38,847 nt of DNA from assembly GCA_002731375.1 (NCBI GenBank), contig PCBT01000048.1, positions 38,320 to 77,166 on the forward strand. Reading direction: 5' to 3'. Position numbers and translations under genes: made by a program. Shown piece after piece: positions 1 through 38,847 of this stretch (the stretch's first letter is position 1; every line of letters begins with the position of its first letter). Below the pieces are notes generated by a model, which ran no database searches, had not been told where the DNA came from, and worked only from the letters and a program-made list of their open reading frames with translations. This DNA is from Rhodospirillaceae bacterium. GTDB taxonomy: Bacteria; Pseudomonadota; Alphaproteobacteria; GCA-2731375.

Positions 1-19
1 GTAACCCAAAGGACAGGCC

Positions 20-1249
20 ATGAAACCCCTCGATGATATCCGGGTCCTTTCGGTCACGGTTTTCCTTGCTGGTCCCTTTTTGAGCATGACCTTGGCGCGC
101 TTTGGAGCCGAAGTCATCAAGATCGAGATACCGGGCAGCGGTGATCCGATCCGAGAAATCGGACCCTTTGCTGGCCCCAACGGCAGAAGCTTTGACAGGG
201 AGACGGAGGAGGATCTTTCGATCCGTTTCCTCAAACGTTCAGAAGGAGTGAAGAGCGTCACCTTGAACCTGAAGGATCCGGAGGGGAAGCGGATGTTTCT
301 GGAACTGGCGAAGGACGCCAATGTCGTGGTGGAAAACCTTTCACCGGGTTCGATGACGCGCCTTGGTCTCGGCTATGATGAGATAGCGGTGGTAAATCCG
401 GGTATCGTCTACTGCTCCATCGCCGGCTACGGCCAGACCGGACCCTACAAGGACCTGCCCGCCCATGATCATCAGATCCAGGCCATGTCCGGCATCATGG
501 ATATGAACGGTAGCGCGGACGGACCGCCGACACGAATTGGCGTTTTCGTCGGAGATTTAGTGACGCCGCTTTATGCTGCGTATTCGATCCTTGGCGCCTT
601 GCGCCACAAGGAAAAGACGGGTGAGGGCCAATATCTCGACGCCTCAATGATCGATACCTTGGCCACATTGATGTTCATGGAGCCCATAGAGGATGTCCTC
701 CACGACGGCCAGCCTGTCCGCGCCGGAAATGACAGCCGCCATGGTCTCACCGGGCTATATCACCTAACTGATGGCGATGTGATTATCACACTCGGCGGGC
801 TGACGCGGTGGCGAAATCTGTGCAAGGCGCTCGGCGCTGATGAGTTGCTGAAAAATCCTCGCTACGCGACGAGCGAAGACAGGGAAACGCATGTCGAGGA
901 ATTACGGGCAGAAATTCAGGGGCGGCTGGGCGAGCTCAATTGCGCCGACGGGATTACATTGCTGGAGAACGTCGGCATTCCCATTGCTCGGGTCCGGACC
1001 TTGCCTGAGGTGGTGGATGACGGCCACTTCCGTGACCGCGGCACCCTGAAACCAATGTATCGCCAGGATTCGGAAGCGCCCGTCGAGCGCGGCATCATGG
1101 CGGGTTTCCCCGTGACATTCTCTGCCGGCTCGCTGCCGAAACTGGAGGGCGGGGCCAAACTTGGCCATCACAACGAGGAGGTCTATAGCCGTTTGCTTGA
1201 TCTGGATGCGGCGGAGCTCGCCGAATTGAAGAAGCGTGGTATTCTCTAG
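20..1249 (+). CDS. CaiB/BaiF-type CoA-transferase (family III)
   Basis: A 409-residue family III CoA-transferase, which moves CoA from one acyl-CoA to a free carboxylic acid through an enzyme-bound anhydride. The N-terminal Rossmann-like half is recognisable from GAEVIKIE near residue 30 and VVENLSPGSMTRLGLGY at 102-119. The catalytic aspartate is most likely D150 in PAHDHQIQAMSG, the usual place in this family. Length is normal. The start has a good ribosome site (AAAGGACAG) just upstream. A flavoprotein follows 26 bp downstream on the same strand, so the two are probably cotranscribed: the transferase would activate an acid that the flavoprotein then oxidises. The family is clear. The acid substrate cannot be read from the sequence. 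Confidence 0.93.
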   Translation: MKPLDDIRVLSVTVFLAGPFLSMTLARFGAEVIKIEIPGSGDPIREIGPFAGPNGRSFDRETEEDLSIRFLKRSEGVKSVTLNLKDPEGKRMFLELAKDANVVVENLSPGSMTRLGLGYDEIAVVNPGIVYCSIAGYGQTGPYKDLPAHDHQIQAMSGIMDMNGSADGPPTRIGVFVGDLVTPLYAAYSILGALRHKEKTGEGQYLDASMIDTLATLMFMEPIEDVLHDGQPVRAGNDSRHGLTGLYHLTDGDVIITLGGLTRWRNLCKALGADELLKNPRYATSEDRETHVEELRAEIQGRLGELNCADGITLLENVGIPIARVRTLPEVVDDGHFRDRGTLKPMYRQDSEAPVERGIMAGFPVTFSAGSLPKLEGGAKLGHHNEEVYSRLLDLDAAELAELKKRGIL

Positions 1250-1275
1250 ATGATGCGAAATTGGAGTAGCGGGTT

Positions 1276-2742
1276 ATGATGCCGGACAACTGGGATATTA
1301 CGGCTGACGTGGTTGTTGTCGGCTTTGGCGGAGCCGGCGTCGCCGCCGCCGTTACCGCCTGCGAACTGGGTGCCGAGGTGGCGCTCCTGGAAAAGGCGCC
1401 CGAAGGACAGGAGGGCGGCAATACCCGTGTTGCCGCGCAAGGCTACCTCAACACTTCGTCGGCGGAAAGCGCGGCTACCTACCTGAAGGCGCTGTGTGGT
1501 CCTTATACCGTGCCCGATGAGATGGTCCGCACCTGGTCGGAAGAGATGTGTTTGAATAACGAATGGCTGGCCAGCTTGGGCGGTGATCCTCAGGAGCATC
1601 AGCACCAGCCGGCCGGAATTGAGTTTCCAGATCTGCCGGGTTCGGATTGCGTCCATAAGTTTCACGACGGCCCGAACTACGGTTATTCCCACACCTGGAA
1701 CCGGTTCGAGAGCCTGGTCAGGGAGCGCCCGATCAAGGTTTGTTACGAGTTGCCGGGCCGCGAACTAATCCAAGATGGCGCAACCGGAGAAATTCTGGGC
1801 GTCCGTGCTGAACAGAGCGGCAAGCCCGTCTTCGTCAAGGCTCGCAAGGCGGTCGTGCTGACCTGTGGCGGTTTTGAGAATAACCAGGAGATGATCCGCA
1901 ATTATCTCTCGGGCGTGCCTTATTGTTACACCTCCGGCAGCCCCTACAACGAAGGCGACGGCATCTCTATGGCCCTGGCCGTCGGTGCCAACCTTTGGCA
2001 TATGAACAACTTTGCCGGGCCGTCCATGGCCCTGAAAGTACCGGAATTTTCCACCACGTTCTCCATGCAGGCGCTGCATTTCAGCAAGAGCGTGCCGGGC
2101 GGCATGATCGTTGTCGGCCCTGATGGGAGGCGTTTCACGGACGAGAAATTCAAGACCCGCCATGGCAAGGTACCATCGAATGGAACATGGCAGGCGCTTT
2201 CAACGCCATGTCCAATGTACATGGTTTTCGACCAGACGTTGATGGCCTCGGGGCCGCTCTATGACAAGACCCCAAGCCATGGCTGGACGCAGATCATCGA
2301 ACGCTATGATTGGAGCGAGGACAACAGCGCCGAACTGCGAAAAGACTGGATCAGGACAGCGGATACCGTGGCCGGTCTTGCCGACGCCATCAGCCTTGAT
2401 CCCGATCGGCTGCGCGAAACCGTTGACCGCTGGAATGCCCAAGCCGAGGCGGGTGCCGACGAAGATTTTGGCCGGGAACTCATGCTAACGCCGTTTGATG
2501 GGGGGCCGTATTATGCGCTGGAAATGTCGCCCTCGATGCTGAATACCCAGGGCGGTCCGCAGCGTAACGAGAAGGCGCAGCTCCTCCGCCCCAACGGCAC
2601 CGCCATTCCGCGCCTTTACAGTGCCGGCGAACTTGGCTCGATTTACAGCTATCTGTATCAGGGCACGGGAAATATCGGCGAATGTATGGCATTTGGCCGC
2701 ATCGCCGCCCGCAATGCCGTCAAGGAAACGCCCTGGCCATAG
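1276..2742 (+). CDS. FAD-dependent oxidoreductase, fumarate reductase / ketosteroid dehydrogenase flavoprotein type
   Basis: A 488-residue FAD_binding_2 flavoprotein. The dinucleotide-binding fold is at the N-terminus (VVVGFGGAGVAAAVTA, about residues 13-28), followed by the acidic end of beta-2 (ALLEKAPEG) and the GGNTR segment that contacts FAD. The C-terminal FAD-capping part has TQGGPQRNEKAQ and YSAGELGS, and ends with GTGNIGECMAFGRIA, the typical closing FAD motif. Relatives include 3-ketosteroid 1-dehydrogenases, urocanate and fumarate reductases; no signal peptide or heme-binding domain is present, so it is probably cytoplasmic. Two adjacent ATGs (1276 and 1279) are possible starts. 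It sits 26 bp after the CoA-transferase and ends 9 bp from a convergent glutathione transferase. Dehydrogenation or reduction next to a keto group is plausible; the substrate is unknown. Confidence 0.88.
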   Translation: MMPDNWDITADVVVVGFGGAGVAAAVTACELGAEVALLEKAPEGQEGGNTRVAAQGYLNTSSAESAATYLKALCGPYTVPDEMVRTWSEEMCLNNEWLASLGGDPQEHQHQPAGIEFPDLPGSDCVHKFHDGPNYGYSHTWNRFESLVRERPIKVCYELPGRELIQDGATGEILGVRAEQSGKPVFVKARKAVVLTCGGFENNQEMIRNYLSGVPYCYTSGSPYNEGDGISMALAVGANLWHMNNFAGPSMALKVPEFSTTFSMQALHFSKSVPGGMIVVGPDGRRFTDEKFKTRHGKVPSNGTWQALSTPCPMYMVFDQTLMASGPLYDKTPSHGWTQIIERYDWSEDNSAELRKDWIRTADTVAGLADAISLDPDRLRETVDRWNAQAEAGADEDFGRELMLTPFDGGPYYALEMSPSMLNTQGGPQRNEKAQLLRPNGTAIPRLYSAGELGSIYSYLYQGTGNIGECMAFGRIAARNAVKETPWP

Positions 2743-2751
2743 GTAAGCGGC

Positions 2752-3630
2752 CTAACCTTTCGAGGCTTCGATCTTATCCTGGGTCTTGCTCTCGAAGTCG
2801 GTGGCATCGTGGCGCTCACGAAGTTGCTCTTCAAGGGGGCCGGAGTAACGGTTGACCATGCGGCCACGCCGAACGGCGTCCCGTGCATCAATTTCATGGG
2901 TCCATCGGCCAAGGTTCTTATAGGACCCGGCATCGAGAAATTCAGCCGCGTCGTAAACCCTGTTCAGGACCACGGCGCCGTACCAGGGCCAGCTTGCTAT
3001 ATCGGCAATGGTGTATTCGTCGCCGCACATATACTGATTGTCGGCCAGATGGCGGTTGAGTAAATCCAGCTGGCGTTTTACTTCCATGGCGTAACGGTTA
3101 ATGCTGTATTCGATTTTAAAGGGCGCGTAGCTGTAAAAATGACCAAAGCCGCCGCCAAGAAACGGCGCACTGCCCATTTGCCAAAACAGCCATGACAGGC
3201 ATTCGGGCCGTTTATTGGGATCGCTGGGAAGAAATGCATCGAATTTCTCCGCCAAATGCAACACAATTGCACCGGATTCGAAGACCCGCACGGGCGTCGA
3301 TCCACTGTGGTCCATCAATGCGGGGATCTTGGAATTCGGGTTCGCCTCGACAAAGCCGCTGCCGAATTGATTGCCATCGCCGATATTGATCGGCCAGGCA
3401 TCGTACTCGGCGCCCGCATGTCCAAGCGCCAACAGCTCTTCCAGCAATATCGTGACCTTGACGCCATTCGGCGTGCCCAGGGAATAGAGCTGCATGGGAT
3501 GCTTGCCCACGGGCAGCGCCTTGTCGTGCGTCGAGCCTGCGGTGGGGCGGTTGATATTGGCGAATTTACCGCCGTTCTCTTTGTCCCATTGCCAGACTTT
3601 GGGCGGCAGGTAGGCTGGAGCTTCATTCAT
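2752..3630 (-). CDS. yghU: YghU-type glutathione S-transferase / disulfide-bond reductase
   Basis: A 292-residue member of the nu-class (YghU/YfcG) glutathione transferases, known for disulfide reductase and organoperoxidase activity with glutathione. Recognition is strong along the whole length: PPKVWQWDKENGG and FANINRP at the start, LPVGKHPMQLYSLGTPNG, the thioredoxin-fold segment VKVTILLEELLALG, NPNSKIPAL with the cis-proline, FESGAIVLHLAEKF, and the helical domain with PFLGGGFGHFYSYAP and YTIADIASWPWYG. The reading frame is open further upstream, but the family start (MNEAP) is at 3630, so that start is chosen. It begins 14 bp after the stop of the acyl-CoA carboxylase gene on the same strand and probably shares its transcript. 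No special link to the carboxylase is known. Confidence 0.95.
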   Translation of the reverse strand: MNEAPAYLPPKVWQWDKENGGKFANINRPTAGSTHDKALPVGKHPMQLYSLGTPNGVKVTILLEELLALGHAGAEYDAWPINIGDGNQFGSGFVEANPNSKIPALMDHSGSTPVRVFESGAIVLHLAEKFDAFLPSDPNKRPECLSWLFWQMGSAPFLGGGFGHFYSYAPFKIEYSINRYAMEVKRQLDLLNRHLADNQYMCGDEYTIADIASWPWYGAVVLNRVYDAAEFLDAGSYKNLGRWTHEIDARDAVRRGRMVNRYSGPLEEQLRERHDATDFESKTQDKIEASKG

Positions 3631-3644
3631 CGGTCGAACTCCAA

Positions 3645-6600
3645 TCAAGGTCTGAATTGCAATGCGCGGGGCCCAAGCCGGCCCGGCTGTGCGATAATCT
3701 TGTAAGCGGTTCCAACCCATTCGCAGATCAAGCGGCGGGTATCCCTGGGATCGACCATTTCTTCGATCTGAAATTTGTTCAGGGGGCCGACGGGGCCGCG
3801 GGCGCTTTCGATGCGGGCGTTGATTTCCGCCCGTAGCGCGACTGGGTCCTCCGCCTCCGCCAACTGGCGTTTGTATGCTGCTTCAATGCCGCCTTCGGGT
3901 GGAATGCCGCCCGTGTCGGCGGCGGGCCAGGCGACCCGAACGGAAGGCCGGGCCAGGGGCGTGGCGTAGTTGTTGCCCGCGACGCCAAAGCTGCGCCTAG
4001 CGATAACCGTGAAAATAGGCACCTTGATTTGCGCGAATGCCACCATCCATTCACCGCCCTTGCGGATGGTGCCCGCGATCTCATGCTCCAGACCCACGGC
4101 AAAGCCTGGGTTATCAACCAGATTAAGGATCGGGATATGGAAGACATCGCACAGGTCGATATGGCGCCGCAGTTTATCGCAACCATCCGCCGTCAAGGCG
4201 CCGCCGTTGACGTGCCGGCTGTCGGAGGCAATGACGCCAAGCGGATGTCCGTTGAAGCGAACGAAGCCGGTAATCTGATCCGTACCCCAAAGCGATCCGG
4301 TCTCGAAGAACGAATCCTTGTCGGCCAGCAATCGGATGGCCTTGCGCATATCAAAGGTCGATGTGCGGCTGCGCGGGATCAGCGTGAATAGCTCCTCCTC
4401 GCGCCGGTCATGAGGATCGTCCGGGTTCGGCGGCAGAACCGGCGGCGTTTCATGGACGCTGGATGGCAGATAAGAGAGAAATTTGCGGGTTATCGTGACC
4501 GCCTCATCCTCGCTCTCCGCCAAATTATCGACGGAGCCGTTGGTGCAGTGGATGCGCCAGTCACCAAGTTCCTCCTTGGTAATGTCGTATCCCATGGCGT
4601 GGCTGACAACCGGGGGGCCGGCAACAAACAATTGCGAGATATCGCGAACCATGACAGAAAAATGCCCAAGGACGGCTTTCGCCGCGCCGATGCCCACGAC
4701 GCTGCCCAGCAGCATATTGACCACGGGCACCGTTGATAGCTGTTCGGTGTAGACCGCGCTGCCCAGCTCGCCAGGCAGGAACGAGCCGCCCCCGCCCGTT
4801 ACCCGCGGCCGGCCCGCCTTGATCGCGCCGCTGCTTTCCTGGGCGTCACTGGCACCGGATTGCTGTTGTTGCGGCACCATGGTGGCGACGCTGCCACCCC
4901 CTGACGAGCCATCAAGCAGTCTGATTGATGGCGCATTCAGCTCCAGCGACAATTGGTCCAGATAGCGGCTTTTGGAGCCGATGGCACCGTCCGCATGACC
5001 GCCCCGAGAGGTGAAATCGTCGGCGCAGACAATGGCCGTGCGGCCGGCGATCATGCCCCAGCCGCCCACATGGTTGGCGGGCGTGAAGGCCGCGACATTG
5101 CCGTCCTCGTCATAGGTGGCGAAGCCGGCCAGGCTGCCGACCTCGCGGAATGAATCCTCATCCAAAAGCAAGGTGATGCGTTCTCGGCAGGTCAATTTGT
5201 CGCGGGAGCGTTGCCGGACGACACCGGGGTCCTCGGAACCAGGCGCCAGACGGTCATGGGCCAATTGCTGCAAGGTTTTGACTTCTTCGAGCACCGGCGT
5301 CCAGGTCTCGTTGACATCTCGTTCGGCCAGATCCCGTTCCGCGTCGCCCGCATCTGGCGTGATCTCGGCGACGACCTGTCCCGCGACCACATTGTCACCC
5401 TCGCGTACGGATTGGATCGCCGTGATGGTGCCCGAACAGGGAGCGGCGACCGCCGCCTCCATCTTCATGGCGCTGATGACAAGCAGCGTATCGCCGGCGC
5501 TAACGTGTGCGCCTTCAACCAAGGACAATTCCAAGATGCTGCCGCCCATGGGACATTCCAGACCCGTGGCATTGTCGGCGATCTCCAGTGGCGGCAAATT
5601 AGATTCGAACCGTGCCCACGCCTGTCCGGCACCCGGCGCAATTAGCGTGGCGGCCTGCTGTTCGAGAAAGCTGACCGGTTCGCCCCCCGACGACAGCGCG
5701 GTGATGTCCGAGAGTTCCGGATGCTCGGCCATCAGCGAGGTCCTGGCATCGCCGCCGCCGACCTCGGGCTTTTCCAGAATGGCGCGTAGCTGCGCCAGGT
5801 TGGTCGGCAACCCGCCGATGTGGAATTCGTCCATGGCGGCCAGGGTCCGCTCCACGGCCGCCACCAGCGTGCCGCCGGAACTGGCCGTGCATATGAGCTT
5901 GGCCAGCAGTGGATCAAACTGAGGCGGCGGCGTATAGCCGAGATAACCGCAGGCATCGACGCGGATGCCAGGGCCCGATGGCTCCTTGTAGCCACTGATC
6001 GTGCCGCTGCCTTGGGCCACGACACGGGCCTGAACCGCATATCCCCTGGCCGCGCCGACCGCCGCCTGGTCCGCAAGGCCCAGGGATTGCAGCGAGGCAC
6101 CGCCCGCAATGTGGAATTGCGCTTCCACCAGGTCGATGCCGGTGACTTGTTCGGTCACCGTGTGCTCTACCTGGATGCGTGGATTGCATTCGATGAAGTA
6201 GTAATCGCCGCTCTCCGGCGATACCAGAAACTCAACGGTGCCGGCATTGACGTAGTCAGCCTCCTTGGCGAGTTTGATCGCGTCATCGAGCATGTTTTGT
6301 CTCAATGCGCGATCAAGACCGGCGGCGGGTGCGATCTCGATGACTTTTTGATTGCGGATCTGTACCGAGCAATCACGCTCGTGCAGATGAACCGTCCGTC
6401 CCTGGGTATCGGCCAGGATCTGTACTTCGATATGGCGGGGCCGTTCGACCAGTTTTTCGATAAAGATCGAGCCATCGCCAAAGGCCGCCGCTGCTTCGCT
6501 TTGGCAGCGTTCAAAGGCATCCACCAATTCACCGTCCGAGGCCACCGCGCGCATGCCCCGGCCACCACCGCCCGCCGCTGCTTTCAACATGATGGGATAG

Positions 6601-7082
6601 CCGATGCCATTGGCGATTTCGCGGGCTTCATTGCTGGAATTGAGCGCGGCGGTGCTGCCCGAAACAACGGGAATGCCGCAGGATTGTGCCAGCGCCCGCG
6701 CCGTAACCTTGTCGCCAAACAGCTGCAAGGCGGAGGCGGAGGGCCCGATGAAGGCGATATCCTCGGCCGCGCACATAGTCGCGAAATTGGTGTTTTCAGA
6801 TAGAAAGCCATAGCCGGGATGAATGCAGTCGCAGTGCATTTCCTTGGCGATCCTGATCAAAGCGGCGCCATCCAGATAGGCGGCCACGGCATCTTGGCCG
6901 CCATCCTGACCACCATCCTGACCGATCGCCTGGGCCTGGGTCGTTACCCGCGTATGCAGGGACAAGGCATCCACCGGGGCATACACGGCGATGGATTCCA
7001 TGCCCAATGCCTTGGCGGCCTTGGCAATGCGGATGGCTATTTCGCCACGGTTGGCGATCAAAACGCGCTTATGCAGGCTCAT
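3645..7082 (-). CDS. Single-chain multidomain acyl-CoA carboxylase (BC-BCCP-CT)
   Basis: About 1145 residues holding every activity of a biotin-dependent acyl-CoA carboxylase. Residues about 1-450 are biotin carboxylase (VLIANRGEIAIRIAKAAK, HPGYGFLSEN, the ATP glycine loop KAAAGGGGRGMR, HERDCSVQ, ECNPRIQVEHTVTE). The biotin carrier domain has SAMKMEAA, with the biotinylated lysine at about K540. The rest is carboxyltransferase, with both crotonase-fold halves (LLDGSSGGGS, GSVVGIGAAKAV; then LVDNPGFAVG, RSFGVAGNN). The order matches single-chain long-chain acyl-CoA carboxylases described from mycobacteria and proteobacteria. The start at 7082 is chosen because GAAGGG lies just upstream and MSLHKRVLIANRGE is the usual beginning. 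The substrate may be a long-chain or branched acyl-CoA. A glutathione transferase follows 14 bp downstream. Confidence 0.92.
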   Translation of the reverse strand: MSLHKRVLIANRGEIAIRIAKAAKALGMESIAVYAPVDALSLHTRVTTQAQAIGQDGGQDGGQDAVAAYLDGAALIRIAKEMHCDCIHPGYGFLSENTNFATMCAAEDIAFIGPSASALQLFGDKVTARALAQSCGIPVVSGSTAALNSSNEAREIANGIGYPIMLKAAAGGGGRGMRAVASDGELVDAFERCQSEAAAAFGDGSIFIEKLVERPRHIEVQILADTQGRTVHLHERDCSVQIRNQKVIEIAPAAGLDRALRQNMLDDAIKLAKEADYVNAGTVEFLVSPESGDYYFIECNPRIQVEHTVTEQVTGIDLVEAQFHIAGGASLQSLGLADQAAVGAARGYAVQARVVAQGSGTISGYKEPSGPGIRVDACGYLGYTPPPQFDPLLAKLICTASSGGTLVAAVERTLAAMDEFHIGGLPTNLAQLRAILEKPEVGGGDARTSLMAEHPELSDITALSSGGEPVSFLEQQAATLIAPGAGQAWARFESNLPPLEIADNATGLECPMGGSILELSLVEGAHVSAGDTLLVISAMKMEAAVAAPCSGTITAIQSVREGDNVVAGQVVAEITPDAGDAERDLAERDVNETWTPVLEEVKTLQQLAHDRLAPGSEDPGVVRQRSRDKLTCRERITLLLDEDSFREVGSLAGFATYDEDGNVAAFTPANHVGGWGMIAGRTAIVCADDFTSRGGHADGAIGSKSRYLDQLSLELNAPSIRLLDGSSGGGSVATMVPQQQQSGASDAQESSGAIKAGRPRVTGGGGSFLPGELGSAVYTEQLSTVPVVNMLLGSVVGIGAAKAVLGHFSVMVRDISQLFVAGPPVVSHAMGYDITKEELGDWRIHCTNGSVDNLAESEDEAVTITRKFLSYLPSSVHETPPVLPPNPDDPHDRREEELFTLIPRSRTSTFDMRKAIRLLADKDSFFETGSLWGTDQITGFVRFNGHPLGVIASDSRHVNGGALTADGCDKLRRHIDLCDVFHIPILNLVDNPGFAVGLEHEIAGTIRKGGEWMVAFAQIKVPIFTVIARRSFGVAGNNYATPLARPSVRVAWPAADTGGIPPEGGIEAAYKRQLAEAEDPVALRAEINARIESARGPVGPLNKFQIEEMVDPRDTRRLICEWVGTAYKIIAQPGRLGPRALQFRP
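6889..6924 (-). repeat. 12-bp tandem repeat coding Gly-Gln-Asp units inside the carboxylase
   Basis: Two nearly identical 12-bp units (CCATCCTGACCA at 6901-6912 and CCATCCTGACCG at 6913-6924) follow a degenerate third one at 6889-6900. On the coding strand they give repeated Gly-Gln-Asp-Gly units at about residues 54-64 of the carboxylase, in the loop between the first ATP-grasp strands and the segment ending AAYLDGAALIRIA. The unit length keeps the reading frame, so it looks like replication slippage lengthening a surface loop. Confidence 0.75.
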
Positions 7083-7244
7083 GTCATTCCCTTCGTGTTG
7101 CAATCCCGGCGCGGGATTTCTTTAGCCCACATTCCCCATTTGGCAAGCTTGCTTGAAGTTTAGCGTCGCCGGGAAGCGGGCACCATGCATTTTGTTTGGG
7201 CAATTTTGCCCGCGCAATTGCCCTGGTTGAAACCTGGCTGGGCG

Positions 7245-7831
7245 TCAGCTGCTTTTCGCCTGCTGCATGGCCTGCCAAACCCGTGCGCTGGTCGCCGGCA
7301 TGTCGAGTTCCCTGACGCCCTGCGGCGCCAGGGCATGGAGCACGGCATTCATCACCGTCGGCAGGGCGCCGACCGTGCCGGCCTCGCCCGCACCCTTGGC
7401 GCCCAGCGGGTTGAGCTTGGTCGGCACCGAATTGCTTTCCACCTTGATGGCGTAGGTCGTATCGGCCCGCGGCATGGCATAATCCATGAAGGAGCCGCTC
7501 AACAATTGGCCATTGTCTGGGTCATAGACCACCTGTTCCATCAATGCTTGGCCCACGCCTTGCGCGATGCTGCCATGGATCTGGCCTTTCAGGCCGACGG
7601 GATTGATCACGGTGCCGACATCGTCGACCACGGCATAGCGAAGCAGATCGACCTGGCCGGTGTCCGTATCGATTTCCATGCGGACGATCCGCGCATTGGC
7701 ATGGGACGAGCGGACTATCACCGCATGGGCTTGGCCGTTCAGATTGACGTCATGGAACAACGGCCCTTGCCGGTCAGGAAGCGGCGGTCTTTGTACCTTT
7801 TTAGGGGCCGGCCGATGCCAAATTTGTTCAT
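7245..7831 (-). pseudogene. CoxL-type molybdenum hydroxylase large subunit, internally deleted and frameshifted
   Basis: Remnant of a xanthine dehydrogenase/CO dehydrogenase-type molybdopterin subunit, normally about 750-790 residues. From ATG at 7831 one frame reads the family N-terminus (MNKFGIGRPLKR, RRFLTGKGR). Near 7753-7760 a base seems to be missing, and the homology continues in the next frame (FHDVNLNGQAHAVIVRS, SHANARI). At about 7676-7690 it jumps directly to the C-terminal domain (EIDTDTGQVDLLRYAVVDD, GTVINPVGLKGQIHGSIAQG, GAKGAGEAGTVGALPTVMNA), which runs to the natural end at 7245. The central part with most of the cofactor-binding sites, roughly 550-600 residues, is missing. 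No medium (FAD) or small (2Fe-2S) subunit gene is nearby. It cannot be functional as it stands. Confidence 0.85.
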
Positions 7832-7882
7832 ATGAAGTAGTTTCCGTTCTGATCTGACACTGTCCCCTAAAAGGGGCGAAGG
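7832..7882. other. Short GGGGACAG-type intergenic sequence with hairpin
   Basis: Between the CoxL remnant and the TetR stop, the minus strand reads CCCCTTTTAGGGG followed by ACAGTGTCAG. The first part can form a small hairpin. The wording resembles intergenic repeats that accompany REP-type Y1 transposases in other bacteria. That is an impression only: a single copy is seen here, so no element is called. Confidence 0.25.
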
Positions 7883-8527
7883 TCACCGATCTTGATGGGG
7901 CCACATTCCCTTGAACAACGCCAGGACTGTTAGGATAAGTTCCTCGAGATTGCCGCGGCCGGCGTCATACCAATTGATGGTATGGTTCATGGAACCAAGG
8001 ATTAGCGGCTGCAGGAATTGCCGGTTTATTGTCGGCGACAAATCGCCCGATGCGGCGGCTTCCGCCAAGAGTTGCTGCCAGTAATCGGCATAAGTTTCCC
8101 GATCCGCGCGAACATTTAGCGCGACCTCCTGGGGTACCTGGCCCTGATACCGCACGCTGGTCGCGGTATAATGAATATTGCGGTGCAAACTTCGCACATG
8201 CGCCCCGACCGCCGCCTCGATCTTGCGCCGCGGCGCGGCATCCGCGGGTAATCGTTCAACACTTTCCCTGACGGCAAGATTGGTGGACCTGATGGCAATC
8301 GAAAGGATTTCACTAAGAATCTGCTCTTTCGAGGTGAAATGGTAATAGACCGATGGCGCGCGCATCCCCGCCTTGGCGGCGATTTCACGCATCGAGGTTT
8401 CGGTGAAGCCCTGGGCCGAAAACATCGCGGCGGCGACATCAAGAATAAGGCGCCGGGACACGGATCCGCTCTGGCCCCGGCCCTTCTTTGGGGCTGGCTG
8501 CTGCGAATCTTTCTCTTCCACGCTCAA
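7883..8527 (-). CDS. TetR/AcrR-family transcriptional regulator
   Basis: A 214-residue TetR-type repressor. The DNA-binding domain is at residues about 22-70: SRRLILDVAAAMFSAQGF, then the helix-turn-helix TSMREIAAKAGMRAPSVYYHF and the closing TSKEQIL. This is the canonical spacing. The C-terminal half is helical and should bind an effector, most likely an acyl-CoA given the surroundings. A polar N-terminal tail of about 20 residues precedes the domain. The gene starts 35 bp after the stop of the BadI-like crotonase on the same strand, so it is probably made with it from the divergent promoter at 9361-9587. That promoter contains two palindromes suited to a TetR dimer. Its role as repressor of the ring-degradation genes is inferred from position. 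Confidence 0.9.
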   Translation of the reverse strand: MSVEEKDSQQPAPKKGRGQSGSVSRRLILDVAAAMFSAQGFTETSMREIAAKAGMRAPSVYYHFTSKEQILSEILSIAIRSTNLAVRESVERLPADAAPRRKIEAAVGAHVRSLHRNIHYTATSVRYQGQVPQEVALNVRADRETYADYWQQLLAEAAASGDLSPTINRQFLQPLILGSMNHTINWYDAGRGNLEELILTVLALFKGMWPHQDR

Positions 8528-8562
8528 GCGTCGATCCCCATTCCCTAATGCCTCTCAATACC

Positions 8563-9360
8563 TCAGCGGAGAAATTGTTTGAAGTCCGGCGGACGTTTTT
8601 CCAGAAAGGCATTTGCACCCTCCTTGGATTCTGGCGTTGAAAAATAGTCTGGTGCCAACATCATTTGGAAATGATTGGCAGCTGGATCGCGCATGTAATC
8701 CACATCCGAATCAAACGATGCCTTGACGATCTTCACGCAGGTCGGGCTGAGGCTGAGGATTTCCTGGCACCACTTGTCGACTTCCTCCTCCAGTTGATCC
8801 ATCGGTACCACCGCGTTGCAGATGCCCATCTCCAAGGCCTGCTGGGCATCGTATTTGCGGCACAGCATCCACATTTCGCGGGCTTTCTTGGCGCCGACGA
8901 CACGGGCTGCATAGGCGACGATCCAACCCTCCGCCGGGCTGGCGACACGGGGGCCGTTTTGGCCAAAGATGGCGTTGTCGGCGGCGATGGTCAGGTCACA
9001 GCAATAGGCTAGATGATTACCCATGCCGATGGCATAGCCCTTGACCACGGAGATCACCGGCTTGCCGCAATGGCGCACCGCGTCATGCACGCCGCGTGGA
9101 TTGACCGTGATATGACGTTCGGCCAGGCCGCCTTCCTTTTCCCATTTAACGTCACCGCCAACCGTGAAGGCACGTTCGCCGGCACCGGTCAGCACGATCA
9201 CGCCGACGGTTTTGTCATACCCGGCCATTTCGACCGCCGCGATCAACTCGGCCATGGTAACGCCGCGCAAGGCGTTCAGGCTGTCGGGGCGGTTGATGGT
9301 GATTTTCGCGACGCCGTCATTGGTTTCGTAGAGCAAGTCTTCAAATTCATGGTCTGCCAT
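8563..9360 (-). CDS. BadI/MenB-like crotonase (candidate ring-opening beta-ketoacyl-CoA hydrolase)
   Basis: A 265-residue crotonase-fold protein closest in appearance to BadI (2-ketocyclohexanecarboxyl-CoA hydrolase) and MenB. Shared features include FEDLLYETNDGVAKITINRP near the N-terminus, the oxyanion-hole segments GERAFTVGGD (61-70) and GYAIGMGNHLA (108-118), and VVGAKKAREMWMLCRKYDAQ (154-173). BadI opens a six-membered ring by hydrolytic retro-Claisen attack; MenB closes one. In the active-site loop MenB has Ser-x-Asp-Gly-Gly-Tyr and BadI Asp-Pro-Gly-Tyr, but here the loop is SPAEGWI (about 141-147), so the usual Tyr is Trp and the Asp is absent or replaced by Glu. The start at 9360 follows GAGGAGATCGACC. 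It is divergent from the SDR-led operon and probably acts on its product. Confidence 0.85.
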   Translation of the reverse strand: MADHEFEDLLYETNDGVAKITINRPDSLNALRGVTMAELIAAVEMAGYDKTVGVIVLTGAGERAFTVGGDVKWEKEGGLAERHITVNPRGVHDAVRHCGKPVISVVKGYAIGMGNHLAYCCDLTIAADNAIFGQNGPRVASPAEGWIVAYAARVVGAKKAREMWMLCRKYDAQQALEMGICNAVVPMDQLEEEVDKWCQEILSLSPTCVKIVKASFDSDVDYMRDPAANHFQMMLAPDYFSTPESKEGANAFLEKRPPDFKQFLR

Positions 9361-9422
9361 GGTCGATCTCCTCAAAATACAAACTTCGGCCTGCTGAAAA
9401 ATTCGCGGTTCGGCCTCATTAC

Positions 9423-9436
9423 CTAACAATTATTAG
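9423..9436. promoter_or_regulatory. Putative TetR operator 1
   Basis: CTAACAATTATTAG is an imperfect inverted repeat (arms CTAACA and TATTAG) about 63 bp upstream of the BadI-like start. It shares the outer CTAA...TTAG bases and 14-bp length with the second palindrome at 9544-9557. Confidence 0.5.
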
Positions 9437-9543
9437 GGATAATATGATGACTATTTGATGTCAAGACACCCAGTTTTCCATTCTTTCATGGCAAATAGGT
9501 TTAAAATTGAGATTTTGACACGAAAATTTTGTTGAAGCTAAGC

Positions 9544-9557
9544 CTAACGCTCGTTAG
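9544..9557. promoter_or_regulatory. Putative TetR operator 2
   Basis: CTAACGCTCGTTAG is a perfect inverted repeat with 6-bp arms (CTAACG/CGTTAG) and a 2-bp centre, ending 30 bp before the SDR start codon. A repressor bound here would block the rightward promoter. Size and symmetry suit a TetR dimer, and the only regulator gene nearby is the TetR at 7883-8527. Confidence 0.6.
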
Positions 9558-9587
9558 AATATGTTGCTGTGATATAGGAGAAAGAGC

Positions 9588-10343
9588 ATGAGATTACAGG
9601 ACAAGGTCATTATCGTTACGGGTTCCGCCGGGGCCGGCATTGGGCAAACCAGCGCCCGCCGCTTCGCCGAGGAAGGCGCCAAGGTGGTGGTCAGCGACAC
9701 CCACCAAAAGCGCACCAAGGAGGCCTCTGAAATGATCCGGGACGACTTCGGCGTGGAGTCCATCGGCGTGCTGTGCGACGTCACCAATCAGGAACATGTG
9801 GACAATCTGGTCGCCGCGACGCTGGAGAAATTTGGCCGCATCGATGGTCTGATGAATAACGCCGGCATCAATGTTTTGAACGAATGCGTCGATATCACGG
9901 ACGAGCAATGGGATCTGGTGTTCGATGTTTGCATCAAGGGCACCTTCCGCTGTGTCCGCGCCGTATTGCCGGCCATGATCAAACAGGAAAGCGGCAGTAT
10001 CGTTAGCCTGTCGTCCACCGCCGGGCTGGAAGGCGCGCCGAACCAATGCCATTACGCCGCCGCCAAGGCGGGCGTTGTCGCCTTTTCCAAGTCCGTGGGG
10101 AACGAGGTCGCCAAACACGGCATCCGCCTGAACGCTATCGCGCCGGGTTTGATCATGAACCCTTTCCTGGAACGGATTTATCCAAAGGAGCAACTGGAAG
10201 GCTATTTGGAGACCATTCCCCTACCACGCAAGGGCGAGCCGAAGGACATCGCCAATACGGCGCTGTTTCTGATGTCGGACGAAGGCTATTACCTGACGGG
10301 CCAGACCTTGTGCGTCAGCGGCGGCAGTTGGATGGTCTCGTAG
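9588..10343 (+). CDS. Short-chain dehydrogenase/reductase (BadH-like)
   Basis: A 251-residue classical SDR, expected to oxidise a beta-hydroxyacyl-CoA, or another ring hydroxyl, with NAD(P). The nucleotide motif TGSAGAGIG is at 11-19, NNAG at 90-93, the catalytic serine in SLSS at 140-143, and Tyr156-x3-Lys160 in HYAAAKAG. The C-terminal GQTLCVSGGSWM is typical. The aspartate in VVSDTH (about 37) after beta-2 suggests preference for NAD over NADP. It is the first gene of a seven-gene operon, with 1 bp to the MaoC gene. In alicyclic acid degradation, BadH makes the keto-acyl-CoA that BadI cleaves. The same pairing here, across a shared promoter, supports a similar job. Confidence 0.93.
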   Translation: MRLQDKVIIVTGSAGAGIGQTSARRFAEEGAKVVVSDTHQKRTKEASEMIRDDFGVESIGVLCDVTNQEHVDNLVAATLEKFGRIDGLMNNAGINVLNECVDITDEQWDLVFDVCIKGTFRCVRAVLPAMIKQESGSIVSLSSTAGLEGAPNQCHYAAAKAGVVAFSKSVGNEVAKHGIRLNAIAPGLIMNPFLERIYPKEQLEGYLETIPLPRKGEPKDIANTALFLMSDEGYYLTGQTLCVSGGSWMVS

Positions 10344-10344
10344 G

Positions 10345-11208
10345 ATGGTTGGCGATACCCTGTCCCTCGACATGGTGGGGCACAAGTTCGATCCCCTGAC
10401 GATTTCCTGGAATGCCAAGGATGTCATGCTCTACGCCCTGGGCGTTGGCGCCAAACCAGCGGACGAGCTCGACTTCGTATATGAAGGCAGCGATCGTGAA
10501 AGTGGCGGCCCGTTGGTGCTGCCGACCTACGCGGTAATCCCGGCCACGCGCGCCATGGGCAACCTGCGCCATGTGGTGAAGCTGAAGATCCAGCGCCTGT
10601 TGCATGGTGAACAGGGCATCGAATTGCTGCGGCCCCTACCGGTGAAGACCGAGATTACCCTGGAGAGCAAGGTTTCGGAGGTTTGGGACAAGGGCAAGTC
10701 GGGCGTGATCGGCGTCTCGGCCCTGGCCTCCGATGCTGATGGACCGTTGTTCAAAAGCTATTCCACGCTCTTTTATATCGGTGGCGGCGGCTTTGGCGGC
10801 GAGCCGGGCCCCTCGACCAAGGACAAGAACCAACCGCCCGAACGTGAGCCGGACTTGATCATCGACTACGCCACCCAGCCGGAACAAGGCGCAATTTATC
10901 GGCTGTCCGGTGACCGGGTGGCATTGCATATCGATCCCGAATTCGCCCGAAAAGCCGGCTATGACAAACCCTTCATGCATGGTCTGTGCACCTATGGCTT
11001 TGTTGGCCGCGCAATATTGCATGGTTTGTGCGGCGGTGATCCGGCGCGGTTTAAATCCATGACCGGGCGTTTCGCGGACACGGTGCAGTTCGAGGATCAT
11101 ATCGTTACCAAGTTCTGGAATGATGGCCCCGGCGCGGCGATCATCCAGGTGGAAGACCAGAATGGCGGCGTCGTTTTAAGCCAGGCGCGCGCCACATTCG
11201 CGGACTGA
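10345..11208 (+). CDS. MaoC-like enoyl-CoA hydratase 2 (double hotdog)
   Basis: A 287-residue protein with the layout of hydratase 2: an N-terminal degenerate hotdog (residues about 1-150) and a C-terminal MaoC hotdog that carries the active site. The motif YRLSGDRVALHIDPEFA (185-201) contains the catalytic pair D190 and H195, followed by AGYDKPFMHGLCTYGF (204-219). Most relatives have Asn-Pro where this one has Val-Ala between Asp and Leu-His, a modest variation. It should hydrate a trans-2-enoyl-CoA to the (R)-3-hydroxyacyl-CoA, the substrate for a following dehydrogenase. A glycine-rich linker (GGGGFGG, about 146-152) joins the two halves. It lies between the SDR and the thioesterase within the operon. 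Confidence 0.92.
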   Translation: MVGDTLSLDMVGHKFDPLTISWNAKDVMLYALGVGAKPADELDFVYEGSDRESGGPLVLPTYAVIPATRAMGNLRHVVKLKIQRLLHGEQGIELLRPLPVKTEITLESKVSEVWDKGKSGVIGVSALASDADGPLFKSYSTLFYIGGGGFGGEPGPSTKDKNQPPEREPDLIIDYATQPEQGAIYRLSGDRVALHIDPEFARKAGYDKPFMHGLCTYGFVGRAILHGLCGGDPARFKSMTGRFADTVQFEDHIVTKFWNDGPGAAIIQVEDQNGGVVLSQARATFAD

Positions 11209-11225
11209 GGAGCCATTTCAAGATC

Positions 11226-12011
11226 ATGAATTTCGCTGAACGCTTGCGCGGTACATCAAAAGAAGATGGCCAATGGGCCTTTGATCTGGCGGAGGAACTG
11301 AACGGCGGCTTTGGCGGCACCAACGGTGGCAATCTGGCCGCGATCTGTGTCTTCGCCGCCCGTGGCGTGGCCGCTGGTCGCCAGCCCATTGGCCTGGATG
11401 CACGCTTTATCCGCAGCTTCCGGCCCGGCCTGGCCAAGGTCGTGCCGACTGTGCTGAATGCCGGGCGGACATTGAGCACGGTCAGCGTCGATATCTTCAC
11501 CGAGGAAGGCAAGCTGGCGACGCGGGGCACGGTGTCTCTGGTGGAGCCCGCCGCCCTGGCTGATTTTTCCGCAGACCCCGATGCGCCGGATTTCTCCGGC
11601 CTGTCGGCCTATGAAGACGGCAAGACCTGGCGGCATCCGGGCAAGAACTACCGCATTCCAATGATTGATACCTTCCAGCCACGATACCTGGGCAAGGTTG
11701 ACGGCGCCATCGCTACCGCTGTGAAGGTGATCTGGGACGATCCGGCTGCCAGTATCGAAGCTGCCTGTATCGCCGCCGATACTTCCGTCGGCCCACCCGT
11801 GGCCAGCCGATTGAAGGGTAAGCCCCTGGCCATCCCCAACCCTGACCTATCCCTGCGCTTCACGGGTCTGAAAACCAATGCGGATCATCTGATCAGCATT
11901 TCCCGCCTGGAAAACCTCGGTGATGGCCTGGCGACGGTGTCCCTGGAGGTCCGCGCCGGCAAGGATTTTCTGGCCGCGGGCATCGCATCTACCACCTGCC
12001 TGAAAGGCTAG
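11226..12011 (+). CDS. TesB-like acyl-CoA thioesterase (double hotdog)
   Basis: A 261-residue protein that looks like a double-hotdog acyl-CoA thioesterase of the TesB type. The first hotdog has LNGGFGGTNGGNLAA (about 25-39), replacing the usual central-helix segment, followed by SFRPGLAKVVPTVLNAGRTL, the common surface strand. The second half (about 130-255) repeats the fold more weakly, with IPMIDTFQPRY and VSLEVRAGKDFLAAG. The catalytic Asp/Gln/Thr triad of TesB cannot be assigned with confidence from inspection. A GAGGAG ribosome site lies 16 bp upstream of the ATG. In the operon it might release CoA from dead-end intermediates, or act as a noncatalytic partner. Family assignment is fair; activity is inferred. 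Confidence 0.7.
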   Translation: MNFAERLRGTSKEDGQWAFDLAEELNGGFGGTNGGNLAAICVFAARGVAAGRQPIGLDARFIRSFRPGLAKVVPTVLNAGRTLSTVSVDIFTEEGKLATRGTVSLVEPAALADFSADPDAPDFSGLSAYEDGKTWRHPGKNYRIPMIDTFQPRYLGKVDGAIATAVKVIWDDPAASIEAACIAADTSVGPPVASRLKGKPLAIPNPDLSLRFTGLKTNADHLISISRLENLGDGLATVSLEVRAGKDFLAAGIASTTCLKG

Positions 12012-12022
12012 GGGTCCAAACC

Positions 12023-13117
12023 ATGGCGCAAAAAACCACATTTGCAATGGTCCTGACCGCGCCCGGTGTCCTGGAACCGCGCGATATTCCGTTGCCGCAA
12101 ATCACCGATGACCGGGCCTTGTTGCGCATCGAGGCCTGCGGTATCTGCGGCACCGATTGCGAACAATTCAAGAGCGGTCTTGGCCTGCCGATGCCTCATA
12201 TTCCGGGCCATGAACCCCTTGGCGTGATCGAGGCGATTGGCGATGCCGCCGCCCTGCGCTGGGGCGTCGATGTGGGCGACCGGGTGGCGGTGGAAACGTT
12301 GCTGTCCTGCCATATCTGCAAACGCTGCCTGTCCGGCGAGTATCATCTTTGTGCCAACCGGCAAATCTATTCCACCATTCCCCTGGCCGAGGGGCATGGC
12401 TTGTGGGGTGCCTATGCCAATCACATGGTTCTCGATAGCCGCAGCATCTTGCACAGAATGGACAAATCCATCCCGGCCCAGATCGCGGTCATGTACAATC
12501 CCCTGGGCGCCGGCTTTCGCTGGGCCGTGGAGCTCTCCCAGACCAAATTCGGCGACAGCATCCTGATCCAGGGACCGGGCCAGCGCGGCCTGGCGGCGGT
12601 GATCGCGGCCAAATCGGTGGGCGCCAAAACCATCATCGTGTCCGGCTTGGCGGCGGATCAAAACAAGCTGAACCTGGCCAAGGAATTTGGCGCTACCGAC
12701 GTTATTGACGTGGAGAACGAAAACCTGCGCGAGAGAATCAGGGAGATCACGGGCGGTGAGGGCGTTAATACGGTGCTGGATGTCTCGCCCGGCCTGGATG
12801 GCCCGGTCAATGACGCCATCACCGCCGCGCGGGTCGGCGGCACCGTCGTGCTGGCCGGCGTCAAGGGCTTCAAGCCCATGGCCAGGTTCGTCTCTGACAA
12901 GATTGTCTTTAAGGAATTGCGCGTTCTGGGCGCCTTTGGCGTGACTTCGTCGGGCTATGCCAAGGCCATCGACCTGATCCACGGCGGCACTGTGCCGTTG
13001 GAGAAGATGCATACCCACGACTTTACCGTCGCCGATGCGGCGTTGGCGATCCGTACCCTGGGGCGGGAAATTCCCGGCGAGGAGTCGATCCATTCCTGCC
13101 TGATACCTGAGCATTAG
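12023..13117 (+). CDS. Zinc-dependent medium-chain alcohol dehydrogenase
   Basis: A 364-residue MDR-superfamily dehydrogenase. Catalytic zinc ligands are visible as C42 in GICGTDC and H63-E64 in PGHEPLG. The structural zinc loop has C96, C99, C102 and C110 (SCHICKRCLSGEYHLC). The nucleotide fold follows, with IQGPGQRGLAAVIAAKSVGA around residues 175-194. It should oxidise a secondary or primary alcohol, possibly a second hydroxyl on the same substrate. The gene is 11 bp after the thioesterase and 27 bp before the acyl-CoA ligase. Threonine dehydrogenase or sorbitol dehydrogenase relatives look similar, but the operon points to an acyl-CoA or terpenoid-like substrate. Confidence 0.9.
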   Translation: MAQKTTFAMVLTAPGVLEPRDIPLPQITDDRALLRIEACGICGTDCEQFKSGLGLPMPHIPGHEPLGVIEAIGDAAALRWGVDVGDRVAVETLLSCHICKRCLSGEYHLCANRQIYSTIPLAEGHGLWGAYANHMVLDSRSILHRMDKSIPAQIAVMYNPLGAGFRWAVELSQTKFGDSILIQGPGQRGLAAVIAAKSVGAKTIIVSGLAADQNKLNLAKEFGATDVIDVENENLRERIREITGGEGVNTVLDVSPGLDGPVNDAITAARVGGTVVLAGVKGFKPMARFVSDKIVFKELRVLGAFGVTSSGYAKAIDLIHGGTVPLEKMHTHDFTVADAALAIRTLGREIPGEESIHSCLIPEH

Positions 13118-13144
13118 CCAGAGCATTAGAGTATTTCGAGAACC

Positions 13145-14806
13145 ATGAACCTTGCACGACTACAAGAAGCCATCGCCGCCGCCATACCCGAAACGGAATG
13201 TCTGATCTTTGGCGGGCGCCGTTACACCTGGGCGCAGTTCAATGATAGGACGCGGCGGCTGGGGGCCTTTCTGCGGCAAAACGGCCTTGGTTTGCACAAA
13301 GAGCTGGGGCGGCTGGAAAACTGGCAATCGAGCCAGGATCACGTGGCGATGTATCTTTACAATTGCAACGAATACCTTGAGACGCTTTTAGCCGCCTTTA
13401 AGTGCCGCGCCTCCGCCATCAACGTGAACTACCGCTATCAAGATGACGAGCTGGTTTATCTGCTGAAGAACTCCGGCGCCAAGGCAATCGTTTTTCATGC
13501 CCGTTTCGCGGTGATGCTGGCAAGCCTGCGGGATCAACTGCCGGACATCCAGGTCTGGATCCAGGTCGCTGACGGCTCGGACGTAACCCTGATGGCGGGC
13601 GCTATCGACTATGAGGAGGCCCTGGCCGCCTGTGCGCCGGAACCCATTGATCCCGGTTGTCGCGACGATGATCTGTTCATTATCTATACCGGTGGTACCA
13701 CGGGCCTACCCAAGGGTGTGTTGTGGCGGCAGACCGATATTTTCTTTGGCTTGATCGCGCAGACGCCGGTCGGCACCAGCCAGGAAAAGACCGTCGCCGA
13801 TGTCACCCGGCGTGTTTCACAAGGCCGCCTGGGCAAGGCCATGCCTCTGGCGCCGATGATGCATGCTTCGGGTACTTGCATGGCCCTGGGCGCGATGTTT
13901 CGCGGCAGCGCCATCGTAATTCAGGAAACCGTGGATCATTTCGACGCCAAGGAAATCGTGCAAACGTTCGAGCGTGAGAGCATCACCCAGGCGACTCTGA
14001 TTGGCGATGCCTTCGCCGCGCCTCTGCTGGCAGAGATGGACCGAGGCAGCTATGACCTATCCGCCTTTTCCATGATCAATTCCGGCGGCGCGGTGCTTTC
14101 GCCGCGCAACAAAAAGCGTTTGCAGGACCACATGCCCCAGATGTTGTTGGTCGATGCGGTGGGCTCGTCCGAGGCGGGCCGGCAGGCGATGAACCTCTCC
14201 AAGGGTGGCAAGACTAAATCATCGGTGGATTTCGAGATGGATATCAATGCCTGTGTGATCAGCGCCGACCGCACCCGCATTCTGCAACCGGGCGAAGACG
14301 AAACCGGCTGGGTGGCACAGGGCGAACCGGTGGCCATGGGTTATCTAAACGATGCGGAGAAAACCAAGCTTGCTTTCCCGGTGATCGACGGCAAACGTTA
14401 TGCGGTGCCGGGCGACCGGGCCCGCATGAACGAGGACGGCAGCTATCATTTCCTGGGCCGGGATTCCGTGACTATTAATTCGGGTGGCGAGAAAATCTTC
14501 GCCGAGGAAGTGGAACATGCTCTGAAGACACTGTCCGGCATCCTGGATGCCCAGGTTGTCGGCGTGGTGGACGATATCTGGGGGCAGAAGGTGGTCGCCA
14601 TTGTCTCCAAGACCGGCGAGGCCGAGATCGACGAACAACTGGTTCGCGACCATTGCAAAAGCAAGCTTGCCGACTACAAGGCGCCGAAGAACGTTATTTT
14701 CGTCGATGAGTTGTTCCGCGCCGCCAATGGCAAGGCCAGCTATGAATGGGCCCGTGACTTGGCCAATGAAACGCTGGGTACGGCACAGGATGGAGCTGGG
14801 TCATGA
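13145..14806 (+). CDS. Acyl-CoA synthetase (AMP-forming, FadD type)
   Basis: A 553-residue ANL-superfamily ligase that activates a carboxylic acid as acyl-AMP and then acyl-CoA. The phosphate loop is YTGGTTGLPKGVLWR (181-195). The Leu-Trp-Arg ending resembles FadD19/FadD17-type ligases of steroid side-chain and similar pathways more than straight-chain FadD. Later motifs include NSGGA, DAVGSSEAG (adenine binding), VPGDRARMNEDGSYHFLGRDS with the hinge, and NSGGEKIFAEEVE. The C-terminal lysine for adenylation is probably in RAANGKASYEW. The last four bases overlap the next gene (ATGA), which suggests translational coupling with the acyl-CoA dehydrogenase. It would catalyse entry into the pathway. 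Confidence 0.93.
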   Translation: MNLARLQEAIAAAIPETECLIFGGRRYTWAQFNDRTRRLGAFLRQNGLGLHKELGRLENWQSSQDHVAMYLYNCNEYLETLLAAFKCRASAINVNYRYQDDELVYLLKNSGAKAIVFHARFAVMLASLRDQLPDIQVWIQVADGSDVTLMAGAIDYEEALAACAPEPIDPGCRDDDLFIIYTGGTTGLPKGVLWRQTDIFFGLIAQTPVGTSQEKTVADVTRRVSQGRLGKAMPLAPMMHASGTCMALGAMFRGSAIVIQETVDHFDAKEIVQTFERESITQATLIGDAFAAPLLAEMDRGSYDLSAFSMINSGGAVLSPRNKKRLQDHMPQMLLVDAVGSSEAGRQAMNLSKGGKTKSSVDFEMDINACVISADRTRILQPGEDETGWVAQGEPVAMGYLNDAEKTKLAFPVIDGKRYAVPGDRARMNEDGSYHFLGRDSVTINSGGEKIFAEEVEHALKTLSGILDAQVVGVVDDIWGQKVVAIVSKTGEAEIDEQLVRDHCKSKLADYKAPKNVIFVDELFRAANGKASYEWARDLANETLGTAQDGAGS

Positions 14807-15918
14807 ATTTCGATTTCTCCGAGGAACAACAGCTTCTGCGCGATCAGGCGCGCGGCTTTCTTGACAGTCAAGGCGGCGCTCAACTGGCCCGCGGCATGCT
14901 GGATGGCGATGAGGCCTCGGCCACCGACCTGTGGCGCGACATGGCCAAGCTGGGCTGGATGGGCACGGCCATTCCCGAAGAATACGGTGGCGCCGGCGCC
15001 GGCGCGTTGGAGCTATGCGTGCTTTCCGAAGAGCTTGGCCGCGCCCTTGCGACGACGGTATTTTCCACCTCGGTCTATCTCGCCACGCCGTTGCTGCTGG
15101 CGGCGGGCAGCGAGGCACAAAAGCGTGAATATCTGCCCAGGCTTGCCACGGGTGAAATTTCGGCCACCCTGGCGGTCAGCGAAGGCCCGGCAAATGCAAC
15201 GCCAAGGAACGTCGCGGTAGCTGCCAAGGACGGCAAGCTGAACGGCGAAAAATATCCCGTTGCCAATGCCGCCGCGGCGGATCTGGCGCTGGTGTTGAGC
15301 GCGGAGGCGGGCGGCACGTTCCATATCGTCCCTCTTGCCGGCCCGGATGTTGAGGTGACGCCGATTGCCTCTCTCGATCCCAGCCGGCCGCAAGGCAGGC
15401 TGCATTTTCGGAATGCAGCCGCCGAACGCTTGGGCCAGCCCGGCGCGGCTTGGGAATTATTGCGGCGTATATATGATCATGCGGCGGTCTTCTTCGCTTT
15501 TGAGCAGGTGGGCGGAGCACAGGTCGCCCTGGATCAGGCCTGTGAGTATGCCCGCGAGCGTTTTGCCTTTGGCCGCGCCATCGGCTCCTACCAAGGCGTT
15601 AAGCACAAGCTGGCGGATATGTATGTCGCCGCGACCCTGGCTAAGTCGAACTGCTATTACGCTGCCTGGGCCCTGAGCCATGATGCGCCCGAGCTTCCCC
15701 TGGCCGCCGCCGCCGCGCGGGTCAGCGCCACCAAGGCCTTTGACCTCTGCGCGAGCGAAAGTATCCAGGTGCATGGCGGCATGGGCTGCACCTGGGAAAC
15801 CGATTGTCATCTCTATTACCGCCGCGCCCGCTCGCTGGCCGTCAATATCGGCTCCAACCTGGTTTGGGAGGAAAAACTGGTTCGGGCTCTGGAGGCCAGA
15901 GAAGGGGAGGCGGCATAA
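14803..15918 (+). CDS. Acyl-CoA dehydrogenase, catalytic-type subunit
   Basis: A 371-residue acyl-CoA dehydrogenase. N-terminal helical domain (FSEEQQLLRDQARGFL), middle beta domain and C-terminal helical domain are all present. FAD contacts include RFAFGRAIGSYQGVKH (about 253-268). The usual catalytic base of medium-chain enzymes is present as E332 in QVHGGMGCTWETD (322-334). The segment AFEQVGGAQ (232-240) offers a second glutamate at the position used by isovaleryl-CoA dehydrogenases. The protein is slightly short, as for the smaller subunit of heteromeric steroid acyl-CoA dehydrogenases. Its stop overlaps the start of the next acyl-CoA dehydrogenase by one base, so the two are probably made in equal amounts and may form one alpha2beta2 enzyme. 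Confidence 0.93.
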   Translation: MNFDFSEEQQLLRDQARGFLDSQGGAQLARGMLDGDEASATDLWRDMAKLGWMGTAIPEEYGGAGAGALELCVLSEELGRALATTVFSTSVYLATPLLLAAGSEAQKREYLPRLATGEISATLAVSEGPANATPRNVAVAAKDGKLNGEKYPVANAAAADLALVLSAEAGGTFHIVPLAGPDVEVTPIASLDPSRPQGRLHFRNAAAERLGQPGAAWELLRRIYDHAAVFFAFEQVGGAQVALDQACEYARERFAFGRAIGSYQGVKHKLADMYVAATLAKSNCYYAAWALSHDAPELPLAAAAARVSATKAFDLCASESIQVHGGMGCTWETDCHLYYRRARSLAVNIGSNLVWEEKLVRALEAREGEAA

Positions 15919-17159
15919 TGGATTTCTCCGATACCTCTGCCGAGGCTGAATTCCGCGCCGAATGCCGCGCCTGGCTGGATGCCAATGCCACTCCGAAGGC
16001 GCATCCAAACCAGACCTGGGCCTCGGTTCTGGAAGATAAAACGCGGGACAACATTGTCCGCCTCTGCAAGGAATTTCAGCTCAAGCGCTACGAGGACCGC
16101 TGGGCTTGTCTGAACTGGCCACGGGAATATGGCGGGCGGGGCCTTAGCTCAATCGAGCGTGTGATTTACGGCCAGGAAGAATCTCGCTACATCGTGCCGC
16201 GCGGTGTCGTCGAAATCGGCCAGGGCATGGCCGGTCCTATCCTGATGAAATTCGCCACGGAAGAGCAAAAGGCCCGCTATCTGGCCCCCATGGCCAAGGG
16301 CGAGGAAATCTGGTGTCAGATCTTCAGTGAAAGCGCCGCCGGCTCGGACCTGGCCGGCCTGCGCATGGGGGCGGTGCGGGACGGAGAAGATTGGATTTTC
16401 AACGGCGAGAAAATCTGGACTTCCGGCGCGCACTACAGCGACTTCGGCATCATCGTGGTCCGCACGGATCCCGATGTGGCGAAGCATAAGGGCCTGACGT
16501 TCTTCTTTATCGACATGAAATCGCCCGGCATTTCCATCGAGCCCATTCGCCAGATCTCGGGCAGCTCTCACTTCAACGCGGTGCGGTTCGATGACGTGCG
16601 CGTGCCTGATGCCCAGCGGCTGGGAAAGGTAGGCGACGGCTGGAAGGTCGCGCTGGCCACATTGATGAACGAGCGGGTTTCGGTGGGCGAGGCGCCGGGC
16701 CCGGATTTCGAACAGATTTTCGCCTTGGCGCAAACCGTCGAACTGGATGACCGCCCCGCGATCGAGAACCAGGCCGTGCGTTCACGGCTGGCGCAATGGT
16801 ATTGCGAAACCGCCGGTCTGAAGAATACCAGGATGCGCTCGGTCTCCGCCCTGTCTCGGGGTGAAACGCCGGGGCCGGAAAATTCCATCGCCAAGCTGGT
16901 CAGCGCCCGCAAGGCACAGGAGATTGCCCGCTTTGGCAGCGATCTGATGGATCAATGCGGCATCGTCTCGGATCATGATCTGGTTCCCGGCGATGGCCGT
17001 TTTCAGCAGTCATATTTGCAGTCGCCGGCCATGCGCGTTGCCGGCGGCACGGATGAAATCCTGCGTAATATCATCGCCGAGCGCGTCCTTGGCCTACCCC
17101 AGGATCCGCGCACGGACAAGGGCCTGAGCTTTCGCGATATCCCGACGGGCAAGGAATAG
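15918..17159 (+). CDS. Acyl-CoA dehydrogenase, second (possibly noncatalytic) subunit
   Basis: A 413-residue acyl-CoA dehydrogenase. The start is placed at 15918 (MDFSDTSAEAEFR), overlapping the previous stop and preceded by GAAGGGGAGG; the frame is open further upstream but inside the earlier gene. Motifs include NWPREYGGRG, CQIFSESAAGSDLAGL, NGEKIWTSGAHYSDFG, and the ending GGTDEILRNIIAERVLGLP. Where the catalytic Glu of medium-chain enzymes would lie, this protein reads QCGIVSDHD, with no obvious equivalent. In mycobacterial heteromeric enzymes the longer subunit likewise lacks the base. Last gene of the operon; 193 bp separate it from the next gene. Confidence 0.9.
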   Translation: MDFSDTSAEAEFRAECRAWLDANATPKAHPNQTWASVLEDKTRDNIVRLCKEFQLKRYEDRWACLNWPREYGGRGLSSIERVIYGQEESRYIVPRGVVEIGQGMAGPILMKFATEEQKARYLAPMAKGEEIWCQIFSESAAGSDLAGLRMGAVRDGEDWIFNGEKIWTSGAHYSDFGIIVVRTDPDVAKHKGLTFFFIDMKSPGISIEPIRQISGSSHFNAVRFDDVRVPDAQRLGKVGDGWKVALATLMNERVSVGEAPGPDFEQIFALAQTVELDDRPAIENQAVRSRLAQWYCETAGLKNTRMRSVSALSRGETPGPENSIAKLVSARKAQEIARFGSDLMDQCGIVSDHDLVPGDGRFQQSYLQSPAMRVAGGTDEILRNIIAERVLGLPQDPRTDKGLSFRDIPTGKE

Positions 17160-17352
17160 CGAAGCGGCCGCAACGCAGCGATATCTCGAAGTGAACGACA
17201 AGATGAAACGGACGGCAGTCGATATGCTGAGTTGATGGATCAAATTCTTCACCGCCCCTCGCCCTCGGCATAACCGATCTCCTGACGGGTGATTTACCTT
17301 CCCTTCCGGCCGGATTAGGGTCCATGACATTTCCAAATTGGGAGGATATCGG

Positions 17353-18981
17353 ATGTCTTCATTCTCGCCTGACTTGATTCTTCATGGCGGTAAGATCGCC
17401 GTGATGGATGCGGATGGCCGTTTCATTTCGGCCCTCGCTGTGCACAACGGCAGGATTATTGCCACCGGTGGCGACGACGACATCCGCGCGCTCGCTGGCG
17501 TTGGCACCGAAATGTTCAATCTCGAGGGGCGGACAGCGATCCCCGGCATCGTTGACAGCCATACTCACCCCGATGGCTATGCGGCGCGGATCGCGAGTTG
17601 GGAAATGGTAAGCCCGGACAAGATTGACACCCGGGCAGGCCTTCTTTCACGCATCGCGGAACTGGCCGAGGAGCGGGGACCGGATGACTGGATTGTCTGC
17701 TATCGCTTCGACGACGTGAAATCGGGTGGCTATCCGAGCCTGGCCGAGATGGATCAGGCGGCCAAGGGGCGGCCGCTATACATCCAGCGTACCGATGGCC
17801 ATCTTGGACTGGCCAATAGCCGGGCCTATACGGAGGTAGGCCTTGGAACCGATCCAGCGGATCCACCGTTTGGCAGGTTTGACCGGGACCCTGCGTCGGG
17901 TGCGGTCACGGGACTGTGCCGGGAGACTGCCGCGCTTGTCTTTTTGAGCCATATCGAGGCGGCCAACACGCCCGAAATGCTCGCCGATGGGCTCGAGCAG
18001 GTCTTCGCCGAATGGCGCGGGTTTGGCGTTACCAGTGTTTACAATTCGCTTTGCGGGCGTAAGTCGATCGAGGCCTATCAGATCCTGCGCGCCCAGGGCA
18101 GGCTGGAGATGCGTGTCGGCATCATCGTTTCAGGTCGCGAGGAGGGGCTGGTCGAGAGCTTCATACGTGCCGGTTTTCATTCGGGCCTTGGTGACGATTG
18201 GTTGCGCGTGATCGGCGCCGAATGGTGCCCGGATTGTTCGACCTCTGGCCGTACGGCAGCCTATTACGAACCCTATGTCGGTGCTCCCATACCTGGCGAG
18301 CCCGAGCCCAATACCGGGATGCTGCTATATGAAGCCGCGGATCTTGCGGCGCGGGCGGTCGCGGCGCACAAGGCGGGACTGCAGGTCATGATCGAAGGCG
18401 TCGGCGATAGGGGCATAGACTTTGCACTTGATGCCATCGAGGCATGCCTCTTAGCCGCGCCGCGCCATGATCACCGGATGCGGGTTGAGCATTGCTGCTA
18501 TGTCACGCCGCCTATTCTCGAGCGCCTGAAGCGATTGGGGGTAATTGATAGTTCCGCCACGGGTTTCATGTACGACTTAGGCGGCGCCTATGTGGCCAAT
18601 CGCGGCCAGGCGGCGATGCAGCACATGTGGCCGCATCGAAGCCTGATCGATGCCGGCGTCCCCGCGCCTGGCCATTCGGACGCAATGGTTTGTCAGGCGA
18701 ATCCATTCCTAGCACTCTGGTCGATGATCACGCGCCGCTCGGACGATGGCGGGGATTTGGACCAGTGTCAGGCAGTTAGCCGGATCGAAGCCTTGCATGC
18801 TTACACCACTCTGGGTGCCTATGCTGGCCGTGAAGAAGCCGTGAAGGGCTCGATCGAGCCGGGCAAGCTTGCGGATATTGTGGTTCTCGACCGGGATTAC
18901 TTCACATGCCCCGAGGACGAGATACGCGATATCCGTGTGCAGGCCACTGTTTTGGACGGCAGCATCCTGCATCATGAGTAA
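17353..18981 (+). CDS. YtcJ-like metal-dependent amidohydrolase (amidohydrolase family 3)
   Basis: A 542-residue amidohydrolase-superfamily protein. The N-terminal small beta domain (LILHGGKIAVMDADGRF) is followed by the metal motif in VDSHTHPDG (His-x-His), a TIM barrel with RTDGHLGLANSRA, and late metal/catalytic segments such as MRVEHCCYV and GHSDAMVCQANPFLALWSM. The last part returns to the beta domain with GSIEPGKLADIVVLDRDYF. ATG at 17353 is preferred over an in-frame TTG 15 bp upstream because GGGAGG sits at the right distance. It probably hydrolyses an amide, carbamate or cyclic amide; the YtcJ branch is poorly characterised. It stands alone between the acyl-CoA operon and a broken GMC oxidoreductase facing it. 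Confidence 0.9.
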   Translation: MSSFSPDLILHGGKIAVMDADGRFISALAVHNGRIIATGGDDDIRALAGVGTEMFNLEGRTAIPGIVDSHTHPDGYAARIASWEMVSPDKIDTRAGLLSRIAELAEERGPDDWIVCYRFDDVKSGGYPSLAEMDQAAKGRPLYIQRTDGHLGLANSRAYTEVGLGTDPADPPFGRFDRDPASGAVTGLCRETAALVFLSHIEAANTPEMLADGLEQVFAEWRGFGVTSVYNSLCGRKSIEAYQILRAQGRLEMRVGIIVSGREEGLVESFIRAGFHSGLGDDWLRVIGAEWCPDCSTSGRTAAYYEPYVGAPIPGEPEPNTGMLLYEAADLAARAVAAHKAGLQVMIEGVGDRGIDFALDAIEACLLAAPRHDHRMRVEHCCYVTPPILERLKRLGVIDSSATGFMYDLGGAYVANRGQAAMQHMWPHRSLIDAGVPAPGHSDAMVCQANPFLALWSMITRRSDDGGDLDQCQAVSRIEALHAYTTLGAYAGREEAVKGSIEPGKLADIVVLDRDYFTCPEDEIRDIRVQATVLDGSILHHE

Positions 18982-19023
18982 CGGGGTTGAATGACCATTC
19001 CGATTGCAGCGTCTCGGCACGCC

Positions 19024-20707
19024 TCAAATGCAATCAGACAGTTTTTCCGCCGCCATGATCGTGGTCAGGTGAATATTGGCGCAGGGAATGGCAGGCATGA
19101 TCGAGGCATCGGCGACCCTCAGATTTTTGATGCCAAGGACCCTGCCGGCACTGTCCACACAGGCATCGCGGTCACCTTTGGCGCCCATCCGCACGGTGCC
19201 GCAGGCGTGCCAGTTTCCCAGCGCCGTTTCACGGGCGAAAGCCTCTGCCGCATGATCATCGCGCAATAACTCATCTATTCCGTAACCTGAAGACGTGACA
19301 ACCCGCATGATCGCGTTTCGCGGCAAGACGCCAAGGTCCAAGGCAAAGGCGCCGACTTCCGTCAGGATTTTGTTGTACCAAGTCTTTATACCCAGGCGGC
19401 GTGTCCAATCCGTGTAGGCGCCGGCGAATATGGAGAATGATGCCTTTTGAATGGCGTCCGCCGACAGCACCTTGCAGGCAAAGCGGATGCCATAAATCAT
19501 CCTGGCAAGATCGCGCTCATCGGACAAAAGATTGAACGATACATGGGGTTCGTCCTTGGCATCGGTGGTGCGCAAACGGACCAGGCCACGGGAAAAAGCC
19601 TTATCCGGCCCGACCCGAACGACGCCGAACTGATGTCCGACCGCCGTTTGATCAAACCTGTTGCCCAATGACATCTTCATATCCTGGGGCGGACAGCCCG
19701 CCATCCGGGAGGAAAAACGGCTATAGACTATGCGACTGTAGCCGAGCGCTTCGTTTCAAGTGCACGCCGAAGCCGACAAGCGGATGATCCTGTAGATTGG
19801 CACCGACAGCCGGCAGATCCGCACGAACTTCAATGCCCATCTCGCCTAAATGCACGGCGGGCCCGATCCCTGCGCGCAGTAGGACCGCAGGGGTATGCAG
19901 AGCGCCGGCGCAAAGGATGATTTCTCCGCCCTCGAAGCGTTCCTTGCCCCCTGGGGGAGATACCGACACGACAGTTGCCCGTGTGCCGTCGAATTCGATC
20001 TGATCCACCTGGGCATCGGTAATGATGTCCAGGTTGGGGCGCCGGCGCACGGCGCTGTCGAGATAGGCGACCGCCGTGGTAATACGCCGGCCATAGACAT
20101 TGTTCTTTGGAAACGGGAAACAGCCATCACCGAATTCCGCATGGCAATCGTCATGATAAGGCAGGCCCTGCTCTGCCACCGCGTCGCGAAAGGCCAAGGC
20201 GAAACCAGCCCAATCTTCCGGGAATGTGCGGCGAATGCCCATGGGGCCATCCTTACCATGTAAGGGGCCGTCGAAGTCCATATCGCGTTCCAGCCGCTTG
20301 AAGTATGGCAGGCAATCCTCCCAACCCCAGCCCGCCGCGCCCATGTCCGCCCAGCCATCATAATCGGAGGGCAGGCCCCGGATCGCGACCTGCCCGTTGA
20401 CGCTCGAGCCGCCGCCCATGACCCTGGCCTGCTCGTAGCGCTGTGCCGTCATGGAGGCTTCAACTTCGCTGGGGGATCTGTTGCCAACGACATCGCGGAA
20501 GACTTTCAGCTTCGTCCAGTACCGCGACGGACTGAAATAGTCAGGCAAATGCCCTTCGGCGTTAATGGAATCAGGAATTTCATCGGGTAGCGTGTCGGGC
20601 CCGGCTTCGAGCAGCAGTACCGACGCAATGCTGCGCGCGGAGAGGCGGTTGGCAAGAACACAGCCCGACGAGCCGCCGCCAACAATAATATAATCGTAAT
20701 GCTTCAT
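19024..20707 (-). pseudogene. GMC oxidoreductase (choline dehydrogenase-like), frameshifted
   Basis: Two reading frames together make one GMC flavoprotein. The first (20707 down to 19721) has YIIVGGGSSGCVLANRLS, the GGGSSVNGQVAIRG FAD loop and GANLQDHPLVGFGVHLKRSA, then hits a stop after LQSHSL. The second continues immediately in another frame (VYSRFSSRMAGCPPQDMKMS), with GVVRVGPDKAFSRG and the catalytic WHACGTVRMG, and ends with TTIMAAEKLSDCI at 19024. Relatives have about 8-10 more residues at the junction, so a small out-of-frame deletion near 19718-19735 is likely. The rest looks well conserved, so the lesion is recent or an assembly error. The family oxidises alcohols, aldehydes or choline with FAD. 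Confidence 0.88.
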
Positions 20708-20730
20708 TACTGGGTTCCGTCGCTACGTAC

Positions 20731-22398
20731 TCAGGGCCGCAGAACACCGCCCTTTGCCAATGGCTGGACCAGCCTTTGGTAGATGCCCAGCCACCCCTTG
20801 GTTTCCGTCATTTCGAATTCCGGCAGCGCCTCGCTGCGGGCTTTAAAGGTTGCTGCATCGATGGCTAAATCGATCCTGCGGTTGGCCAGGTCGATAACGA
20901 CGGGATCGCCGGTTTGAACCAGCGCCAAGGGGCCGCCACGTGCCGCCTCGGGCATCACCTGGCCGACCACGAAGCCGCGGTTAAGCCCCGACAACTGGCC
21001 ATCCGTGACAACGGCGATTTTGTCCCCTAGGTCGGCCCCCTGCATGGCGGCCACAAACCATGACGCCGAGGCTACGCCCGGGCCGCCGCGCGAGCCGAGA
21101 CCCCGCAGGACGACGACCTGACCTGGCTCAATGGCGCCGTTACTCAAGGCATCAAGTGCCTCTTCCTGGCTTTCATAAACGTTGGCGGGCCCCCGAAACG
21201 CCTCCGCCCGCGCCGGCACGGCGCCAACCTTGACCACGGAGCCATCGGGCGCCAGCGAGCCCTTTAGGATCATCAATGACGGTCCGGGGGAAACGGGTGC
21301 CGAAATCGAACCCAGAGGCGTGACCGGGTTGTCCGGAATTTCGGTCAGCAGATCACGTATTGAATCTCCCGAAATTGTCTTTGCCTGGGTATCGAGACGG
21401 CTTTCCAGTTGTTTCATGACGGCCGCCGTGCCGCCGGCATTTTCCAGATCGATAATGCTGTTCGGCCCGTTTGGCTTCACCGCGCAGAGTACGGGCACGC
21501 GTGGTCCCAACTGGTCAATCAAATCGTAGATGTTGACACCGACGCCGCCCTCTTCGGCGACCGCCTGCAGATGACGCAGGACGTTGATCGAAGTGCTCAG
21601 CGCCAGGGCGACGGCCATGGCATTGGCGAATGCACCTGGGGTCATAATCGAAAGGGGGCGAATATCCTGTTCGATCATGGTGACGATACGGGTCCCGGCA
21701 TCCGCCGCCAGCGCATCCATGCGCGGGCCGATGGCCGCGATGGGGGTCGAGCCGGGCGGCGCCATGCCCAGGGCCTCGGCCATCACGTGCATGCTGTTGG
21801 CGGTTCCCATGCCGGCGCAAACTCCGGGCGTGGTGATCGCCGCGTCGCACATGCCGCCCATGGTCTCGATATCAATGGCGCCCGTCGAGACCATGCCGGC
21901 GGACTCGAAAACATCCTCGACATCAATGGGTTCGCCCCCGAATTCGCCGCAGCCTTGATAGCCGCACGGCACGATGACAGTTGGAATGTTCAAACGCGCC
22001 GCCGCCATCAGATGTGCCGGAGTGGTCTTGTCGCAGGAACTCAGGCAGACCATGCCGTCAAGCAACGGCCCTTCGACGGATACTTCTATGTCGTTCACCA
22101 GTAGGTCGCGGGAGGGCAGAATATAGCGCCCCGCGCGTGCCGCGCAGGTGACGAAATCACTGGGGGCGACGGTCCGTACCTCGAACGGCACGCCACCCGC
22201 ATCGCGGATGGCCTGCTTCACGATCACCGATATATCGTCGAGGTGGCTGAAACAGATCGACAATTCGGAGGATGTATTGACGACGGCTATTTTCGGTTTC
22301 AGCAAATCCTCGTCGCTGAGCCCAAGGGCCTTCCATTGTGCGCGCCGCACGGCCCATGCGGTTGTTCCAGGCTCCAGGTTACTACGAAGTTTAGGCAA
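20731..22398 (-). CDS. IlvD/Edd-family dehydratase
   Basis: A 555-residue Fe-S dehydratase related to dihydroxy-acid dehydratase and sugar-acid dehydratases. Motifs: KIAVVNTSSELSICFSHL near residue 40, SSCDKTTPAHLMAA (cluster cysteine and Mg-binding Asp/Lys), PCGYQGCGEFGG, GMGTANSMHVMAEALGMAPPGS, and the C-terminal VVLRGLGSRGGPGVASASW and TDGQLSGLNRGFVVG. The PCGYQGCG segment differs from the usual branched-chain biosynthesis enzyme, so a sugar-acid or other hydroxy-acid role is more likely than IlvD proper. The start is a TTG at 22398 with a good GAGGGAG site. It overlaps the end of the FAD oxidoreductase gene by 8 bp, so the two are one operon. Substrate not assignable. Confidence 0.9.
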   Translation of the reverse strand: MPKLRSNLEPGTTAWAVRRAQWKALGLSDEDLLKPKIAVVNTSSELSICFSHLDDISVIVKQAIRDAGGVPFEVRTVAPSDFVTCAARAGRYILPSRDLLVNDIEVSVEGPLLDGMVCLSSCDKTTPAHLMAAARLNIPTVIVPCGYQGCGEFGGEPIDVEDVFESAGMVSTGAIDIETMGGMCDAAITTPGVCAGMGTANSMHVMAEALGMAPPGSTPIAAIGPRMDALAADAGTRIVTMIEQDIRPLSIMTPGAFANAMAVALALSTSINVLRHLQAVAEEGGVGVNIYDLIDQLGPRVPVLCAVKPNGPNSIIDLENAGGTAAVMKQLESRLDTQAKTISGDSIRDLLTEIPDNPVTPLGSISAPVSPGPSLMILKGSLAPDGSVVKVGAVPARAEAFRGPANVYESQEEALDALSNGAIEPGQVVVLRGLGSRGGPGVASASWFVAAMQGADLGDKIAVVTDGQLSGLNRGFVVGQVMPEAARGGPLALVQTGDPVVIDLANRRIDLAIDAATFKARSEALPEFEMTETKGWLGIYQRLVQPLAKGGVLRP

Positions 22399-23722
22399 TT
22401 TTGCTCCCTCTCTTATGAATGATTGCGCCCTGTTGCAGCAAACGTTCCTGTAGATGCTCGCAGTTGAGGTCCGTCACCCTGACGCTCCCATCGATGGCCA
22501 TGGCCGCGGCCGTCCCGGCGGCCTGCCCCATGGCCATACAGGGGGCGGCGACACGCAACGAGGCCTGGGCTTCGTGCGAGGCCGAAATACAGCGCCCGGC
22601 AATCAGCAAGCCTTCGATTTCGAGGGGGATAAGGCTGCGGAACGGGATCTGATAGTAGCCACCGGGGCGCAGCCAGACCCATCTGGTGGCGCGTCCGGCG
22701 CCGTGCTCCTCCAACGGCCAGGAACAACAGGCGATGGCGTCGTCAAAGCGTGCTTCGCCCATGACCTCGTCAACGCTCAGGGAATGCTGCCCGGTAATCC
22801 GCCTGGTTTCCCGCACCCCGATGCGCGTACCGCAATCGTCCACGTAACAGTTTTCAAAGCCGGGTACGTGGGCGCGAAAAGCGTCCCGGTACAACATCAC
22901 TTGCCGCCGGCCCTCAATCTCGGCCCAGGTGACGTCTTCGGTTTCCAGGGTGTTCGGCGGCATGCCGTCCCGCGCCACGCGGGTCACGTTCAAATGCACC
23001 GCGCCCGGATGGATTACGAACAAACCTCCCGCTGTCCTTGGCAGCTCGAACCCGGAGGCAACGGCCTGTTCCAGGTATTGACTCAATTCGGGACGTTTCA
23101 TGGCCGTGACTTTGTCCGTGTTAACGCCGCCAAGGCGGAACATTGGGTTGGGAAACTGAATACTGTCTGGGTCCATTTCAAACCTGGCGCCGGCCAGCGC
23201 CGCGATGGTCCCATCCCCCGTGCAATCGATCACCATTTTAGCGCGGCAGGCCCAGCGCCCGTCCTGTCCCTCGAACACCACACCGTCAATCTGGCTGCCG
23301 TCCATGATGACGGAGACGGCCCTGGTATGCAGCGCCAGGGTCATATCGGTCTCGGTGACGAGATTGTCCGCTACCATGCGAAGTAAGAATGGATCGTAGA
23401 CCATGGTCGCCGTTTCCAGCCACCGTATCGGCGCACGCGGGCCTTCAAGAAAGGCCAGCCGCTCGATAATTTCGCTCAGCAGACCGCCAACCGCCGGCAC
23501 GATGTCATCCTCGGTTACCGTGTATAGGCCGCAAATACTGCCGAGGGTTACGGCTGTCAGGGTGCCGCCCAGAAAGCCGTGGCTTTCGGCCAGCACAACC
23601 CTGGCGCCGGTTCGCGCCGCCGCGACGGCGGCACATAGTCCCGCCGAACCGCCGCCTACCACTAATACATCAACGCTTTCGCGGATTGGTGTTTGACGTG
23701 CGGGTTCGTGGTACGAGCGCAT
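22391..23722 (-). CDS. FAD-dependent oxidoreductase (FAD_oxidored type)
   Basis: A 443-residue flavoprotein with an N-terminal FAD fold: VDVLVVGGGSAGLCAAVAA (18-36), then RVVLAESHGFLGG. Other family segments are KMVIDCTGDGTIAALAGARFE (about 162-182), RETRRITGQHSLS, IPFRSLIPLEIEGLLIAGRC and AAPCMAMGQAAGTAAAMA at the end. This pattern fits the FAD_oxidored family, often found beside sugar or organic-acid catabolic genes. No signal peptide is present. The gene overlaps the downstream dehydratase by 8 bp. The upstream side opens on a long gene-poor region that would have to supply the promoter. The reaction is probably oxidation of a hydroxy-acid or cyclitol; this is a guess from context. Confidence 0.88.
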   Translation of the reverse strand: MRSYHEPARQTPIRESVDVLVVGGGSAGLCAAVAAARTGARVVLAESHGFLGGTLTAVTLGSICGLYTVTEDDIVPAVGGLLSEIIERLAFLEGPRAPIRWLETATMVYDPFLLRMVADNLVTETDMTLALHTRAVSVIMDGSQIDGVVFEGQDGRWACRAKMVIDCTGDGTIAALAGARFEMDPDSIQFPNPMFRLGGVNTDKVTAMKRPELSQYLEQAVASGFELPRTAGGLFVIHPGAVHLNVTRVARDGMPPNTLETEDVTWAEIEGRRQVMLYRDAFRAHVPGFENCYVDDCGTRIGVRETRRITGQHSLSVDEVMGEARFDDAIACCSWPLEEHGAGRATRWVWLRPGGYYQIPFRSLIPLEIEGLLIAGRCISASHEAQASLRVAAPCMAMGQAAGTAAAMAIDGSVRVTDLNCEHLQERLLQQGAIIHKRGSKIA

Positions 23723-24032
23723 TTTTTCCGCTTAACTGTTTTCGCGTTGTGGGAAGAGAGCGAAGCCCATCGTTCCACGAACAAGCAAAACTCCTGGCAG
23801 TAGTGTTCGGCGGCGGCACTGGCCTGCCCCATTTGGCATAGCCGCGCCACGAAGTTAGAGGTTGGCCTATATTGGAGGCGCCGGCCAAATCCCATTGATT
23901 TAGTATGGTTGAAATATTGGGGGCGAACAAGATCGTTTGGGGGGCTCATGTTGTTGTTCTCGCAAAACCAGTGGCATTTTGCAGAAAGCGCTTTTCATGC
24001 GCTGACAATCACCGCCTCAAAATCGGTAACTG
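23723..24032. other. Gene-free stretch upstream of the FAD oxidoreductase
   Basis: No convincing coding sequence, RNA gene or repeat is seen on either strand. Short open frames exist but match nothing recognisable. The promoter of the leftward FAD oxidoreductase/dehydratase operon should lie here. Confidence 0.5.
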
Positions 24033-24191
24033 TCAGATCGAGTCTGAATTACTACACTTAAGGAAGGCGAGCCAGTTCTCACCGAGGATTTTGCGGATAC
24101 GCGTCTTGCCCCAACCACGTCTCACCATCGCTGCCGTCAGGCTGGGGTACTCCGCTGGACCGTCAAGTCCGATCGGGTTGTTCGGTCGCTT
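24033..24191 (-). pseudogene. C-terminal remnant of a membrane (renal-type) dipeptidase
   Basis: About 52 codons on the minus strand give the typical end of a membrane dipeptidase: NPIGLDGPAEYPSL, TAAMVRRGWGKTRIRKILG, ENWLAFL. No start or zinc-binding part is present. The frame is continuous with the IS3-type fragment upstream, from which it is separated by a TGA at 24192-24194. The natural stop is probably lost, since a few unrelated residues follow before the stop at 24033. It looks like the tail left after an insertion and deletion removed the front of the gene. Confidence 0.7.
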
Positions 24192-24194
24192 TCA

Positions 24195-24418
24195 ACTGTG
24201 ATACAGGCTATCCGCGATGCCCTCGCGACAGTACAGCGTGGCAATGCTCTCCTCGCTACGCAAGCCTTCAAGTACGATGTGTATCTTCTCTTTCGACGAA
24301 TAATGCCTGCGCGTCTTGCGACGAATATCCCGGATCGCTTTCTCAGCCGAGTCTTTCTTGCTGATGGATTTCTGCCCAATGAAAACCCCTCAATATGTCC
24401 CAGGGGAGCTGACGTCAG
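24195..24418 (-). mobile_element. IS3-family element remnant: terminus plus N-terminal part of orfA
   Basis: On the minus strand a frame reads SAEKAIRDIRRKTRRHYS, SKEKIHIVLEGLRSEESI, ATLYCREGIADSLYHS, then TGA where relatives have Trp. This is the helix-turn-helix N-terminus of an IS3-family orfA. At its upstream side, the minus-strand sequence from 24418 (TGACGTCAGCTCCCC) resembles an IS3-type terminal repeat that begins with TGA. The rest of orfA, all of orfB and the other end are missing: the fragment stops against a dipeptidase remnant. It is certainly inactive. The exact IS group cannot be told. Confidence 0.65.
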
Positions 24419-24422
24419 ACAC

Positions 24423-24857
24423 TTGCCGGAACTGACCGCCGAGACCCTGCGCAACGGTTGGCTGCATACACGCGATGACGGATATATGGACGACGACAGT
24501 TTTGTCTACGTTGTCGACCGAGTCAAAGACATGATTATCTCTGGCGGTGAGAACGTTTATTCGACGGAGGTCTAAAATGCCATCTATCAGCACAATGCCG
24601 TGGTCGAATGCGCGGTGATCGGCTTCCTGCATGAAAAATGGAGAGAACAGGTACACGCTATTGCCCGCCTGGCGGAAAGTCAGAAACTTGATGAGGCCGG
24701 CATCATCGCCCATTGCCGCGAATGGATAGCCAACTAAAAGTGCCGCCGCAGCGTGACCTTTGAAAGCGACCACCTGCCCCTCTCCGGCGCCGGCAAGATC
24801 CTCAAGGCCGAACTGCGCGAAACCTATACGGAAGGGCATGAGAAACAAGTGAATTAG
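24423..24857 (+). pseudogene. C-terminal remnant of an AMP-forming acyl-CoA synthetase, two internal stops
   Basis: One frame reads the C-terminal domain of an acyl-CoA synthetase: LPELTAETLRNGWLHT, DDGYMDDDSFVYVVDRVKD, MIISGGENVYSTEV, then TAA at 24573-24575 where Glu is expected. It continues with NAIYQHNAVVECAVIGFLHE, then a second TAA at 24735-24737 where Tyr is expected, then SGAGKILKAELRE with the adenylation lysine, ending at 24857. Both stops are single-base changes from sense codons. The N-terminal three quarters are absent; the homology begins immediately after the IS3-type terminus at 24418. It is a decayed fragment. Confidence 0.85.
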
Positions 24858-25069
24858 AGCCATCAGACCGCCGCTTGCACCATCAACGCCCAGCAGTTTA
24901 ACATCAGACCTACATGGGCGAGATCCGATGTAATGAAACAGGCGCAACTGTCCAAAATTTATTAATGAAGGACGGGCTTATGCAAGCCTGCGTGGACTGC
25001 CTTGTTCGGAAGCAAAAAGGTATATGAGCGTGAATGGGAGTTATCTGAGATACTTGGGAGAAAACGCAT

Positions 25070-26764
25070 ATGCATGATTTGGTGATCAAGAACGCATGTA
25101 TTATCGATGGTCTGGGTAGTCCAAGCATCAATGGTGAGTTGGCTGTCAAGGACGGACGCATCGCTGAAGTCGGGCACTCGGTCGGCGATAGCCACGAAGT
25201 GGTAGATGCAGGTGGTTTAAGCCTGTCGCCCGGCATCGTCGATCTACATACGCATTTCGACGCGCAGCTTACCTGGGACCCTTATGCAACTCCGTCGAAT
25301 CGGTTAGGTGTGACTTCCGTGGTCATCGGCAATTGCGGTTTCACAATCGCGCCGTGTAAACCAGAACACCGTGAGCGGACGTTGAAGAACCTAACCCATG
25401 TCGAAGGTATGTCGTTAGAAGCGATGCAGGCAGGGATCAACTGGGACTTCGAGACGTTTCCGGATTACTTGAATTCGCTTGAATCCCGGGGAATGGTGCC
25501 AAATGTTGCAGCGTTTTGTGGGCATTCCTCTGTACGTACCTGGGTCCTCGGTGATGAAGCATCGGATCGTGCCGCAACCGAAACAGAAGTAGCGGAGATG
25601 AAGACCTTAGTACTGAAAGCGCTTGAAGCAGGCGCGTGTGGTTTTGCAACTTCAACTTTGGAGCAGCATAATGGCGAAGCTGGAATTCCCATGCCGTCTC
25701 GACTTGCCGATGAACATGAAATGCTGGAACTGACCGGCGCCTTGGGTGATGCTGGGAGCGGTATTTTTATGCTGACCAAGGGCATGACCACTACAGTGCC
25801 TTGGCTCGAAGAGGTTGCCGCAAAGAATGGACGCCCAGTCATGATCGCTGCGATGTTTGTCGATCCTGGTGATCCGGACCGGGTGTTCCGTGAAATCGAT
25901 CAGATAGGGGAGGCCCGCAATCGGGGGCGGGAGCTTTGGTCACAGGTCGGCTGTTTTCCTTTGGGCATGGAATTCACTTTGGAACATCCGTATCCGTTGG
26001 AGGCGCTGATTGGCTGGCGTCCGGCAATTGAGGCCGAGGGCACAGAAGCCTATAAGACAGTTCTAGCGGATGCTTCCTTCCGTCAAAGCCTGAAGGACGA
26101 GATGAAGACGACGGGTGTGCCGAACCGTTTCTCCTCGAACAACTGGGATCATATGACTATCATGTCAGCGCATAAGCCTGTTCATCGTGACCTCATTGGC
26201 AAGAAGGTTGGCTCTCTAGCGCGCGAGGCAGGCGAGGATCCTTGGGATTGGTTTCTTGATTTTGGTCTTGCCGACGATCTCAAATCCATGTTTGATTGCC
26301 GCCTTTTCAATGTTGACGAGGACCGGGTCGTCGAGTTACTTCGTAACCCCGCCGCCGCGATTACCCTGTCCGACGCTGGGGCGCATCTTTCTTTCCTATG
26401 CGATGCTGGGTTCGGCTTACACCTGCTGGGACACTGGGTCCGAGACCGAGGCGAAATGTCAGTAGAATACGCGATACAGGCGCTAACTTCGCGTGCCGCT
26501 GACATCTGCCGGATCAAGGACCGGGGCCGTTTGGTGCCGGGAGCATGGGCAGACCTGATGCTGTTCGATCCTAAGACCGTAGGCCGCGGTGAAAAACGCA
26601 GGGTAAGCGACTTGCCGGCTGGCGCAGCCCGTGTCGACACTCCAGCGATTGGGTTGCATGGCGTCTGGGTCAACGGGGTACGGACAGTAGACAATCAGGG
26701 GGACAACCTCAGGGACTGCGGTACGCCAGGACATTTGTTGCGGGACTTTGCTGACGCTTTATAA
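25070..26764 (+). CDS. N-acyl-D-amino-acid deacylase-like amidohydrolase
   Basis: A 564-residue amidohydrolase-superfamily protein of the D-aminoacylase branch. It opens with the small beta domain (HDLVIKNACIIDGLGSPS), then the metal motif VDLHTHFDAQLTWDP, with the family's NCGFTIAPC close behind. The TIM barrel carries AFCGHSSVR and EAGACGFATSTLEQHNG; late segments include TLSDAGAHLSFLCDAG and the return to the beta domain, GRLVPGAWADLMLFDP. Family members remove acyl groups from N-acyl-D-amino acids, but several have unknown substrates. The ATG follows GGGAG at 9 bp. Its base composition looks lower in G+C than the acyl-CoA operon, and it stands alone between two debris regions, which suggests acquisition. 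Confidence 0.9.
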   Translation: MHDLVIKNACIIDGLGSPSINGELAVKDGRIAEVGHSVGDSHEVVDAGGLSLSPGIVDLHTHFDAQLTWDPYATPSNRLGVTSVVIGNCGFTIAPCKPEHRERTLKNLTHVEGMSLEAMQAGINWDFETFPDYLNSLESRGMVPNVAAFCGHSSVRTWVLGDEASDRAATETEVAEMKTLVLKALEAGACGFATSTLEQHNGEAGIPMPSRLADEHEMLELTGALGDAGSGIFMLTKGMTTTVPWLEEVAAKNGRPVMIAAMFVDPGDPDRVFREIDQIGEARNRGRELWSQVGCFPLGMEFTLEHPYPLEALIGWRPAIEAEGTEAYKTVLADASFRQSLKDEMKTTGVPNRFSSNNWDHMTIMSAHKPVHRDLIGKKVGSLAREAGEDPWDWFLDFGLADDLKSMFDCRLFNVDEDRVVELLRNPAAAITLSDAGAHLSFLCDAGFGLHLLGHWVRDRGEMSVEYAIQALTSRAADICRIKDRGRLVPGAWADLMLFDPKTVGRGEKRRVSDLPAGAARVDTPAIGLHGVWVNGVRTVDNQGDNLRDCGTPGHLLRDFADAL

Positions 26765-27532
26765 AAATGCGTGGAAGGCGTATCTTGCGGGCGACCATCA
26801 GGAATATTTTCAACTGGCGAAGCGGGTTGCTCGACAGGGGAATGCGGTGCGGCACGGTCGAGACCTATCTGCAAGACATCCTTCACATTGACAGGCCGAC
26901 CCGCGAGGCTCTGCACGCGGTTTGCCTGGATTGAAGGCTGGCGCCGTCAATCACCTCTTGCAAAATTTTTGGGATTCGCGCGACGCCGGGTGCCAAGCTG
27001 TTCTTCTCCATTCTATTATGTAAAGTTGGCAAATAAGTAATAAATTTGCCATCAGAGGAAACGGCAAATGGATCCTATGACCCCCAGGCCAGTGTCACCG
27101 GGGGTACGCGGGTATTCCTATGGTGTGTCCTTTGGGGAGTTTCAGGTCGGGGCCCACCAGTGGCATCTAGGTGCGGTTACATTAGGTTTCCTTTAACGGT
27201 AGCTATTGGCATTCTTCGAGGGTCACGCCACAAATCCATAGTTTCCGTTAAAGGCCCAACATTGAGCCTGACCCCGATTTTTCACGACCGTCAAAGATGA
27301 CCCATCTCGAGCATCGCAAGCTTTGAAGTCACTCCTCGTCGCCGTCCAACGTGCAGCAGACCGCCAACGCGAGTTCCACATCGTTGTACGGGTGGCTCAA
27401 CAGGTTACTTGCGAGGTCGGATAAACGGCCATTCGCCGATTGGGCTTGTTCATTGATCAGGGCAAGAAAAACTGCGCCACCTATATCGACGATCGAAAAA
27501 ACAGATCATGATCCCAATCCGGCAAATTCTTT
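26765..27532. other. Gene-poor stretch between the deacylase and the aminotransferase
   Basis: No recognisable intact gene. A 55-codon frame at 26767-26934 (+) ends TVETYLQDILHIDRPTREAL then HAVCLD and looks protein-like but is not identified. A minus-strand frame near 27350-27510 (LALINEQAQSANGRLSDLAS) lacks a start. An inverted repeat is listed separately. The stretch resembles decayed coding DNA. Confidence 0.45.
27190..27254. repeat. Inverted repeat with 10-bp perfect arms
   Basis: CCTTTAACGG at 27190-27199 is repeated inverted as CCGTTAAAGG at 27245-27254, 45 bp apart. The similarity continues imperfectly inwards (CTAT on both sides). It could be the ends of a tiny nonautonomous element or chance; no transposase is next to it. 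Confidence 0.45.
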
Positions 27533-28645
27533 CTAAGTGGATGCCTCGCTGTTGCGCAAGGCTTCGGGGAAAACCTCTTCCAACACGTCAAGGTCGTCCT
27601 TGGTGCCGGCGCTAATACGGATACAGCGATCTTGTGGCGGCACGCCGGGCATGCGGACGAAGATGCCCCGCGTAACCAGATTGGCTAAAACCCGTCGCGC
27701 GTAATCCCCATCGCGCCCACAATCGATTGCCACGAAATTGGAGGCTGATGGCAGCGCCTCCAATCCATTATCCTTTGCGATGGAGGCTATGCGGTTGCGG
27801 GCCGCGGCGACCTGTTGGACGACCCTTTTCGCATATTGTTGATCAGCCAAGGCGGCTAGCGCACCGGCCTGGGCAATCCGGCTGACGCCAAAATGATTGC
27901 GCAGTTTGTCGAAGCTCTGGATCAATTCGGCCTCGCCAATGGCATAGCCGATGCGGCAGCCAGCTAGGCCGTAAGCCTTAGAAAACGTTCGGAAGCGCAA
28001 CACTTTATCACAGAAAACATCCAGCGGCGGCGCCGTACCAGCGGGCGCAAATTCAAGATAGGCTTCATCAAGGCACAAAATGACGCCTTCGGGTACTGCG
28101 TCAATCATGCACTGAATGGTTTTTGCATCCCACCATGATCCCATGGGGTTATCGGGGTTCGCCAGATAAATCAGCCGCGCATTCTCGGCGATGGCTAAAT
28201 CGATTAACGCCTCCGGGTCTTCATGATCGTCCCGGTAAGGGATGGTCGTGATGCGCCCGCCACATGTAGAGACCTGATAATTGAAGGTGGGATAGGCGCC
28301 CAAGGATGTGGCAACCGCAGTTCCTGGCTCTATAAACAGGCGTGCGGTGTAGCCGAACAACCCATCAATACCTTCGCCGACAACGATATTGTCAGCTGGA
28401 ATATTGTAGTGTGCGGCGAGGGCCGCTTTGATCTCGAAATTCTCTGGATCCCCATAACACCAGGATTCTACCGCCGCCTGAGCCATCGCCGCAATGGCTT
28501 TGGGCGATGGTCCGAAGACGCATTCATTGGCCCCGATACGGGCAAGAAACGGTGTCCCTCGCGCCCGCTCCTGGGCTTCCGGCCCAATAAAGGGCACGGT
28601 GGACGGCAAATTCGCGGCGACGGCAGTAAAGGTATATGGAGCCAT
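27533..28645 (-). CDS. hisC: Histidinol-phosphate aminotransferase-type PLP enzyme
   Basis: A 370-residue fold-type I aminotransferase of the HisC group. Visible motifs: RIGANECVFGPSPKAIAAM near the N-terminus, YLANPDNPMGSWW (substrate and PLP contact), LCLDEAYLEF with the PLP aspartate, and FRTFSKAYGLAGCRIGYAIG with the Schiff-base lysine. The C-terminal RISAGTKDD has the arginine that binds the substrate acid group. The start at 28645 (MAPYTF) is chosen over an upstream in-frame ATG because family members begin about there. It is not next to other his genes, and many stand-alone HisC paralogues act on aromatic or other amino acids, so the symbol names the family rather than a proven role in histidine synthesis. 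Confidence 0.85.
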   Translation of the reverse strand: MAPYTFTAVAANLPSTVPFIGPEAQERARGTPFLARIGANECVFGPSPKAIAAMAQAAVESWCYGDPENFEIKAALAAHYNIPADNIVVGEGIDGLFGYTARLFIEPGTAVATSLGAYPTFNYQVSTCGGRITTIPYRDDHEDPEALIDLAIAENARLIYLANPDNPMGSWWDAKTIQCMIDAVPEGVILCLDEAYLEFAPAGTAPPLDVFCDKVLRFRTFSKAYGLAGCRIGYAIGEAELIQSFDKLRNHFGVSRIAQAGALAALADQQYAKRVVQQVAAARNRIASIAKDNGLEALPSASNFVAIDCGRDGDYARRVLANLVTRGIFVRMPGVPPQDRCIRISAGTKDDLDVLEEVFPEALRNSEAST

Positions 28646-29467
28646 GGCATTGTCCTTCGACTGCAAACCGCACGGCGCCGAACGCACAACGGGCTGCTTG
28701 TCAAAAATTTATCGAATCTTCAACCGACTTTTTCCAGATGATCTTCAATTCAGGTACAAACGTAGACAGTTTTATCATAGAGGGAAAGAATTTAGCTCTG
28801 CGGCTACTCGATAGTCCCTATTTGATGATTTGGCTTCTCTCCCTAGCTGACACGTCATATTTTTTTCTACCTAGGTGCACCTCACCCATACTTTTCACTT
28901 CGCTATCAGTTTTCTCGGCCTATACCGGAACCGGCCTCCGCCGCAGGTCATCAATCAAGGTAAAAATTTGGGAACGTAGCAAGATGGATCAGACAACGCG
29001 GACCCACGCCCTACTATCAGCCGTGCACGGCGGCTTTTCCAGGCTTTGGGGTGTCTGGCTAGACTTCCGCTTTCGATACTGTGGACACCCTGCCTACCGG
29101 CATCTAGACGCTATGCAATAGGAAATCCTGATAGTCTGTTCATGGCGGATATTATTGAATAAGTCTTTTGTCGAGGCCGGTGGAAAATCTCAGTCTCACT
29201 GGAGCCCGGTTTGATAAAGGTTTGCGGAAGCGGACTCAAACTCCACGTCAACAGCAGGCGCAATTTGGCAAATCGTGAAGTGTGGTAAGTCAGACTTGAT
29301 CCGACAGGTGCCGATTTTTCCGGCGGCCAACAACCGGAACCATTTCCAAGATTAACCGTGACTGCTGGACTAAGTCCAGCATTTGCAAATACTATAATTG
29401 GTCCAAAATATCGGGGAGTTGGCTAGTCATCTACAGTATGGCTTGGACAGGGGTTTGGGGCAATGGG
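28646..29467. other. Gene-poor stretch before the TauE-like gene
   Basis: No recognisable gene on either strand; the sequence is lower in G+C and open frames are short and unlike known families. The right end should carry the promoter of the TauE-like gene and contains two adjacent palindromes (29363-29381 and 29381-29390). Confidence 0.5.
29363..29390. promoter_or_regulatory. Adjacent palindromes upstream of the TauE-like gene
   Basis: TGCTGGACT and AGTCCAGCA form a perfect 9-bp inverted repeat around one base (29363-29381). ATTTGCAAAT, a second 10-bp palindrome, follows with one base shared. They lie about 80 bp before the start at 29468. The first could be a hairpin or an operator; the lack of a T run argues against a simple terminator. 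Confidence 0.45.
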
Positions 29468-30244
29468 ATGGACCTGCTTGTGGAGCATACGTTCTATACC
29501 GCGCTAATGATCGGGTTGCTGGGCTCGACACATTGTATCGGCATGTGTGGCGGCATCTTGGGGGCGCTGAATGCCGGCCTGGCGCAATTCCGGCAGCGGT
29601 CAGCCCTGTCCCTGGCGTTGCTTCATCTTGGCTACAACGTTGGACGCATCTCTAGCTACGCCGTCGCGGGCACGGCAGCCGGCTTGATCGGCGCCCAGGC
29701 GAACAAATTGGATCTGAGTGCGACAATCTCGGTCGGCAACCTGATTGCCGGGCTTTTCATGATAGCCCTGGGGCTCTATCTCGCCGGTTGGTGGCAGGCC
29801 ATTGCTTCGCTAGAAAAAGCAGGCGCGCAGGTCTGGCGGCTTATCAAACCTATTGGCCGGCGTTTTTTCCCCGTCAAGACGCCGGTGGACGCCTTCGGAC
29901 TGGGGCTGATTTGGGGCTGGTTGCCATGCGGCCTGGTTTATTCTGCGCTGACGCTGTCGATGATGTCGGCCACACCATTTCAAGGGGCACTGACCATGCT
30001 AGGCTTTGGCATCGGTACCTTGCCCGCGCTGCTGGCTCTGGGCATCGCCGCAGGGCATCTTGGATCAATTGCCCGCCACCCCGTGACGCGTCAGGTGGCG
30101 GGCGTCGGCATTATCCTATTCGGAATCTATTCCTGCCTGAACGCATTCAAAGGCGGTGGCCACGGTCATTCTGCCGGCCAGCACCAGGACATCGGGAATT
30201 ATTTTGGTGTGCCCAGCCTTCTCAATACTTTCGGATTGGCCTGA
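29468..30244 (+). CDS. TauE/SafE- or DsbD-like integral membrane protein (copper/cytochrome maturation type)
   Basis: A 258-residue polytopic membrane protein with about six hydrophobic segments. The conserved GLLGSTHCIGMCGGILGAL near the N-terminus and WGWLPCGLVYSAL in the second half are the paired Cys/Pro motifs of the group usually annotated as sulfite exporter TauE or DsbD_2. Members accompany cbb3 oxidase assembly genes and heavy-metal ATPases. An in-frame ATG 30 bp upstream (29438) is possible, but 29468 starts directly before the first membrane segment. The C-terminus has a His-rich GGGHGHSAGQHQD that could bind metal. Its end overlaps the end of the copper ATPase on the opposite strand by 46 bp. 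A part in copper delivery to the nearby CuA enzyme is inferred. Confidence 0.82.
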   Translation: MDLLVEHTFYTALMIGLLGSTHCIGMCGGILGALNAGLAQFRQRSALSLALLHLGYNVGRISSYAVAGTAAGLIGAQANKLDLSATISVGNLIAGLFMIALGLYLAGWWQAIASLEKAGAQVWRLIKPIGRRFFPVKTPVDAFGLGLIWGWLPCGLVYSALTLSMMSATPFQGALTMLGFGIGTLPALLALGIAAGHLGSIARHPVTRQVAGVGIILFGIYSCLNAFKGGGHGHSAGQHQDIGNYFGVPSLLNTFGLA

Positions 30245-32574
30245 TCTAAGCTCGCCGATAGGCTCAGCGAACCTGTACTTGCCATGGATCGGGCTGAATT
30301 CCACACCACCAGGAGGCTGCTCGCCGACATCGCCACGGCGGCGAACAGTGGATTGAGATACCCGCTCACGGCCAGCGGGATCGCCACCGCATTGTAAAGC
30401 AGGGCCCATCCAAGATTCTGCCGCACCCGACGCCGGATGATGTCGATCAACTCAAATGCGCTGAATATCCGCTCCAGTCTTTCACCGGGGATGACCACAT
30501 CCGCCGCCTCCGCTGCCAGAGAGGTGGGGGCACCGAAAGCAATACCCAGATCGGCGGCGGCAAGGGCCGGGGCATCATTACTGCCGTCGCCGATCATAGC
30601 CACGGTCCCTTCCGATTTGAGACCTCGGATGACTGCTGCCTTGGCCTCGGGTGGCACACCGGCAAAGACCTGATCGACCCGCTCTTCGTAGCCGCTCGAA
30701 TGCGCCGCGCCGGTCAGCAACACTACGCGGCTATTTTGCCTGAGGGCATCGACGACCCGTTCCCATTGCGGGCGGGATTGGTCCCGGGTGACGATAGCGC
30801 CTCGCAGCCGACCCTCCCAGCCGACGTAGGAGACCACTCCGTCACCCGGCGCCACGCGTACAGCGAACGCCGTCAAATGGCCGGGTATTTCCCAGCCCAG
30901 GAAAGCAAACAGGGCCTTTCCGCCAACCGCGACCCGTCGACCATCGACGCGCGCCACCGCCCCCCAGCCTGGATAGAATTTGAGATCGATTGCGTTCTGT
31001 CGAGAATCCAAGCGCGCGATCGCTTCGGCGATTGGGTGTGGCGAGAGACGTTCGACTGCAGCGGCGTATCCGGCCATCTCTGGCGGACCTTCAAGCTCGG
31101 TCACCGCCATGTCGCCAGTTGACAGGATGCCCGTCTTGTCGATCGCGATGATGTCGGGCCGAGGGATTTTTTCGAAGGCCGCGGCGCTGGTAATGATAAT
31201 GCCTTGACGCAAGGCCGTGCCCACGCCGACCGCCGTCGTCAGCGGAATAGCCAAGCCAAAGGTGCAGGGACAAGAGACGATGAGCGTTGCCAATCCGGCT
31301 AACAACGCTGCTCCCGGGGGGGCGCCGTCGAGGATGAACCAAAAAGTGACGCCAGCAGCCAGTCCCAGAACCAACGGTACGAATAGCCGGGCGGCCCGGT
31401 CGGCCAAACCCTGGACGCCAGTGGCCGAACTTTGGACGCTCCAAAGAATCCGGGCGAGGACATCCATCTGACTTTGGACCTTGGGGCCGACCATGATTTC
31501 CAACTCGCCCTCCTTGACGATGGACCCACCGAGGACGGTTTCGCCCGCTCCGCGCGTGATCGGAAAGGGTTCTCCGGTCAGAAACGATTCATCGATCCCG
31601 CCGATTCCGGCGACAATGGTTCCGTCCACGGGAATGGTTTCCCACTGCCCGACGGCAATGCGGTCGTCCGGCTGAAGCTCATCGGTCGACACACTTCTGT
31701 ATCGGCCCTTACGTTGGACTCGCGCCCGAGGGGTCCAGGCGGTCATGATGTTGGTCAGTTCACCCGTGGCGTGGGCTTTTGCCTGATGCTCGTTATAGCG
31801 GCCAATCGTTACCACTGCCACGATTACCGAGGCCACATCGAAATAGAGATCGAGTGATTCGGAGAAAAATTGGCCGATGCTGTAGCCATAGGCCGCCAGA
31901 ATGGCAATCGCTAGAAGATTGTCCATGTTCAAGGCCCGTGCCCTGAGGCCGATCCACGCCCCTCGTAAGATTGGGGCGCCGACGTAAAAGATGAGCCCCG
32001 TGGTAAGGATGAGCATGACGTAGGGGACGACGTCGAATGCCAGCCAACCGACCGCTTCCAGATCGCGAGCACTGATAAGGCCCAGGTGGATGGGGTAGTA
32101 AAAGGCAAGATAGAGCATCATCACCACGGCGGCGAAACAGGTCCCTATGAGAAGCCGGAGCAGGGTTTTCCGGTCATCGTAAAATGCCGCGCCGTCGGAG
32201 CACAGACGGGCGCGGTAGCCGCTACCGCTCAGGGCTGCGGGTAAATCGTCTTCGCCAATAATACTGGCATTGAAGACAATCCTGGCGGTTGAGGTGGCAT
32301 AGTTCGCCGTTGCAGAATAGATCCCCTCGATCCGCGATGCCGTGCGCTCGATCAGGAGTTCGCATGAGGCGCAATGCATCCCATCAATTCTGAGAAATGC
32401 TTCTGCGCCCTGGGGGTCCGCTCCGTACTCTGGTTTTTGGTCCGCCGGCTTCCCGGTCACGGCAGCTTCGCCAAAGCATCGGTACACCTCCCGGCAGCCG
32501 AGACAACAAAAAACATGGCCTGCAGCCCGGATTGGCGGCGCCGGCAAGGGTAACCCGCAGAGCTTACAGTCCAT
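30199..32574 (-). CDS. Copper-translocating P-type ATPase (CcoI/FixI-like)
   Basis: A 791-residue P1B-type ATPase. An N-terminal cysteine cluster (CKLCG at 3-7 and FCCLGCREVYRCF at 22-34) matches the zinc-ribbon-like extension of CcoI/FixI proteins. A heavy-metal domain follows with GMHCASC (C68, C71). Eight membrane helices are expected. TGE is at 333-335, the ion-path motif SCPC with C435 and C437, and the phosphorylated Asp is D479 in DKTGILSTG. SPHPIAEA and GDGSNDAPALAAADLGIAFG complete the ATPase core. The phosphorylation loop is DKTGILS rather than the near-universal DKTGTLT, an unusual change next to the active Asp. CcoI-type pumps send copper to the periplasm for oxidase assembly; here the CuA protein is the likely client. 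It runs opposite to the oxidase genes. Confidence 0.92.
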   Translation of the reverse strand: MDCKLCGLPLPAPPIRAAGHVFCCLGCREVYRCFGEAAVTGKPADQKPEYGADPQGAEAFLRIDGMHCASCELLIERTASRIEGIYSATANYATSTARIVFNASIIGEDDLPAALSGSGYRARLCSDGAAFYDDRKTLLRLLIGTCFAAVVMMLYLAFYYPIHLGLISARDLEAVGWLAFDVVPYVMLILTTGLIFYVGAPILRGAWIGLRARALNMDNLLAIAILAAYGYSIGQFFSESLDLYFDVASVIVAVVTIGRYNEHQAKAHATGELTNIMTAWTPRARVQRKGRYRSVSTDELQPDDRIAVGQWETIPVDGTIVAGIGGIDESFLTGEPFPITRGAGETVLGGSIVKEGELEIMVGPKVQSQMDVLARILWSVQSSATGVQGLADRAARLFVPLVLGLAAGVTFWFILDGAPPGAALLAGLATLIVSCPCTFGLAIPLTTAVGVGTALRQGIIITSAAAFEKIPRPDIIAIDKTGILSTGDMAVTELEGPPEMAGYAAAVERLSPHPIAEAIARLDSRQNAIDLKFYPGWGAVARVDGRRVAVGGKALFAFLGWEIPGHLTAFAVRVAPGDGVVSYVGWEGRLRGAIVTRDQSRPQWERVVDALRQNSRVVLLTGAAHSSGYEERVDQVFAGVPPEAKAAVIRGLKSEGTVAMIGDGSNDAPALAAADLGIAFGAPTSLAAEAADVVIPGERLERIFSAFELIDIIRRRVRQNLGWALLYNAVAIPLAVSGYLNPLFAAVAMSASSLLVVWNSARSMASTGSLSLSASLDQANPKVLRRLGTPK

Positions 32575-32763
32575 CGAAAACCTCGATTAGCTCAATATTC
32601 GCCTAAACAGTAAACAATAATTGCGCATTAGAGGCGTTAAAAAAAGATTTTATACAAAGTATACCATAAATAAGATACTATACTTTCAAGTGACGGAAAA
32701 AACAGGCTGCGACAATCGGTTCGTCAACCAGAACTGTTGTTGTCATCACAAGGGGTGTCGGTA
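32575..32763. promoter_or_regulatory. Divergent promoter region between copper ATPase and CuA subunit, with inverted repeat
   Basis: This A+T-rich gap separates two divergent transcripts. AAAGTATA (32656-32663) and TATACTTT (32679-32686) form a perfect 8-bp inverted repeat with a 15-bp spacer, and partial copies (GATAC, TATAC) lie within. The symmetry suits an operator for a dimeric regulator. The sequence is not an FNR box (TTGAT-N4-ATCAA). NsrR sites are also A+T-rich with AAG/CTT ends, but the match is not good enough to name one. Confidence 0.55.
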
Positions 32764-33321
32764 ATGCTTGATTCTCTTTTCCAGAACGCGTCGGGAGCAT
32801 ATTTCTTCATGCTCTGTCTTCAAATTCCTTTCCTTGTCGTGTTTCTTTACATTATCTATCGCAAGGGTTTCGCAAATCCCGATCCGAGCGATGCCGACCA
32901 GCGCAAGCTTTCACGTGTGGACGGGCTTTGGGTCACATTCGTCATCATCCTGTTCCTTGGGATCAATATCGCTAGCATCGAGTACATGCCGCCGATATCA
33001 TCGGCGCGAGCTGTGTCGACACAGCAAAACATTCGAGATGTCGATGTAACAGCGGAATCCTGGTCCTATGAGATGTCGGCGCGGGAATTCGAGGTTGGAC
33101 AGGCGGTCCGTTTCTCGGCCAAAAGCGCCGACACAATGCACAGTTTCGCCATCTACCACCCGGATGGCAGAATGTTGTTCACGATGATGCTGATGCCGGG
33201 ATTGGAGACGCCCGCCTCGATCGTTCATACGTTCACGGAACCGGGCATCTACAAGGTCCGCTGTTTGGAGTATTGCGGCGCCGCTCACCACGAGATGCGG
33301 GATGAGATCGTTGTCAAGTAG
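32764..33321 (+). CDS. Cytochrome c oxidase subunit II-like CuA protein
   Basis: A 185-residue membrane-anchored cupredoxin. Two N-terminal hydrophobic helices (FFMLCLQIPFLVVFLYIIY and LWVTFVIILFLGINIAS) precede the CuA domain. All binuclear CuA ligands are present: H126 in MHSF, then C167, C171, H175 and M178 in CLEYCGAAHHEM, with the bridging-loop Glu169. The start at 32764 follows AAGGGG; a TTG 27 bp upstream is weaker. Two helices resemble A-type oxidases, whereas Thermus ba3 subunit II has one. The domain takes electrons from a c-type cytochrome or cupredoxin. Subunit I follows 38 bp downstream, so the two form one complex. The same kind of subunit occurs in oxygen reductases and in CuA-type nitric oxide reductases. 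Confidence 0.93.
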   Translation: MLDSLFQNASGAYFFMLCLQIPFLVVFLYIIYRKGFANPDPSDADQRKLSRVDGLWVTFVIILFLGINIASIEYMPPISSARAVSTQQNIRDVDVTAESWSYEMSAREFEVGQAVRFSAKSADTMHSFAIYHPDGRMLFTMMLMPGLETPASIVHTFTEPGIYKVRCLEYCGAAHHEMRDEIVVK

Positions 33322-33359
33322 AGCAGCCAATAAGCAAGTCAAGGATGGAGGGTAAGAAA

Positions 33360-34895
33360 ATGGTAACTGCGACGAATATTGTCCAACGCATCCCTCTTTT
33401 GGGCAAGATGTTCAGTGTCGACACGAGCACGGGGTTGGAGGAGATCAATGCTTGGCCAAGCCTGATGGTCTTGACCTCGTTTGTCTGGCTCGCAGTCGCC
33501 GGGCTTTTGGGCGTGGCGCTACCGCTCACCCAGCTGTTGGGACTTGACAGCGCTTTGTACTATACCGCGCTTACCGCGCACGGCGCGGCGCTGGCCTTTC
33601 CCTTCTTGTTCCAACTAATGATCGGTGTGTCCCTGCATCGGACGGCCGGCTGTCTGGGCAGACCGGTTACCGGTTGGCTTCCAGCCTTGATCTATATCTT
33701 CATGAACGTTGGCTCTGTTCTTCTGACGCTCGCCATTTTGGGTGGGCTTAAGATCAGTTATGCCCTGATGTATCCGCTGCCCATCGTCGGTGTGCAGACC
33801 GGTCAATGGAGCATGGACGTGGTCATCCTCGGCTTTACCGGCATAGCGCTAGTCATCACTACGGTCATCGTATTGTATCCCGTACAGGTATTGTGGATGT
33901 TGTTCTTTGGCAGGGAGCGCGAGGATCTAGTGCTGGAACGGCGCACGCTCAGGGACCCCGGCATGCTGGGAATGGCGATGGCGGTGTTGGTGCTTCTGGT
34001 TGCCGGAATACCCATTCTTATTATCGCGGGGCTCATTCTACTCGGTTTGTATGGGGTCATTCCCTTGACCGCCATCGCTTGGGCGACAGAACCAGTGGTC
34101 TTCCAATTCGCCTTCTTCATTTTTGCCCACAATCTGATGGAAGCCATGGCGATCATGATTGTCGCCGCGGTTTATGCGACATTACCGCTTTATCTCGCCG
34201 ATGGCACCCGCAAGCTGTTTAGCGACCGCCTGGCTAAGTTGGCGCTCTGGATATTGCTTGTCGCCTCCCTGACTTCGTTTTTCCACCACTTCTTCACCAT
34301 GTTTCCTGCCATGCCCTCGGCGCTCGCCTATCACGGCAACATCATGAGCTGGGCCACTGGGATCGGCGGCGCGTTGACGATTTTCACCATTCTCGCGACG
34401 ATCTGGAAACACGGCCTGAAGCCCGAACCCGGTACTATGGCTTTGCTCATGGGCTTCGCGCTTTACATCCTGGATGGCGTCAGCGCTGTCGTTACATCAA
34501 ATGTGGCCTGGTCTTTCCAGATCCATGGAACGATGTGGCAGGCTGGCCATACTATGGGCGTCCTGGTCGCTATCACGTTGATGTGGATGGGCGTTTTCTA
34601 CCATCATTATCCCGTTATCACGGGCCGCAGACTTAACCGTGTAAAGGGTAATTGGTTCGTCGTTCTTTATAGCATCGGAGCGGCTGGGGCATTTTACTCG
34701 TTTTTGGCGGCGGGCGTGGCCGGCATGCCCCGACGTTTCGCAGCGTGGGATCAGGAAGGCTGGATGGTGTACGGCAACTTGGTCCTGATCTTCGGACTCC
34801 TGATCGCCGCGGGTCTGGTGGTCTTTGCCTGGGACCTGCTGAATTCCCGGGAGATCGAGACTTCTCCGGGTGAGCAAACGGTGGCAGCGGAGTAA
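33360..34895 (+). CDS. Heme-copper oxidase superfamily subunit I, divergent; probable CuA-type nitric oxide reductase
   Basis: A 511-residue protein of about 12-13 membrane helices. ATG 33360 is chosen because GGAGGG at 33347-33352 is ideally spaced. Numbering from it: H74 in TAHGAALAF is the helix II low-spin heme ligand. H257 in IFAHNLMEAMA is the first metal-site His, but four residues later, where oxygen reductases have the cross-linked Tyr (HPxxY), it has E261. NorB has the same His-x3-Glu. H309-H310 (SFFHHFFT) are the other metal ligands. The helix X motif is WQAGHTMGV: H397 can bind the active-site heme, but the second His of GHFH is M399. General similarity is to B-family (ba3-like) enzymes. 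No CcoO/CcoP or NorC gene is near. An NO-reducing role is inferred from these residues; oxygen reduction is less likely. Confidence 0.85.
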   Translation: MVTATNIVQRIPLLGKMFSVDTSTGLEEINAWPSLMVLTSFVWLAVAGLLGVALPLTQLLGLDSALYYTALTAHGAALAFPFLFQLMIGVSLHRTAGCLGRPVTGWLPALIYIFMNVGSVLLTLAILGGLKISYALMYPLPIVGVQTGQWSMDVVILGFTGIALVITTVIVLYPVQVLWMLFFGREREDLVLERRTLRDPGMLGMAMAVLVLLVAGIPILIIAGLILLGLYGVIPLTAIAWATEPVVFQFAFFIFAHNLMEAMAIMIVAAVYATLPLYLADGTRKLFSDRLAKLALWILLVASLTSFFHHFFTMFPAMPSALAYHGNIMSWATGIGGALTIFTILATIWKHGLKPEPGTMALLMGFALYILDGVSAVVTSNVAWSFQIHGTMWQAGHTMGVLVAITLMWMGVFYHHYPVITGRRLNRVKGNWFVVLYSIGAAGAFYSFLAAGVAGMPRRFAAWDQEGWMVYGNLVLIFGLLIAAGLVVFAWDLLNSREIETSPGEQTVAAE

Positions 34896-35016
34896 CGGGC
34901 CGCTGGGCGGACGGTGACGATTGCCACGGCACGCTTGGCGAGCGCGCGGCTTCGGCGGCGCCGGCCGGGTTGGTATAGGGAATCCGGGTTCCAGGTTCGC
35001 GGAATAAGGTAGCCTG

Positions 35017-35874
35017 ATGAACGCTGCAAGCCGGCTCTTTTCTATCTTCAAGCTCCGCATTGGTATGGTCATCACCCTGAGTGCGCTTGCCGGCTTGGCC
35101 GTGGCGCCGGGTCCTGCGCCGACGGCGTGGCAGGTGCTGGTGCTGGCATGCGCGGTGCTGGTATCGGCTGCCAGCTCAGGTGCCTTCAACCAGTATTACG
35201 AGCGCGACCTCGACGCCCGTATGTCGCGTACCCGCGACCGCCCCTTCGTGACCGGTGCGGCCCGTCCTGGGGCGGCGTGGCTGGTCGTGATCTGGGGACT
35301 GCTCGGGCTTTCGGTGCTGGCAGCGGCCTTGGCCATTAACCTCTGGGTGGCGCTTTACATCTTCCTCGGCTCCTTTACCTATGCCGTGATCTATACCGTC
35401 TGGCTCAAGCGACGGACCTGGCTCAACATCGTCTTCGGCGGCTTTTCCGGCAGCTTTGCCGTGTTGGCCGGGGCGGCAGTGATGGGGCCAGAGCCGGCCG
35501 GGGCGCCGTTGGCCCTGGCGGTCGCGCTGTTCTTCTGGACGCCACCTCATTTCTGGAGCCTGGCGGCGGCCCTCAAGGTAGACTACCAGGCGGCGGGCGT
35601 GCCCATGCTGCCGGTGGTGGTAGGACCAGAGCGCGCCGGCCGCATCATCCTGGCTAGCACGGTGCTGCTGGTGACGGTCTCGCTGGTGCCGGTATTGTTT
35701 GGGCTGGGTGCGATCTACCTTATCGGGACAGTGGCCGGCGGTGCCTACTTCCTGTGGCGTAGCGTAGAGCTGGCCCGCGATCCGACGCCTCGGCGCGCCA
35801 TGGTTAACTTCTTTGCCTCGCTGGTGCAACTCAGCCTGATGCTAGCGGCAGCGATGCTCGACGGCTGGCTTTGA
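35017..35874 (+). CDS. ctaB: Protoheme IX farnesyltransferase (heme O synthase)
   Basis: A 285-residue UbiA-superfamily prenyltransferase that adds a farnesyl group to heme b to make heme O. The first aspartate-rich motif is NQYYERDLDARMSRTRDRP (about 58-76), and the second region has YTVWLKRRTWLNIVFGG with SGSFAVLAG. WTPPHFWSLAAALK is a hallmark of CtaB. About eight to nine membrane helices are expected. It lies 121 bp after subunit I on the same strand and probably supplies its heme. No heme A synthase (CtaA) is in the window, so the enzyme may use heme O, or CtaA may be elsewhere. The gene looks richer in G+C than the oxidase genes before it. Confidence 0.94.
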   Translation: MNAASRLFSIFKLRIGMVITLSALAGLAVAPGPAPTAWQVLVLACAVLVSAASSGAFNQYYERDLDARMSRTRDRPFVTGAARPGAAWLVVIWGLLGLSVLAAALAINLWVALYIFLGSFTYAVIYTVWLKRRTWLNIVFGGFSGSFAVLAGAAVMGPEPAGAPLALAVALFFWTPPHFWSLAAALKVDYQAAGVPMLPVVVGPERAGRIILASTVLLVTVSLVPVLFGLGAIYLIGTVAGGAYFLWRSVELARDPTPRRAMVNFFASLVQLSLMLAAAMLDGWL

Positions 35875-35984
35875 ATTCCGGGTGTGATCTGCCATGAATT
35901 GCGCTGCCCGAATGCCGCTGCTGGCGGATCCACTAGCGTAGGCTACCGCCCGACGTCAAAGCGGAATTCCAGGATTTGCAGTGA

Positions 35985-36296
35985 GTAGCCAATGGCGCCG
36001 CGCTTTATGCGGTGTTCTTGGAGCAACGCATCCAGCACCATGCGAGTTTTCTCGCTGCGACGCAGACTTTTGCCAACGATACCACGCGGGAGTTGCTGCA
36101 CAGTGCCGGCTTATTGATCCCGCAGGCTGGCGTCTCCGATCTGGTGCGCGACGGTGTTGCTGCGTGGCATTTGAAGGAGATGATCGTGGCGCAGGCCACC
36201 GCCTTGGGCTTTCAGGACGGATTCGTCTTTATCGGCATCAGCCTGATGATCCCGTTTGTCCCCTTGATCTTTATGTCGCAGAGAGCCAAGACTTAG
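35985..36296 (+). pseudogene. C-terminal remnant of an MFS drug-efflux transporter (DHA2/EmrB type)
   Basis: About 103 codons that read like the end of a 14-helix DHA2 transporter: AALYAVFLEQRIQHH, ASFLAATQTFAND, SAGLLIPQAGVSDLVRD, MIVAQATALGFQDGF, then VFIGISLMIPFVPLIFM. Upstream in the same frame there is a TGA at 35982-35984 and no further homology, so the first 80% of the protein is missing. A GTG at 36012 could start a short peptide, but function is unlikely. Confidence 0.7.
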
Positions 36297-36663
36297 CCAT
36301 AAGAGAGATCCGAGGTAAGAAATCACGAACCGGCCGTGGCCTGACCCCTGATCTCAGAGCGGCAAGGCATGAAGATTTCAAGCGTTGTTTCATCATCGGC
36401 GCCCGTTAGCTTGGAATAGCCCACCACATTGGCGGCCAATATGGCGGCAAGTCGGGGTTCAACGGACAAGCGCTCCATTCGCCAGAAATCTCAGTCGACT
36501 GTGTGGGAAAATCTAGATGCTGGGATGGCGACTTTTGGCACAGCTCGAGGATCAACCGGATTTTGGCCTAATCTGCACGGCTTCCTGAGCGATACCATTG
36601 GGTTGATCGATGTTGGCCTGATGCCGTCTGATCCTGGTTCATGAAAAGGCTTGATCAGCCGGA
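36297..36663. other. Gene-free stretch between the MFS remnant and the reductase
   Basis: No recognisable gene. A 71-codon frame at 36429-36644 matches nothing known. The stretch separates two regions of different base composition. A weak GGCTTGATCAGCC hairpin lies just past the reductase stop, at 36649-36661, without a clear T run. Confidence 0.45.
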
Positions 36664-37938
36664 TCAGGCGTCAATTTCCATGTTGGACTTTGGCACTGTG
36701 ATGCAGGCAAGACAGGAGCCGTCTTCCGGGGGTGAACCTGGTTCACTGACATATTCGACTTCGCCCTGCTTGATCGCAGTGACGCAGGAGCCACAATTCC
36801 CTGCCCGGCAACCAGAATTGATAGCGTTGACCCCATTGCACTCTGCAAGCTCAAGCAGCGATCCGGTCTCGGGTGTCCAGGTGATCTTTTTGTTGGACCG
36901 GGCAAAATTAACCTCGTAAGAGACATCCGGCGCTGCACCATCAGCCTTCTGTTCATCCTTGGTCTTCTTGACCGAAGCCGGGCCGAAGGCTTCAAAGTGA
37001 ATGTTCTTTTCAGGAACACCCCATTCCCCCAAGTCACCCACAATGGAGTTCATCATGGGCGGCGGGCCACAGAGATAAAAATCGTAGTTGTTCGAATCCA
37101 ACAGTTCCTTGAACAGCGGCACGCCAACACGGCCTGCATGCTGGTAGTCCTCACCTCCCACATCGTCTTCTGCCGGGTTGGAATAGCAGACATGTAGATG
37201 CACGTTGATGTTTTCACGGGCAATCTGGTTCAGGTGATCCTTGAAGGCATGGTCCTTGCCACTGACGATGCCATAGAAGAAATGGGTTTCGCGCTGTGAT
37301 CCGGTTGCGACAATGGCATTGAGCATGGACAGGACCGGCGTCAGACCAACACCGCCGCCGATCAAGACAACCGGGTTGTGGGACGACATATCCAGATAGA
37401 AATGGCCAGACGGGGCCATCACATCCAGGATGTCGCCTTCTTCCATATGGTCAAGGAAATAATTGGATGACAGGCCTGGTGGCAATTCGGGCTGGTCCCT
37501 GGGGGGAGGCACGCGCTTGATGGAGACCCTATAATAATCCGGATGGTTGGGACTGTCCGACAGGGAATAGCAGCGAACGATGTTTTTAGTTTGGCCCGGT
37601 ACCGGCAAGTTGAAGGTCAGGAACTGACCAGGTTCAAAGGGTGGCAGGTTCTTTCGGTCATGGGGGGTGAGATAGAACGAACATACGCCGTCAGCTTCAA
37701 TTTGTTTGCGCTGGATTTCGAACTTCCTAGAGCCGTTCCAGGAAAGGTCCGTTTTCTCCCTTTCCATGCGGCGGCGATCGGCAATCAGATCGATTTGCGC
37801 CCGCAGCAGATTCTGCTGGTGTTCATGGGTTTTCCGCGCCAGCAGGGTGCGACGGTTGTACATCAGGGCCCAGCTGCCCGTGCAGACAGTGACCACACCA
37901 AGAAAGGTGATCGCAGCCAGATCAATCAGAACATCCAT
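36664..37938 (-). CDS. Membrane-anchored NAD(P)H:2Fe-2S flavoreductase (FNR-ferredoxin fusion)
   Basis: A 424-residue electron-transfer protein. A single N-terminal membrane helix (residues about 5-28) and a charged stretch rich in Arg and Lys come first. The FAD domain has RCYSLSDSP (RxYS motif), and the NAD domain has LIGGGVGLTPVLSML and CGPPPMM. The C-terminal ferredoxin has C377, C382 and C385 (SGCRAGNCGSC) and a fourth ligand at C412 (CLAC). NqrF has a membrane helix too, but its 2Fe-2S domain precedes the flavin domain; here the order is reversed, as in Hcr or phthalate dioxygenase reductase. No NQR subunits, Hcp or oxygenase are in the window. Start follows GGAGAGGAG. It would pass electrons to a membrane or soluble acceptor not seen here. 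Confidence 0.9.
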   Translation of the reverse strand: MDVLIDLAAITFLGVVTVCTGSWALMYNRRTLLARKTHEHQQNLLRAQIDLIADRRRMEREKTDLSWNGSRKFEIQRKQIEADGVCSFYLTPHDRKNLPPFEPGQFLTFNLPVPGQTKNIVRCYSLSDSPNHPDYYRVSIKRVPPPRDQPELPPGLSSNYFLDHMEEGDILDVMAPSGHFYLDMSSHNPVVLIGGGVGLTPVLSMLNAIVATGSQRETHFFYGIVSGKDHAFKDHLNQIARENINVHLHVCYSNPAEDDVGGEDYQHAGRVGVPLFKELLDSNNYDFYLCGPPPMMNSIVGDLGEWGVPEKNIHFEAFGPASVKKTKDEQKADGAAPDVSYEVNFARSNKKITWTPETGSLLELAECNGVNAINSGCRAGNCGSCVTAIKQGEVEYVSEPGSPPEDGSCLACITVPKSNMEIDA

Positions 37939-37980
37939 GTCACTTGCTCCTCTCCTGCCGTGTCATTCGCCAGACCAGCA

Positions 37981-38847
37981 TCAGAATTTCCGCCGGACTT
38001 CAAACCGCACACCCATGAGATCATCGGCTTCACTGCGGAAACCGGCCATGACATCGCCGCGTAATATCCAGACCTTGCTGATGGGTTGTTGATAGCGCAA
38101 ACCAATGCCGAGCTGGTCATCGGCGGCCGCCCTGCCCGTTTCATTTTCGTCTCCACGGATTTTGAACCCGGCGACCTCTGCCACAATCTGGCGATCCAGA
38201 CCAAACAGATAGTTGATGCCGACCGCACCGCCGAAGGTGTCATGGCCCGTGTCATCTAATTTCGGATATCCGGTCAGGCCGTCTGTTTCAAAATTGATGC
38301 CGGTGTTTTTCAAAATTCCACCATTATCACGGGCAGCAGATTGCGGCCGGTCAAATCCGGCAAAGAAATTGAAATAGGGAATGTAAGTGGAAGGCTTCGA
38401 CGTGATCAGAGAGTTTTCCAGCAGCACAATCACACCATCAGCTGTCTGCTGGGCGTTGTTTTCGCGGTTTTGGCCAAAGCTCCAGATCACGCGGGCACTG
38501 TTAGACATGAAAGCCCCAAACCGCCGGCTGTGGGCCAGAGTCAAGTTGTGGAAGTCAAATTCGTCCAAATTGTTGCGGCCATCCAGATGGGCATAACCTA
38601 CCTCCCAGTAGCCCTGGTTGGCTTCGACAAAGGTAGCGGCGCCGTAGATATCCACATTGTGATCGGCCTGCTCGCCATTGCCATCTGTTATGGCGGGCGA
38701 TGTCACCTTGTCAAAACCGGCAAAAAAGGTGAAGTCCATGTTGGAGATATCCAGGGCCTTGCTGTTGCGGGCCGGAATGGTGAAGGCCGCACCGATGAAA
38801 GCATCTTCCAGCCAGACGCCATTCTGGAACAGCAAAGGCATCAGGCC
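37981..38847 (-). CDS. Outer-membrane beta-barrel protein, partial (N-terminus beyond the window)
   Basis: At least 288 residues of a beta-barrel protein, still open at the window end, so the signal peptide and beginning are missing. Alternating strands rich in aromatic and polar residues are seen throughout (FTFFAGFD, YWEVGYAHLDGR, YIPYFNFFAGFD), with acidic loops, and the chain ends LMGVRFEVRRKF; a terminal Phe is the assembly signal of outer-membrane proteins. The repeated FFAGFD segment suggests duplicated hairpins. The stop is 42 bp upstream of the reductase gene on the same strand, so they may be cotranscribed. It could be a substrate channel, but the family cannot be named. Confidence 0.8.
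   Translation of the reverse strand, partial: GLMPLLFQNGVWLEDAFIGAAFTIPARNSKALDISNMDFTFFAGFDKVTSPAITDGNGEQADHNVDIYGAATFVEANQGYWEVGYAHLDGRNNLDEFDFHNLTLAHSRRFGAFMSNSARVIWSFGQNRENNAQQTADGVIVLLENSLITSKPSTYIPYFNFFAGFDRPQSAARDNGGILKNTGINFETDGLTGYPKLDDTGHDTFGGAVGINYLFGLDRQIVAEVAGFKIRGDENETGRAAADDQLGIGLRYQQPISKVWILRGDVMAGFRSEADDLMGVRFEVRRKF

Follow-up and report, generated by a model that had tools for sequence, protein, structure and literature searches.

Which reaction does a heme-copper enzyme catalyse when a glutamate, as in NorB, occupies the position of the tyrosine of oxygen reductases and a methionine replaces a histidine ligand of its low-spin heme? The question is raised by a gene in a 38,847-nucleotide stretch of Rhodospirillaceae DNA, referred to below as the window. 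The reading frame is open from 33345 to 34895 on the forward strand (516 aa), and the Met at 33360, which is used by most full-length relatives, is the likely start codon. Residues are numbered here from 33345, so that E261 and M399 of the first-pass annotation of this DNA correspond to E266 and M404. In a profile search the protein matched PF00115 (COX1) with an E-value of 9.8e-40 and 137.2 bits (cut-off 34.8), which places it by homology in the heme-copper superfamily. All NCBIfam oxidase models scored far under their cut-offs, the best being CtaD (88.5 bits versus 670.75). An AlphaFold2 model built from 17 sequences (mean pLDDT 79.1, pTM 0.84; below 50 for residues 388-395, where helix X begins) gave query TM-scores of 0.70-0.78 among the best 25 solved COX1-type chains. 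The window protein and its relatives are called family X below, and the features of subunit I are as follows.

33360..34895, forward strand: heme-copper subunit I (family X), with PF00115 over cut-off, the start used by relatives and a COX1 fold
33579..33581, forward strand: H79, the low-spin-heme His of helix II, invariant in 17/17 full-length rows
34125..34145, forward strand: AHNLMEA of helix VI, which contains H262 and E266 (codon 34140-34142), the latter in the Tyr column of a 39-row alignment
34284..34289, forward strand: H314 and H315, adjacent His of helix VII at the binuclear metal, invariant in 17/17 full-length rows
34545..34556, forward strand: GHTM of helix X, which contains H402 and M404 (codon 34554-34556), HxM in 20/20 rows

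The ligand roles of these aligned residues are assigned by analogy with solved oxidases and from passages of PMC3475470.

A glutamate in helix VI and a methionine in helix X

The alignment comprised 15 family X rows and 24 references, namely 10 A-type, seven sNOR and four eNOR proteins and one each of cbb3, cNOR and ba3. E266 stands four residues after the CuB/FeB-site His H262 and falls in the Tyr column, which is ungapped there; the corresponding motif is HPxVY in oxygen reductases and HLWVE in cNOR, so the cNOR/qNOR-type Glu is present at the same +4 spacing. Helix X reads HGTMWQAGHTM, with H402 under the high-spin-heme His and M404 under the low-spin-heme His. The M404 column holds His in 24/24 references, and the His-x-His motif is kept by the A-type, ba3, cbb3, cNOR, sNOR and eNOR proteins. 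HMMER pairwise alignments to solved oxidases agreed for helix X, where ghtm was placed over shfh or ahfh in 3/3; in helix VI, E266 lay under the Tyr in 1/3, and a three-residue gap after H262 moved it off the Tyr in the other two. The position of a NorB-spaced Glu at the Tyr site and of a Met at the helix X low-spin-heme site, both read from the single sequence in the first-pass annotation, was thus borne out. No placement of GHTM outside the helix X heme site was found in the 39-row alignment, and the motif is the heme site of helix X.

Both changes were present in 20/20 rows (the window and 19 relatives), and a frame or sequencing error was therefore rejected. Across the 17 full-length family X rows, E266 was the sole invariant Glu, and H402 and M404 were invariant around the variable residues 403 and 405. 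This invariance argues against chance change, and also against a Tyr supplied as in cbb3: no invariant Tyr was found in residues 290-325 (helix VII and surroundings) of these rows, so that a cbb3-style Tyr on helix VII was rejected. The cross-linked Tyr that characterizes oxygen reductases, carried by helix VI in the A and B families and by helix VII in the C family, is thus missing from family X. The site of the K-channel Lys, located by its alignment column, is presumably T345, which is Thr or Ser in family X.

Five of the six His of the histidine sextet were invariant, and the helix X low-spin-heme His was Met in 20/20 rows, which leaves the sextet incomplete. The available passages of PMC3475470 present this sextet as the signature of the superfamily, which includes mitochondrial complex IV, and treat bis-His ligation of the relay heme in the same way. 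They also describe NORs that carry E, Q, D or N in place of the Tyr, and some in which the CuB/FeB-site His is lost to Asp. A narrow open-access literature search found no paper on a Met-ligated low-spin heme in the heme-copper superfamily. Because the residue aligned with the ligand is an invariant Met, the low-spin heme is likely His/Met. A Met ligand would be expected to raise the potential of the relay heme.

Distribution of family X

The 19 relatives came from one scan of genome contigs with short peptide patterns taken from one protein, which distant members would escape. The window protein shared 54-81% identity with the 16 full-length relatives. All 19 are labelled as metagenome-assembled genomes (MAGs) of alpha-, beta- or gammaproteobacteria, of Proteobacteria not further named or, in one case, of a 'Marine bacterium', and some of the assemblies with family X are labelled as marine or groundwater samples. 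No close member was found in 40 relatives of the window's genome (E ≤ 1e-20) or in 397 other sampled Pseudomonadota, among which 22 genomes gave weak matches, the best being an sNOR at 66 bits (922 for the window). Three pattern matches on viral contigs included no relative. On plasmids, 252 records all lay below 60% identity, none reached 80% query coverage and none was a close relative; the named sNOR and eNOR references were drawn from plasmid records. In one genome (G452, that of locus L020), two PF00115 matches with family-X-like scores lie on contigs C23 and C53, and a second family X copy may be present there.

Subunit II and the gene neighbourhood

A subunit II gene lies upstream of subunit I in 17/20 loci, and the remaining three contigs begin inside subunit I. 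Its CuA ligands H135, C176, E178, C180, H184 and M187 (numbered from 32737) were invariant in 15/15 aligned subunits II, the copies of L006 and L007 being left out of the 17 found. The CuA subunit noticed in the first-pass annotation is indeed intact. The genes around subunit I in the window are listed here.

29438..30244, forward strand: DsbD_2 membrane protein (PF13386, E 1.7e-52)
30199..32574, reverse strand: heavy-metal P-type ATPase, copper type (TIGR01525 over cut-off)
32764..33321, forward strand: subunit II, CuA site complete (the ORF opens with a TTG at 32737, but translation more likely starts at the ATG at 32764)
35017..35874, forward strand: CtaB/CyoE heme o synthase (TIGR01473, 246.2 bits, cut-off 210.3)

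The copper-specific model TIGR01511 gave 362.4 bits for the P-type ATPase, under its cut-off of 397; judged by position, we take this protein to be CcoI-like. Searches by tblastn in the fetched flanks, which covered up to 6 kb and less where several contigs end sooner, found a copper ATPase in 16/20 loci, CtaB in 10/20 (with a partial match of 51 aa in L011) and DsbD_2 in 8/20. The same searches placed Gfa and AdhC together in 9/20 loci (L009 and L011-L018) and FghA in five; the AdhC total includes a partial match of 105 aa in L014 and leaves out a match in L006 (34% over 97 aa). In L012, AdhC and FghA were both over their curated cut-offs. NorQ/NorD-type genes were absent from the neighbours recurring in at least three loci.

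Bases 32900-35990 of the window (3,091 bases) recur without a mismatch at the start of another contig of the same assembly (C26), downstream of which the two contigs diverge. The sequence was either truly duplicated or repeated by the assembly, and window genes past 35990 may for this reason not be true neighbours. One of them, at 36664-37938 on the reverse strand, encodes a 424-aa reductase with FAD/NAD-binding and 2Fe-2S domains, whose best NCBIfam match was the NO-inducible flavohemoprotein (258.8 bits, under the cut-off of 432). Elsewhere in the window, the N- and C-terminal domains of a GMC oxidoreductase occupy the adjacent ORFs 19721-20707 and 19024-19704 (19024-20707, reverse strand), which constitute a split or frameshifted gene.

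Phylogenetic placement and comparison with known families

A tree was built with 15 of the 20 family X rows (all but L013, L016 and the fragments L019-L021, with ambiguous letters removed from tree rows, as in L022) and without bNOR, gNOR or nNOR sequences. The family X rows formed one clade with 100/100 support, whose stem measures 2.13 changes per column, apart from sNOR (100/99), eNOR and the A-type rows, each of which formed its own clade. The results support family X as a branch of its own within the heme-copper superfamily, in agreement with one of the two possibilities raised in the first-pass annotation. In the best tree it stood beside sNOR (95/87), with a long-branch warning. AU tests did not reject grouping with the A family (p 0.141), with eNOR and ba3 (p 0.183) or with the C family and cNOR (p 0.188), so the sNOR-sister position is not secure. 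The trees did not establish the kinship with B-family oxidases that had been assumed at first, as the best tree favours sNOR and the three unrejected groupings span p 0.14-0.19.

Several known families resemble family X in part. Like family X, sNOR (NorSY; Ruegeria pomeroyi megaplasmid, L050 4968-6398) has a CuA subunit II adjoining subunit I, a YPLP-like loop and a PRR motif, and it is the sister in the best tree; however, its seven rows all carry HxxxN and GHFH, whereas family X carries HxxxE and GHxM. Membership was rejected on the Glu instead of Asn in 20/20 rows and on the position outside the sNOR clade. The eNOR proteins (HSSQQ rows L058-L060 and L062) are likewise NOR-type enzymes with an altered Tyr position, and heme o synthase and SCO genes adjoin the Defluviimonas copy; they differ in HxxxQ with an intact HxH in 4/4 rows and in their separate clade, and the Glu instead of Gln led to their rejection. 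The cNOR of Sinorhizobium meliloti (NorB, L065) shares HxxxE in helix VI and the HGT that opens the helix X motif, but it has no CuA kinship, keeps an intact AHGH in helix X, lacks PRR and falls in the tree as a cbb3-like row. Since cNOR and qNOR use NorC or a fused heme c and no CuA, the CuA subunit II in 17/20 loci excludes family X from them; family X also did not join the cNOR row in the best tree, although that grouping is the unrejected one at p 0.188. The bNOR/CuANOR of Bacillus azotoformans has a CuA partner and NO reductase activity has been demonstrated for it (PMC3475470), but Asn is given at its Tyr position (PMC8756737, PMC3475470). This enzyme and gNOR, which has Asp, were rejected as the family of the Glu-bearing window protein, each set apart by the published residue only.

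In Table A4 of PMC8756737, the residue at the active site is E in cNOR and qNOR, N in both sNOR and CuANOR, Q in eNOR and D in gNOR. No published family row compared combines CuA with E and a relay-heme Met. The double change is, by alignment, common to no family in the comparison, outside which nNOR lies. Family X might be a CuA-type NOR that has already been described, most plausibly nNOR, reportedly the NOR family of Murali et al. 2024, and would then belong to a named family. The literature passages found do not give nNOR active-site residues. Nothing found speaks directly against this identity. The five named families other than nNOR differ from family X at the Tyr position or in kind, as tabulated in PMC8756737. 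We consider an already described family unlikely as the source of these proteins, and identity with the published nNOR is the main doubt about family X.

An oxygen reductase that works without a cross-linked Tyr, perhaps slowly or with high affinity, has to be weighed at this point. The A-type cytochrome c oxidases provide the best profile and fold matches, share the MPRR motif and a CuA partner and are not rejected by the AU test as the group of family X (p 0.141), and a heme o synthase and a copper ATPase would serve oxidases too. Family X differs from them in lacking the Tyr and one of the six signature His and in having Thr or Ser for the K-channel Lys. The Tyr is replaced by an invariant Glu with no invariant Tyr in residues 290-325, whereas the motif of the respective family is kept in helix VI of all 16 A, C and ba3 proteins examined there, whether references or co-resident. 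Family X did not fall inside the oxygen reductases in the best tree, and the case named in the first-pass annotation, such a placement with the Tyr supplied from elsewhere, was not encountered. An oxygen-reducing function is thus very unlikely.

The two unusual changes together, and a patchy distribution with no close member in 40 relatives or 397 sampled Pseudomonadota, would also suit another N-oxide or redox function, such as NO dismutation, or a complex without catalytic turnover. Against this, no variation was seen in CuA or in the remainder of the binuclear site, which suggests electron-consuming catalysis, and we regard such a function as highly improbable.

Genome context and probable function

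Genome counts rest on MAGs, of which completeness is known for the window's genome (G000; 96.2%, with 6.66% contamination). D1-family (cd1) proteins (E ≤ 1e-60) were found in 12/20 family X genomes versus 34/200 sampled Pseudomonadota (Fisher p 6.6e-5, in a test that ignores relatedness and habitat). NirK was over cut-off in 0/20. TIGR04244 NosZ (E ≤ 1e-20) occurred in 9/20, three of them over cut-off; the window's genome is among the nine. It encodes a clade III lactonase-type NosZ (NF052460, 788 bits versus a cut-off of 700; L119 1037-2788, reverse strand, contig C57), a type with two cases in a sample of 200 genomes that includes the window's own; a partial clade III NosZ under cut-off is present in G442, to which the nearest relative, L010, belongs. 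In L006, the first gene recognised downstream lies 768 bp away in convergent orientation and encodes a full NirS, with a cytochrome c and a D1 domain. G440 has nirS-like and nosZ genes, and family X is the sole NOR candidate among its three PF00115 matches for the step that links the two.

Other NOR-type subunits occurred in 10/20 family X genomes (eNOR 7, cNOR 4, qNOR-like 3, sNOR 1), in counts that exclude several PF00115 matches in G435, G438, G439, G450, G451 and G452. Besides family X, no NOR was found among the PF00115 matches of G000, G440, G442, G443, G444, G445, G447 and G448, and G439 and G450 were counted on neither side; an A-type oxidase is the only other such protein in G000. Searches of G000 for nitrite reductase returned D1 fragments only, with no NirK and no intact enzyme. 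In G443, G444, G445, G447 and G448, both D1 and NirK were absent. With no NO source found, a respiratory role is not supported in these five genomes or in G000. On contig C49 of G000 (L117, about 60443-62308), two short nirS-like D1 fragments, one with an internal stop, lie near an intact uroporphyrinogen-III C-methyltransferase gene; they look like a decayed nir cluster.

The neighbouring genes bring in defence as an alternative, in which family X would remove NO in non-denitrifiers and AdhC would handle S-nitrosoglutathione or formaldehyde. Gfa and AdhC lie in the fetched flanks of family X in nine of the 20 loci and FghA in five, and the genomes without D1 or NirK just named (G443-G445, G447 and G448) carry such loci. 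AdhC is a formaldehyde enzyme. Sources differ on the role of these genes towards S-nitrosoglutathione: as described in PMC3499171, AdhC protects Haemophilus against S-nitrosoglutathione, which favours defence, whereas the equivalent E. coli genes answer to formaldehyde and not to S-nitrosoglutathione in PMC4776306. The glutathione-branch neighbours point to nitrosative or carbonyl stress without a choice between the two. Furthermore, the fetched flanks of loci in the window's clade, except L009, contained no Gfa, AdhC or FghA, and D1-family genes in 12/20 genomes do not fit non-denitrifiers. We consider defence an unlikely explanation.

We favour a cytochrome c/CuA-dependent NO reductase that forms a separate branch of the superfamily and has a His/Met low-spin heme, with a probability of roughly 0.6. 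In support of NO reductase function stand the invariant Glu in the Tyr column as in NorB, the CuA subunit II at 17/20 loci, the D1-family enrichment, the nirS of L006, the nirS-like and nosZ genes of G440 and the clade III NosZ of G000. Another NOR-type subunit already present in 10/20 genomes speaks against it, as do the lack of an NO source in the searches of G000 and of the five genomes named above and the formaldehyde genes near nine loci, which need not concern NO. The function is thus supported by residue logic and genome context. The first-pass proposal of an NO reductase with a His/Met heme is partly supported, its NO activity being predicted and its heme ligation read from the invariant Met.

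As a more specific and tentative proposal, which we hold at somewhat below even odds, family X would be a previously undescribed CuA-NOR family that gained the NorB-type Glu independently and broke the sextet at the electron-relay heme, yielding a natural His/Met heme. In that proposal, the heme would be of high potential and lie between CuA and the catalytic site.

Proposed electron path and implications

In the favoured NO reductase, electrons would pass from cytochrome c to CuA of subunit II and on to the low-spin heme, for which H79 and M404 would provide a His/Met pair in place of bis-His. From there they would reach a binuclear site, where H402 would bind the high-spin heme and H262, H314 and H315 a Cu or Fe, with E266, at the place of the cross-linked Tyr of oxygen reductases, serving as a metal ligand or a proton relay. 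The predicted reaction is 2 NO + 2 e- + 2 H+ -> N2O + H2O. The neighbours suggest that the high-spin heme may be of the heme o type, since CtaB (heme o synthase) adjoins, and that the metal may be copper and not iron, given the copper ATPase and the lack of NorQ/NorD among recurring neighbours; NorQ and NorD are described as essential for FeB insertion in cNOR (PMC9976466). We infer NO as the substrate, the His/Met ligation, the preference for Cu over Fe and the heme type.

Family X would offer a conserved natural exception to the bis-His relay heme with the other metal ligands intact, and thereby a ready-made test of the role of this ligand in heme potential and electron flow. If NO is reduced, these bacteria would be an added source of the greenhouse gas N2O, with some assemblies marine or from groundwater. 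That source would be overlooked by the annotation models tried, which matched subunit I only as cytochrome c oxidase and far under cut-off. If this reading is true, it would also add to the cases in which NO reduction has arisen alongside the reduction of oxygen.

Proteins resembling eNOR subunit I

Six further proteins of 457-547 aa (L096-L100 and L103) are 25-28% identical to eNOR subunit I, and no helix X pattern of the form H-x7-H-x-H/M was found in them. In L097, L098, L099 and L103, the stretch that encodes the protein also bears an intact eNOR, and the six possibly represent a degenerate heme-copper paralog that accompanies eNOR.
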